Positions 1 through 64,000 of a stretch of DNA of 64,000 bases are shown piece by piece. The DNA is from Darksidea phi (lineage: Eukaryota; Ascomycota; Dothideomycetes; Pleosporales; Lentitheciaceae): the NCBI GenBank assembly GCA_030770425.1, contig JASJFT010000048.1:5693-69692 (forward strand), given 5' to 3'. The translations under genes and the position numbers were made by a program. A model generated the notes under the pieces. That model did not search any database, was not told where the DNA came from, and was given only the letters and a program-made list of their open reading frames with translations. Numbering within the stretch: position 1 is the first letter of the stretch; every line of letters starts with the position of its first letter.

Positions 1-105
1 AAGTAAGTGGAAGGGAAGTAAGTGGAAGGGAAGTAAGTGGAAGGGAAGTAAGTGGAAGGGAAGTAAGTGGAAGGGAAGTAAGTGGAAGGGAAGTAAGTGT
101 AAAGG
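1..105. repeat. 15-bp minisatellite
   Basis: Seven head-to-tail copies of the unit AAGTAAGTGGAAGGG run from the window edge. Six are perfect and the last is degenerate. The array may continue to the left of the window. No coding role is visible. Confidence 0.9.
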
Positions 106-372
106 GAAAGGTCCAAGGAAGTAGGTAAATAAACATAGCTGAGGAGGTCAAGTGTAGTATGCCGCTCGTTGCGTTTGCAGCAGTCATAGCCGCGGTGAAA
201 GCTAGAAGGGACACTCCGCGATCGGTGGTGAAGAAGGGCGGTGGCACCCGCGTGCCAACTGTAGTACAGAATCCGTGAGCCATTTGTCGAGCTAACTTCT
301 CATATCTGGTGTTAAAATTTCACGTTAGTGAAGTGTGCTGGGCTCGGAGATACCATCGTAGACTTACTGATC

Positions 373-525
373 CTATAGCGCCGAAGCGCGCTCGTAGTTT
401 TTCTTTGTCTTTGGCTGAAACTTTTTTAGAACCGGTATTCCGTTGACAACGTCTTTCTTCCTCTCTCCGGCCACGTTCTGACTAGTAGGCTTAAAGAAGT
501 CCTCTGCCGAAATCTTCTGCGGCAT
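373..525 (-). pseudogene. Truncated N-terminus of a DUF3435/FluG-like protein
   Basis: An open frame of 50 codons starting at the ATG at 525 reads MPQKISAEDFFKP and ends KTKKNYERASAL before a stop at 373. The Thr/Lys-Lys-Asn-Tyr-Glu-Arg-Ala-x-Ala-Leu segment resembles the start of fungal DUF3435 (FluG-domain) proteins, a tyrosine-recombinase-like family that includes Starship captains. Everything after this point is missing, and the frame beyond the stop is closed. The open frame also extends upstream to 780, but that part has no recognisable content. I treat it as a truncated relic. The family call rests on a very short match. Confidence 0.3.
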
Positions 526-780
526 TTTAACGGTACGAGAAGCTGCGGCGTGAGGAATAGAACAAGAAATAGCACGAAGTTTCAAAACTAATAGTGATGC
601 TGCTAAGAAGACGATAGTGTTGCAGGTAGTCGAGTAGGTTTTCCCTAGCACGGCCGTGCCTTTATAGTGCAAAGGCATAGCACAGGCCACCTTGCAAATG
701 AGAGACGGCGCTGGCGTCGTGGGATACTGGGGGGCGTATGGTGAGGGGGCCTGTTTTGTCCCCAGCCCTTGGGGGGACAA

Positions 781-1499
781 TTCCGTCCCCCCTTCTCAAA
801 CGAGCCCTAGAGCCTATAACCTGACTCTAAGCATCTCTCTCGTCTAGACTTGACGAAATCGTAAGGGTATGCTCAACTCATACATAAGTACGATTAGCTG
901 TTAGGAGAGCGCAGGGCAACGTGACTAAGTAGGGGCCTTTAATAAGTCTTAGAAGCGTTTAGAGCGTGGTAGTGGTGCTGTAGCAGAAGAAGTCTATTTC
1001 GCAACAAAAGGAAGCTCTCTACAAATCAGGTGGTGCGGCGACGACGCGAAGGTAATTTTTGGGTGCAAAGGTGTTCGCATGTGTAGAAGCACCTACGGTA
1101 TACGATTAACACAACGAGATACTTCAGGTTTGACTACTACATGTATGTGCATTGCATTACCTTTGTACTGTATCGACTGTTTGGACGAGCGGCGTTGGCG
1201 GGTTTGCGGACTTAACAGTGCTTGATTATGCCTAGCTCCGCTATTCAACACTTGCAGGGGTCAACGAGCGGCGTTAACGGTTAATTAGGCTTAGCTCCGT
1301 TATAACAGCAATGGAACGTGACTGCTGGCAGAGGTCTGATGGAGGAGTCGTACGCGAGCGGCGTTAACGGTTAATTAGGCTACATGTCTACAGCCCGATT
1401 TATATAACTAATTGTTTTGAGGTTGCGTTTCCAAAGCGCACGCAAAGTCTCATATCAAACCGAAGCCATTGAGCCATACATACCATACGACAAACACAC
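781..1499. other. Intergenic region with short direct repeats
   Basis: No gene is recognised. It contains the repeat family at 1185-1385 (separate entry) and the promoter of the MFS gene that starts at 1500. Confidence 0.5.
1185..1385. repeat. Dispersed short direct repeats, three copies
   Basis: A 27-bp sequence starting CGAGCGGCGTTAACGGTTAA occurs identically at 1265-1291 and 1355-1381. A diverged copy lies at 1188-1250. The first two copies continue into a TAGCTCCG-type segment. The copies sit 220 bp or less upstream of the MFS start codon, so they could be promoter elements or transposon debris. Confidence 0.75.
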
Positions 1500-3519
1500 A
1501 TGTCTCTGTCAACACCTTCGCCTCCCTCGCCAGAGGACGGCAAGCCCGAAGCGATCGGAGAGAAAACACATCAGGTCGAGCCGGAAAATGGAGAGCAGAC
1601 CATCGGGCCCAGCGAACGGTCCACTGGGGCATCCTCGACTGTCAATGGGGCAGAGAAATCAGAAATCCCCAAAGACGATGGCCCTGCTGCTGCAGAAAAA
1701 GCCGTGGATGCGCCGCAAGAACTTGTTGCATACCCGAAGGGCGTCGAAGCCTTCTTCGTCCTGCTTGCGCTCGTGCTCAGTATCAGCCTCATGTCTCTGG
1801 ATCAGGTGAGTTTCTACCGCTCCAAGTTTCTCGCAGAGTCGTCTTTTGCCAATGCATCACACGCCGGTAAGCTGATTCTCTCGATTCAGACCATTGTTGC
1901 AACCGCTATTCCAAAAATTACCGACCAGTTCCACAAAATTGACCATATCGCGTGGTACGGCTCGGTTTATTTCCTGACCATCGGAGCTTTCCAGTCACAG
2001 TGGGGCAAAGTGTATAAATACTTTCCCCTCAAAACCAGTTTCCTGGTGTCAATCTTCATCTTTGAACTTGGGAGTTTGATCTGCGCTGTTGCCCCAAACT
2101 CAACGACTTTGATTGTTGGACGTGCTATCACCGGTCTCGGTGCCTCGGGTATCGCGCCTGGAGTATACACGATTGCTGCCTTTGCCACTGAGCCTAGGAA
2201 GAGAGCTACTTGGATGGGGGTCATTGGTGCGGCATATGGCGTCGCCGCTGTGCTTGGACCACTCATTGGTGGAGGGCTTGCAGATGGGGTGTCCTGGAGG
2301 TGGTGAGTCAAGAATGTTGTACTGCTTTGTCTTTGTTGCAAAACAAGGGACTATTTCCAGCTGACCGGACCTGACCTGATCTGATAACTTTAGGTGCTTC
2401 TATATTAATCTTCCATTGGGTGGTCTGATCGCTTTTATCATCCTGCTCACCTTCAAGACCCCTGTAGCCGCTAAGCTGGTCGATGCTACGCTCAAGGAGA
2501 AGCTTCTACACATGGACTTTCTAGGGACGGTGCTTATAATGGGTGCATCCATCGCCTTGCTTCTAGCTCTTCAGTACGGTGGTGTAACCCATGCGTGGGA
2601 TTCCAGCGTTGTTATCGGTTTACTCGTCGGCTTCGTTGTCATGGTTCTTGCACTCACAATGATAGAAATATGGCAAGGCGAACGCGCCATGCTGACACCA
2701 CGCATTATGCGCCAAAGGACCGTCTGGGTCAACGGCGTATGGGGCTTCTTCTTCGCTGGCTCGTATTTCGTCACGCTCTATTATCTGCCCATTTATTTCC
2801 AAAGCATTGACAACGTCAGTCCGATTGGCTCGGGTGTGCGCAACATTCCTCTTATCATCATGTTCAGCATTACCACCTATGCCACAGGCAGAGCCATCAC
2901 AAAGACGGGTATTGCAGCTCCGCAATTGACAGCTGGCTCTGTGGTCGTAACTATCGCCGCTGGTCTACTGTATACTCTTGACATTGGAACCTCGACAGGC
3001 AAATGGGTTGGGTATCAGATCTTGGCGGGCTTCGGATACGGCCTCGCCCTCCAAGTCCCGGTGGTTATTGCGCAGGCTTATGCTACGCCAAGCGACATAG
3101 CTCCTACGACCGCGATTCAGATATGTGAGTTCTCCTTCGCCTTCTTCTAGGATGTCGTCAATTTTCTTTGTCCCCTTGTATCCCTAAGCTAAGTGTGACC
3201 CTCGGGCGTAGGGTATCGATCTATCGGCAGCACATTTTTGCTCGCAGCCGCGCAATCCGGCTTCGCCAACCAGCTGGCACACAAGCTTGCCAACACTGCA
3301 CCGAGCGTCAATCTCGCCCTCGTCACGGCTACAGGTGCCACTGAGCTGCACCAGGTATTTTCCGGAGCTGAGTTGGATGGTGTTATGCGTGCGTACGCAT
3401 GGGGTATCAAGGTTGCTTTCGCAATTACTATTGCGACCTGCGGCGTCACTGTCTTTGTGAGCTTGTGCAGCAAGTGGAACAATATTAACGTGTTGAAATC
3501 CAGGGCTGGAGCTGCCTGA
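1500..3519 (+). CDS. MFS drug:H+ antiporter, DHA2/14-TMS type
   Basis: Exons are 1500-1805, 1890-2302, 2394-3124 and 3212-3519, giving 585 aa with all phases closing. A polar Ser/Pro/Glu-rich N-terminal tail of about 75 residues precedes the first helix. Family marks are the helix-1 [17 protein letters not shown] element, [10 protein letters not shown], the motif-C-like region ending in [11 protein letters not shown], and [13 protein letters not shown] at the second splice junction. The family exports drugs or metabolites across the plasma membrane in exchange for protons. The first intron (84 bp) is a multiple of three and free of stops, so retention would leave the frame open. No lesion was seen. 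It stands alone next to the NLR pair, so no pathway can be assigned. Confidence 0.9.
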
Positions 3520-4140
3520 AACAGCTGTTCGGACGATCATGCCAGCGGAGTTATTGCCTTTCTCGTTATGGAAATTATCTATTTTGTACGATGATTTGGA
3601 TGGCTTGGAGAGAGGGCGGAATGGAGGAATGGGTTGAAGGAGGAAATCGGATCGTATTCAAGGCTGGCTACCTAATGCATTGAAGTAGGACTATCAAGTG
3701 GATCAATCTTGTAGTGTTCCAGAAAACCATCATCCAAGCCAAGTATCCTATCCATAATTCCTGGTTGAATCTCATGTAAGTGGGCTGATGGCCCGAATAT
3801 CCGTAACTGAATCTATTGCTTTTGCAAAGGCCCAGTGTTCAGCTACCGTGGCCCTTTACATTGGCAAACGTGTGGGATACTATTCCGGCTAACGTGATGC
3901 CTTATGAGTGGGCGTCAAGTTGACATGATTGCTGACTCGCTCGTACCGAGGAAGTGGATTGGGGTGAAGGAGATCCTTGAGATAACTGATGTACGCTAAG
4001 ATCTTGATGAATCCAGTCATAGCACATATTCAGGTGTGCGCAAAGTGTGATCGGTGTAAAGTCAAAGTACCCCTCATATTTTCCGGCACAGGTGGTTTTC
4101 CGCCACGCATGGACGGACGTTATATCATTAACCAGATGAA
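3520..4140. other. Convergent intergenic region
   Basis: This lies between the 3' ends of the MFS gene and the NLR gene. No gene, RNA or repeat was recognised; it probably holds both polyadenylation regions. Confidence 0.6.
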
Positions 4141-7100
4141 CTATATATTCAACGCAGCCCTTTTGGACCCGTCTGGGCCAAAGAGACGTTGAAAATGTAC
4201 AGTTAAGAACGTCATGAGGACGATCCGTCCCGACAGGCACCCGATAACCACTGTCGACGCCCTCACAGTGGACACTCCTGGTCGGTAGGCCGGCGGCAGC
4301 CACAGCACCCTATGCGATTCCCAGGTAACCCACGCACGGTCCTCGCTGAGCCCGACGCCCTGACGACCGACGCAATGTGGAAGAGGATTGGCCGTTGACA
4401 CTAGCGTGGGCAGCGGTGTCGCTGAACTTGCTGAAGTTGACGATAGTGGTGGCGACGAGGACGACGGGCGGCTACTTAGTGTAAAAGTGCCGACATCAGT
4501 ATATAGAGAGGAGCCAGCCGCGTCGAAAGCGAGGTGTTTAAGATACCCACCCCAAGGGGTGCTAAGTATCACCGTACCGGTGTCCGTTTCCGTATCCCAG
4601 AGCTGGATGTCCCCATTCTCCGATCCCACTGCGAGCATTGTAGGATTGTGCGAGAATGCGATCAAGATGATATAATCGTGGGGATGGAGTGTATTCACTT
4701 GAGTGCCTGTTACCGTATCCCAGAGCTCAATGGTTCCAAGTTCACATGATGCTGCTGCGAGTATTGTAGAATCGTGCGAGAACGCCACTGAGTAGGTATC
4801 CACTGGGCTCGCCCCGCTATCGGCCTTGAGGGTTTCCGTACAGGCGCCTGTTGTTGTATTCCAGAGCTTAATCATCGCATTGCATGATACTGATGCGAGT
4901 ATTGCGGAATCGTGAGAGAACGCTATTGAATCGACCGTATAGTTATGGCCCTCGAGCGTTGCCATACAGGTACCTGTTGCCATATCCCAGAGCTTAATGG
5001 TATAATCGTCCGATATTGACGCGAGTATTGTAGAATCGTGCGAGAATACGACAAAGGTGACATCGTCGCTATGGCCGTCAAGCGTTGTTGTGTAGGTACC
5101 TGTGGCTATATCCCAGAGCTTAATGGTGTTATCGCGCGATGCTGATGCGAGTATTGTAGAATCGTGCGAGATTGCGACAAATTTGACCTCTTCGCTATGG
5201 CCCTCAAGCGTTGTTGTATAGGTGCCTATTGTGGTATCCCAGAGCTTAATAGTATCGTCATCTGATGCTGATGCGAGTGTTGTAGAGTCATGCGAGAATA
5301 CGACTAAAGTGGCCCCGTTGTTATGCCCTTTGAACGTTGCTATACAAGTGCTTGTTGCTATGTCCCAGAGCTTAATGGACTCATCGTACGATACAGATGC
5401 AAGCATTGTAGAATCGTGCGAGAACGCTATTGAGTTGGCCGAACTCTTATGGCCCCTAAGCGTTGCCGTACAGGTACCTGTGGCTATATCCCAGAGCTTA
5501 ATGGTTTTATCGCGCGATGCTGATGCGAGTATTGCAGAATTGTGCGAGAATGCGACCGAATTGATCCCTTTGAGTGTTGCCGTACAGGTCTCTGTGGCTA
5601 TATCCCAGAGCTTAATGGACTCATCATACGATACTGATGCGAGCATTGTAGAATTGTGAGAGAGCGTTACCGAATAGACTGGCTCGTTATGGCCCTTGAG
5701 CGTTGCCATACAGGTGCCTGTGGTTGTATCCCAGAGCTTAATGGTTTTATCGCTTGATGCCGATGCAAGCATTGTAATATCGTGCGAGAATACGACTGGT
5801 CTAAATCTGTCCCTCTCGCTATCGGTCTTGAGAGTTGCCGTACAGGCGCCTGTTGCCGTATCCCAGAGCTTAATAGTATTATCAGCCGATACTGATGCGA
5901 GCATTGTAGAATCGCGAGAGAGCGCTACCGAACGGACTGGCTCGTTATGGCCCTTGAGCGTTGCCATACAGGTGCCTGTGGTTGTATCCCAGAGCTTAAT
6001 GGTTTTATCGCCTGATGCCGATACGAGCATTGTAGAATCGTGCGAAAACGTTACTGAGGAGACCCAGGCGCTATGGTCCTCGAGTGTCTGTGAACACGCA
6101 TCCCAATCGGAATTTGTCTGCGGTAATAGGGAAAAACAGGCTGGGAACTGATTCCGGAACGTCTTCCGGACGATGCTCCGCTCCGGTGCAAACACAACAG
6201 CCGAATAGTAGACTTGGAGAGGCGATATATTGATAATAGACCAGTGGTTCAAAATGATACGCCGCGTATCGTGAAGAAGTATCGAGACGTTGCCATTCTC
6301 TTCCGGCTAATGAACTAGTTAGTACGCCACATAGTAGACTACAAACAGCGAAACAACCTACATCGAGCAAACCCAACAAGTCATCTACCATGCGGATACT
6401 TTCCGAGATCCGCCCTAGGAGGCCCAACGCTTCGAGCCAGTGTAGGAGATGCCGGGTCAGAAAACCATTAACGACATCGCCGTACCGTATCAAGCGCTTG
6501 CTCTCTTTCCAGTGGTAAACCCAGTACCGACATGCATACTGAACCTCAGGCGGCAGGCGGGTGTCGATGATCTTCTGGTCGATCTCGGACCGGCGCGTCC
6601 CGGGCAGCCGCAGCCCACAGACATCTTTCTTAAGTGTATCGCCTAGCAGCTGTAGGCACTGGGCCGCCAGCCGCTCGTGGGTTTCTCGCTCGTTGACCCA
6701 GAACGGATTTATATCGCGGCTCTTATAGTTAACGAGAAAGTCACGAAAGGATAGGTGGAGCATTCTGACAGGGGTGCGCGGGTCATCGGGAATATATAGG
6801 ACGGAATGCAACCCCCTTAGCTTTGAGCCAACGGATGTCTGGGATCTCCCAAGTACTCGTGCAAGCGATATGGTAGGAAGAGGGTCGGCAAGGAGTACAA
6901 TTGTGCCAACAATCTCGCGGAACCAGGCAATTATTTTGACTGTCTCGTCCTCAGTGCGACTAACCAATCCCGAATCCGTACGCTTAAGAAGCAGTCGGCT
7001 TAGAACGGGGAGATATGTCGTGTGAAGCTGGGACCATCCTCCTTTCTTCTGGCATGTCAGGAGTTCATCCAGCTGTTCCGCGGGATCTCCGCAATCACTA

Positions 7101-8214
7101 TCGGCAATGAAGCGACAGGCCGTGGAGGCGAAGATGAAGAGCGGGACAGCCATGTTGACAAGACTCTCAAGAGAGGCGGCAGAAGGCCAGTCATGCGGTA
7201 GCCCCGGGGTTGGAATAGTCTTGTTGAAATCGTCCCGGATTTCGGCTAATCGAAAGCTCAGATATGTAGAAATATCTCTTTTTATGTCCGGCTCGGGGAC
7301 TTCGTGGAGAGCCAGGTCTTTGTAACTGCCGTCAATGTATTTGAAGCCGAGCTGGATGGGCAGCTCGGGCCTGCTGGTGACGAAGAACCTTAGACGGGCG
7401 GATTTCAACTCCTGAGCCTTTGATAGGAGATGGATGATAGCTTTAGCGTCGTCCTCCCGATCGCATTCGTCAAGCGCGTCGATCACTACTACTATTAGTG
7501 TGGGGGTTCGAGGGTCGTTCTTGCACTTGTCTAGAGGCTCCAAGATGAGCTTCTCGAACTGTACTTTCTTGGCTTTATCGATGATGGCGGGGTCATTCTC
7601 GATCGCGCTCTGAACGTGCGGGGCCAAGGGAGGCAGCTGGTGGACAAGCTGGAAAGAAATTGTGGTGAAGAACATAGCTGCTTTGCCGCGGTCGCCTTCG
7701 CCTTTCTTGAAAAAGAAGCTGGCACTGGGGATCTTTTTCTTAGAAAGGTGGGCAGCCACGGTTCGAGATATTGTAGATTTGCCTGTGCCCGCCATGCCTC
7801 GCAGCCAAAAGATGCATTTCCCCTGCTGGTCTTTGACCCATTTGTTAATATCGGCGAGAAGGTCAACTCGGGTGCTAGGATAGCACTTTGGATCGTGCTC
7901 GTGCGCTTGAGAGTCGAAGGCTGCGCCTCTCGCGACCGGAAGCTTTGAGATATTGTCTATTTCGGAACCCTCTAGCCCAGCCATCCGGTTAGTATATGAG
8001 ACCACCGTCCGAATAAATTGCGCTTACCAATGATCAGATCTCTCCCGATGGAGATATTCCCAGAGCCACTGTGGTGGATGCCTACGCCTTGAAAGCCGGA
8101 TTGAGCACCAGACCCGCTGCACCGATCGGGGGCGTGTCGCTTTTCTGGCTCGTCTTCCACGGCTGATGCGGAGGATCGCTCGCTCAGCCGGCGCTTGCTG
8201 GGTCGGGCATCCAT
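4141..8214 (-). CDS. NACHT-WD40 NLR (STAND) with N-terminal amyloid-like motif
   Basis: Exons are 8214-8028, 7971-6362 and 6306-4141, giving 1320 aa with both introns (56 and 55 bp) phase-consistent. Residues 1-62 hold no effector domain, only a basic Ser-rich stretch ending in a short Gly-rich motif (FQGVG, then SGSGNISIGRD). A NACHT NTPase follows: Walker A GMAGTGKST near 121-129, Walker B LIVVVIDALDECD near 221-233, and a FFVTSRPE sensor. A helical region leads to 12 WD40 repeats plus a degenerate last one from about residue 674 to 1205, most ending in IKLWD. The tail has the LWLPPAYRP and IGCLSGRIVLMTF elements usual for the family. By family, WD repeats sense a ligand, NACHT oligomerises, and the exposed N-terminal motif seeds an effector. 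The divergent neighbour carries a matching motif. No inactivating lesion was seen. Confidence 0.92.
4560..6130 (-). repeat. WD40-encoding internal tandem repeats
   Basis: Within the NLR gene, units of about 126 bp (42 codons) repeat roughly 12 times. Many segments are nearly identical between units, for example the stretches encoding SHDSTMLAS and TIKLWDTTTGTC. One unit, near 5565, is shortened and lacks its GH dipeptide region. Such homogenised repeats are typical of highly variable fungal NLR sensor domains. Confidence 0.85.
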
Positions 8215-8729
8215 TGATGGTCGTCCTGGAACGCCCTACTTCGATCAAGCATAGGATTGTCATCAGGAAGAATTGCGCAGAATCGTTCGAAGGGGGGCCT
8301 GAATTCCCAGACGACACGGCGGCTGGAGCGCCAATCAAATTCGCGCAGACGATGGTTGTGCCAAAATCGTCGCAATGCATAGTCCCGAGGCTAGCGCTGG
8401 GTTGAAAATGCGAGAAATAAATCCTGGCGTAGCCACCAGAGCCTCCGGCGTCCAACCTGACTGTTGCGCATAGGACTGTAGAGAAATGGCATGGTTGTTC
8501 TGAATGAGTTCCTATGCGCTAAAAAGGGCGACGGCGCACGGTCCACGGACCGCATCTTGCCATCCTCGTTCCTCGTTCCCACTTGAACAACCAGCGAGCA
8601 GACCAACGCCAGGATCGCGCTACGAGCAGTCTACCATAGACTCATGTGTTACTGACCCTCTGCATTAATATTCGTGTAAGGCTTTCGTCCTTGATCCCAA
8701 TCTAACCAGCTGACTTGAACAGAATCTCA
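8215..8729. promoter_or_regulatory. Shared divergent promoter of the NLR/PNP pair
   Basis: About 515 bp separate the two start codons and must hold both promoters. A likely 5'-UTR intron of the PNP gene lies at 8676-8722 (GTAAGG donor, CTAACC branch point, CAG acceptor), just before the ATG at 8730. No specific operator was recognised. Confidence 0.55.
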
Positions 8730-9818
8730 ATGGCAGACGAATACAGCGATCCGAGGAGGTACGAAGATTACACCGTCGCCGTGATCTGCGCCATCGACTT
8801 CGAGATGAGCGCCGTTCGCTACATGCTAGACCAGGAACATTCCCGCCTGCCTATTAAGCAAGGCGACTCGAACATGTACGTCCTTGGCGAGCTTAGCGGC
8901 CACAACCTCGTCCTCGCATGCCTTCCGGGCAATCAGGGAAAGGGCGCAGCCGCGACCGTCGCTACGAACATGACTCGCACCTTCCCTTCCATCGAGTGGC
9001 GATTTCTCGTCGGTACTGGTGGAGGTGTTCCCAGCGACAAGCACGACATCCGTCTGGGCGACGTGGTTGTGAGCATGCCCGAGGGGCAGTACAGTGGCGT
9101 TGTTCAATACGACCTGGGAAAGGACGCCGATGACGGCTTCATACTTAAAGGATTCCTCTCGCCGCCGCCGCCTCTTTTGAGGAGTGCCGTTGTGAAGATG
9201 CGGTCTGACCACCTTGCCAGCGAGAATAAAATCGAAGAGTTTTTGTCGGCGATGCTACAAAGGGGACCACGCCTTTCCATCTATCAGCCGCCATCTACCA
9301 GACTTGATGTCCTGTTTGAGGCAGGCTATCCTCACGACCCCAAAAATTTTACATGCGAAACATGCGACCGCCAAAAATCCGTTCACCGGTCTTGTCGCGA
9401 ATTCGAAGGCCCCGAAATACACTACGGATTAATTGCTTCTGGCGATCGCGTGATGCGGAGTGCTGTCAAGAGAAACGAAGTGATTCGTAACGTCGGCGAC
9501 ATACTCTGCTTTGAGATGGAAGCGGCCGGACTGATGACTGAGTTCTCCTGCATCGTCATTCGCGGCATCTCCGACTACGCCGACTCTCACAAGAATGACG
9601 CCTGGCAGCATTTTGCGGCTGCGGCGGCCGCAGCGTGCACCAAGGAACTACTTTCTTATCTAGACCCAGAGATAGTTTCCGCCGTGTCGGCACCTTGCGT
9701 AAGCACGGTGTCGAATAGCGATAATGAGCCGACCGCTCGCCATGTTTTTAATGGCACGGGTGTCCAACTCTCTGGTTCGGGGTCTTTGTCTGTCGGGAGG
9801 GATATGCATATCCGTTGA
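8730..9818 (+). CDS. PNP_UDP-domain protein with C-terminal amyloid-like motif
   Basis: Uninterrupted coding exon of 362 aa. The ATG at 8730 is chosen because the open frame upstream has no ATG and a probable intron ends at 8722. Residues from about 10 to 310 form a nucleoside-phosphorylase fold: TVAVICAIDFEMSAV, the WRFLVGTGGGVP loop, IRLGDVVVS, and ICFEMEAAGLM with IRGISDYADSHK near the C-terminal side. In bacteria this fold cleaves or phosphorolyses nucleosides; in fungal NLRs it is a common effector domain. The last 23 residues (340-362) lie outside the enzyme fold and read FNGTG, then SGSGSLSVGRD, then MHIR. They align with the motif at residues 41-62 of the divergent NLR. I infer a two-gene receptor-effector unit. 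Nucleosidase activity is inferred, not shown. Confidence 0.88.
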   Translation: MADEYSDPRRYEDYTVAVICAIDFEMSAVRYMLDQEHSRLPIKQGDSNMYVLGELSGHNLVLACLPGNQGKGAAATVATNMTRTFPSIEWRFLVGTGGGVPSDKHDIRLGDVVVSMPEGQYSGVVQYDLGKDADDGFILKGFLSPPPPLLRSAVVKMRSDHLASENKIEEFLSAMLQRGPRLSIYQPPSTRLDVLFEAGYPHDPKNFTCETCDRQKSVHRSCREFEGPEIHYGLIASGDRVMRSAVKRNEVIRNVGDILCFEMEAAGLMTEFSCIVIRGISDYADSHKNDAWQHFAAAAAAACTKELLSYLDPEIVSAVSAPCVSTVSNSDNEPTARHVFNGTGVQLSGSGSLSVGRDMHIR

Positions 9819-10129
9819 CCGCCAAGAAACCAGTCGGAAGGTCGGGAAATGGGCTCGGAGAACACTATTTTCTCTCAACACAGCAAAGGCATCCGATAAG
9901 CTCCTCGGGCCTCGTCCACCTTACGCCAGCGGATAATTTTCTCTCGGGACGGCTAGCTTCGCTATTGAAACCGCAAGTTCCCTCTCATATTATGTTCAGC
10001 ATGCTACGTATATCAGAAGCAAAGCTCTACATCAGGTTAGAAGATGGCCACTTGTAGGACTACGTATTAAAGATTCGCCACTTCAGCCTTGTCAGGCAAG
10101 CGAACTACTCCGATGCCGCTAGTAGGGAG
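9819..10129. other. Intergenic, no gene seen
   Basis: This is the 3' flank of the PNP gene. Nothing recognisable was found before the AT-rich transposon remnant begins. Confidence 0.5.
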
Positions 10130-10815
10130 GACGGCCGGCCCGCTCTAGATATAGGGTTACCGTAAACGTCTAGAATAGATAACGTTAGAAAGGGATATAA
10201 GAATTATTACTAGTAGCGAAGGATAGTATTTAGCTCTAGGTAGCGTAATATCTAGTCAAGTATAGCCGCTAGTATAGCTCTACTCTACCGTATCCGGCTA
10301 TTATAAATATAAAAGTAATCTTAAAGCTTAATATTAAATTAAGAACGTCGTTATTAGTAGCCCTACCAGAGGCTATATAGGAGGCTAGAATACTAAATAA
10401 TACGTATAAACTAGAGGCTTAAATAATATTAATTTATAAGTACGTAGGTAGGTATAAGAGCCCGTTACCTATTTTTATTATAATAGTTATTAATTAGCTA
10501 AAGAAAAGTACTAAGGTAATAGCTTATAAAGCTAACTTATACTTATATACGAACGAATTAGGAGCCTAGAGAAAGTAAATAAGGCCGTTATAATACGTAA
10601 ATAGCGTACAAAGAAGCGAATCTAGAAGTAGGGTACCCTAACCAAGGTAGAGGGAGAGGATATTATTATTCAAAAGGATGCTAAGTAGCAGCTAGAGAAC
10701 GAAAGATGTTAAGTTGCTACGCAATCAGGTATGAGCCGGCAGGCTTTATAGCGCTACACGCACTGTAGAGAACCTGGGCATAACTCACGAACGTGTAAGA
10801 AAGCTACTGGAGATA
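10130..10815 (+). mobile_element. Decayed Fot1/pogo-type DNA transposon, 3' part
   Basis: The stretch is rich in AT and TpA and full of stops in every frame, unlike its neighbours, as expected after repeat-induced point mutation. Near 10751-10813 the plus strand still reads RYTHCREPGHNSRTCKKATGD-like codons. This is the Cys-x-x-Cys/His-x4-Cys knuckle found at the C-terminus of Fot1/pogo DDE transposases. The DDE core is not readable. Terminal inverted repeats were not identified. Confidence 0.65.
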
Positions 10816-10819
10816 CTGC

Positions 10820-11296
10820 TTGTATCAGAATAGCTATTATATTGATAGATTTCTAATACCTTGTTGGACTACGTGGCTTTTTAGGTATAGAAAAAGAGAC
10901 GACCGCTTCTATGTTCAAGTTCCAGCGGTTCCTGTTGTCACTACCATGATGCCGGGATACAAAGATCCAATAACTACAAGTTTTGTGGTTAATTATTGTG
11001 CGTATCTGATTCTGGTGAACAATCTTCTCGAAAAATTAGCTGGGTCTAGCTCGTATTGGAAGGAAACCGAGCGCTCGCGACGGAAAATCTGTCTTTCAGC
11101 ATTATACTGCTATAAAGCCGGCTTTTGTGGTTTGCAGGCAATCACTTTAGCCCTACCAATCGCTCTCATTGCGCTGTCGCAGAAAGACCAATCAAGCGTT
11201 CGAAAATGGATAGAAAATTTCGATCAATCGAAGGAGCCCAATAAACTTTGGTCGACCATTTTGGAAAAGACCGAAAACGAGTTGTTTAAGATTTAA
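10820..11296 (+). pseudogene. 3' fragment of a fungal transcription-regulator-like gene
   Basis: An open frame of 158 codons has the pattern VVNYCAYLILVNNLLEKL, ICLSALYCYKAGFCGLQ and ALPIALIAL. This recalls the C-terminal part of fungal-specific Zn2Cys6 regulators, where a row of helices follows a polar linker. There is no DNA-binding domain and no credible upstream exon, because the sequence before it is transposon debris. I read it as a truncated gene end left by the insertion. The family assignment is tentative. Confidence 0.35.
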
Positions 11297-11354
11297 AACA
11301 AATCAAATATGAGTTATGCATGAGAGAGCACCTACGTACTAGCCACTTTTGCTC

Positions 11355-12585
11355 TTAGTAGCCGATTACATTCTTGGGAACATACTGAGCCTCCAAATTG
11401 TTAATCTCCTCTAGGGTTAGAGTGACCTTCACGGCTTGAACGGCTTCGTCAATACGTTTCTTACTGTTGAGACCCATAATCGGATTTACACCCTTGTGTA
11501 GGCACCAAGCCGTCGCTATCACAGCCATCGGAAGCCCACGTGCCTTTGCGATCTCTTCAACTGCGCCCACAACAGCTTTGTTGACAGGATCATCTCGAGG
11601 TACAATTCGAGGTAGACCGACGTCAGTTTCTTCACGTAAGGTAGCTGCACTTCCATCGTTCCAAGAACGCGCTAGCACACCGCGAGCGATAGGCGACCAC
11701 TGTTCGTCCTGTTAGGGAATCCAGCGATGCTGCAATAAGATCTGCACGTACCGGAATAAGTCCAACACCGGTAGCCTTGCAGTAAGGGATCATCTCACGC
11801 TCTTCCTCTCTGTAGAGGAGGTTATAGTAGTTCTGCATGCTGATGAACTTGTGCCAGCCGTGTTTCTCCGCAATATTCTGGAGCATTTGGAACTCCCAAG
11901 CAGCCATCTATAACCTCAGTCAATTGAGTTTCACCACGGTTCCACCGAATACGTACCGAGCTTGCACCGATGTATCGGACCCATCCATTTTCCACCACGT
12001 CATTTAACGCTCTCATGATCTCTTCGTATGGAACATCACGATCCAGTCGGTGGATTTGCAGTACATCAATATATGTTCCTAACCGTCTCATGCTATTTTG
12101 AACGGCATCGAATATACGTTTGCGTGAAAGACCGACCCGATTGACCATTCGACCATCGTTAACAGTGGAGTGAAGTAACGCCAGCGGGGGCTCTCCAGCA
12201 ATACTCGTACCCCAGCGGCATTTGGTCATGATCACGACGTTTTCTCGAGGAATCTTGTATGTTGCAAGGGCTTTCGCAATAATTTCTTCAGATTTGCCGT
12301 CAGAGTAGAGATCAGCCTGTTCATGATCAGATTCAGCATTACGTTGAAAAGGTATGAGTAGCTCACGGTATCCCAGGTATTAATACCAGCTTTGTAAGCA
12401 TGTTCCAGCAATGGAAGTGCTTCGTCCTCTTCGAGAACCCACTTTGCCCACTCTTTGCTACCATAGGACATGGCCCCTAAGATGATCTTCGAAACTTTCA
12501 GGCCAGAGTTACCCAAACGGTTGTATTCCACCTGTGTTGGCGGTGGGGCTACAAGAAGATCAGCCATGTAGTTTGAGTTTGACAT
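11355..12585 (-). CDS. Aldo-keto reductase (aryl-alcohol dehydrogenase-like)
   Basis: Exons are 12585-12367, 12316-11957, 11907-11752 and 11699-11355, giving 359 aa. The three introns are 49-52 bp and all in phase 0. The AKR barrel is recognisable throughout: [42 protein letters not shown] across the first junction, [22 protein letters not shown] joined to [10 protein letters not shown], and [21 protein letters not shown]. The expected tetrad is present (about D72, Y77, K105, H162). Family members reduce aldehydes and ketones with NADPH. It is the first intact gene of the metabolism-like block that runs to 31.8 kb. No lesion was seen. Confidence 0.9.
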
Positions 12586-13163
12586 TATGTGTATGTGTGT
12601 GTGAGAGAGAGAGAGAGAGAGATTTGAGGAAACTCGAGATTGAATTATCGAGAGGAGATCTGTTGATGTAGGTTGTTAGAGGAATATTCGCTCGCAATAT
12701 ATACTTGGCCGTTCCACCATTTCCTCATGGTCGAAATAGATATCCGCGGGTTTAACGGAGCAATGTGTGCACAGCATGTGGACAATTCATAACCCGCTCT
12801 CTACCGGTAGTTTGGCCCTACAAAAATCCCTGCAGCATGCTGATGCAGTGTGCTCCGACTACGGGTCAGCAGCGCTAGTCTTAATCTGATCTTAAGCTAC
12901 GAATTTTAGCGTGGACAAGGTTAGTCCTAATCTAGTCTCAAGCTACGAATTTTAGCGTGGACAGGTTAGTATCGAAGCTGATCCAAAATCATCACAGCTC
13001 GGGAACATCAAATCGGCCGGTATGGTTAATTGATACTCAAGCATGTCGGAACAACGCAATAACTCAGGGGCTGGCGTGATCTCTCCATCCATGAAGAGCT
13101 TGAGACCCGAGAAAAAGAAAGACTATGACATCTATCAAAACAGGACAATGCCTTGCCCCAGCA
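12586..13163. other. Intergenic region with microsatellite and tandem repeat
   Basis: A (GT)n(GA)n microsatellite lies at about 12587-12622, directly upstream of the reductase start. A two-copy 45-bp repeat is at 12877-12968. No gene was recognised; a short open frame at 13043-13270 has no familiar content. Confidence 0.6.
12877..12968. repeat. Two-copy tandem repeat, 45-46 bp unit
   Basis: Both copies contain AAGCTACGAATTTTAGCGTG and continue GACA(A)GGTTAGT. They differ at only a few positions, mostly C/T. Confidence 0.8.
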
Positions 13164-14898
13164 TTAATTATTCCGCGCGACCCATCTTAAGCCTACCGAG
13201 GAAGCATTCTTCATTTCGTTTAGCAATTTCTTCTCGGTGGTCAGTACCGCTCTTTTGGCCCTTGCGTTAGCTTGGTCTTGAGTTTCACCAGCCTCCGGGT
13301 ACGCTATGATCTCTGAAAAGCTTAGCTAGGGCAGCCACAAGCTCCATCTGCGAAAATCGTTTGCCCGGGCATGTCTTCTGTCCGTATGCCCAAGGTAGAT
13401 ACTCCTCGGTCGTGTCGGGATTGACCTGCTCGGTTTCGATACTTGCGCTTTGGCCATCAGGCCTCACGATATGTCGCCTTGGATTCCACAGCAGAGAGTC
13501 ATCCCCCAATACCGAGGAAGGGTGTGAAGTGCAGTAAGATTGACATTCACATCCGTATTTGGTGGTATGACGTATGTCGAACCTCCAACATCAAGGGGTT
13601 GCGCTTGGTTCCCAGTGATTTTGATGAGCTGTGAAAGAGGATGACACAGCCTCAATGTCTCCTCTAGGTTACAGCGTTAGTCTTGAGCTTTCGAAAGCCA
13701 TCAGAACTATAAACGGTACTTACCATAACAGCGAGACATCTCTTGAACTTATGGAACTTATTATAACCCCACTGAGCAATGTCTGTAGAGTCTGTGTAGT
13801 GCTGTATCTTTTCGCGAACCCAGTCCTGAATACCTGGATGGGCAGCCATATTGACAACAACATGAGCCAAAGTGATTGCGGTGGTATCGTTCCCTGCGAA
13901 TGCGTAGATAAAGATGTTGCTGATGATCTCTTGCTCTGTCAGACTCTTCGCGCGATTGTTCTGCTTTTCTGTGCTATTGTTTCCTTGGCGACTAGACTCG
14001 GTCTCGCAAGCCCGCACAAGGTTAGAAATAAGGTCTGGCTTTCTGGATCCATAAGGAGGGTTTGCTCTTTCTTCACCGATCAATGCGCTGACATAGGCTT
14101 CAAAGTCCTCTGCTGCCTTTCCTGCGACTCTCCAGGATTTGGGCAGCCACCATGCTTGTGACAGTTTTTCCTTTCCAAACATGAACAGCGGGATGATACC
14201 CAAGACGGTAGACAAGGAGTCCCGATATACAGTTGAAGGATCTTGCCCATGGGTCCCCTTATTCTCAAGGAATCCTTCGAAACTGTAGCGCTTGGAGAAC
14301 AAACTCGCGGCAAGGACGTTCAAAGTGAATGTGCGAGTGTCTTTGGCAATCGTCCGCACTGGAAGACTCGTGGAGATAGTAGTCCAATAGAAGAGCATTT
14401 CCTCAACCTGCTTCAGTGCTTCTTTCCAGACGACCTCATTGGTAGATTCATTGAAAGCGGCTGGCGTCACCTTTCGGTGAATCTGCTATTCAGCCCCCCC
14501 TGTCGTTGATATGTTCTTTCCATAGACATTGAGTATAACATTCTTGCGACATCCCTTGCAAAGTCGTTTCGTCGCTGTAGAATCTGATTGGTGGCCTTCG
14601 CATCACAGACATACAGGTAATTGCCACCAGGTGAAACAACAACAAATGCATCGCCGTAATCGCGATGAGCCGTGAATGTCTCGACCGATTCCCAACCATG
14701 TGCATGAAACCGGAGGGATCTTTCAATGTTCACCGGAAGGCATCGCAAGTGTGCAATGATGGTATTGGCGAACATCAACCGGAATGGATTCATGGGGTTG
14801 ACGCAAACATTTATGATGGGAAGACCGATTTCCGTTGCGATTCGCTTGTTGCGCCGGAAGCTCAGTATCGAATTGAAAGCATAGTAGATCCTGAGCAT
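13164..14898 (-). pseudogene. Cytochrome P450 with multiple disabling lesions
   Basis: The P450 fold is clear on the minus strand: LYVCDAKATNQILQRRNDF, TPAAFNESTNEVVW, I-helix FIYAFAGNDTTAITLAH, ETLRLCHP after an intron at 13723-13662, and heme loop YLPWAYGQKTCPGKRFSQ. Four lesions break it: a frame change near 14539-14533; a TAG at 14488-14486 inside GGAE-W-QIHRK, where family members have Trp; a frame change at a run of five C (13503-13507) before DDSLLWNP; and a one-base frame change near 13296. Past the last one the normal C-terminus EAGETQDQANARAK resumes and ends at 13164. No N-terminal membrane anchor was found. Two lesions are in homopolymers and could be sequencing errors; the nonsense codon cannot be explained that way. 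Confidence 0.75.
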
Positions 14899-15677
14899 TC
14901 AAAGGCCATGGTAGGGGCAGTTTTTGTCTCTAGAGTTCAATCAGTGTCTTCTGGCCGACAATATTTCGCAGCAACCTGAGGGAAAGCTCACTTGTACTAT
15001 ACACGTTGCAATTCGTCGATAGACTGTTATCGGCAACGATGCGTGACAAATTCTTACGACCCTATACCTCAGGACTCTCCCCAATGCGGTTGTACAATCG
15101 GCAGCGAGGCTGGAGCCATTCTTCGGCACAAATAATTGGACCGTGGGGTGGTTACATGCAGGGGCGAACTTTTGCAATGTACACCCGAGATTGCGCTGTT
15201 TCCCGCAAGGAAGCTAAGACCTGACGTTATGGGCGACATGCTGCGGTCGCATGGGGCAAGCTGCAGTCAGCAAGACGGGGATGCTGCGGTCAAACTCAGC
15301 GGCGTAGTTTCCAGAGCCGCCCCCACACCCTTCTTAGCCTGCCGAAGCATGCAACAACGTAAAACTTTCCTCTTAGCTTAATTGAAGGTGCATGCATTGC
15401 GTCGGCAAAGACTGATATCGAATCGATCCAGGCGCGGGCGACAGAGTGCATTGGTCTTGGCTGTCAGCCCTCCCATGTGCGCGCTGCCGGCGGGGTCATT
15501 CCTTTTGCTGTTAGAAGCACAACGCCCGCTTAAAAAAGCACAAAAACTTCCCACAGCCCTGAAATAAGATCGCGAAAGGTGATCACGCAGCAAGTCGACT
15601 TTCGTAGCTCTTTGAACAATACCTTTGTTAAGTTCCACAACATGAATTCGCAGCGCATATCTTGGGACACGCCAGCG
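14899..15677. other. Intergenic, no gene seen
   Basis: No conserved protein, RNA or repeat was recognised. It could hold a lost 5' exon of the broken P450. Confidence 0.5.
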
Positions 15678-17013
15678 ATGGCTCCGCCATAAGGCGTCAA
15701 GCCCAATTTCGCGACCAGACCGGGCATGGCAAATGCCATCGTCATCGTCAACAGCATAGGTGTGGGGTTGATGATGGCTGTATTCATGGCGAGAGTGATC
15801 TCCAAAAGAATCATCTCAAAGCAGCGATTTGACCTGGTAGACGGTATGTAGATTTGTGGTATTTGCACTATTTGCGCAGAAATCCACGAGACAGTCTCAC
15901 TCTGGCGGTGGTACGTTCAGTATCTAGAGGGACCCAGCCTCTCTCTGATATGCATAGTTCGGATCCATCGTCCACACAGTCCTCTCGATTTACAGTATGC
16001 TGCCCTACTCTTGTCTAGCTGGAACTTGCTGAGACCTTATAGATTCCAACCAAGGTTATGGGCAACATTTGTGGAACATTCGACTACTGAGTCTCACAAG
16101 TGAAAGAACAAGAGTGAGTCCTTTTAGCGTTACGTTGTTCCTGCCCAGCTGACAGACAACTTCTAGCTCTTCTTTTTGGTCGAAGTCATTTACGTGATCA
16201 CCATGTTTATGATCAAAGCCTCGCTGCTACTCCTATTTTGGAGGTTCTTCAGCATGGACGGCCTCTCCAGACGGTTGATTATTATAGGTTTTGTGGTAGT
16301 TACGGTCATCACCGTACCTTATCTTGTTGTTGCGGCATTACATGTCGCTGAGTGCAACGGATTGAAAAGTCTCACCACCACGCTGTGCCACCAGAAAGAA
16401 ATCACAACCTCAAATCAGGTGTTCGGAATATTGAATGTGATAACAGATTTCTATGCGTTGTTCGTGCCCATTGTCCAGTTGAGAACATTGGACGTCGAGA
16501 CAAAGAAGAAGATTGGGGTCATGGCAACATTCCTGGCGGGTTTCATGTAAGACTCTGGTACTAGGAATATGTGGACCGCAGTCGCTCATCTGAATAGTGC
16601 GAGCTCTATGAGCATAATTCGAGTTGGATTCATCGCGAAAGACACACACAACAAAGATGTCCTACACACCGGAGCTTCTATGGCAATACTCGGGTGCGTG
16701 GGCACACAAGAATATTATCATGCGCTAACAGAGACATAGATGCGTCGAGATGAAGCTTGCAATCATATGCGGCTGTATGGTGTATATGCCGGCCGTCTTC
16801 AAGAAGGTAAAACCTTCCATCACGACAGTGTACACATTAGTGTCCTGGTCGAGACTAGGGAAGACGAACGGATCGAACGAGAAGACTACTCTCACTCAAA
16901 AGCCAGCTTTTGAGATACCAACCCTACCGACACCTGCTAAGTCACATCCCAATCCTTCGAGAGGAAGATACGAAGAGCTAGAGCTCCCGGAGTTTCAGCG
17001 GGGACCAGAGTAG
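15678..17013 (+). pseudogene. PTH11-like (fungal rhodopsin-fold) membrane protein, damaged N-terminus
   Basis: The 3' part is orderly: exons 16043-16113, 16167-16546, 16598-16693 and 16740-17013 read NQGYGQHLWNIRLLSLTSERTR, LFFLVEVIYVITMFMIKASLLLLFWRFF, GVMATFLAGFI-ASSMSIIRVGF and GCVEMKLAIICGCMVYMP, typical helices 3-7 of the family. The 5' end is not: the frame starts MAPP at 15678, meets a TAA at 15690, then continues GVKPNFATRPGMANAIVIVNSI, the usual family start (where PPQGVKPNF would be expected). After a donor at 15844, no exon for helix 2 and the first loop could be found. A shorter product from the ATG at 15726 is possible but unlikely to fold fully. PTH11-like proteins are putative surface receptors. 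Confidence 0.6.
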
Positions 17014-17891
17014 GGCTTTTGTCCACTTCCCTCAGGCACAAAGGCGTACGGGTCATATATGGAGTGTGGAGAGGGCTTGATGGGCGTCTTAGGACTCCTT
17101 CAAGGTATACAACGCGATGAACCACAGGCAACGTGCTGATGATGCTCTCTTATATGCGGATAAAATTAGCTAAGGAGTGTGTCGGTCAAAGGCAGTCTTC
17201 TGGAAGGCCTGTGTCGACCCCCTCGTCCTTGCATCAATAGTTTGGTCTCTTAATATGCGAATAGAATAACATCGGCAATGATAATTCAAGCTGTTCTACT
17301 CACCCAATCCCTTTTACTCAGCCCGCCAACGTTGGAACTTGTTCTTTTGAACGAGTACAGGCATTTATCTGTGCCGAGCACTCGCCCGGTCCTCGAGAGA
17401 TAGACGGTCATGTGACTTTACTGCGCTGCCGTAGAATATCGGATGACCGAAATGAGACTTTGAGTTGAGACAGAAAGATCAGTAGGGCCACTCTTGCGTG
17501 GCAATTCAGGCGACAGCTATTGATGCGCAAGGTTGCAGCCTGAGACGTTGTCTCGTACTCCTGTGTTACCCATGCACATACATGTAGGTATGGGTAGCCG
17601 TGCGCGAATTAAGAGTGGTGTGCGACGCGGAGCCCCAACGTTCGCCCCGGAGAGTGGTGGAGCCGTGAACTAATTAAATGCCAATAGTCTTGTATGGAGG
17701 GATCGCGTCGCCTAGGGACCGTGCGTGCACCTGCGGCGCGGTAAGAAGGCGAAGAACGTTGCCAAACATCCACACTGACACTCTCACACCGCGCCATCGA
17801 ACATTGTATACTGACTTCAAGCCCGCGGGCGGACATCACCATCTTCAGATGATTGTGCCTGCAATCACTGCACTCCTAATCTCACGACATC
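17014..17891. other. Intergenic, no gene seen
   Basis: No protein family, RNA or repeat was recognised. The right end should hold the promoter of the dehydrogenase gene starting at 17892. Confidence 0.5.
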
Positions 17892-19145
17892 ATGGGAGCT
17901 CTTGATCCAGCACTGGTCATTGGCGGCTGTGGAGGCCTTGGTTTCCACATCGTCACTCAACTGCTTCAGTTCGGCGAGGCTGCAGACGTCACGGTACTCG
18001 ATATCGAGATTGAACGTAATCGCGTAGAAGGAGCGCGCTACGTGAAAGGCAGTGTCAGTTCCCACGAAGACGTTTCTACGGTCTTAGCAGATGTCAAACC
18101 ACGCGTCATCTTTCATGTGGCCTCGCCCCATCTGATGCTTCAGAGCGCTACGCCCAAACTTTTCGAGGAAGTCAATGTCTCCGGCACACAAAACTTACTG
18201 GACTGTATTTACGAACACGGCGGTGTCAAGATGTTGATCTACACATCTAGCACCGGCATCATTCATAATGGATACACCGACAGTGCGCGATCTCTTTCGA
18301 TGCTAAAGAAACCAAGGCAGCTAATCATAGACGCAGTCGTCAATGCTACCGAAGATGTGCCCATCTTTCCAAATCACCCCGAGTTTTATGCTCGTGAGTA
18401 AACCTTTCGGACAACGAGATGGTTCGCTTAGTAACTGGATGGATAGGCACGAAAGCACAAGCAGAAGTCATGTTCCGTGAAGCGAACCGGAAGCACGGCC
18501 TTCTCACCTGCGCTCTGCGGTGCCCTACACTGTATGGCGAAGGAGATAACACTACGATCCCGCAGATCGTGGGTAATGCCCAGGCTGGCAGAGGGAAGAT
18601 GCAGGTTGGCGACGGTCAGAATATGTTCGACTACTTATACCTTGGAAATGCGGCGTACGCCCATCGCTTGGCAGCAAACAAGCTTCTCCAGGTTGATGTG
18701 ACGGCGCCGCCACCTACCGAAGATGAGAGGATCGATGGCGAGGTCTTCATCATCTCAAACGATGAGGTATGCTGATAAAACGGTCCGTCTATCGATTGGG
18801 TACGTGCTGACTGAGAAAAAGCCATGGAAATTCTGGGACTTCGTGAGAGCGGTCGGCACCGCCGCTGGGTGTGGAGTTCAGAAGGAGAAGGTGAAGGTTA
18901 TCCCAACGTGGGTGTACTATGCTATGGCGGTCATTGCTGAGTGGAGCGTGTGGCTATTCACGTTCGCCCGCAAGGAATCACAGATCAACCGGAAGATGAT
19001 CAGGTTCTTCACAATGACTAACACTTTCGATATTAGCAAAGCGAGGGCGCGACTCGGATACCGACCGCAGTGGACGACACAAGAGGGCATAGACAAGGCT
19101 GTGCACGCGCTCTTGCAGTCTCAGGAAGGCAAGAAATCTCTGTGA
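17892..19145 (+). CDS. 3-beta-HSD / sterol-4-alpha-carboxylate 3-dehydrogenase-like protein
   Basis: Exons are 17892-18393, 18447-18766 and 18822-19145, giving 381 aa, all phases closing. The N-terminal Rossmann start is ALVIGGCGGLGFHIVTQLL (GGxGGxG nucleotide-binding loop). Next come VIFHVASPH, VNVSGTQNLLDC, IYTSSTG and, across the first junction, FYARTKAQAEVMF, which supplies the YxxxK pair. RCPTLYGEGD, MFDYLYLGNAAYAHRLA and ISNDEPWKFWDFVRAVG are standard for the 3-beta-HSD/ERG26 group. A hydrophobic segment near VYYAMAVIAEWSVWLF may tether it to a membrane. Family members oxidise 3-beta-hydroxysteroids or related alcohols with NAD(P). Next to P450s and a transporter it may modify a terpenoid or sterol-like compound; that is inference. 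It is not obviously the housekeeping ERG26. Confidence 0.88.
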
Positions 19146-20267
19146 ACTTGTATGATGGGGTATGAATGTAGATATCTGACTATAGTTGCTGCAATGGAGC
19201 TTCCACCGCTCCAGTTCCTTGAATTGACATGATCGCTCTATTTCCACTGAGAAAGATACTCTGCTGCGCGACATCAGAACAGAGAATTTAGGAATGTCTC
19301 GAAGATTCTACCTACTGTGGACTTCATCACCCAACTCATCAGGAGTTTTCACTGGATCATGGTAGAAGGCGAGGAAAACCCAGTGAACGATGCAGCTGCT
19401 AATGGTTGCGTATAGAAGGGGTGCTGAGTAGTTTGAGACTGTAGCAGAGTTTCCAATGAAGTAAATTTGCATTGCAGCGGTTCCAAACATAGTGAGTGTT
19501 GCAAGTTTGAGTATTTAGACAGATGTACGCGGATTGAGGCACGCGGGATAACGATTTCTTTGACTGAAAGACCTGCTGCTTTGAACTGAGCCCTGGAGAG
19601 ATATCACTTAGACTGGACGGGTCCATAGCTCGACCCTCGCCTTCACGACTACGCCTCAACATGCTTCCCAAATCAGGCCCATGCGCTGGGCGTCACGGAT
19701 GATCGAGTCGGCTATTAGCGGGAGGATGCCGCAGCCCCATCGGCAGAACCAGCCCTGTCACTCGGAGTCGGGCTTCGCTCAACTCGCCGCGATGGCTGAG
19801 ATGCTTTCGTTTCATGTGGTGCATCGATGCATGCATGGTACTGCAGAGCACTCTGATCATCCGAGTTTGCTGCGAGTTATTCGTACAATCAGCCCGCGGG
19901 AATCAGACGGTGCTTGTTGGCAAGTAGGCAATAGAACAGACTCTAAACAGATTAGAGCCCAGAAAACTGATCGCATGTGAGGAAGTATTAGACGATGTGT
20001 TCGACGGTTAAGCCAGAGATCGTGAAAGTCCATAATCCGATGATACAATATCATAACCTGGAGAGCCACCACAGCCTGGCGTTCGAAAACCATACAGGAA
20101 AAATACACGAGATAAACCAAGGAAACGGAAAGCGGACCGAGAAGATAATCGTAGATACGAATCTATGCGGATGAGCATCTCAGAGCCAGACTCAGACTCA
20201 GACTCAGACCTAGATACGACATTCGATAGGAATGCTGATCAAAAGTTACTCTATCATCTTTTTAGGT
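19146..20267 (-). other. Unresolved hydrophobic reading frames, possible broken membrane-protein gene
   Basis: The minus strand holds hydrophobic stretches at about 20150-19857 (IYDYLLGPLSVSLVYLVYFS, later VFWALICLESVLLPTC) and 19490-19308 (NYSAPLLYATISSCIVHWVF). They look like membrane helices. I could not join them into one gene, and no family motif is certain. A membrane terpene cyclase would fit the neighbourhood, but I see none of its signature residues. A (CAGACT)n microsatellite lies at about 20187-20210. Confidence 0.25.
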
Positions 20268-20720
20268 ATTCCGCGAGTTTGACGACGCGATGGCTGCTAT
20301 TCATTCGATAAGTTATTAGTAAAATAGCATCTAAAAGTAGTAATACCGCTAACATCTCCTAGAACTAACAGGGATATTTTACTTTAGTAGACCCGAATGT
20401 GTATTGCTACGCTGTTACCTCGCTCCGCAATAATCTCCCCCTATATATACGCGAAGTTCTATCTCTTTAGCCTCTCTAATACTACCATGGGCGTACTCTC
20501 TTAGTTCTAGAACCCGGACTCAAAGAAGGCTCTAGCAAAAAAAAGCTAGTAGATAAGGAAAAGTTCGTTAAGGATTTGGGAGTGATATTTAACGAGCCCT
20601 CTAAGAGTAACTACGTGTCTGATAGGAGCGAGGGCTGAGAAGGGAGTTTTAAAATGTACTCTCTAGTAAAATTTTGTGCAATCGGCTAGCTATCTTCGAC
20701 TAGAAAATTAAAGTATTGAA
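20268..20720. mobile_element. AT-rich repeat-derived DNA
   Basis: This noncoding stretch has many stops and TpA steps. Its left end (20268-20311) recurs inverted at 50000-50043 with two mismatches in 44 bp. It is probably the remnant of a repetitive element; the type is unknown. Confidence 0.45.
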
Positions 20721-20983
20721 AGGTTGGCTTTTCCAAAGTAGTAAGGAGAGAGTTTGTAAACAAGAACCTAGAAGACCGAGAAGAATGCAGACAGCTGATC
20801 CCGCACATTGGATATTTCTATTCCTCACCGTACAGTGTTACCCCTCGTTGGACGCGCTGCGTATCAATGTCAAAACCGTGCCTGCTAACAAATGCTACCA
20901 TGTCCGCCGCTGATATCCGCAGCGCTTATTACCCACCATCATGCCCGGCAGGGCCCATGCTTCCTAGACAGACGCCTGCTTCT

Positions 20984-23140
20984 TCAACGCTCTTCGATGG
21001 CCCGATCTGGGACGGCCTTGTCGTTGCGCGCAGGTTGGCGTTGATTCGCATCGCCTTCCTTGTCAGACAATCCCTCTGCTGCTTTGCGATCCTTAGCCAC
21101 CTTCTTCACGTTGCGGTGCTCGAAGCCGAACGTGAAAACAAAGCCAACGCAAGCAGCGGCAAGCGCATAGATGAAAACGTGTCGTACGGCGTTCGTGTAA
21201 GCCTCGCGGAGTGAAAGCAGCGTATCTGGTGACTGCGCAATCAACGGGAGATTGGAAGCACCTGCAGATATCACCATCTCCGGTGGAATGTCTGGGGTCT
21301 TTATTCTGACTTCTGATCTGAGCTTATTAATAAAGAGTGTCTGCGAGATGCTTAAGCTCAAGGCTCTGGAGTCTTCGTTAGTCGTGGGCTACTTGTTGAT
21401 GCTTGAGTGGGAACGCTTACGCTCCAAGTTGGAAAGAGAACTGCAGAACGGCTGCTGCAGTGTCAGCATTGCCTCTCTTTATCAGGGTGAAATTTATCGT
21501 ACCATTTGCGATCGATGTATTGTGTTCCCTGGTACTGTTAGTATCAGAACTCTGAACGTGTGAACTGCTTACAATATGACTGCCTGAACTGCAGTGTATG
21601 GGTGATTGATACACATGCCAGTTCCAAGACCACATACGATCAAAAAGCCGGCCCACTTGGCGGTGGTAGTGTCAACTTGGAGGGTCATAATGAGTCCGGA
21701 TCCGACAATGCTGATTGCGGTGCCGACGATCATATAAGGTACCTGTGAGCATTATTAGGCACCGTTCCTGCCACTATTCATGTACATACGTAGTATCCGA
21801 ATGTCGTTGCCAACCCTCCTGTGATGACAACGAGCCCGACTTGTGGGAGTGCGAGGGCCAAGAATTCGACACCACTGGCTAAAGCAGACGACCCTTTGAT
21901 GGACTGGAGGTATATCGGGACATAGTACGAGTACTGGGGGTATTGTCAGATCCCACTGTCTTCGACTGAGTTATTGTCGTACTTACCGCGGTCATTGGCA
22001 TGCCCATGAAGAAAAGAAACAAAGCGCCCGAGAATATCGACCTCTGCTTGAGTATAAAAAAAGGCAGCGTCGCATTATCGCCTAGCTTCCACTGGACGAC
22101 AAAGAATGCCATGAAGAGCAGGCCCGACCCCACACATAAACCGATCACTTTCGAGGACTTCCAAGGCAAGCTTTGACCACCCCATTGAAGCGCAAGGAAG
22201 AGGCAGCATATCGCAGCGATGACCAGAGTTGCTCCGATAGGATCAAGTTCCATGAGTCGTTGTCGTATGTTGACCGTGGGCCGGGAGCTCCGCCGTGCGT
22301 CGTCGGACTTAATCCTCAAGAAAATCAGGATGAGGACGAGAACGACAGCCCCGACCGGAACATTACTATCAGGGTGTCAGTAACTTGGGGAGCCCACTGT
22401 TCAGTCTTTCTTACATCCAGAAACACCACCGCCAGCTTGTTTTGCCGGTGAAAGCTCCCCCTAGAACAGGCCCAACGCCAGCACAGATCCCAAATACACT
22501 GATGACAATGCCCATATAGAGAGGTCTCTTCTCAAGTGGCACCGAGTGTGTGATGATAACTAGTGCGCCTTGCAAGAGCCCAGCAGCGCCGAATCCTGCT
22601 ATAGCTCGACCAGCAATAAACACAGCGGACGATGGCGCAGCTGCGCAGAGTATAGATCCCACTGCTTGCATTAGCCGCGAATCATTGTTATTAGACTGAG
22701 AATACGCACCTTCGAATATCATGATGCAAGTTACATATGTACCCTTGATGTCAAGCAACCTGTACAACTTTCCAAAGCTAGGTTGCAGAGCAGTCACAGT
22801 AAGGAGATAGCCACTTCCGTACCACGCCAGATCCTCCAGCGTGTGGAATGATGAAGTGATGGCTGGAATAGCGGTTCCGATTATGGTGGTATCCAGCGCG
22901 ACCAGGAGAGTACCCAAGAAGAGCGATGCCATTACGATCGGAAGTCCCCATCGTTCACGTATCGAAAGCTTTCCACGAGGCGCTGGTTCTCCACTGGGTG
23001 GATTGTCGATGCCTTGCTGGCGGGCGGCTGTCGCTTCGTTGGCTGGGAAGCTGCAGGCTGTTAGCATTCACTTTCGCTTTTGAAAGAAACCAAAGAAGTT
23101 GTGGCTCTCACCTTTCTGCCTCTTTCTGTTGAGTACGCAT
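20984..23140 (-). CDS. MFS multidrug transporter, DHA2/14-TMS type
   Basis: Eight exons: 23140-23112, 23050-22710, 22661-22415, 22365-21987, 21933-21790, 21742-21573, 21474-21421 and 21365-20984, giving 581 aa with every phase closing. The 29-bp first exon is supported by phase and by a TGCTAAC branch point. Key segments are VALDTTIIGTAIPAITSSF, DLAWYGSGYLLT, IFEVGSILCAAAPSS (rebuilt across a junction), GIVISVFGICAGVGPVLGGAFT, WRWCFWINVPVGAVVLVL, YSYYVPIYLQSIKGSS, and ALSLSISQTLFINKL near the end. The tail is charged and cytosolic. The family pumps drugs or metabolites out of the cell. It lies between the 3-beta-HSD and two P450s, so it could export the product of this block. No lesion was seen. 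The acceptor of the 54-bp exon is the least certain. Confidence 0.88.
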
Positions 23141-23926
23141 GCTTAGAAAGGTCTGAAAGCTAAGTAAAAGTCGTAGCATCAGTCGAATGGACTGTGTTGG
23201 AAGATCGGGAAATTGCGAATTCAGCAGAGCCCGCGACGAGAGCAAAAGGTCTGCGCTCAGATGAAGACAACCGTTGAATCTCTCAGCGAGGTGCTCGATG
23301 AGTGGGTCTACCTGCCGTGTCATTTCCCTTTCTAGATGTCTTAATATATTTGATTGCGGCGTAGGCTGGCCCGCGTGCAAATGACTTATTGGTGTCAGCG
23401 GGTCGGTCCTGCGAGGTTGTACGACGTTGGTACGACATTGAAGTAATGCGGTGAGAAGCTCTGATGTCGTCAATACAAAAAAAAACCCCCTGCAAACCCG
23501 GTTGATGGGGGCTGATATGCGACAGAACTATAGTGTGATGCAGGTTATCTGCAACCACCCGCCATGATCAGGCGACCGCTTGCAGATCTGGAGCGGGGCA
23601 AATCCTCCAAGCTGCAGATGTGTCTCAGGGCGGAACGAAGGATCGCCATCTAGCGATAATGATTGAATCATAATCTGGCAAGGCATCCTGGACTGGCCGT
23701 TGGAAACCGGGGAGGCAAACTTTAGTTCTAGCGCCACAGGGGCATTTGCACGAAATTGTTCATTGATTGGCCCATACATTCGCACGTCCATGATGCGAAG
23801 AGTTCTCAACAATGCGTGTATCTGGATCCGACCGTTTTGCCACAGATTACTATCATACAGAGGACGCGAAAGGAAGAAACAGTGAATTCTGCTGGTAGAT
23901 CGCCCCCGTATTCCCCATTACCGCGA
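23141..23926. other. Intergenic, no gene seen
   Basis: This lies between the MFS start and the 3' end of the next P450. Short open frames on both strands have no family content. Confidence 0.5.
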
Positions 23927-25609
23927 TTACTTAGAAGGCCTAACTCGTATAATCAGATCCTCTCCTTTGAGTGGCGTCTGTATGCCACCAGACGGAAGCG
24001 TGTCGTCCATTTTAGGGAAAGCTGGCTTCTGTCCCTTGCTCTCGCCCTCAACAAGAGACATATCGAACCGCTTCAGCATGACCGCCGTGAACATCTGCAC
24101 CTCTCTCCTTGCAATGAACCGTCCTGGGCAGTAGTGCGCCCCACCGCCGAATGGTCGATAACTTTTGTTAGTGGCTAGCGTCTTCTTCTCCATGAAGCGC
24201 CTTGGGTTGAAAGCAGCAGCATCGGTACCGAAGACTGTAGAGTCGAAGTGCATGGATCGGTATGGCATGAGCAACTTTCTGCCCTGACGAAGCTTCTTTC
24301 CGCCAATGACAGTGTCGACCTGCACTGTTCGCGTGCCAATGGACCAGATGGTAAGGCGAAGGATCTCTTCACAAGTCGATACGAGGAGCGGGCACGAGTT
24401 GAACAGATAGTCGAGATCTGGCGCAGAGCGCTCTTCGCCACGAAATGCGGGTTCGATCTCAGCTGCTATTTCTTCCATAAGTTTTGGTTCGAAGAGAAGG
24501 TGCGATATGATCCAGAACACCAATTTGTACGTATTTGCGTTTATGCTAGCCAACCGCGTGAGTCATGGTACATACACACTGGTGGGGCGGGAAACTTACA
24601 CTCGGTAGACCGAGAACAAGACATATACTTTCTGAGTCTCCTCGAAGCCCAACCTGTCCATGTCCTCACACAAAGTCGTGATAATCCAAGACTCCTTAGG
24701 CCGCTTGTCTTTAGGGAGCTGTAGATACTGTTTTAGTCCGTTATCGATCGAGCTTTTCGAGGAACGAAGAGCGTTGGTAGCAAAATTGGGCAGGTCCATC
24801 GGGAGTTTCCAAGATTCGTCCTCTTAAATCTGGAAATAAGCTAGTAGATGGGGGCACTTCTCGTAGAGCGCCTCGTCAAAGAAGGTCCGCGTTTGCGCAT
24901 CAACGATGACCATCTCACTCCAGGTGTAGAGTGACACAATCCTTTCCTCTTCACCATCCTGAAGTACCATGCGGCCGCGGAGCCGGTCCCAAACCAACAA
25001 CTCATCAACAAAGCCCAAGAGTCTCTTTTGAATGAAATCGAGCTTATCTCCTGGATGCATCTGTAACTTGAGGTTCTCGGTCGTCATTTCCACCCAGCTC
25101 TTCGTATGACCGGGGAGTGTGGCAAACATTTTCGACACCGTGTCGGCTGTGATACCGTACTTGGGGAGTATTTCTTTGATGAAAGGGTCGTAATCAAGCG
25201 CTTTGGGAGCTCTGTACACGGCCTGCACATCGTCGGCGGAAGGTATCACATATAGTGACTCCCCCATGATGGTGACCGCCCATGGGTTGTTTCCGAAACG
25301 TTTCCTAGAGGCGTTATTGACGCTGCGGACATTTGAAGCGTGTGGCTAGCTTACCTGCCGTTTAAGAACATGCGATGGGCGCCTGTTACCATGGACAACG
25401 TGTGGCCCACAACTGTGCAAAACTTAGATGGTGAATGAAGCTTGGTAACGGCCCTTACATGGGATGAGATATGGCAACTCTCTCGGTTCATCACGATACA
25501 CCAAGGGCGAGAGGAAGAATTTCCACGTATACCAACTGAGCCATCCTACCGCAACGGCCACCGCGACTTGCAATCCAGCGTTCAAACTGTCGCCTATAAA
25601 CACGACCAT
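23927..25609 (-). pseudogene. Cytochrome P450 (CYP7/8-like) with one in-frame stop
   Basis: Exons are 25609-25459, 25412-25355, 25304-24600 and 24545-23927. All junction phases agree and the total is 511 codons. An N-terminal helix is followed by LPYLIPFVGHTLSMVTGAHR, NPWAVTIMGESLYVIPSADDV, the I-helix VINANTYKLVFWIISHLL (Asn/Thr-Phe-Trp type of CYP7/8-like P450s), ETxR-like CEEILRL, and heme loop YRPFGGGAHYCPGRFIARRE. The only defect is a TAA at 24826-24824: the frame reads LLAYFQI, stop, EDESWKLPMDLP, with homology continuing unbroken on both sides. No intron can remove it. It is a young pseudogene, a read-through case or a base-call error. By family it would hydroxylate a lipid or terpenoid at the ER membrane. 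A related P450 lies 1.5 kb away, divergent. Confidence 0.75.
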
Positions 25610-27083
25610 GATGGCGACTGTTGTGGTGCTGCCAATGGATTTCGCAATTCTTGTAGCTTAAGGAAGATAGAACGACTTGAGAGAATTCGCGGAAAGGCAG
25701 CGATGACCAACGAAGAAGCGGAGGGCGGAGGGCGAAGGGCGAAAGTCTGGTGCTGCCGCCATCCCGACGGATGGGAACTGGCTGCATATGATGCGGCGCG
25801 TCCAGTCGGAGGAGCCGACATGTAATAAAACGCATGGTGATACCAAGTAACACGGGCAAACAAGCAAAGAGGCAAAGCTGCAGGCCGCGCTCACATGATG
25901 CATGTTGGTTGTTTTCGCCTGCGCGGCTGGGGAACCAGTGGCGCGGACCTACACGGCACGAGGGGTGTGTTAATACCGGTATGCGATGGCGGCCTCTCTC
26001 CATGAAACGTGTCAAAACGGCACGGGAGGACTCATTGGCACGAGCTTCAAGATTGAGACGATACAAGGCGTTTAATTGATGAGAGAATGTGAGGGCGTCA
26101 CCCGCCCGAACGATTGAATCCCGCTGCCCCACTTCTAGCCCTATCCTGCTTGCGGTTAGACGCAAAGCTCTTCTCCTATCGCCCACACCACCGACGCCCG
26201 GTGAGATCTGGTAGACCTCTTCCCCACCATCACTCAATGCACCCGGTTCGCTACGCATTGTTAGTGACAGATTACTCTCGCTATTCATGAGACCTCATAG
26301 CTAACCTGGAATGCCTGGGGACTACAGCGGTAAGTTGGCGGCCATCTTGAGAGCTGACATGTACGGAGATGCCCGACTCAAGATGCGCATCAACAAGACA
26401 ATGCAGGTGACACCGATACAGAGAGAAACAATGTCGGTGCCATCTCGATGGAAGATAAGTGGGCGTTGAAGTAGTGTAACAAAGCGTGAGATAGACTCCA
26501 TTGAAGTTGGTTTTCGAAAGTGTGTCAGGTGGTTGATCAAGTGTAGCAGAATGTGACGGACGTGAGCTGTCAGCCGTGTGGTGTCTGGAAAGCCTTTATA
26601 AAAACGATGGCCTGGAACTGATCGGCTCCATGCATGGGATTGATCATGCACCTTCGGCTGCCTTGTCCTATTCCGGTATTGGCCATCCCCAACCCGCAGG
26701 CATCGCTGACCAATTACCAGACGCCCGACCCAGAAGCGCTAAGACATCCATCTGGTCTCTTTCACTCCATCAATACAGCCGCCCTTGTCGATGCAGACGT
26801 CGTTAGACATGACCCAACTGCAGCAACACCCTTTTCCCCGATGGAGCGATGAGCGCGATGGCAGTGACATCACGACGGCTGCGCAGTCCCGCTTCTTCTT
26901 CACTCGCACTCTATATGCTTATTACGACTGATCATCTGGGCCCCGATGATATTTGGGGGAGACCAGACACCAGTACTTTAAAAAGTCCGATCGCCCGACG
27001 TCTAGGAAGTGCTTGGATATTTCACTTGCAGGAGTTGATTTGCTTTACGGAAACTCATCATACAGTATCCAGTCCCAAGCAAC
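25610..27083. other. Divergent P450 intergenic region
   Basis: This holds the promoters of the two divergent P450 genes. A 59-codon minus-strand frame at 26501-26322 starts MESISRFVTLL and contains a membrane helix (IVSLCIGVTCIVLLMRIL). It resembles the anchor of a microsomal enzyme, but no continuation was found. I give it no gene status. Confidence 0.45.
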
Positions 27084-29099
27084 ATGACTTCAGTGAATGG
27101 CCCGCTGTCGTACCTGTTCGAGAACATACACGCTAATTTTTCTCGGCTTGGTGTCGTTGAGCAAGTGGTGGATCTCAAAAGCTCGTCTTCCCAGGTACGA
27201 TGCTAGTGGGGGAAAACTTGGAGTTACTGACATCCACCACAGTACTTCCACTGGCTTTCAACTACTACCTTTCACGATGCGGGTGCTTTCTTCGGTTACA
27301 TTGGAGCAGCTACGACTACTAGCCTCTTCATTTGTGTCTTAACTTATGTCCTCTCACTTCTCCGTTTCCGGAATGAGAAAGGTGTGTCACAAATGCAGCA
27401 CGGAACTTTGCGTCTTCCTACTCTCCCTCATGCTATCCCACTCTTGTACAACGCCCTTGAACTGGCTTGGAGCCCTTCAAAGTTTCTGGACGGTGTTATG
27501 TGAGTATCGTTATCTCGCATAAGGCATGACATTATCTGACAGTATCAGGAAAACTTATGGATGTACCCGTCCTTTCCGGGTTCGGGCAGGCCCTCTGCAG
27601 TTTTGCGTTGTGGCCAACCGAGACCATATTCAGACTCTCTTCAGGTCATCGAAAGCCCTCACAAGCAAGCCCGGCACCCTCTTCGCCTTGAGTCGTATCT
27701 TCAATACCCCCAAAGAGGTCATTCCATTCTATGCTGCAGATGATTCTGGGATGGCAACGAAGCCACGAAAAGGAAGCATAGTAAGACACGAGGATCGCAT
27801 TCACTATTGGCAAGCGCACACGAGTCAGAAATGGCTATCAGGCGCTTCCCTCCAGCTGATGTCCGAGGACTACCTCTCCATTCTAGAGGATGAACTTGCG
27901 AGGCTCAACATTGATGGCGATTGGATCGAGATCCCAGATCTGTACCGATTCTTGCAGATTCATGTCTCCACAGCTGCTATCAAAGCGATGATGGGCACTG
28001 CGATCTTCGAACAATACCCAACCCTCGTGGAGGACTTTTGGACTTTTGACTACAACGTTGGTAACTATAGTCGTCTGGTTCCTCGGTGGTGGATCCCTGC
28101 GGCCTACAGAGTCCGCGATCGCTTATTGGCAAACATCGGGAAGTGGACAGACTATGCTCATCGCAAGTCTGATTGCTCCAAAGTTGGCCCCGACGACAAG
28201 AACTGGGACCCTTACTTCGGCACAAAACTGATGAAGGCCCGAGAGCATGCATACTTGCAGATGCCAGCGATGAGTCTTGGGGCGCGGGCATCAGAGGCAT
28301 TAGGACTCATCTTTGCGTAAGTTTAGTATTAGCCATGATATTCCCCTCTACTTTTAGCGTGGACTAACAGTAATCGACAAGTTCCAACGGCAACTCGGTA
28401 CCCTCTATCTTCTGGTACATAACCGAAGCTTTGAAAGACCGAGCACTTCAGGATCGACTGATGTCCGAAGCTATGGCTTGCCGCAAAGAGAACGGGAGTT
28501 TTGACGTCACGACGCTCGCCACCAAACCTTTACTCCAATCGACATACGCGGAAGTATTGCGCCTTCGGATTGCGATCACCATGATCCGCAACAACGAATA
28601 CGGGAGCACCAACCTGGGTCCGTACACTGTTCCAAAGCAAACCCCGATGGCGATGTTTAGTCGAATGGCTGCGTTGAATCGGGATGCTTGGTCCATCAGA
28701 CCGAGGACTCTGGATCGTCCTTTGGAAGACTTCTGGCCGGAACGATTCCTTGTGTACCCCGGAGAGGCCGAGTCGGCCTCCAACGCCCATGCATCGGAGT
28801 TGTCAGCACCCTTACATTCGGCAGATGCAGCCCCCAAGTTCAGCCTCGATGGATTGGCTGGCTGCTGGATTCCTTTTGGAGGTGGGCAGCGCATGTGCCC
28901 TGGCCGACATTTCGCCAAGCACGAGATTTTGGGCACATTTTCGGTTTTGCTCAGCAAGTTTGACATTGAGGTGGTCAGCATGACCGAAGCTATGGACTTG
29001 CAGCCTGATCTCAATTGGGTCCCGTACGGTGGGTTGCCTCCGGCAGGTAAGCTGCGCGTTCGCATGCGTAGAAGGGTTTCGAAGCCTAGCAGTAAATAG
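27084..29099 (+). CDS. Cytochrome P450 monooxygenase (CYP7/8-like)
   Basis: Exons are 27084-27194, 27243-27499, 27543-28316 and 28382-29099, giving 619 aa. An alternative acceptor at 27549 would drop two residues. A long N-terminal part holds the membrane anchor (FFGYIGAATTTSLFICVLTY), followed by LPTLPHAIPLLYN, IRKTYGCTRPFRVRAGPLQF, the I-helix FASNGNSVPSIFWYITEAL rebuilt across the last intron, the ExxR segment EVLRLRI, and heme loop WIPFGGGQRMCPGRHFAKHE near residue 545. The I-helix and heme loop resemble those of the divergent P450 upstream, so the two are likely old paralogues. About 620 residues is long for a P450, because of the N-terminal extension. It should act at the ER with a CPR reductase. 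The substrate is unknown. No lesion was seen. Confidence 0.85.
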
Positions 29100-30302
29100 G
29101 TGGATGCGGTACGTGTCTCCGTAGTTCTTATTGGCTTTAGCCATACAAATATAGATTCTGTTCTTTGCCTAAGAGATCGACCGGGGCCTTATGACGTTGA
29201 CCAATGTGCATTTGCTTGATCATCCAACCAATGCTTTGATGAGACTGCGACGTGGTATGCGCTTTAGGTGGCGACTGATCACTGCACTTTCGGTCCTTGA
29301 GCTCATTTGCGAATGCATTGTTGGGTTTTGGTTGCTCAGGGCCAAACCGGATGCTCGGATAGCTTGGCAGAACATATTAGCAGGTTTTGACAGCGCATGT
29401 GAAAGCGAAAGATGATTTTCCTCCGGTGACACAGCAGGCCAAGATCATCGATAGAGCACGGAGTGAGACGCTCCGGCGCTGTCTGTCCTGGTGACCACTG
29501 CGGAGTTTGCTATGAACCTGGCTAGCGTGCACAGGTAGAGCCATCTCTGCCACTAGCTTCCGCCTTTCCTCTAGCGCCCGCTGCATGGCTGATCCTAGAG
29601 AACGTTCCAGCTACCAAGATCAGGGAACGGGATGATCACACGGATGAGAGCAGTCGTCGGCGAACGGACGTGCGGATAACAAGGGATTAAGGCAGTCTCT
29701 GCAAAATGTACCGTACCGTCTAATGGTGCAGAGACGTCTTCGTGCCTTCTTGGATCACGTTTACTTCTCGCCTAGCCTATTGCGGTTGATTCACATCAAT
29801 CCTCGAGCGAGGGTGACGAGGATGAGAGCCTATTAGGCCGGACAGGCTCGGGAAGATCCACTGGTGGCAAAGCTGACGCTTTGTGGTTCCCGGGCGCTAC
29901 TTGCGGCACGGTCTGCAGGACCATTCATAAAATCAATATGAGAGGGTTACAATGTCCCTCGAGTCATGTGGGAAAGTGCCGCCTGCAGGTACGTGCACTG
30001 TTTTGCCTCCTCTTGGACACCAACATGGCTTACAGGAAGGCTGAGGACTCCATTCTGTAGACGTATATTGGCAACCCCCATCAGAGATGCCCATCAACCT
30101 GGACGCTGGTATCGGACATCGACGAGCAATGTAACCCATTGCAGCGTAAGCCTCGCACTGGGCTTCCCGCCCGGTGTTAAATACTTTTGGAAGAACCTAA
30201 CGAAAGCATACCTCTTGTTAACCGTAAGATCGGCCTTGCAACTTCGACTTTGCGAAACACTGTCCCTCGTAATTATCATCTCCCAACTACCTCTTTTCCA
30301 AG
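29100..30302. other. Intergenic, no gene seen
   Basis: About 1.2 kb without a recognisable coding exon, RNA or repeat. Confidence 0.5.
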
Positions 30303-31809
30303 ATGTCCCACAATGGCGAAAACGGAGCCCTTGACCCTTCGAAGTTGGATCCTGCGTTGCTCGCGACGTTTCCTGCACAGTCACCGCCATACGGTGTCGA
30401 ATCCAACTTCAACAACCCGCCTTCTATAGCGTACCAATGTAGGGTAACTATATACGTGCTACTACCGATAATGCTGTGCCATGTGCTGCTTCGAATGTAC
30501 ACACGACTCCGTGGCAAGAACTCACTCGGCATTGACGATTGTATGTTCTCCCAGATTGATGAGGGCGACACTACTTACTCTACCGTAGATGGATGCGTAC
30601 TGTCCGCAGTACGGCTTCTAGACACCCCATTTACGTGTTGAATCTAACCTGCTGCAGTTAATTTTAGCGGTTTACTGCGCAATTCTTTTGCAGAGTGAGT
30701 ACTTCCGTACCTCACCATTCCCAGCAACCAGATAGTCATACTGACTGAACGACAAGTCATGGGAAACCCCTTAGGTCCGCACCAGTGGAACGTTAAGCTG
30801 GTAGCTTTTACAGAAACCTTCGCGAAGGTAAGCGCAACTATTCGGCGTGGGGATCTCGTTTACAAGGCAATAGATTTCCACCGTCCTGTTCACCTTGTAC
30901 TCGTTCACCGCAGTCTTTGTGAAACTCAGCATCCTGTGTCTATATCGGCGCTTATTTTGGGTTCGAGATTCAGTACGATATATGGTCTGGATCGGGATGG
31001 TCACAATCACCCTTTTCTACATGGCATGTTCCGTGGCCTCCATGGCCCTTGCCATGCCGCGTAACGGAGAGCATTGGCTATCACAAAGCGTCAGGACGCG
31101 ACGAGGTCAGCCAGAACTCCGGCTCTCTGTGGCCCGAGGGCTCTTTGGTGTTATCAGCGACTTCTATCTCTTGGCAATACCCCTGCTGCAAGTCTCAAGG
31201 CTTCGGATCACAACTTCGCAAAAGCTTGGGCTGGCTGGTGTTTTCCTCACTGGACTCCTGTGAGAATTCGTGAGCTAATATACCCAATGGTATGCTGACC
31301 AAAATTAACAGTGCTTGTGTTTTCTCCGTCACGCTCTGTGTCTATCGCTTTCGTCTGAATGGGACTGAGGACTTAACGTATTTGAGCGTTCCCGTGTATA
31401 CATTCGGGTAAGCCTTCATCCCCCTACTTCCATTTGTAGCACTGGCTCATCTTTGGATAGTGTCGCTGAACTCAATGTGGCAATCATATGCTCCTGCATG
31501 CCTGTCATATTCGGCGTTGTCAACCATTTCTTGAACAAGATTACGTCGACGATTAAAGGACGATTACCAGGAAACAGGCCCGACCCGATACCGACCGGCG
31601 ATGCTCCCCCTATTCCCAACCCCCCGCGGCCCACACCGGTGAGGCCGCTTCCACGTGTACCCAAGGGTCACCTCTCCACGCTTATGTCTTTCATCAGGAA
31701 CGGACGTCGAGACAATACCGAGAATGCTTCACTGTCGAATGAAGACTTGCTCATGACGGATATGTCCGACTTCGACCCTGAGAGGGACGGCTACCACGCA
31801 CACATCTGA
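30303..31809 (+). CDS. PTH11-like (fungal rhodopsin-fold) integral membrane protein
   Basis: Exons are 30303-30540, 30668-30694, 30757-30827, 30874-31259, 31312-31407 and 31461-31809, giving 388 aa with all phases closing; the 27-bp second exon is the weakest. The protein has the usual order: YGVESNFNNPPS before helix 1, VLLRMYTRLRGKNSLGIDD at the first loop, LGPHQWNVKL, STVLFTLYSFTAVFVKLSILCLYRRLFW, FGVISDFYLLAIPLLQVSRL, and FGVAELNVAIICSCMPVIF as the last helix. A Pro-rich cytosolic tail of about 90 residues ends in acidic sequence. Members of this seven-helix family are putative receptors at the plasma membrane. It appears intact, in contrast to the relative at 15.7 kb. The ligand is unknown. 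Confidence 0.85.
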
Positions 31810-32355
31810 GAGAAGACGAATGGCTTGAGGTTGATGACCTAATGGGCTTCCTGAAGGTCCCCTATGGCCTCACTAAGGCTCTGGAAGGTAGCAAAAGCGC
31901 CATCTACACACTCTGTGGCAACACTACAACAACAGCCGGTGCGAGATTTGACGATGACGACGACTCATACTTCAAGTCAGCAGTCAGCTATGGACTTGAG
32001 AAAGAAGTATGCATGGTGCTTCGGAACACACGGAATAGAAGCGATAGTTTTCTTGGGCGAATTTTCTTAGCGTACATATACGCATTTATGTGATAAAAAC
32101 ACTCTTTCCTACTATGCCTTTCCGAGAAAAACAGGTCAGGCGATTTGTTTGTTGTTTTCGCCGCAATTTGCAGATTCATTTCAAAGAGCTACATCATGTA
32201 TCATTATCAGTAACGAGCCTTATTCTGTCATTCACAGGTCATTATTTTACTAGGCTAGGATATTCTTCATAAAATGCTAAAACGGTAGAAAGAACAGAAA
32301 TTCAAGGAGCACTCTGCGTCTGGCCTCATCCTTGGAGCTTCTCAGCAGCTTCTTC
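31810..32355. other. Intergenic, no gene seen
   Basis: A short frame at 31842-32093 contains a DDDDD run but has no family content or splice partners. Nothing else was seen. Confidence 0.45.
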
Positions 32356-33090
32356 TTAAGTACCGTCGTCAGAACTGGCTGAATCTTCCTCAGCTTTCGA
32401 GCTACTGGAGCGCGAGAAGAAATTCGACCATTGCGGCCTGTTCTGCTGCTCCTCCGTTTCAACAAATGTCAGATCGGAACACATGCGAACGAGAACAGGG
32501 TGCGGATATCCTGCCTCTGCTAGTTGGTCCAGGCTCTTTCGCTCGTGTGGTGCGTTATTGCTCATTTCGAGTAACTCTTCGAACGCAAATGAGAGTTTCT
32601 TGGTATGATCAGCTCGTTCGCGAAGCCAGTCGCTGAAACCGCCAATGCTGTAGTTCTTATATTGACAGGCCCGCAGATGGTCGGTACCGGCGAGGATTTG
32701 GATCGTTTCGATATCGGCGTAGAGAGCCCTGATATGAGGGAGATGCGGGCCCTTCAGACGTGAAATCTGTTTCAAATCCCTGATATTTCCATTGAGTGAG
32801 AAGTTGACGCATTCAGCTCTCATCAGGCACGCTTCTGAAGGTCTGTAGCTGAAACAGCGTGCCGGTGCTGGCCTGGTAGTTTGTCTGGAGTCTAACAATA
32901 GTGGAGGAAAGCACGCACCAGGGGAACCAGTACTATGCTGACCTTGCTCGCTCGAGACTTCGCGCACACATCGTTGTCGCATTTCGGAGACAAATAAGGC
33001 AGTCCCGTTTATCCTGCAAACAACTGACCCGGGATACGATTCAGTGCTTTGGAGATGCCGCTTTATGCTGCGAGTGGCATACGCAAGCAC
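32356..33090 (-). CDS. Hypothetical protein
   Basis: An open frame of 244 codons. I do not recognise it. The C-terminal two thirds look protein-like: LKGPHLPHIRALYADIETIQ, SIGGFSDWLRERADHTKK, LDQLAEAGYPHPVLVRMCSD and an acidic Ser-rich end. The first 80 residues are rich in Cys, Arg and Ser and read less like coding sequence, so the true start may be further in or in another exon. No signal peptide or membrane helix is visible. It could be a fragment of a larger, decayed gene, as its right-hand neighbour is. Confidence 0.35.
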   Translation of the reverse strand: MLAYATRSIKRHLQSTESYPGSVVCRINGTALFVSEMRQRCVREVSSEQGQHSTGSPGACFPPLLLDSRQTTRPAPARCFSYRPSEACLMRAECVNFSLNGNIRDLKQISRLKGPHLPHIRALYADIETIQILAGTDHLRACQYKNYSIGGFSDWLRERADHTKKLSFAFEELLEMSNNAPHERKSLDQLAEAGYPHPVLVRMCSDLTFVETEEQQNRPQWSNFFSRSSSSKAEEDSASSDDGT

Positions 33091-33880
33091 AGCCAGCGCG
33101 ACATGTGTAGCAAAAGGCGCGGCTAGGCCCCTGTTCTTTTCGTAACATGTTTGTAGTCAGATGTGGCCAACGGGTATCGCGGCGAGTTACGATGGACTGC
33201 AGTTCGTATGCTTTGTGTTTGCTTGCTTGAGCGGGTGTGGTAGTGACGATTGCTTGCTCTCGGGCAGCCCCGCTCGCTTCTCGCCTAGGGATGCGATTTC
33301 GAAGCGGACAATTTCGAGAAAGGCTACCTCATTGTTCACAGTGGCCAATCGACTAGGAAGGCTGCAACATAGCGATCGCAGCTCTCTAAAGGATGTGCAA
33401 ATCTGACTAGTGAGTGTTGCAATGGCGATCACGCTTGCTGTGATGGATAACGGAAGGACGATGCAAGGTGTTCGTTTATCCGCCCTTCCGTTTGGTTCGT
33501 TCGTCAGGTGTCACAGAATCCATTCCGACCGTGGCTTTCTCGTGTTTACGCGTCCCCGCTCTGTTGCCGCCAGCGTGCTCCAACACCTCGTTCCTTTACC
33601 CAGGGACCCTAAAGGCACCCTTGACCGATAGCTACCGTTATTCCGATTTGCACTTTCGAGGCTTTATATCAAACCATACACATCGGTCATCAGCCCCGGC
33701 AGCTCCTCATAAGAAGCATGAAATTCTGCACCAAATACAGTCAACATGTAGTTGTGGCCTGGGAGTCACACTATATACCATACCAGCGACTAAAGGCTTC
33801 ACTAAAAGCAGCAAAACACAATGGCCACGAGCCGTCTATAGGTGCGTAAAAATAACTATGTGAAGTCGAGTTTTCTAACT
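33091..33880. other. Intergenic, no gene seen
   Basis: No coding exon was recognised before the GDPD-type relic. Short frames on both strands have no family match. Confidence 0.45.
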
Positions 33881-33899
33881 CGTAGACTTCTACGCTAGC

Positions 33900-36745
33900 A
33901 TTGTGTGGGCCATTGTAGCCAATACTGCATTTTCTCTGCAGCACTACTCCGCGCCGCAACGTGACGAGGGGCATTTTTGGAATCCGTGGTACGATGGTGT
34001 GCTTGCCAAGTATAGTTCGGATCTTATCTACCTGAACTTGATGAGCCTGCAGGACGCCCTGATCGGGCTTTCATGGTTCTATCGAGTCAATCACGAAGCG
34101 ATGAACTGTATATACATGAAGCTGGTTGGATCCGGCCAATCCTACACCCCGGATTTGAAGATTATCGACATATTATCCGCAGACATTTTACGGAGTACAG
34201 AAAGGCGTACAATAAATGCTTGGACCAACTTGACAGAGTTCAAGCCAGAGTGGCGACATACCAAAGCGACAAGTCTGCCAGCCGGGTCGATTATCACACC
34301 CTTGATCGGGACTATCGAGTGGTAGCTGCAATCTCGCAAGAGAGTAACAATACGTCCATTATGCAAAGCGGAAATGGCCGAACCCCTCTTCACTTCGGTG
34401 CTACGTACGGCATGGTCAATCTTTGCATGCACGTATTTTCCAGGTTCGGCCCGACTGAGGAATACATCTTACTCCGAGATGAAGCAGGCTTCACTCCCTT
34501 CACTCCGCTGCATGTCTCTGTCGCTCGCGGTCATGTCGAAGTTGCCCGACTATTATTGTCGGCCATAGACAAACTACCCACATTGATACCGGACGACCTA
34601 CTGCATATAGCGCTTCAACGTGAGAACGATGCTATGGTAGAACTACTAGTTTCCAGGTTAGTGGGTCTCAAGCACAAGTCCAGTTCGGGAGAAAGCTGCC
34701 TTTGCATCGCGGCTCAGCTCGGACGACAAGATTACCTTCGCCTACTGTTGCCTATATTGAGGTCTCACTTTATTGATGCTGCGGAGTCTGCGTGCAAATG
34801 GATACCTCTCTTCATTTCTTGAGTGGAAGAACATATCTCAATTGTCAAGCTACTCTTGGACGCTGGAGCTGACTCGGCTCGACTTGATTACCTTGGATGG
34901 ACCGCGCAGAGAACGCGGCATTCAGAGGCCATTTGCCAGTGGCCGAGATGTTTTCAACTATCAATGCAACACTGAAGCTCAGCTGTTCTTTACCAAGGAA
35001 TCGTCCACAGTGTAAGAAAGCATCGTCGTTTGAGGTCAGCCAAGGACTGGTGAACGTTATTCTTAACCTGGGTGGCCTACAAGAGAGGAAGCTGTCAAAA
35101 TCTTCAGCCTTAGAGCTTCCAGGAACGCTTGGCCATGGACTCGTGCTAGACATCTCGACTTCAGCGTATGTTGCCTCTTTTCAATGACCCCGTAGACGAT
35201 ACATTAGTCTTCGCCGTAAAACACCCAGCAGAAGCAGCAATCATATTCGACATCCGCAAAAGGGACGCTGAACGAGATGACCATGGTGCTGTTATTAGCA
35301 CTGGCGTCGCATTTCTGTACGCTCAAACTACTTGTTTAGGTGCCCGACATGGCACTTTGTTAAAGGAGCAATCCGTACCGATTCTGGCTAAAGACACTCT
35401 GAGGCTGCTAGAAACTAAAACCTTGTCATCTCTGATCGTCGCACCGTACTATCAAGTGAAATGTCCATCGCCTCGTGTTAAAAGTTTTGAAGCTCCAAGC
35501 TCGGTCCAGTTAGTAGGACATAGAGCTGCTTACTTCAAATCTACTGGCATTTCACGTATGCTGACTTTGCGCAAGGGCTTAGTCAGAATTCTCGGGAGAG
35601 TTTACTTCAACTTAGAGAAAACACAATTGAGGTACGAACATACGCACTCAACGCAGTAGTTATCCGATGTCCGCCCAAGTCTATTCTTGCAGCTAGAAAT
35701 CAAGGAGCAACTTTTGTGGAGGTATGTCAATTCTTTCCGGGACAAAAGCAGTAGCTTTTATTTAACGCAACTGCTGGGAGGTATGAGTATCTAACTCTTT
35801 CTAGTTCGGTAATACATTCATCTTCACTACGCATGTGGCGACTACTCACTCGGAATAGATGCTCAGCTCACAAAAGATCTTGTCCCTGTACTCTTCCACG
35901 ATTACTCATTGAGTGAATCAGGTACAGATGTTCCAATTCATGACGTGACTCTTGACCAGGTCAGTATTGATTATTCGGCATGTAACAGTGCTTAGCTGAC
36001 TACTCAGTTTATGCATGCTAGTAATGTCTAATTCCCGCGAGGCAATCCTCTATCTATCGTGGGAAGTTTGGGAAACTATACAGCTTGCGGTGATGTCGAA
36101 ATTCGTAGGCTGCGCTTAAGATCGGTTATGATGGCTCATGAAAAGGGGGCCGGGGAGGTGAAGAATCGAATGAAGCGCACTGTAGACTACTTGAAAAAAG
36201 GCTTCAAACTGAACACACGCGGAGACTTTGTCCAGGGCACTTTCGCTACGCTGGAAGACGTGCTTCGCAATGTTCCGGAGGACATGGGATTCAACATGGA
36301 AATTAGTAAGTCTATAATACCTGTAGGAACGCGTTCGACATTAGTGGTTTTAGAGTACCCACGTATTCGTGAGGCTCTCGAAGCTGGGATTGTTCCGATT
36401 TCAATCGATATCAATATTTTCGTCGAGACTATCCTGGACGTAAGCCCTCGTTTTAGTGGAGGTCGCAACATTATCCTATCATCTTTCACCCCCAAAGTTT
36501 GTATTCTACTGGCAATCAAGCAGAAGTCGTGTCCAATACTCTTCATTACCAACGCAGGTAAACGCCCGTTGTCTGATAAGGAAAAATGCGCCGGTAGTCT
36601 GCAAGTTGCGGTGCGATTCGCGAAACAATGGGGTCTAGCTGGTATTGTGGTTGCAGCAGATCCTCTGGTAATGTGTCCGCGTCTTATCAACTTCATCAAA
36701 AGCCAGGGACTTATCTGTGGGAGTTACAATGGATGGCTTAAATAA
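33900..36745 (+). pseudogene. Decayed SPX-ankyrin-GDPD gene (PHO81/NUC-2/GDE1 type)
   Basis: Three domains survive in order on the plus strand but in changing frames. SPX end: ALIGLSWFYRVNHEAMNCIYMKL near 34056-34123, then a frame change, then FTEYRKAYNKCLDQLDRVQA. Ankyrin repeats: GRTPLHFGATYGMVNLC, FTPLHVSVARGHVEVARLLL, IVKLLLDAGAD. A linker with SVPILAKDTLRLL near 35370, then a GDPD region: LRENTIE, LVPVLFHDYSLSE near 35880, DVPIHDVTLDQF, and a 228-codon frame at 36059-36745 with FNMEI, RNIILSSFTP and GIVVAADPL. The His-Arg-Gly segment that starts GDPD catalysis was not found. Many stops and frame changes separate the pieces. Intact relatives hydrolyse glycerophosphodiesters or regulate phosphate signalling. 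This copy cannot be functional as a whole. Confidence 0.75.
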
Positions 36746-36949
36746 CAATCCGGCAAAATGTAGAGGTATGTCTATCGTCATATTTGATCCAGAACAGTAT
36801 TCTCAGGCTAACTAAATATACCAGCTTCAAGCTAAGGCTGGTATTGACCCTATTGTGGCGGATTGGGCCAGACTTATACCTAAGTCCCTGGAGAGACTAG
36901 TCGTCTAAAAGTTGCCATTGACCTGGTATGGCGCCGACCCAGCCTTCAA

Positions 36950-37085
36950 GTACTTCCTATTTTTGAGCTCTTGCGCAAGGAAATCGAGCAGTACAACGTC
37001 GAGCCACGGTACATGTACCATATGGACGAGAAAGACTTTCTCATCGGTGTGCTCTCAAAATGAAGTGCCTATTTTCTAAGTATGC
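36950..37085 (+). mobile_element. Fot1/pogo-type transposase fragment
   Basis: About 45 codons read FELLRKEIEQYNVEPRYMYH followed by MDEKDFLIGVLSK. This is the stretch around the first catalytic Asp in Fot1/pogo DDE transposases (usual form: Asn-Met-Asp-Glu-Lys-Gly-Phe). The frame is lost immediately after. No ends were found. It abuts the 3' end of the GDPD relic. Confidence 0.65.
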
Positions 37086-37624
37086 GTCGACATAACGATA
37101 GTAAACTCAAACAAATCCTCCACTCCAGAACGGCGACCGCGAGTCGATAACGACATTCACCTATGTTTGCGCCGATGGCAGCTCCCTCACGCCAGCTCTC
37201 ATATATCAAGCAGCCTCTAGCATATTCAAATACCTACATCATCACACCCCCGTACTTGCTTGAGGCGAAGGTGCGGTGTGTCCACGTTCGATGCAGCGTC
37301 CCTGCATCTACACCCAAAATAACTAACATACTCAACATATCACTACATGCAGCGTTCAAATGAACGCAGAAGTTGCTATCTAGCTGATATCTACTTTTTC
37401 CGATAGGTTGTAAGCGCTCTAGATAACCGTATCGGCCCTTCCATCCCGCAATCTTCAATCGTACGCACAAGAGCCAGCCTACATACGCCGTAAAGCTCTC
37501 TTGTTTAGCTCATTTATTTTGAATACTCTTGTAAGTTTCTTTGTAAAAGTGAACTAACTATTAAAAGGAGGCGATATAAATTATTAACAGGCTAATAAAT
37601 TAGATAGATCATAATGTAGCTTTC
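37086..37624. other. Intergenic, AT-rich, no gene seen
   Basis: Nothing recognisable apart from the AT-rich 3' flank of the ankyrin gene. Confidence 0.5.
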
Positions 37625-38947
37625 TTAGTTCTCCTCTGCTTTCTTCTTATGTATCCTCTTAACCATACACACTAATGGGTTCTGCTGTACACTATCAGGA
37701 ACAGGCGAAGCATTTCCAGCATCCGACTTTGAGTCCAAATCGCAGAGATAGGACAGATACTGTTTGACACTCTCCGTCTCCTCCCAAGGAATCCCCGCCC
37801 CCCTAGCAGCTACCGCAAAAGAATTGAGTCCCGAAGCAGGCTGCACCCGTCTAGGGTCGGCCCCATGCTCCAGCAAAAATTCGACTATGTCCCACGACTT
37901 GTCCGCCACGGCCGACACAAGCGGCGTGCCCGCCCCGTAGGTCGAGGCATTGACGTCCGCCCCGTAGCGCAAAAGCATCTTCATGAGCGGTCGCCAGTCG
38001 TCTTCTGTATCAAGGTGCGCAGCACGATGGTCATTACAGCGATCTATCACACCATGAAGAGGGCGTGCATAGCGCGGATTAGCGCCATGCTCGAGGAGCA
38101 TTTGGATGACTACAGAGCTGCCCTTTTTTACCGCACGATCCAGTGCTAGCCCCGACATTCGGTCCATCGGTGGTGTGGCTCTGGGACCCCAGGGCCTAGT
38201 CCTGTTGTCGTCAAAAGGTGCCAAATTCGGATCCGCGCCGTTCTGAAGTAGGAAGCGGGTGATGTCTTCGTTGTCAAGGCAATGAATTAGCGCTGTGCCT
38301 AAGCAACCATGATTGCTAGGGATATGCTGGTTGGGGTGATAGCCGTGTTGTATGTAGAGCTCAAAAAGAGGCAGTGATCTGTTATGGCATGCTGCTTCCA
38401 CGACAGCGCCGTGTAACGACGCACCGCCTTCCTCGAGTAGGTAGCGGGCAATGTCAATTTGATTTCCTTTGGCAGCACAGGCTAGTCCATCTTGCAATCC
38501 GATCTGTCGCAACAACTCTTTCTTGTCCTGGACCCATTCTTTGACCTCGTTGAGTAAGCCTTCCTCGCAGGCCACTAAAAAGGGCCGCAAATCTTTATTC
38601 CCGTGGTCGCAGGGACGACGTGTCTGAAGCCAGTGGCTGGACTTAGCCAGAGGTAGCGGCAGAGGAGGGAGATTAAGGTGGTCAAAATAGCCCTCGAGCT
38701 CTCTTCGCAGGGGTGCAAGCTTCATCTCCTTCCGCTCCTCGTTCCTATCCGTGATCTCTTCAAACAATGCCGCATCTTCCTGACTCCACGGGCCCCTGCT
38801 GTGCTGTAGCAGGTCCCGCAGTTGAACTTCATCTCTTTCGTCGTGCTGCAAGGGCGTTTGCTCGTATTCTTGCCACGCTTTGGCGGAGTATTTGCTACAT
38901 GGAGGACGGGTGCGGTGGGCATGGCTTGAACCATAGCTACGTGGCAT
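37625..38947 (-). CDS. Ankyrin-repeat protein
   Basis: A single exon encoding 440 aa, with no stop or frame break. Residues 1-110 form a charged region, and a possible coiled coil lies near FEEITDRNEERKEMKLAPLRRELE. About seven ankyrin units follow from residue 120: LACAAKGNQIDIARYLLEEG, TALIHCLDNEDITRFLLQNG, ALDRAVKKGSSVVIQMLLEHGA, PLMKMLLRYGADVNA and PLVSAVADKSWDIVEFLLEH. Ankyrin repeats bind other proteins, and no enzymatic domain is attached. There is no signal peptide or membrane helix, so it is probably cytosolic or nuclear. It is unrelated to the ankyrin part of the relic to its left. Specific function unknown. Confidence 0.85.
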   Translation of the reverse strand: MPRSYGSSHAHRTRPPCSKYSAKAWQEYEQTPLQHDERDEVQLRDLLQHSRGPWSQEDAALFEEITDRNEERKEMKLAPLRRELEGYFDHLNLPPLPLPLAKSSHWLQTRRPCDHGNKDLRPFLVACEEGLLNEVKEWVQDKKELLRQIGLQDGLACAAKGNQIDIARYLLEEGGASLHGAVVEAACHNRSLPLFELYIQHGYHPNQHIPSNHGCLGTALIHCLDNEDITRFLLQNGADPNLAPFDDNRTRPWGPRATPPMDRMSGLALDRAVKKGSSVVIQMLLEHGANPRYARPLHGVIDRCNDHRAAHLDTEDDWRPLMKMLLRYGADVNASTYGAGTPLVSAVADKSWDIVEFLLEHGADPRRVQPASGLNSFAVAARGAGIPWEETESVKQYLSYLCDLDSKSDAGNASPVPDSVQQNPLVCMVKRIHKKKAEEN

Positions 38948-39970
38948 GATGGTAATCGTTGGTATTTTGATGATGTGCGGAAGTTAGGAGCGGAAGTTAG
39001 GAACAATGTCGGCGACTGTGGATGCCGAGGGCTTATGTGTCACCGCCGCAACTGCCAAGCTAACGTTGTCCGTGCGCACGGCTTACTTACGTCACTTTAC
39101 CGCCTGTAATAGGCTAGGCCTGGGTCCTCGGTCGTGGACCTCGGGCCACCTGAGCGGGCTGCCTGTTGAATATCTATTAGCTACGCGGAACGAATCCCTG
39201 TTGATTCAATTCGTGCTCACCTTTTTGGTGAAATGGACTAGGAAGTAGCTATCCTTATGGCCGTTGGCTGGCCCATTACACCGCCCATGCGGCGAGGAAT
39301 CTCGTCTTTCTCGGAATTGTACACGAGGCATAACCTCCAATTTCGCCTATTACTAGAATAAAGTATAAGTTACGCCTAGTATACAGTTCTACCTCGTTGA
39401 CATGTTATAGTAACCCCAGGGATGCATGGCTTACTGCGTCACGTCAGCATTATGCCAAGCGAGTAAGGAGCCTCATCCTTCTCTAAGTCGCCGGTACCAC
39501 CAAGCCTCCGCCCTATATCCGTGCATAAGGCATACTACGTCGCTTTACTACTTCGCGACAGGGCAAAGCATCCTCCAATTTCGCAAGTTACGCCTAGTTA
39601 TACAGTTTAGCCCCGCTGACAAATTAGAGTGACCCCAAAAATATGTTAGGAGGATTTTGATAACCTGAATGTAACTAATTATATATATGCCTAGCCGATG
39701 TCTGAACTACAGCGCAATGAGTGTAGTTAGTATGGGCTCTTATTGGTGCTCCCTATAGGTTCTTCAGTGTGCCTTGAAACACCGCCCGAATCCGCCATCC
39801 TACGCGGCTTAGGCTTGTAATTTCTGAACTACTCGCCTTCACGTGATATGCCTGTACTAATTTGATGTATATAAAGTCAAGGGCTTAACTTTCTCCCTTG
39901 CTCTTCATTAGCATTTCTAAACTCAGTCCAGTTGTAGCTCTTATACTTAACTTGAACAGTCTCGTATATC
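38948..39970. other. Intergenic region with degenerate direct repeat
   Basis: No gene was recognised. Two related copies of about 85 and 67 bp lie at 39334-39418 and 39572-39638. Both contain CCTCCAATTTCGC and AAGTTACGCCTAGT and end in a (A/G)ACCCCA block. They are probably transposon debris. Confidence 0.6.
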
Positions 39971-42433
39971 ATGATGCTTCTCCACGGGCTGGCCCGCTTC
40001 GCTATCTTTGCTACTTTAGCAAGGGGTTCTTTGGCCAGAGCCGTGGTCTCTGATAACGGCATTGTCCGTCGAGATGATAGGTACTATAGGTCCTACCCTT
40101 GGTGTTGTGGCTTATCCAGCTAACAGGCCTCCCAGCCCAGCTAATCCTGCAACCATTGCGGGAACAAATTCCCATACGCCGGTCTCTATCGCTGTACTTC
40201 CATTATCTGAGGTGATTTCGACAACGGCCAATCTATCGCCTCCACTCTCTGATACTAGTATCGCGCCACCTCCGCCCTCTGATACTACTATCCCACCACC
40301 TCCGCCCTCCGATACCAGTATCCTACCACCTCCACCCTCCGATACCAGTATCCCGCCACCTCCACCCTCCGATACCAGTATCCTACCGCCTCCACCCTCT
40401 GATACTACTATCCCACCACCTCCGCCCTCTGATACTACTATCCCACCACCTCCGCCCTCTGATACTACTATCCTACCACCTCCGCCCTCTGATACTAGTA
40501 TCCCGCCACCTCCACCCTCTGATACTAGTATCCCACCACCTCCACCACCTGGAGAGACGAACCCACCACCACCCGGAGAGACGGATCCACCACCACCTCC
40601 ACCACCTGGAGAGACTCCGCCACCGTCCGCAAGCGAAAGTAGCAGATCCTGCACGACTAGTATTAGTGCCACCTGGCAAAGCGTCCTCTGCACGGTTGTA
40701 GAGTCAGCTACAACCGCTCCGCCTGCATGTGTGACTAGTGCTTTCACAACGGTAGTAGAGTGCAGCGGGGCCACACCCTCAGCTACTACGAGCACTACGA
40801 CAGTGAATCCCCCTAAGGCAACGACGGTTTGCAGCCCGAAGAATTGCGGAAAAGCATGTGGTGCACCAGCGAAGAGAGATGAATTAGGGATTGTTAAGAG
40901 GGCGGTGCCGAGGGAGCCGAAGCCAGACGAGTGCAAATGGGCAGGTACGTATAGAGCCTTTTCTATTTCATTTTTCTTTTTGGGACATAAAATACTAATT
41001 CTTGCGTTCTGACAGGCCCTGAGAACTACGCCGACCCGGCCAATTTCATGGCAAGCGAAGGCAACTTAGGCTTTTCCAACGCAGAGGACGGGAAGAACTC
41101 GGCCATAGTGCCACTTCCATTGGATGGCAGGACGTCGTCAAAATTGATAAACTTCTTGGACAAACCAGTATCCCTCGCAATTCCTCACCTCATCGGCTGT
41201 ACCTCGATCATTGTCGTCTCGAAGAAGGGAGCCTGGGCGAACCATATCTGGGAGTCGCCGACTTTTAGACCGGAACGAAATAGTGATCCAGAGACCGGCG
41301 ACGAGCGCCCAGGATGGTATATGCCTGGTTTTGGGGAAGACCGGCCGATTACAGAAACATTTCCTTATGCGGAACAGCTGGCCTTTTTCAAAGAGCACGC
41401 CCTAGACCGACTGCATAGTCGGTACGACCCTGTTACAGCTGAGCATGAGTCCGGCCTCGACCAGTTGAGGGAGAAGGGTAACATATTTGATGACGAGAGC
41501 AACTTCAGCGTCTTCTTCTTTGCTCCGTACGTAACTATTGATGATGAAAAGGACCCCAATTACATGAAGGAGAACCCTCAAGGACTCTCACCTGCTTGGG
41601 ATCGCTCCGGCGCTCCCAATCCAAGAGCGGATGAGGGCAAAACCGCATTGAACGACCAAATCAAAGACGAACTCAAGGCTATTTTCGGTCAAGAAGGCCT
41701 GGCGATAGAAACGGTCCTCTATGCCCCTGACGTTGAAGATGCCTTTGATGATAACTGGGAATCGCACCGAGGGAGGGCTCTAGTCCAGTACCAGCCTGGA
41801 GACAGCAAGGACTGCGAAAAATCGAAGGCGCAGTGGCGAATCTATTTCGAGGGGGCGCAGGAGCCGCACACCAAGATCGAATGGGATCCGCTCGAGTCAC
41901 AGGGCCAAGATAAACCTTCTCAGTGGTGCCCACAGCCCGAGAACAATAACAAAGTGCGTCGCCAGGCGTGTAAGCCCCAGGATACGCCCCCGGAAGATCC
42001 CAAACCGACCAAGGCGCTGTCGATCGTCTTCGAGTCCAAGTACGACCGCACCGAAGGGGAAGCCCCTGATTGGGTGACTGTCTGGGACAAGAGAAGATGG
42101 CTATTCTATGAGCACAACATTGGAGACCCTGTAGGATGCTTCGACAGAGAGAATGCGTGGCAATTTGAAGAGTCTGACTCGGAGAAGGCAGATGATATGC
42201 CTGACTGGCCCTCAAACCCAGAGATCAACAGCGAGGACTTTGACGAGCCTTCAGTACTTCCCCAAGGTTGCTCCTATAGGAACGACGGTACCAACCCGGG
42301 CAGACTATTTTGTCCCGATTTACCAGGGGGAGGTGTTAATTGTAGGGAGCACGAGGATCGCAAGGATCCAGGGAAAACGTATGAATGTGAAGATGAGTCG
42401 CGCCGGCGCGCGGCTGTCGTTTGTGAGTGGTAG
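39971..42433 (+). CDS. Secreted protein with Pro-rich SDT(S/T)I repeats
   Basis: Exons are 39971-40080, 40127-40944 and 41016-42433, giving 781 aa with phases closing. The protein starts MMLLHGLARFAIFATLARGS, a signal peptide that probably ends near ARA. A basic RRDDR follows and may be a processing site. From about residue 90 a ten-residue unit of the form SDT(S/T)I(P/L/A)PPPP is repeated ten times and ends in PPPGET units. A Ser/Thr/Cys part with CSPKNCGKACG follows, and the last 470 residues form an acidic domain rich in Trp and Asp (YADPANFMASEGN, DWVTVWDKRRWLFYEH). I do not recognise that domain. The layout suggests an extracellular or wall-associated protein. The repeat DNA is a 30-bp minisatellite, so length should vary between strains. 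Confidence 0.8.
40245..40560 (+). repeat. 30-bp coding minisatellite
   Basis: About ten copies of a 30-bp unit centred on CCACCTCCGCCCTCTGATAC, with silent and Pro/Leu or Ser/Thr variation between copies. It encodes the SDT(S/T)I-Pro repeat of the secreted protein. Confidence 0.9.
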
Positions 42434-42813
42434 TGGTACACTAGAGGGAAGTAGAATTCAGGTTGTGAATCTAGAAGTCCTGGGTATGAGGGGGAGTTTT
42501 CTTACTTTACATTTGTTTTTACTCGCTACGCTAAGCTATAGCGCCTTTCCTTGCTTTGAGTGTGGAGGTTAGATGTTTAATGTTTCATTAGAGGGAGCGC
42601 GTGGGACGGGTGGGACAGGTGGTGTTTGGGGTGATGTGGTAGCGGAGCTTGAGCCAAAATGGTCGTGCTAGGCTCCGGACCTCCCAGCTGGGCTTCGGAT
42701 TCAGTGTTCTCTCACGCAACGTATAGGCGATTTTCAACTTTTTCAATGAGTGGACATGATAGAAATCAGATATGCACTGGAACATGACCAGGGACAATGG
42801 CAGGCTATCTCCA
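42434..42813. other. Convergent intergenic region
   Basis: 3' flanks of the secreted-protein gene and the methyltransferase gene. No feature was seen. Confidence 0.5.
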
Positions 42814-43641
42814 TCACTTCACAACGATAGCCACATCAGCCACCATGCGAATCTTATGCACACCATCCTCGACCTTGTGCCACTCACACTTCTCCAGCTC
42901 CGCCGCAATACTCTCAATCGCCTCATCCCATCTATCCTCATCGCGCTGCTTCCAGCCTCCCACAGGCGTAGCAAGGAAAGTCCAAGCAATACGAGCCCAC
43001 CTCTTTAGATCCGGCCCAAGGTTCAACCACGCCGTCTTCTCCACAAACTTAACATCCTTCCATCCCGCCTCAGTAATAACCTGATTAAGCTTCTCCTTCT
43101 TATACCAGCTCTTACTTAAGAAGGGCGCCATAGGCTCGTCGGTACCGCGCGTCTTATAGTGCGCATTTTCGAGCGCTACATGCCAGGGCATCTCCTTCCA
43201 AACGGCAATCACGCCGGAGCCACCGGGCTTCAGGGTGCGTAGAATGTGCGTAGCGGCGCCGACGTCGTTCTCCAAGCCTGTGAAGACAAAGGTGGTGAGT
43301 GAGAGGTCGAATGTCGAGTCTGGAAAGGTCAGGTTGCAGGCATCCATTGTTTCGACTTTAACGGGCCACTCGGGATGTGCGGCGAGGTTGGCTTGCAGCT
43401 GTGCCATGAACATGGGGTTGATGTCCGTCGCGATGACTTGGGCCCCCGTGTTTAGCTTCATGACGGCTAGCGTGACGGCGCCGTACCCGCAGCCATTGTC
43501 GTGGACGACGAATGAGGAGGTGAGAGGGGGGAGATCTTGGAGGAGGTCTCGTGCGATGGCGTCACTGACGTCGCCTTGGAGTTCTTGCAGCAAGGCGCCG
43601 TCGAAGGGGATGGCTTGCTTTGGCATGAATGGAGTCGACAT
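42814..43641 (-). CDS. Class I SAM-dependent methyltransferase
   Basis: A single exon of 275 aa from the ATG at 43641 (MSTPFMPKQAIPFDGALLQ). The open frame extends 72 codons further upstream to 43857, but that part is not protein-like. The Rossmann methyltransferase motifs are complete: motif I VHDNGCGYGAVTLAVM, the acidic end of strand 2 in VIATDINPMF, VETMDACNLTFPDSTFDLSL and LRTLKPGGSGVIAVWKEMPW. The C-terminal part has an alpha-helical lid and FLATPVGGWKQRD. Such proteins transfer a methyl group from SAM to small molecules; the substrate is not predictable. It is a plausible tailoring enzyme next to a dead P450. Probably cytosolic. Confidence 0.85.
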   Translation of the reverse strand: MSTPFMPKQAIPFDGALLQELQGDVSDAIARDLLQDLPPLTSSFVVHDNGCGYGAVTLAVMKLNTGAQVIATDINPMFMAQLQANLAAHPEWPVKVETMDACNLTFPDSTFDLSLTTFVFTGLENDVGAATHILRTLKPGGSGVIAVWKEMPWHVALENAHYKTRGTDEPMAPFLSKSWYKKEKLNQVITEAGWKDVKFVEKTAWLNLGPDLKRWARIAWTFLATPVGGWKQRDEDRWDEAIESIAAELEKCEWHKVEDGVHKIRMVADVAIVVK

Positions 43642-44010
43642 TTTTGCTGATGGCTTGAGGGGTTGGTGTGTCTTGGGTGAGATTATGTAGGCCGTGATGA
43701 GGTTGCGGCACAGCACATCCGCTAGCCGCTCTAGGAACTGGGAAAGAACTGGGAAAAAACAGCCCACTGGAAATGGAGTGATGGCTCCGAGTGCTCTCTG
43801 TATGACAAGCCTGCTACTCTCCCCACGGGCTCCGGATATCTGCCTTGCGTGGAGCATGCCGCCCGAAAAATATGCACTCTGCTGCCCGCCGTTAGACCAA
43901 CCAGCCTATTAGCACACTACTGTTATAGCGACCAAAGGCCAGGCCAGGCAGGACCAGAGTCCATTAAATGCAGCTATTTAAAAGATGTATCATCGCATTC
44001 AGATGGGTCA
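43642..44010. other. Upstream region of the methyltransferase
   Basis: Holds the promoter of the methyltransferase and the left flank of the P450 relic. No motif was recognised. Confidence 0.4.
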
Positions 44011-44024
44011 GTGCCACTGGCAAC

Positions 44025-44953
44025 AATGGTGGACGACAAGAATACCACGCACTACTTCCTCGATGTCAACCCCGAAGAAGCCGAGCAGCTCGAACTCAGC
44101 CAGGAGATTATCAGCGACCGCATGGAACGGGCACTATGGGCACCAATTGATCTCTCTCAGCTGGGGCTCAAGATTCTCGCTTCGGCAACAGCAAGTGGTG
44201 AGTCGGATGGTAGTGCATTGGGGGGGCATGCTTGCGAAGCAGGAGTAAGGGAGGGGAGAGGGGGTGCAAATAAATGAAACCGACCTGATGTAGGCATATG
44301 GCTGCAGCATCTGCGAGCTACCCTATCTGCCGAGTCGGGAAATACATAAATAGGCACTGACATCACGCCACCTCTGACCCACGACGAAATCACGCTCACC
44401 GCCGCCGTCATCCTCATCGCCGGCTCCGAAACCTCCGCCAAGGTACTCAGCGGTGCCGCATACAACCTGACGCGCAACCCCAGTGTCCAGCGCAAAGCCG
44501 CCGCCGAAGTACGCGCGGCGTTCGTGTCTGACAAGGATTCCACGTTGCTTTCGCTCGCTAGACTGGCGTATTGTCCACTGTGATACAGGAGTCGCTATGA
44601 TGCTTCCCCGTCGTTCCGGGAACGTTTCCTAAACGTACGGGAAAAGAGGGCGATTGGGTTGCTGGGCGGTGGGTGCCTCCTGATGTGAATGGCGCTGGTT
44701 TCCTTTTTCTTTCGTTTTTCTAAGGAGGGATTGGGTGGTATGGGTGGATGAGAGCTAACTAACGATGGATTGTGTAGATCTTCGCAGGCGTCTATCAATG
44801 ATCCGCATACACCTCGCCAACGAACTTCCACAATCCGCATGTTTATGCGCCGGAACGATGGCTTCCCGATCCACCGGAGGCGTATAAGAATGATAATTTA
44901 GTGTGCTTGCAGCCGTTTCATGTTAGGCCGAAGAATTGTGTAGTGAAGAAGTA
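44025..44953 (+). pseudogene. Cytochrome P450 relic
   Basis: P450 pieces lie in order on the plus strand but in different frames. Near 44375-44590 the I-helix reads LTHDEITLTAAVILIAGSET and continues AAYNLTRNPSVQRKA. Near 44583-44690 a second frame reads VIQESL, a TGA, then CFPVVPGTFPKRTGKEGDWV, the K-helix region. Near 44814-44953 a third frame reads FHNPHVYAPERWLPDPPEAY and ends QPFHVRPKNCVVKK, a degraded heme loop that keeps the Cys. The N-terminal half is missing; a frame at 44025-44200 may be its remnant. It is clearly dead. Confidence 0.75.
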
Positions 44954-45900
44954 GGTTTGTGATGCTCAATAGAACAGTCGTTGCGCTAATTCTTTTAGTG
45001 CAGTTTGGCGTTTTTTATGATTTGATTGATTCTGGCCCGCATGCTGTGGCATTTTGAGTGGACGCTGTGTGAGGAGAGTGTGGGGTGGCATGAGCAGGGT
45101 TCGTTTATTTTGTGGGATAAGTCGCCGCTTGATTGAGGTTGGTGGAGCGAGGAGAGAGGAGAGATGATGGAGCGGACGGCGGAGCGGATGGTGGAGTGGA
45201 TGATGGAGTGGATGATGGAGTGGATGATGGAGCGGATGACTAGGGAGCGGGTTTTCTGGTGGTTGACTCGGGAGATGTGCTCAACTACTCGCATTCTCGA
45301 CCGTAGTCTGAACTTTAGGGGACTATTGAGCTTGTGTTGGAATGGTTTACATTGGAAGCTCGTGTGTGCGTTGGCACGACGGTGTTGTTAGCGTGGTACT
45401 GAGAGGTGCACTTTTTTTTAATTGAGGCTGATGGGATGAATTGATGAACAATGCTTCACATTCATCAACAGGAACAGTCTGTTCATGAATTGATGGAGTT
45501 GAACTAATCGCAGTTGGTTGGAATCTAGTGAAGTAGAAGACTGGAGGAACAAGTCTAACATCTTATGAGGATGGTAAAATTGAATACTGAAATCGGCAGA
45601 ACTTCAAAAGATCTCATGATTCTAGAATCAGATCGTGCGGGTATCGAAGATAGCTTTTAACCACAAGAAACGTAGCGGAACTTGCTATAACCTATCTTCC
45701 TATACGCTACCAGCTCGGTAATTTAAACCTTCGGACCGAACAGGCCCTAAACCTATCTAGTTCTGGTCGCCTGTGTATGCCAAGCAGCGCCACAGGTACT
45801 CCGCCAATTGAACCTCTTGACTCGACAAAGCTTTTGAGGTTCTAGACTCAACTGCCAATTGACCATTAAAATCACGTCGCTCAGTAATCGGCTCAAGGGA
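44954..45900. other. Intergenic region with minisatellite
   Basis: No gene was recognised. The 12-bp repeat at 45167-45240 is listed separately. Confidence 0.5.
45167..45240. repeat. 12-bp minisatellite
   Basis: About six copies of GGAGTGGATGAT and its variants in a row. Confidence 0.85.
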
Positions 45901-45904
45901 GCTT

Positions 45905-46105
45905 TCGCAGTCGCATATGCTCGTTTCAGCGTGGGGCCATGGGACGGCCAAGATCTGGGGTGCAAGCGGTGGCGAGTGCCTGCAGACGCTCGGGGGCCAT
46001 GGTGATCCGGTCAACTTGGTGGCCTGCTCGCACAACTCCGCACGACTCGACACGGCTCGCGTCGACGTGGGGCGGCAAGACAATCGTGATGGGCGCTGGA
46101 ACTAG
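45905..46105 (+). pseudogene. WD40-repeat relic of a NACHT-WD40-type gene
   Basis: About 60 codons read WGHGTAKIWGASGGECLQTL followed by GGHGDPVNLVACSHNSARL. These are one and a half WD40 repeats of the kind found in fungal NLR sensors (usual form: KIWDASSGECLQTLEGH). The frame ends after a scrambled third strand. No NACHT domain or further repeats are nearby. Its repeats differ from those of the NLR at 4.1 kb (GECLQTL against GTCMATL), so it is not a piece of that gene. Confidence 0.6.
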
Positions 46106-46734
46106 CGAGTTTTTTTGAACCTTCAACCCTTGCCACAATTCTTACTGTTTAGAACCCCACCAATTAAAGTTCAGTGCTTCTGCTATGCGGTAAACTTCAG
46201 CGAGCGAGCAGCTGGTATCATTTGGCCCGTCGCCCACCTTGCAGGGGTACACCGTAAGCGATGAATATCCCTATCAAACCTACTGTCCGAATCCAGCGCC
46301 ACGCTTTGTCCCTTGCGCTTCCTGTCGCATCATTTCCAGAAGATGTGTGGCAAATCCTGAACTTAATAACGTCCCCGCTGATCGAGTTTGATATGCCTCG
46401 ATCGAGATGAGTGGGGAAGGTTTCCGTCCCAAATGGATAGTATGGCTCCTTTTTTTAATGAGGCGGCGAGGGGGCCAGAGGCTTCCGGCAGCGTAAATGA
46501 AATGAAGTCCAACAATGGTTATAAAGATTGCATTATTCTGCGCAACGAGCGTGGCGAACTGCACAGCATGGCGCACTGCAAGGCATGCCTCCTTTTGTGT
46601 GACGCATGACTGTAAAAGCATTTCCAAAGTTGTTGGTGGGGTCCGTAGGTCGTGCGTATTCACTATTTCTCTTTCATATCTCCGTCATATCCACACCCAA
46701 CCTAAGACGAAATTCCCAAACTCGGCTCACCAAC
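46106..46734. other. Intergenic, no gene seen
   Basis: 3' flank of the PTH11-like gene and flank of the WD40 relic. Nothing recognisable was found. Confidence 0.5.
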
Positions 46735-48037
46735 TTATTCATATGTCTGTTTTATCTCCACGGTCTTCGTAATATGCACTGACTCCCCCGCAAAAGCTGG
46801 AGAAGGGACTCTTGGCGACCTTTCCGTATAGTTTGATCGATCAAACGACCTCTTAGACGGGTTCGTCGGCAGAGCAAGGACGTCTGTAATCAGCACGTTC
46901 TCATCGGAGCCACAGTCTGGCGTTTTCTGAGTGGTGGCGCTACCACCGTGCATGCCACCTCGCCGTGAGTTCAGCATCTCGATGCTTCCACCGGTCGAGT
47001 AGTCGTACCGCGCATAGCCTGCCGAATCCTGGCCGCCAAAGTGGTGTTTCCAGAAGGCGGGGAAGACGGGCATGCACGCGGTTATGAGGCCGATGTAGAC
47101 TTCAGCAATACTGGAGCATACATTAGGGCATGTCTGAGCGGGAACAAAGAGCGTTTGCCTTACCCCCACAGATTCACTCTCATAAACACCAATGTCTGGT
47201 TCGGGCTCGTCCCATTCTTGACGATGTCGATCAGCCGGATGACACTGCATATACAGGCCAAGCCTCCAGCACTAAAGATCACGGCTACCTTTATCCTCTT
47301 CTTCCGTTGCATGTTCAGGTGGCATGTCAAGGGCAGAGGCGCGGCGAAGATGACCGTGTCGGAAAGGACCGATATGACCGAGTCCGCTAGGATCAGAGCG
47401 CGCTGGTCGAAGCACTCTCCCTCGATCGCCGGATTCCAGAACTTCGAAACCGGTCGGCATATTAAAGCTTTCAAGAACAGAACCGGAAGATAGTAGGCGA
47501 ACATGGCGCCTAGGATGATGTTTATGACAAAGACGGCGCGTTTCATAGGCGCGAATATCCTGGCGATGAAGACGAGAATCGACGCTTTGATGCAGAAGGC
47601 GCAAGGACCGTATATCATCATGGTGCAATACACTGTCTGGCCGTGTACGTCAGCGGATGCGACTGTATGCTTGGAATGTAAACTTACAATTCCGAAGGGT
47701 GCAAGTTTTTCCTTTGGTACCTCCCACATGTTTATTCCTCCACCATAGTGAATCATGGTAAGTGCTATGATGGAGTATCCTATGGCGAACACCTATCACA
47801 GGTTAGCATAGTCCAACACAACTAAGAGCAACTTACAAAGCCAGCAGTTATTAGCCAGTCCTCAAGTTGGAAACTCCGTAGGATGTGTATGCGCACATAC
47901 AGCCGTACGGCAAAGATGGCGCCGGCGACGAAGATACATAGCGCTTGAGTGACGATATTGGCTGTCCACAATGTCTTGACTGGGTTATCGAAATTTGGAG
48001 TAACACCCTCCGGTGGGCTCATCCCGCCTTCAACCAT
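46735..48037 (-). CDS. PTH11-like (fungal rhodopsin-fold) integral membrane protein
   Basis: Exons are 48037-47837, 47792-47688, 47636-47164 and 47110-46735, giving 384 aa with all phases closing. The ATG at 48037 (MVEGGMSPPEGVTPNFDNP) matches the usual family start; the open frame reaches 48154, but that extension looks non-coding. Signature parts are RLYVRIHILRSFQLEDWLI, VFAIGYSIIALTMIHYGGG, YCTMMIYGPCAFCIKASILV, IYRP-like LICRPVSKFWNPAIEG-C, SVLSDTVIFAAPLPLTCHL and WGIAEVYIGLITACMPVFP. Helices 1-7 are all present, followed by a charged cytosolic tail of about 90 residues. It is a putative plasma-membrane receptor, intact, and more complete than the relative at 15.7 kb. Confidence 0.88.
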
Positions 48038-50260
48038 CGTGAAAATGCTCGAGCGAAGAGGATGAGAGCACTCCAGCGTGAATAGCTTATATCGCACAAC
48101 CCCCTCGCTTTGAAACTGACTCGATTTGCTTTTGTCTTGCACTACACGTTTCATGCCTCTTGCTACGAGTCATTAGCTACTATTCTCCCTCCCTATTCGC
48201 TCTTACTCACGTTTGCTAATTTCCTTGGGGGCATGTACGTAAGGTTAGAATAAGAAATAACAAATTTAAACTTAATTTATTTTAGGTTACAGAATATACT
48301 CTTACTTTTATTATAATCCCTACACGGGACCCCAGACCCCGCAGACCGTTACCCCGCGGATGTGACGGGCGGCGTGCCATGCCTCCCTTTTCTGTGCTTA
48401 GCCATGGATTTGCTCACGCTAGCTCGGAGTTGAATCCAGATTTGTTGGGCCGCGAGTTTTTCAAAGTTGCGGAAGACTACTAGGCCAAGCATGTGGCTGG
48501 TTCAGTGTTTAACGATAGGCGAACAGCCCCAGTCCAGGCCCGCGAAACTTGTATCGCGATAAACTTTCCCATCTTTTCACCTCAGTAAAATCTTGGTATT
48601 ATCCAATAAATTGGCTGTCGCTAAGCCACTCCATGGCCGTCAACATGTGAAAAAGCCCATGCAGTTGTGGCGGACTCCTCACACCGGCATATTCCGCGGC
48701 TTACTTGCCACGAAAGAGCTCCATCTCTCTTCCTCGCCGCGCATCCTCTCCAATTTCCTCAGATCACACATCTACCAGGTCAGCTTGGGTGTCCTACGGC
48801 GCCCTGCTCTGAGATTCTATAGGATGCACCTCTTCGCCATAATCGCACCCCCAGCACCAATGCCGCCTCTACACCCTGCGCCCAAGGGACGAATGGAACC
48901 GGGCATTATGCTGTTACTGCGAAGTGCTCTCTACTTTATCGCCGCGCTTGCCAGCCTTGCTGCCGTGTGATACGGCCGAGATGAGTAGGACGTCAATATC
49001 GGTAGGTGGATAGCGGGCGCGCGGAAAAGGCCTGTTTGGTCGCATGCTGAAGCCTTCCAAATGCCGGGCCCGTAGGCCTCGTAGTTGCGCATCGTATGAG
49101 CAAAGGCGGGAAGAAGACGCTTCTTCTGGAGCAGGGCCGCCCTTCCTCCTCCGTCACCGGCGGACGCGCACGGCCAGACTGGCTGAATGGCACCCACCCA
49201 GGCGCGTCGACGTCCTCAGCCTCTGCAAATCTGTTTTCTCCGCCCAGGACAGCGTCATATGTCCTAGTGAGCTGCTCATTCGTTTGCTGGGTTCACGCTT
49301 GGCGGCAGCCCGCCATCAATGTTGGCTTGTTTTTCCAGCTCTGGCGTCGGCTTGGCTTTCATTTCCTGAAGGATGGGAGAGCGCGGATATGTAGAGCACC
49401 ATCGTGAAAGTCGCGGCCAAGCAGCCATATACCGAAGTGCCATCCTCCGACGGGAAGCATTATCTGCAGTCCGGCTACAAGGTTGCAAAACAATGGCTCG
49501 TTGGAGGTGCCGGATACGACGAGGAGAAGCTGAACCATGTCCCTGATGATAAGACCGAGGTGTTTAGCTATCCAAGTGTTCTATTACGAGGGCGGCCAGC
49601 GGAGCGGTACTGTTAAGACATACCTCCAGTCAGCCCTGAAGCAACCTAACTTAGCGAAGGAACTCTATTGGTTTGGATTTTCATATTGGGAGTCTGTTGT
49701 AAGGTCCGTACGAAACATGGTAGGAGTTTGTACATAGTAGAGATGCTATACCTTCACCTTACACACGATAATAGAGCTGCAGAGCTATATATAGTATTAC
49801 AGACGAGGTGATGTTTCGAACATTGAGGCGGTTGGGAGACCAACAACGGTAGCGATGAGTTAGCACACCCGCACTACCGCCCATAGCATAAAATTGCCTG
49901 CGATGATACTAGCGTCCCGCTCACATCTATCTCTTATACGCAGCTAGCTTCCTCACATCAACGCAGTAACTCTATATCCGGCGACTTTTGTCTCCGTTTT
50001 TATCGAATGAGTAGCAGTCATCGCGTCGTCAAACTCGCGGAATAACCCAAAAAACGTGACACAAAAAGATATTTGGTCCCGAATACCTTGAAACACAAGA
50101 GATATCTAATTATTTATTTCATATAGTTCTTGAATATATATCATTATATTTAAAGTAGTGCGGTCTCTCTAAAACGCGTTACCATGTAAGTCACATGATC
50201 ACGGGGTGTCACATTCTCTTCTCGCCATGGAGTGGAAGCGCGAAAGCACCATCATCGACC
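48038..50260. other. Long intergenic region, repeat debris
   Basis: About 2.2 kb without a recognisable gene. Stretches at 48240-48320 and 50090-50160 are AT-rich. Short frames at 48593-48970 and 49404-49616 have no family content or splice partners. The 44-bp repeat at 50000-50043 is listed separately. Confidence 0.5.
50000..50043 (-). repeat. 44-bp dispersed repeat, second copy
   Basis: On the minus strand it matches 20268-20311 with two mismatches, both transitions. The flanks do not align beyond a few bases. Confidence 0.8.
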
Positions 50261-51271
50261 TTACTTCTTGGTTTTCATCACTTGCGCGACTTTGGCCAAT
50301 TCACTAGATGCCTTGAGAAAACCATCCAGAACCGAGTCCTATATCGCCATTGTTAGACACTTGCCGTAAGTGAAGGGCGAATGACGTCATGGAACACTTA
50401 CAAACACCAACTGTGGCAAGAGTCTCCATGCCCAGCGGTTCACACCAGCGTCTTTTCCCACCCAAACCTCCCCCGTCGTACCCTTTTCAATCTCTCCTAT
50501 AACCTTGAGGGCATATGTTCGCGTATCTGGCGCCCCTTCCTGGAGTCGACCATCGGCGAGACGTTCGAGATATTCGCGGATTACATAGTAATACGAAGAC
50601 TCTGAGATCTTGGGTTTCTCGATATTGTCGAAGGCGGGGGTCTTTACGCTGGTAGTGATGAGGGTCATGGTCCGGACACCGAGGGGCTCGAACTCGCGGC
50701 GCCAAATCTCGCTAGCCATCGTGAGTGCAGCTTTGGAACTGTTGTACACGCCTGTTTTGCGATACAATACTATGTCAGCCAGCTGGACCACATTAGAAAC
50801 ATGGGGTAAGAAAGACTCATACTGACTGCCAAAAGGCATAGGGACATATCCGGCGGCAGACGACTGGTTGACCACGCACCCTCGGGCTTCGATGAGAAGA
50901 GGAGCGAAGGCTTGTATCATTGCCAAAGGAGCCCAAAAGTTCAGGTCGAAGAGCTTGCGGCCCTCCTCAAGGGGAACGTCCAAGGCTGGTCGGATGAAGT
51001 TTTGTCCACTGTTGTTGATAAGAACATCGAGTCGACCACCTGTATGTCCGATGACATCAGAGACTGCAGCGGCAATGGAATCCGGAGACAACACATCGAG
51101 AGTCAGAGGCGTGACGTTGGGTGCTTTGGAGAGAGTAGGTGGAAGCTTGGATGGGTTTCGTAGGGTTGCAAAGACGTGATATCCTTTCTCGCGGAACACT
51201 TCAGCCAGGCCGGCGCCAATGCCTCCAGCAGAGCAACCGGTGATGAGGACTGATCTCTTGAGAGTGGCCAT
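50261..51271 (-). CDS. Short-chain dehydrogenase, AYR1-like (1-acyl-DHAP reductase type)
   Basis: Exons are 51271-50827, 50751-50402 and 50338-50261, giving 290 aa. The ATG at 51271 (MATLKRSVLITGCSAGG) is chosen over upstream ATGs because the SDR fold starts there. Classical SDR marks: nucleotide loop TGCSAGGIGAGLA, LDVLINNSG, catalytic VVNQSSAAG and, across the first intron, VYNSSKAAL supplying YxxxK. The first intron (75 bp) is in frame and stop-free, so retention would be silent in length prediction. The last exon adds DSVLDGFLKASSELAKVAQV. Yeast Ayr1 reduces 1-acyl-dihydroxyacetone phosphate with NADPH at lipid droplets and ER; many fungal paralogues act on other substrates. It diverges from the regulator gene at 51.6 kb. 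Confidence 0.88.
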
Positions 51272-51613
51272 TTTCTGCTGTCGAATGTGTTGTTCCACGT
51301 TGGCCTTTGGCTGGTGCTTATATAGGGTAAAAGCTTGCCAATACAAACACCGACGGCAAGGTAAGGGGAATCAACATGAGAATGCCAGACGGAGTTAAGG
51401 TTTACAAACTCCTGAACGAATTGATAATGCCGCTCACTATGCTTGCATGAGATCCTGTGCCTGCACAAGGAGCGCCATTACCCGGCGCCATGCCGAAAAC
51501 GGAATACAAAAAAGGCTTGGCAAGAAGCCGCCATCACAGTAAGGCCCCCTGCCCATTTAAACAGCATTCATTCATCCACGCCTTCTTCCTCCATCCACAT
51601 CCGGTAAACAAAG
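51272..51613. promoter_or_regulatory. Shared divergent promoter, SDR and regulator genes
   Basis: 342 bp between the two start codons; it must hold both promoters. No specific site was recognised. Confidence 0.5.
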
Positions 51614-53188
51614 ATGGGCGCGCCAAGAGTCGCAATGGAGGAACTCATACCCCCGGGCGCCGGCTTCCCATCCAGGATGCCATTCATCGTTTCGTCCAAT
51701 GGTGACGGAGTTGACCAGGCCACCCGGAAGCTGATTAGGAGCCACGTCATGCGCGGCAAGAAGCAGAAGAAGTCCAAAGCAAGAGCACGGGATGGCCTGA
51801 AATCCACCGGGTCTGTGCAAAAAACTCAGGTCAAGCTACAAGATGTCATCGACATGTACATGGCACTGCAGCCTGGCCGTGTCGGTACCCATCTGTACTT
51901 TGTCGACTTCCCCAGCGACATGGAGCCCTCGATGCTGCTGAAGATGGCACAAGGTTCGTAGCATGCCGGCTTCGTCTTGTCATAGACGGCATGACTTATT
52001 GACTTCAAGTCTCAACGGTTGCGATGCGGATCATCTTCCCTCTCCTCATGGGGATTGGTTTCCACCCCGATGGTAAGGCCTGGCTTTATCCGGCCGGGCG
52101 CGACGTTGTGGCCCTTCATATCAATGCCTTTGCAATACAGAGCTTTATCGATAGGGTCTTGAACCACCAGCCTGCAGACATGGTCAACCCTGTCGCCACA
52201 CTGCATCATCAGAAGGGGCTCATGCTTCTGCGGCAGAGACTTGATGGGGATGATGATGAGATAAAGATCTCGGATGATACCATCAGCGCTATTTTGAAGT
52301 TGGCAAGTGCTGCACTGTTCGATGGAGATGCTGAAATCTCCAAGCAGCATATGCAAGGTCTTCGGAAGATGATAGACTTGCGTGGGGGGTTAAGTGCCTT
52401 TGGAGGCAACCCAAAGCTTTTGGTGGAGATATGGAGGTACTCACCATGCGACCTTTCACAATCGGCCATTACGATACTAATGGAAGCATTCTAGATGTGA
52501 CCTAGGCATTGCGTTACTCGCCGACTCAGATCCTGCATTCTACCGTCACGTGGCCGAGCCGGTGCCTGACTACCCCGAGCAGGTAATTTCAAGCTTTGGG
52601 CCGAGGATGCGTGGTTTGGAGGATTTGCCATTCGTGCAAGATCTGAATGTGGATTTGGCCGAGGTCTGGCGGGTCACAAGGAAGTTTTGTCTGCTGGCCA
52701 ACCTTGGGACACAGACCCAGATGCTGATCCAACCAGCAACGATATACGAAACCATGACAGCGGTCATGTACCGCCTTGTCCGCATGGGGTTTGTAGCGGG
52801 CTCACTGAACGAGACTATACGGCTTGGTCTGTTGGCTTTTACTCATCACACGTTCCTGCAGTGGAAAGACATTCGTCCACCCCGCCATGGCTTTCCTCAC
52901 CGCTATCGACATTACCTTGTGGTTCACCAGCTCGAGGATGTGGTTCCCTCGCGGGTGATGCTATGGCTCTTGATGACGGGGGCAGTTTCTATATTCCGCA
53001 TCTCAGCAGAGCCATGGCTGGGTGATCGCTTGCAGAGACAGGCGGAGGGGTGTGGGATAAGGAGCTGGAAGGATATGCAGGAAGCACTCAAGGCGTGCAT
53101 GTGGATTTCGCTACTAGATGAAGAGCGCGGGAAGCAGACGTTTGGATGGCTTGGTACGGAGTCTATATACCCTGACTGTGCGGGCTAA
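51614..53188 (+). CDS. Fungal-specific transcription-factor-domain protein without a visible zinc cluster
   Basis: Exons are 51614-51953, 52010-52436 and 52495-53188, giving 486 aa with phases closing. The N-terminus has a short basic patch (HVMRGKKQKKSKARARDG) but no Cys6 cluster. The remainder is helical and follows the layout of the fungal-specific regulator/tachykinin-family proteins: VGTHLYFVDFPSDMEPSMLL, HINAFAIQSFIDRVLNH, LKLASAALFDGDAEISKQHM, GLRKMIDLRGGLSAFGGNPK and LLLANLGTQTQ-like segments. Many such genes lack the zinc cluster and are of unknown function. It might control the divergent reductase gene, by position only. Confidence 0.78.
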
Positions 53189-55890
53189 TTGGGGTAGGGA
53201 GGTAGGGGGGGATACAGCGACTGTAGTTTATATTATAAAATAGCTGCCGTAGTGATGCAATCATCATGGTAATGGACTATTGATTCCTATGGCACTTGGA
53301 CTATGGAGGTCTCTATACTTGTCTTGCTGACGCATAGTCTGGGTCTACGACGGGCAGTTAGACCAAGTGGGCGAGGCTGTTTACAGCGCAGGTCGCGGAC
53401 GCGGAGCAGAGCGTGTTAGGTGGTGTGGCCGCTAGCTCGTTGGGATCTGCATGAGGGCGGCGAGCCATACAATCAAATATATGCGAGCTCGAATTCCGCT
53501 CCTACAGCTGACGCTAACGGTCGGCTTGTCTATTCGGCCGCTTCGAGGGCGCCATCAGAGCACGACCGGAATCGTGCCCCCGCAACATTCCGTCCTGAAA
53601 TCCGCGCCATATAAAAAACAAAAAAGAGAATTGCCCGAGACCTAGCTCGAACCACTCCCCCCCCACACCCCCGCATCTGCTGTTCCGACCTGGTAGAGCG
53701 CTCCCTTTGGGGGGAAGGGGCTCCTCAATACCTGGCGATATCTAGTGGCAGAGTCTCCGCAACTTGCGTTATAGAAGACCCCGTTTAACAGCCCACTAAC
53801 GGTCCTGCGTCAGGATTCCGTTCCACTAGCCCATCTAGTCCGCACACGTATGTAACGACTATCCCTATGATGCTCGGAGGATTTCGAACTATGAAGGGAG
53901 GGGTGTGTAAAGTAATATATATACTGAAGTTATTTTGGTTGGGGCAGGGTGAGTGAAGGTAAATAGCGTGTTGGGCTTGTTTGGTGTGGAGGTGAGTGAA
54001 GGTAAGTATCACCCATTTCAACCCCAATCAACACGATTTGATCCAAGTAGCCAACTACTCTACTCTTCCGCAGACAATAGGAGCGAGCGTTGCGGCCAAT
54101 AAAAAAAATACCGGTTCAAGGTCCCCGACGCCATTTAGTTGCGAAATGGAGAACTACATCGCGCCCAAGCGTCTACCAGTCCACAGCAAGAATCCAAGGT
54201 AGACACCTAGCGATGCATGCGCGTATAAATACCTCCTCATTAAAGTCACGACATACATCTCTAAGCACGTAAATAGCATAACATGTTTTCACGCGCGCAA
54301 CACTTACAAACCTATTCCATGCCTCTTCACTTACATCTAACGCCGCCGATGGGGGGGGAAGGGCGAGAGACATACCGACGTTTGAAGAAAGGGTCGAACA
54401 TGTACAGAAGAAAAGCGCTGAATCATGAGGCAAAAGAGCGCGGGATAGACGGGATGTGCGTGCATGACAGAGCGAACCCTATAGCCAGCCAGCTACATCA
54501 GCTATTTCGGCAGTAGCAAGCTCGTTACTGATGTTTATATCGTGAATCGCCTGCCAGGTTTGGCGCCCTATTTAATAGTTTGCTGGCCTAAAGGAAAGCA
54601 TGCCCTAGTATTGCGGCAGACTTGGTCGACATGAACAAGCCGTAATATACGAGACATACCACCTACGGACTTAGCCCAAGCAGCAGCCAACTCGGTCGCG
54701 ACAGAAGCCAGAACCCACCGACTTTTCCCCTTCTCGTGTCGTGACTGCAAGGCCACACCGCTTTCTTCCAAGGGTCTATCTCTCTTTCTCTTTCTCTTTC
54801 TCTTTCTCTTTCTCTTTCTCTTTCTCTTTCTCTTTCTCTTTCTCTTTCTCTTTCTCTTCCTCTCTCTCTTTCAAAAGCATACAACACCCTTACACATATC
54901 CTCGAGTCCAGATCTCTACTTATCATCATCATCATCATTCATAGCCATCTTCTACCCGAGGAACCGTCTCAACCACCGCAATAACAATGTGGTACGCTCT
55001 TCAATCCTGGATCGATTAACCTATAACCTATCAAGTACACATTCTTCATGTTGAGAAGAGTACACGGTCGCACTCTCAACAGCAACAGCGCTTGGCCTAA
55101 TCTTTCCGATACCCCCCCGCGCTGGAACATCGCTAATTAATGAAATAGATAGCACAATACAAAACTGTTTATAGATATGACATGCTTGAATACAATACAG
55201 GCTTATGGGGCAAACCCCTCCTTCCAATCCAATCCAATACAATCCGAGTTAGCTGCCCTATGTTGCATGTTCCTTTCTCAGACAAGGAAATGAAACAACT
55301 GATATCTCGGTTTCTGACGACGGAGACGACGTCATTGCAATTATTGACTGGGAGGCAGCCGTTTACTTCTCCAGAATTTGGGGGGCGACAAGACCTGCAA
55401 CCAAGGGGGGCCTTTTGAATAAGTGATCCAACACAGATGTCAAGAGGAATGGCTAAAGGTATATACGAAGTGGAACAGTGTGAAGACAGGACCTGCTCGA
55501 GTGGAGCCTAAAGGACTAAGTATCATTTTTCCACTACCGTGGCGAGCTAGACGGCCCATCGCCGTAGAGAGTAGAAGCGATTGCCCTTTCCCGAAGAATG
55601 CTGTAAGAGAATGCGTGCGAAGGCGAATACGGCACAGTGTATAAGTGTGCAGAATATCTCTGGATTTTGTCACAACCCGTCCAGAAAGGGAAGAGGGTCG
55701 GGGACTAGAGAGAGAAGAGGAAGGTGCCGGCGGCAAGGAGCGAGCTTTTCGGCAGGGATGAAAACGCAGATGGGAAACCCGTTAGGATTTGAGGTGCGGG
55801 CACGGAAGAACCGTCGACTGCAGCTTAGCAGTCCGCACAAACGCCCGCAGTAGAGGCTTTCGGGTGTATGCACAGCATCGAAGCTCCGCA
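53189..55890. other. Long intergenic region with microsatellites
   Basis: About 2.7 kb without a recognisable gene. It holds the (TTTCTC)n tract at 54779-54872 and a short (ATC)n run near 54924-54938. Open frames across the tract are low-complexity artefacts. Confidence 0.55.
54779..54872. repeat. (TTTCTC)n hexanucleotide microsatellite
   Basis: About 13 perfect copies followed by degenerate C/T-rich copies. It gives Ser/Phe or Arg/Glu repeats when translated, which are not real genes. Confidence 0.95.
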
Positions 55891-57158
55891 TTACCCCACA
55901 CTACCCTCCTTAACCCTCCCTTCCCACACCTTCAATGCCGCCCTCAACTCGCCCTCACTCTCCTCCTCATGCCAAAAATGCCCCGCGCCCTTAATCTCCA
56001 CGCTCTGAAAGCGAAACCCAGATTCGCGCTTCATCCGCTCCACCCATTCCCTAATCCTCTTCGCCGACGAAAAGACATCTTGGTCTCCAAACACGGCCAG
56101 CGTCTCGTGCTTCGCAATGACGTCTGGAAAACTGGGCAACGACCTGTTGAGCAGTTTGGACGCCAGGGCGGGCGCTGCAAGAGTGGATATAGGCGTCGTA
56201 AGAGGCGAGATGAGTAGGTAGCGAATCTCAGGCATCGTAATTGAGAGACGGGATGGGGTGCATGCGGGCGGTGTTTTAGACGCAACTTCATCTCGTCCTC
56301 TATGGCTGAGGCGTCGTAGGCGGGTGCCTAGATCCAAGCTCCTCCCGTCCATGCTCCGTCTGATATCTCTGCTGCTCCTTCTCTTTTCCGGACTTGTTTC
56401 CTCGCCGCCCATTGCCACGGCGAGGGCCCCGGGCTTGCGCCTTTCCCGCTCGCGATCCCGAGCGAGGTTTATCCACTCCAGATTACTCTGATCTGCGAGC
56501 TTGTGTGCGCGAAGGAGGATCTCGTCGGCCGCTGAACCGGACAGCGGTGCGGAGAATGGTTGCAAAATCGAGGGTACGGGTGGAAGGTGCTTGAGGATGA
56601 GCGAGCCATACGAGTAACCACCAAGTATGATCACTGGACTCTCCTGCGTCGGTAGCTGCGCCGCATCGTCGCGGTTCTGGGTCTGCGGCGATACAGGCGA
56701 CTGATCCGGCATAAAGATGGCGTCGGGCGCGGGCGACGGTTGAAGGTACGACATGTAGTGCATGAAGAACGCGGCGAAAGAAATATAGTCGTCGAGCTCC
56801 GGCTTGCCAGACCAGCTAGTGCGGCCTTTGGAGCCATTTGCACCTCTAAAAAATTGTCAACGCCGCTCCCAATCTTGAAGGCGTGTACCAACCTGAAATT
56901 GAACGTTCCCACAATCCAGCCAGCCTTCAAAAACTCGTCCGATATAATGCCCACCACGCGATCGTCATAACTGCCGCCCATAGGCGCGTACGGATGCGCA
57001 ATCACAATGCCCTTCTTCTTCCATTGCTTGCCCGCTCCGTCATCGCTCAGTTGAGGTTTCGTAAGAATATCAGGATGGTATAACCGAAGATCCAGCGTCG
57101 TGTCATCGTGTACAGATGGGATAGTACAGGTGAAGCGGGGCTCGGGGGTTTGCGGCAT
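55891..57158 (-). CDS. Alpha/beta-hydrolase superfamily protein
   Basis: Exons are 57158-56893 and 56845-55891, giving 406 aa. The 46-bp intron joins WIVGTFNFR to GANGSKGRTSWSGKPELDDY, a common fungal pattern. An early IVIAHPYAPMGGSYDD strand-turn supplies the oxyanion region, the nucleophile elbow is ILGGYSYGS (GxSxG), and the later VFGDQDVF and GAGHFWH supply Asp and His. A variable charged, Arg-rich insertion (about residues 200-270) separates the elbow from the last strands and is probably a lid or disordered loop. The substrate is unknown, possibly an ester or short lipid. It lies at the start of the orderly right-hand segment and looks like a conserved single-copy gene. Confidence 0.85.
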
Positions 57159-57875
57159 CGTGGGTCAGGCAAAGACCCGATTTCTCGGGCTCAGAGCATT
57201 GCGAAGAAGTAGGTCTAGCCGGTAGTCCCAGAAAACAAAATACGAAAGGCCCGAGTGCTATGAGATTTACTAGCCGGTGACAATGGACGAAGTCGCGGGA
57301 CGGGGCTGCGGCGCGACGTGCCATCAAGTTGGCCTTAGTCAGCGACTCCAGGCAATCACACTGTGAGCCTTCGTCGAATGTTTCGGCAACAGCATTTGAA
57401 TATTGAATCCTCACTCGCACGCGCGCAAAGCATAGCATAGATACAAAACAGGAGTCATGTTGGAGTAATTCGGTTTGATCCCTATCATCAGATGGCCTAT
57501 CAGTCGTAGTTCATCATACCAACAAATGATAAACATCGTCCGACCAGGGAGCGCGAACCAAATATGCTCAGCGCACTCGAAAACAATCGTCTATGAAATC
57601 CGTACTCTTAAGGGGCAGCGACCGGTCAGCAGGTAGCTCCGAGAATATGTGCATACTTCAATAGGCGCATATCTCCTCTAGGCCACCAGCGAACTGGAGT
57701 GCTACTCCTCAAAGATCCGTACCTTAAAGGTATGTCACCTCCCAGTTCGCAAGAAGGGGGAGATGAGAAATATTTTTGTTCGGGAGGCATCACCCCGACC
57801 TCCCTGCGATAACCCGTAGGGGCGATTCTGGGAAATCCAATGCCCCTCCGCCGAGAACCGCACCACGAGAACCGG
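57159..57875. other. Intergenic, no gene seen
   Basis: Holds the hydrolase promoter and the 3' flank of the next gene. No RNA or repeat was recognised. Confidence 0.5.
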
Positions 57876-60118
57876 CTAAGTGCGTCGCATGTCCTGAGCA
57901 GAGAACACCAATTGCACACTGCTATAAATGGATAGCAAGCTATTGGCCTCATCCATGATTTCCCTAGCCACTTTAAAGGTTTGAGGGGTTTGGCTGACGT
58001 TCAACGGCGGTAATGTCAGGACCGTGAGCGATGTAGGCCTAGAACCCCGTGTTTGTAACAACGTAGGGTTCGGACCAGCAGGGGAGATACGTCCATCCTC
58101 ATGGACCGGTGATACGGCAGGTGCAGCTTGAATAACGGGGCCCGTAGGGGCGTAAGGTGGCGCAGCCACCGTAGGCCTGCCATTGCGCAGCACAACTGAT
58201 GGACCACAGGTTTCCTGCGCCATGGCACGTGCAGGTGGGTCTTGAAACGGGTCGAATGCTTGACCTGGGCGCTGGCTCTGCTGTGGATCAGAAGCTGCGA
58301 CGGGCAGTGATGATGTCTTTGTATCCGACGCCGTAGGACGATCATGGGACTATGCATTGTCAGTACAAGTATGTAGAAAATGTCCAAGTGTGCGTCCATA
58401 TACTGACAGCTAGCCACGCGGGTGGGTCAACAGCGAAGCCATTTTGCTGCTGCTTTTTAGGAAGGCGCTGTAGACGCGATGCACGCCGTTTGTTAAGCAC
58501 GTTCTGAGTGTGCCTAAGTATGTTGAGTCGCTTCGATGACAGCACGATAGTTTTTGGTATAGCCTCGATAATATCAAACTTTTCGTTTGCAACCGAAGCC
58601 GAAACATATCGAGTCATTCTAGACTGGACCTCAGTGAGCTGTCTCCACTCAGTTGCCGACATTGTGTGGTTCTCGAAGATCTTGAAGATGTCAAACTGAG
58701 ATGATGCCCTAGTATCTGCCACAGGAGGAGCAGCCGGTTCAGATTCCGGTTCCATCTTGATATACGTAGATGAGCGTGTCGAATGGATGTCGCGGGCGAC
58801 CACCATGTCCTGGAGACCTTCACGCTTCACCACTGCATCTTGGCTCTCGCCTTCCAAGGTATGATTGGCGGAGTTAGTCAGACGCTGGTTTTGCGTAACC
58901 CACCAGTCAGAGTATGACGGAGTCGTTGGACTGGGCGTCTGGAAGGACCGGCTTCCTGCTGCAATCGGATCAGGCGCTGGTCTAGGGAGCTGCGGTCTGT
59001 CGGCGGCTGCGTCTTGAACTGTTTTCGACAGTGCATCTAAAGCATTTTTTCGACGTTTGGGCGGCTTGTACAATCCTAACGTCTCATTCGGTGTGGACGA
59101 GCGCTTTGCGGGAATTTGAGAAGGCGGCGACGCCGTAGTTCCGCTAACATCCAAGAGGCGAGTCTTAGTCGGCATATAGACTGGTGCTGCACGGCTAGCA
59201 GTAGGTTCTTTAGGTGGAAGCTTGCCTAATGAGTGTCAACATTGTTATATCACCAAGAAAATCATTGGGATTACCTAGTGATGTTGGAGGAACTATTTGA
59301 GATATCGTATCCTCGTCGGTCTGTTTCGACAGCGTGTTACAAGAGCTCGAGGGATCTATAAAAGGGGTCCCACTGGGAATCTGCAGACCCTCGTCGAGAG
59401 GTAGCGTTCCGTTGATAGATCCTGGCGCCTTCGAGCCCTTGTCCGTTTGAGCTTCATCAACCGACCTAGGGCGAAACATCATGTAGAACTTGTATGATTC
59501 CGGATGGGGGCCAATGGTTTTGGTGGTTGACGGCGATATGTCCATGGGCTTTCGCGTTGGTATATCGGAGGCCTTCACAGCCTCGTTGACTGGGCTCGAA
59601 CACTCCCCGTCTTCGCGCTCCTCAGCACCGCCAGTCCAGGCCTCGAGAGCAGTGACGACGGTCGCACTAGGGTCGGCTAATGGATGAGTGATCTCCGAAG
59701 TGCGTGCTATCTCGTAAATTGGATGTTGAGATTGCTCATCGCGGCGTTCGATCACTCTACCGGACAGAGCAACGTTATCAGCCGTCACAGCAGCCGCTTT
59801 GGTAGAAGACTCATGCGTCATATTCACCGTTTGCTCGTCAAGCGGAGCGGAATACCGCCTATCGCGACTCTTGTCCACTCCGCCTGACGCTGCCTGGGGA
59901 CCCAAACGGGTGGCATCGCTGTCAGTTGTCTGCAATGACGACTCCGCCGATGGCATCTGGTCGGTGTTGGTGCTCGAGGTATTGCTGTTAGCGACTGTGG
60001 ACCCTTCCACCGACGGCGGTTGCTCAACGCTGACGCCGTCAACGCCATTGCTAGCCGTTGTCATAGTCTCCTCGACAGTACCACGGTTCTCTGCTGCCAT
60101 GGTCCGTTCGCTCATCAT
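57876..60118 (-). CDS. Ser/Thr/Pro-rich hypothetical protein
   Basis: Exons are 60118-59275, 59225-58408 and 58349-57876, giving 711 aa with phases closing. The ATG at 60118 (MMSERTMAAENRGTVEE) is preferred; the open frame runs up to 60238. Most of the chain is low-complexity, rich in Ser, Thr and Pro, and probably disordered. A basic stretch, YKPPKRRKNALDALSK, looks like a nuclear localisation signal. An ordered helical segment lies in exon 2: FDIFKIFENHTMSATEWRQL, later IEAIPKTIVLSSKRLNILR. I do not recognise a domain. It is probably a nuclear protein. Confidence in the gene is good and in the function nil. Confidence 0.65.
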
Positions 60119-61214
60119 GGCTGGCGGGCTCTTGTGGGTGGTAAAGCACCAGTTTGCTTGGGTGAGGGTGAGGTGAAGGCGGGGAGCGAAGGCGTGACTG
60201 CCCGGACGAGATGAGGAAGGCGCGCCCGCTTCACACACCGCCCGAGCAGTTGGAGCGAGCCTATAGTTGGTCAGCTTGAGCTTGCGGCATTGCCTTAGGT
60301 AAGTGATTCCGAGGTACTAAGTAAACTTCGCATCATAGTGGCATGTCGCGATCGCATGGCGGCACTGTTTCTGTTGGAGATACGTACTAACACCCTCCTA
60401 GATAAGGTATGTACCTCCGCCTTCGAAACACAAACAACGTGCTGATACAACCCACATGGCAATCGCAGGTGTATGCGGCCGCAACCAACACAGTGCTGGA
60501 TGAGCTTTACCTTATTCGTCCGTCAAGGACTTTGATACGTCCGTCTAGTCACTGTAGCGAAGGAGACATCTTGGGGAGAGGGTGCGCAGCAATGACAACC
60601 CCTCAAAACTCTGTATTTGCTCATCCGCCGAAGCGGACGTAGCAGCAACTGGACGTCGTTTCTCTCAAAACATCCGAGGTTGCCCCTGGCTTCTTCGAGA
60701 GCTCAGGTAAACCCTAACCGAAAGAATATCTTCTGAAATGAACTACAAACCAACAAAATCAACAAAGTGGTATATTTGAAAACAGGATAAATGAACGAGG
60801 CCTCCGTTTCCCCCTATGCGCACGAAACCCTTCCGTCCGGGAGTGACGGTGTAGAGAGCAGGTCATGTCGACGATCTCTAGTAGCGACAGTAATGGAAGA
60901 AGGGCGTTATGAAGAAATTTAAGCAAGTAGAAAGAGATTATAGGGCTAAGGAAAAGGCAAACAAATGGAAGTTGGAGAGGCGGCCACCATTGCAAAAGGG
61001 GAATATGCCACTCGGCCCTAGACTGAAACATGAACATACTTTGTCCGGTACGCCAATACAAGTAGAGATGGCCGAATGGAAAGTCGGCTCCTACGCTAAG
61101 AATCAAGAGAACGGTAAAATATCAATGCGTAGAAAATAAACGAGTCGTCGTTGAGAACATCAGGACGAGATCTGTGAAGAGTTTAGGCAAGGAATATCGC
61201 AAGCGGTGATGGTT
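60119..61214. other. Intergenic, no gene seen
   Basis: Promoter of the Ser-rich gene and 3' flank of the zinc-finger gene. Short open frames on both strands have no family content. Confidence 0.5.
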
Positions 61215-63064
61215 TCAGCTCGCCCGTCTTCGTCGGCCGCGACTTCCACCCTCGGGGCGCTGTGCGAGGACTTCGCGCAGCTGGGGGTCATCTTTTTCCT
61301 TATCGACGTGGTGGACTCGTACATGCCTGTGTAACGGTATCAGTGACTCTGGACAGTCGCGTCTTACGATACAGTCCGCCTACCTCTGTAGATTATCAGG
61401 TCTTGGGTACTTGTGTTCTCTGTCCGGGCAGAACGGGCAGACGTAGCCAGGAGACGCGTGGACCAAACCATGCCGTATCATTTCGTTTTTCCGTTTGAAG
61501 CCCTTTCCACCTTCGGCTCGCGGACAACCATCAACGGGACAAAAATGTGGCCGCGTTTGTGAGTGAACGTTTGCGTGGGAGCTAATGAGGCATCCTAGTC
61601 AGCTAGCTGTACAAATGTGGCAGAGAAGCAACGGGGGGGATACTAAGACTGCACTCACTTGAGGAGGTACTGTGTTTGAAACGGTGGAGCGTTACAACCC
61701 GCATAATCGCACTTGAAGCCCGCGGACCCATGAGATGGTACATGCTGTATGTTCGGCCCCACTGGTGGAGGCAGCGTTCTCGACTCAAGCGCTTCACCTA
61801 TACTCATGCGTGAGCCTCTACCATCTCCGGGCGTGGATTGTGATCCGGGGCTAAGGCCATCCTGGTAGCTATCATTCGTGGTTGCCGAATGTAATGTAGC
61901 CGAGTAGGGTCCGGTCTCCGACGCTTGTGACGGTCTACGCGTTGGATTGAATAGTGAGAGATGCTGGCCTGATCGCAGGAACATGTCGCTGCTACCGCCA
62001 GACGATGAAGCGCTCAACGGTGGGTACGCGCTGGCCGGAGATAACGAGGTAATCGAGAGTTGGCGGCCGATCGAAGTAGGGGATTGGCCTGTAGAGGATA
62101 TTGACTGCCGATGTGGGAAGTTTGCTCTCTCTTGCTCCTGTATTGCCGTCTGTGCTAGATCGTTGAGGTGTTGGAATGACGGAAGTTTTTGTTTCAGGCT
62201 AGGCGACCCTGCAGATCCATCTTGCAGGGGTGATTGGGGCGTTTGCAGCGCTGGGAGCTTCTGACTCGGCGATCCGCTTCGGGTCGGTATTGTCAAATCG
62301 CGAAGATGAGGCGAAGTTGCTAACGATTCCGAGTGAGGATACCCGTTTGCGATGGATCCATGCCGTTCGACACTAGGAACTGGAGACGATGGCAGATTCG
62401 TCGGAGACGCGGTGGATGGGGATTTTGCGTCGACTCCATTGGTACTTGATGGCGCACCATTCGATATTGCTCCCGCAGACGGGGACCGTCCCGTTGAGAT
62501 GTCGGCGTGGAGTGTGCTGCGATCTTGGGTATCGGCCTCGACGACCGAATCTCGATGGGGGATTGGAGGAGGAGGTTTAATGAATTCAGTCTGCGACGCC
62601 GATTTGGCATTTGTGGTGGCCTCTAGAGCTTCTTGGGCTACCTTGGACAGATCTTCAGGAGGTATCTCGTGGGGTATCTTGACGGGCTCACATTGAATCT
62701 GCACAGGTTCCGGTGGAGGAGCTGCTTCTGCGGTCTGGGAGCGATCGTCCATCTCCTCGTCCTCGACGTCGGACTCAGAATCCGAATTGAGTGCTCGTTC
62801 GCCAGCTTCGCGTGCAATGTCGGGCCGGTTCGGTTCCATGACCCGGAGAAGCACAGAGTCCCCCTGGCTGGCTCGTGCCTTTCTCCGATTAGACTTTTTG
62901 CCTCTTCGGGAGGAGGGAGGACTGACGTTCTGGGCGATGGAGAATACGGTTGTATGGTGGGTCACTGTCGGAGGGGGGGTTGGCGAGGGTGTTGCTCTGG
63001 GCTTGACGGGTGCGAGGCCTGGGGATCGTGGAAGAGCGTCGTCGGAATCGTAGTTGAGTGACAT
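61215..63064 (-). CDS. C2H2 zinc-finger transcription factor
   Basis: Exons are 63064-61659, 61581-61384 and 61326-61215, giving 571 aa with phases closing. Residues 1-450 are disordered and rich in Ser and Pro, with a basic patch SRRGKKSNRRKARAS and an acidic patch SDSESDVEDEEMDD, possibly an activation region. The fingers are split over all three exons: FKCDYAGCNAPPFQTQYLLN continuing SHANVHSQTRPH, then FCPVDGCPRAEGGKGFKRKN continuing EMIRHGLVH, then YVCPFCPDREHKYPRPDN continuing LQRHVRVHH. That makes three C2H2-type fingers followed by a short basic tail. The spacing of the second, with an insert before its His pair, is typical of one conserved Pezizomycotina group. It should be nuclear; targets unknown. 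Confidence 0.85.
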
Positions 63065-64000
63065 ATGTCACGCGATGAGGCTAAGGAGCGTAGCCTCGAT
63101 TCGGATAGCAAGCAGGCAGAAAGCGTTGGAAAGACAGACCATCTAACCCCACGAGGCCGTTGACAGAGTGAGCGGGTGGCACAAAGCCACAAAGGCGGAC
63201 GCGATCGTCACGACGGGACCAGGCCGTGCAGAGGACTGGGGGGTGGTCAGCATGGTCATGTGCCGGCGTTGCGCGATGAGGTGGATCGGTTCAAGTGGAC
63301 GGCGGGGGAACAGAAGAAGGTGCAGAGGGCAGAGGGCTGCTGTAAACTTGGAGCAGCTTGGTTGGGTGGAAAACGAATGCTAGCCACGGGAGCGAGCGAG
63401 ACCGCAGCCTATACAGGGACGGACAGGCGCCGGTGCATCTGAGGCCGGGACGAGCAGGAAGCGAAAGAGGAGGCTGCACGGGATGTGCGCTGCGGCGGCC
63501 TCGTGCGAGACGGGACGAGAAAGGAGACTGCACAGTGTAGAAACAGAAACGGAAACGGAAACAGACACGGGGGAGCGGTGGACAAGCAGAATGACGAAGA
63601 GAGAGGTCCGGGCCTTTCGCGAGGATGCGGCTCTGCGAAGGGAAAACGTACTGTTACCCGAGGGTCTTCAGCCTCCAGGGGAGGAGGGTGCGGGCGCCGA
63701 TCTCGAACGTACAAAGTCAACCAAGGCGCTGGCTGGACGAACGCATGGGGAAGGGCGATCCCAGGGGCCGTGTGCCCGCGAAGCTGCTGCCGCTGCTGGT
63801 GCTGGTGCTGGTGGCTCTGCTGGTTCTCGACGGAGGCTGGATAGACGGAGGCTGGATAGACGGAGGCAGGCTGACGGGCGGCGAGCTGTTCGGTGGGTGT
63901 GGGTGGCCCGCCGTCGCTATCGCGGCGTCGGCGAGGCTGCGCGGATGGGTCGGCGCCTGGCGAAGCGCACAGCTCCAGGACGACGGCACGGAGGGGTGGT
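63065..64000. other. Upstream region of the zinc-finger gene
   Basis: Long promoter or 5'-UTR with (GGAAAC)-like purine runs near 63541-63570 and a 15-bp repeat at 63830-63868. Open frames here are GC-rich artefacts. No further gene was supported before the window ends. Confidence 0.5.
63830..63868. repeat. 15-bp tandem repeat, about 2.6 copies
   Basis: The unit ACGGAGGCTGGATAG is repeated head to tail, the last copy partial. Confidence 0.8.

Follow-up and report, generated by a model that had tools for sequence, protein, structure and literature searches.

Gene pairs of a UDP-phosphorylase and a STAND protein were described in 2012 from Aspergillus oryzae, A. terreus and Magnaporthe, and the C-terminal extension of the enzyme was reported to be homologous to the N-terminus of the adjacent, effector-less STAND protein (Daskalov et al. 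2012, PMC3321046). According to the same paper, NWD2 and HET-S of Podospora anserina are divergent genes, with the motif at the N-terminus of the NACHT-WD40 receptor and at the C-terminus of the effector. Gene splitting and gene fusion are weighed there as origins of two-gene amyloid systems, and the motifs are treated as portable units. PUASM (PNP_UDP-associated amyloid signalling motif), with the pattern FxGxGxQxxGxGxF, was published in 2022 by Wojciechowski et al. (PMC9815663); in Pezizomycotina, according to these authors, NACHT or NACHT-WD40 receptors and PNP_UDP effectors are its exclusive carriers. Receptor motifs mostly end in ARD and effector motifs in GND, endings that prevail but do not define PUASM. 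In the pair EQB50682.1/EQB50683.1 of Colletotrichum gloeosporioides, the motif is C-terminal in the PNP_UDP protein and N-terminal in the NLR. Both of its PUASM peptides form fibrils and bind ThT, and the effector-side motif shows prion behaviour in Podospora; fusions with PUASM N-terminal to the fluorescent protein were diffuse (PMC9815663).

The window, a stretch of 64,000 nt from Darksidea phi, contains a receptor (NLR) gene and a PNP_UDP gene as divergently transcribed neighbours (Table 1). The two-gene layout is that of the 2012 pairs, which were reported before PUASM received its name, so the kind of system itself is already known (PMC3321046). The divergent orientation and the placement of the motifs are like those of NWD2/HET-S, and the placement and consensus are those of the Colletotrichum pair. 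The original prediction had claimed an effector-less NLR, a complete divergent PNP_UDP neighbour, a common promoter region, and a motif that is N-terminal in one protein and C-terminal in the other with 12 identities over 22 positions. Each of these was recovered, and the name PUASM, also given there, proved right (PMC9815663). The spliced NLR model is open throughout, with zero internal stops. Exon 1 is probably translated and the motif thus part of the receptor, since this genome has a second PUASM receptor (locus L038) in which the motif is likewise followed by a GT, identical in place and phase. Intron 1 holds an in-frame ATG (MAGLEGSEIDN...), and a transcript with this intron unspliced would give a motif-less receptor.

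Table 1. Features of the receptor and effector genes in the window.
Feature	Positions	Strand	Remarks
NLR gene, NACHT-WD40 receptor	4141..8214	-	3-exon model, 1320 aa; Pfam NPHP3_N, NACHT, WD40
NLR exon 3	4141..6306	-	gene model
WD40 repeats	4582..6099	-	12 repeats, anchored at LWD/LWN
NLR intron 2, putative	6307..6361	-	55 bp, GTAGGT...CTAAC...TAG
NLR exon 2	6362..7971	-	gene model
NACHT (NPHP3_N) nucleotide-binding domain	7370..7852	-	Pfam PF24883, E 1.6e-32
NLR intron 1, putative	7972..8027	-	56 bp, GTAAGC...CTAAC...TAG
NLR exon 1, motif-bearing	8028..8214	-	GT..AG intron with CTAAC box adjoins 3'
Receptor-side PUASM, FQGVGIHHSGSGNISIGRDLII	8029..8094	-	NLR residues 41-62
Intergenic region common to both genes (divergent promoter)	8215..8729		515 bp, from gene models
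PNP_UDP effector gene	8730..9818	+	ATG 8730 to stop 9818, single exon, 362 aa
PNP_UDP_1 domain, MTA/SAH nucleosidase fold	8772..9656	+	Pfam, AlphaFold2, Foldseek/VIA
Effector-side PUASM, FNGTGVQLSGSGSLSVGRDMHIR	9747..9815	+	within last 23 PNP residues, C-terminal

The receptor and effector motifs are identical at 12 of 22 positions. Aligned locally, the two protein ends score 77; shuffled ends average 23.0 (sd 4.6) and reach 47 at most. Chance similarity is rejected on these shuffles, all 2000 of which score lower, and on pattern scans. Scanned in six frames, the window gave three matches to F.G.G....[GS].[GS], the two motifs and one stop-containing frame; over the window plus 39 fetched loci, PUASM patterns fell only on two chance frames with stops and on the termini of two NLR/PNP pairs. 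Random placement of the motif and lack of co-occurrence of the two genes had been proposed as refuting; neither check refuted the reading, and one of the two pairs hit in these scans is a second adjacent PUASM pair (L038) of the same genome. Within-pair co-evolution was looked for in the motif identities and alignment scores of the window pair and none was visible, because the PNP motif is no nearer to its own receptor (12/22 identical, end-to-end score 77) than to the L038 receptor (13/22, score 87).

Compared with FxGxGxQxxGxGxF, the PNP side is a degenerate match with six of the seven fixed letters (last F to L) and the NLR side one with five (Q to H, last F to I). Among 60 PNP relatives the last F of the core is F in 39, L in 6, I in 6 and V in 5, and the Q is present in 54. 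The prevailing endings are absent from the window pair, where GRD ends both motifs instead of the ARD (receptor) and GND (effector) of the published pair (PMC9815663); the variable position of the ending is R in 18, G in 18, N in 11 and K in 7 of the 60 relatives. Identity with the tested Colletotrichum effector peptide is 12/22 for the window PNP motif and 14/22 for the NLR motif. The PNP_UDP effector carries the motif C-terminally, and the motif recurs in the short N-terminus of the adjacent, divergent NACHT-WD40 receptor, within the 20 kb allowed between the genes of a PUASM pair. At E ≤ 1 and under HMMER filters, which drop weak matches, neither window end matched a Pfam motif profile for HET-s/HRAM, PP or sigma. 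By its sequence, the window motif fits PUASM and the pair is a further case of an already published family.

The receptor matches Pfam NACHT (E 6.2e-07) and WD40 besides NPHP3_N. In its residues 1-138, Pfam at E ≤ 1 returned the start of NACHT and weak, overlapping P-loop families, and no effector domain. A search with the first 66 residues gave no receptor relatives at E ≤ 10 among 18 candidates, and a loose motif pattern had one match, not motif-like, among 120 listed relatives of residues 1-300. Positions 7, 10-12, 14, 30 and 32 of the WD40 repeats are highly variable. The mean identity of the 12 repeats is 0.46 (amino acids) and 0.63 (nucleotides) in a single 42-residue register, from which 4 of the 11 spacings differ, and some stretches reach 84-89% matches. 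Recent reshuffling of the repeats, considered on the ground of high repeat identity, was set aside, as these means give a weak signal.

The PNP protein is a member of the purine nucleosidase/phosphorylase superfamily, with a full-length PNP_UDP_1 match (E 3.3e-13, 50 bits against a cut-off of 25.1). The AlphaFold2 model has a mean pLDDT of 84.7, with residues 318-363 nearly all below 50, and the tail after the domain is predicted to be disordered. In Foldseek/VIA searches with the fold, MTANs dominate the lists and are the best among the matches listed; for curated MTAN models the scores stay far under the cut-offs. Positions E26, E265 and D283 are conserved, and the MTAN residues aligned to them are catalytic. 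Conservation across the 60 relatives is 0.63 in the motif and 0.30 in the preceding linker, in a set picked by whole-length similarity, a choice that favours motif bearers. The motif is terminal in 71 of 121 PNP sequences listed, and among 108 PNPs comparable in length 19 are without it; the family mostly keeps it.

The L038 pair (contig C20) is likewise divergent. The tail exon of its PNP is an inverted copy of exon 1 of the adjacent receptor, identical at 183 of 224 aligned nucleotides, and the copied stretch extends 23 bp into the receptor intron. The putative intron of this PNP is 170 bp long in the model. The L038 PNP lies far from the PUASM-PNP clade, and its NACHT partner is from another lineage. 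No purifying selection was seen on the copied motif (dN 0.145, dS 0.095), over 22 codons with few sites. Two more divergent PNP/NLR pairs, C55 and C223, share non-PUASM motifs. In one, C223, both ends fall just under the cut-off of PF17046 (PP, named Ses_B), with 22.9 and 22.5 bits against 23.2; an HRAM-like assignment was not borne out, as Pfam points to PP. Across the four divergent pairs, with three kinds of motif, similarity is found within pairs and is at chance level between kinds. The genome also has 16 PNP matches with a same-strand NACHT match about 600 bp or less downstream. All-in-one fungal PNP-NACHT receptors have the same domains as the window pair, but the effector is apparently fused in cis.

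The window pair is read, with a probability of about 0.78, as a two-component PUASM signalling module, from receptor through motif amyloid to a purine-nucleotide-cleaving enzyme. The WD40 repeats would sense a ligand and the NACHT domain would oligomerise, bringing the N-terminal motifs together; the gathered motifs may nucleate a cross-beta (amyloid) fold, which would template the effector-side motif at the tip of the disordered PNP tail. Clustering would then switch on the PNP domains. These would split the N-glycosidic bond in a purine nucleotide, of which ATP is the likeliest, and the destruction of that nucleotide would kill or arrest the cell. The amyloid-triggered, two-component reading of the original prediction is supported, and its functional half would follow from published homologues. 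The fibril and prion tests belong to the Colletotrichum pair (PMC9815663), the window pair being known from sequence. The HET-S effector is a HeLo pore-former with the HET-s motif, whereas that of the window is a nucleosidase-fold enzyme with one copy of PUASM.

A substantial minority possibility is that motif signalling holds and the main substrate is a purine nucleoside or nucleotide other than ATP (MTA/SAH, dATP and so on), or that the enzyme is a phosphorylase. The best curated models, like the PDB sequence relatives, are for the most part MTA/SAH nucleosidases, and the fold does not reveal substrate specificity. However, bacterial immune PNP effectors are reported to cleave ATP (PMC10197012, PMC11249213), and the PADLOC PN-superfamily effector model matches the window PNP. 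In Detocs and other such systems a PNP-superfamily enzyme is likewise the immune effector; the relation is shown only for the domain, and the activating partners differ from the NLR of the window.

It is unlikely that receptor and enzyme use the shared motif as a homotypic docking tag, co-assembling in a bounded complex without self-propagating amyloid. The same sequence facts would fit, and some Gly/Ser-rich tags could stack stoichiometrically, but fibrils and ThT binding are reported for homologous PUASM peptides, with prion behaviour in Podospora for that of the effector side (PMC9815663); the disordered linker with a motif at its end is also the layout of a HET-S-type effector. A relic of gene split or duplication without a present signalling role is very improbable: the L038 copy lacks a purifying signal and the motif is missing from some PNPs of similar length, but the motif is better conserved than its linker across relatives (with the sampling bias given above) and is matched within all four pairs.

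Returning to the signalling reading, the matching of motifs within pairs, the chance-level similarity between kinds and the L038 copy suggest parallel insulated channels and recruitment of effectors by exon copying. It is put forward tentatively, at somewhat less than even odds, that copying of receptor exon 1 recruits partners, that the two PUASM pairs could cross-signal and that the other two channels should be insulated. A literature search on exon duplication, over the main text of papers outside subscription, found no paper, and novelty is not claimed for exon copying. L038 apparently preserves the copying event that turned a PNP gene amyloid-responsive. If true, exon copying would be a third route to two-gene amyloid systems, beside gene splitting and fusion, and the four PNP/NLR pairs with three kinds of motif in one genome would form a natural experiment on whether motifs separate parallel death signals.

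The NLR and PNP genes of the window lie on contig C421 of a 51.35-Mb assembly of 477 contigs, with 515 bp between their start codons. Both NLR introns are predicted from GT..AG ends and CTAAC boxes. A Pfam search of the NLR N-terminus found no effector domain ahead of the NACHT domain, in agreement with the original prediction. NLR residues 41-62 and the PNP C-terminus are identical at 12 of 22 ungapped positions. Local alignment of the two ends scored 77, above all of 2000 shuffles (mean 23.0, sd 4.6, maximum 47), and the pattern F.G.G....[GS].[GS], sought in six frames of the window, gave three matches: the NLR motif, the PNP motif and one spanning a stop. Because alignment, shuffles and pattern scan agree, the motif claimed to be shared by the two proteins is real and not a product of chance. 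The best named matches of the PNP protein are from Ilyonectria, Fusarium and Colletotrichum and that of the NLR protein from Gaeumannomyces, all of them Sordariomycetes. The WD40 region (window 4582-6099) contains 12 repeats with high variation at positions 7, 10-12, 14, 30 and 32, close to the specificity positions of the HET-E/HET-D repeats. Directly downstream of PNP, GC content is 0.38 (10000-11000; about 0.5 around), and this AT-rich segment resembles the remains of a transposon, which RIP may have mutated. About ten 30-bp repeats lie at 40239-40546, inside the open frame 40020-41009.

Coordinates of the genes and of the second pair (window positions unless a contig is named)
Feature	Coordinates	Strand or orientation	Basis
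NLR gene, NACHT-WD40 receptor, 1320 aa, three exons	8214-4141	minus	spliced model
PNP_UDP gene, 362 aa, one exon	8730-9818	plus	open frame
MFS transporter	1473-3519		Pfam, one open frame
Aldo/keto reductase	11355-12675		Pfam, one open frame
Cytochrome P450	13285-14485		Pfam, one open frame
L038, second divergent PUASM NLR/PNP pair	G000:C20:134300-137100; copied stretches nt 632-856, 2552-2776	inverted

PUASM, named in the original prediction, is indeed a published motif, and the window pair fits its pattern in degenerate form. The available text of PMC9815663 gives the pattern FxGxGxQxxGxGxF from 33 NLR N-termini and 29 effectors, and describes it as exclusive to PNP_UDP effectors, with NACHT or NACHT-WD40 receptors; PUASM 1-2 stand among the fungal motif families in the accessible part of a later listing (PMC12261475). 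For one Colletotrichum pair, both PUASM peptides were reported to form fibrils and bind ThT; the effector-side peptide placed C-terminal to GFP showed prion behaviour in Podospora, and fusions with PUASM N-terminal were diffuse (PMC9815663, same text). This prion-tested effector peptide is identical to the window PNP motif at 12 of 22 positions and to the NLR motif at 14 of 22. The fixed letters of the pattern are kept at six of seven places in the PNP motif and five of seven in the NLR motif; the sequence and position features that define PUASM are present, with a degenerate core. The prevailing ARD/GND endings, absent here, are given in PMC9815663 as tendencies and not as defining. Judged by sequence, the window motif fits PUASM.

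A search with the PNP protein returned 7798 proteins at E<=1e-10, and the family figures rest on the best 120 of these plus the window PNP. The strict motif lies within 60 residues of the C-terminus in 71 of these 121. PNPs of 325-400 aa among the 121 (n=108) comprise 71 with the strict motif, 18 with a shortened or diverged form (by a loose pattern devised post hoc, once those motifs had been inspected) and 19 with neither, some of which keep visible remnants. Across 60 single-domain rows the most frequent residue of a position has an average share of 0.78 for the domain, falling to 0.30 for the linker and rising again to 0.63 for the motif. In a midpoint-rooted FastTree phylogeny without support values (29 listed relatives and 26 sequences of the assembly, i.e. 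25 matches and the window), the window PNP clade holds 27 of the 29 relatives, some without the motif; the assembly sequence nearest to this clade is L024, in which a NACHT follows the PNP on the same strand, and the L038 PNP falls far outside. NLR residues 1-300 gave 4524 matches, and some of the best 120 carry PNP_UDP or RelA/SpoT by Pfam label or name. A loose motif pattern occurred in one of these 120, which was not motif-like; given this near-absence, the NLR N-terminus looks exchanged relative to its closest NACHT relatives. A search with the first 66 residues (E<=10) recovered no PUASM receptors elsewhere.

Layouts across the genome were counted from 46 PNP rows and at least 155 NPHP3_N matches listed. 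Sixteen rows are of fused type, a same-strand NACHT match following the PNP at no more than about 600 bp; one, on C11, has stops within both matches. Five PNPs have an opposite-strand NACHT facing away at <2 kb: the window, L038 (C20), L036 (C223), L015 (C55) and L037 (C93). Sequence beyond the PNP match was examined for 27 rows out of 46, made up of the window and 25 matches from 24 loci, one match spanning two rows; L009, L010 and L030 gave no PNP match at 1e-5. Tails were followed until a stop appeared in frame, and the six-frame scan covered PUASM patterns only, so other motifs past an intron could escape. C93 was not counted as a split pair: its PNP frame continues, by eye, into an NB-ARC-like domain and its neighbour has a HET-like start. 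PNP end and NLR start share a motif in the other four of the five cases. When these ends were compared four by four (2000 shuffles each), the four true pairs and both cross-comparisons of the two PUASM pairs exceeded every shuffle; no comparison between different motif kinds stood out from its shuffles (in the closest, 158 of 2000 did as well). The L036 pair (G000:C223:598000-600700) has a PP-like motif on both sides, each just under the cut-off of PF17046, the PP motif in the accessible part of PMC12261475. The L015 pair (G000:C55:102316-112315) has another common motif (PNP tail FQNYGSVYGKNVLQGQTYGDSTTLNF, NLR FQSHGPVQGNNVLQGVTTGDNTIINF), which matched no Pfam profile at E<=1 and may represent an additional class of amyloid motif. 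Further PUASM receptors may occur among the other NLR N-termini of the genome.

A basic stretch precedes the motif in both PUASM receptors, L038 and window 8130-8200 (KRRLSER...EKRH; KKHQFDEER...KKRHK), and may act as a nuclear localisation signal; taken by itself, the similarity ahead of the motif is weak (34 of 2000 shuffles scored as well). At L038, the PNP-tail stretch matches, inverted, receptor exon 1 together with 23 bp at the 5' end of the next inferred intron at 183 of 224 aligned nucleotides, and the protein ends align over 71 residues without gaps. The PNP frame closes 5' of the copied stretch, so the tail would need a spliced intron, modelled at 170 bp with fitting phases. No purifying signal was seen in the copied motif (dN 0.145, dS 0.095, few sites; dN 0.236, dS 0.292 over all 71 codons); a young copy, gene conversion or decay would each be compatible with this. 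Copying from receptor to effector is suggested, not proven, by the inclusion of sequence that is intronic in the receptor. The L038 NACHT piece scores 205 against the C55 NACHT and 68 against that of the window, and the L038 and window PNPs share 34% identity; on these comparisons, motif, NACHT and PNP lineages are shuffled relative to each other.

The best reading of the window pair is a PUASM-type amyloid relay, in which the NLR motif would pass the signal to the PNP motif, with the nucleosidase as effector. The pair adds a member to a class of systems already described, and most scope for something new lies with the second pair, L038. Gene splitting and fusion have been weighed as origins, with the motifs as portable units, in the available text of PMC3321046. 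Exon copying, if true, would be a concrete route for the origin of two-gene amyloid systems.
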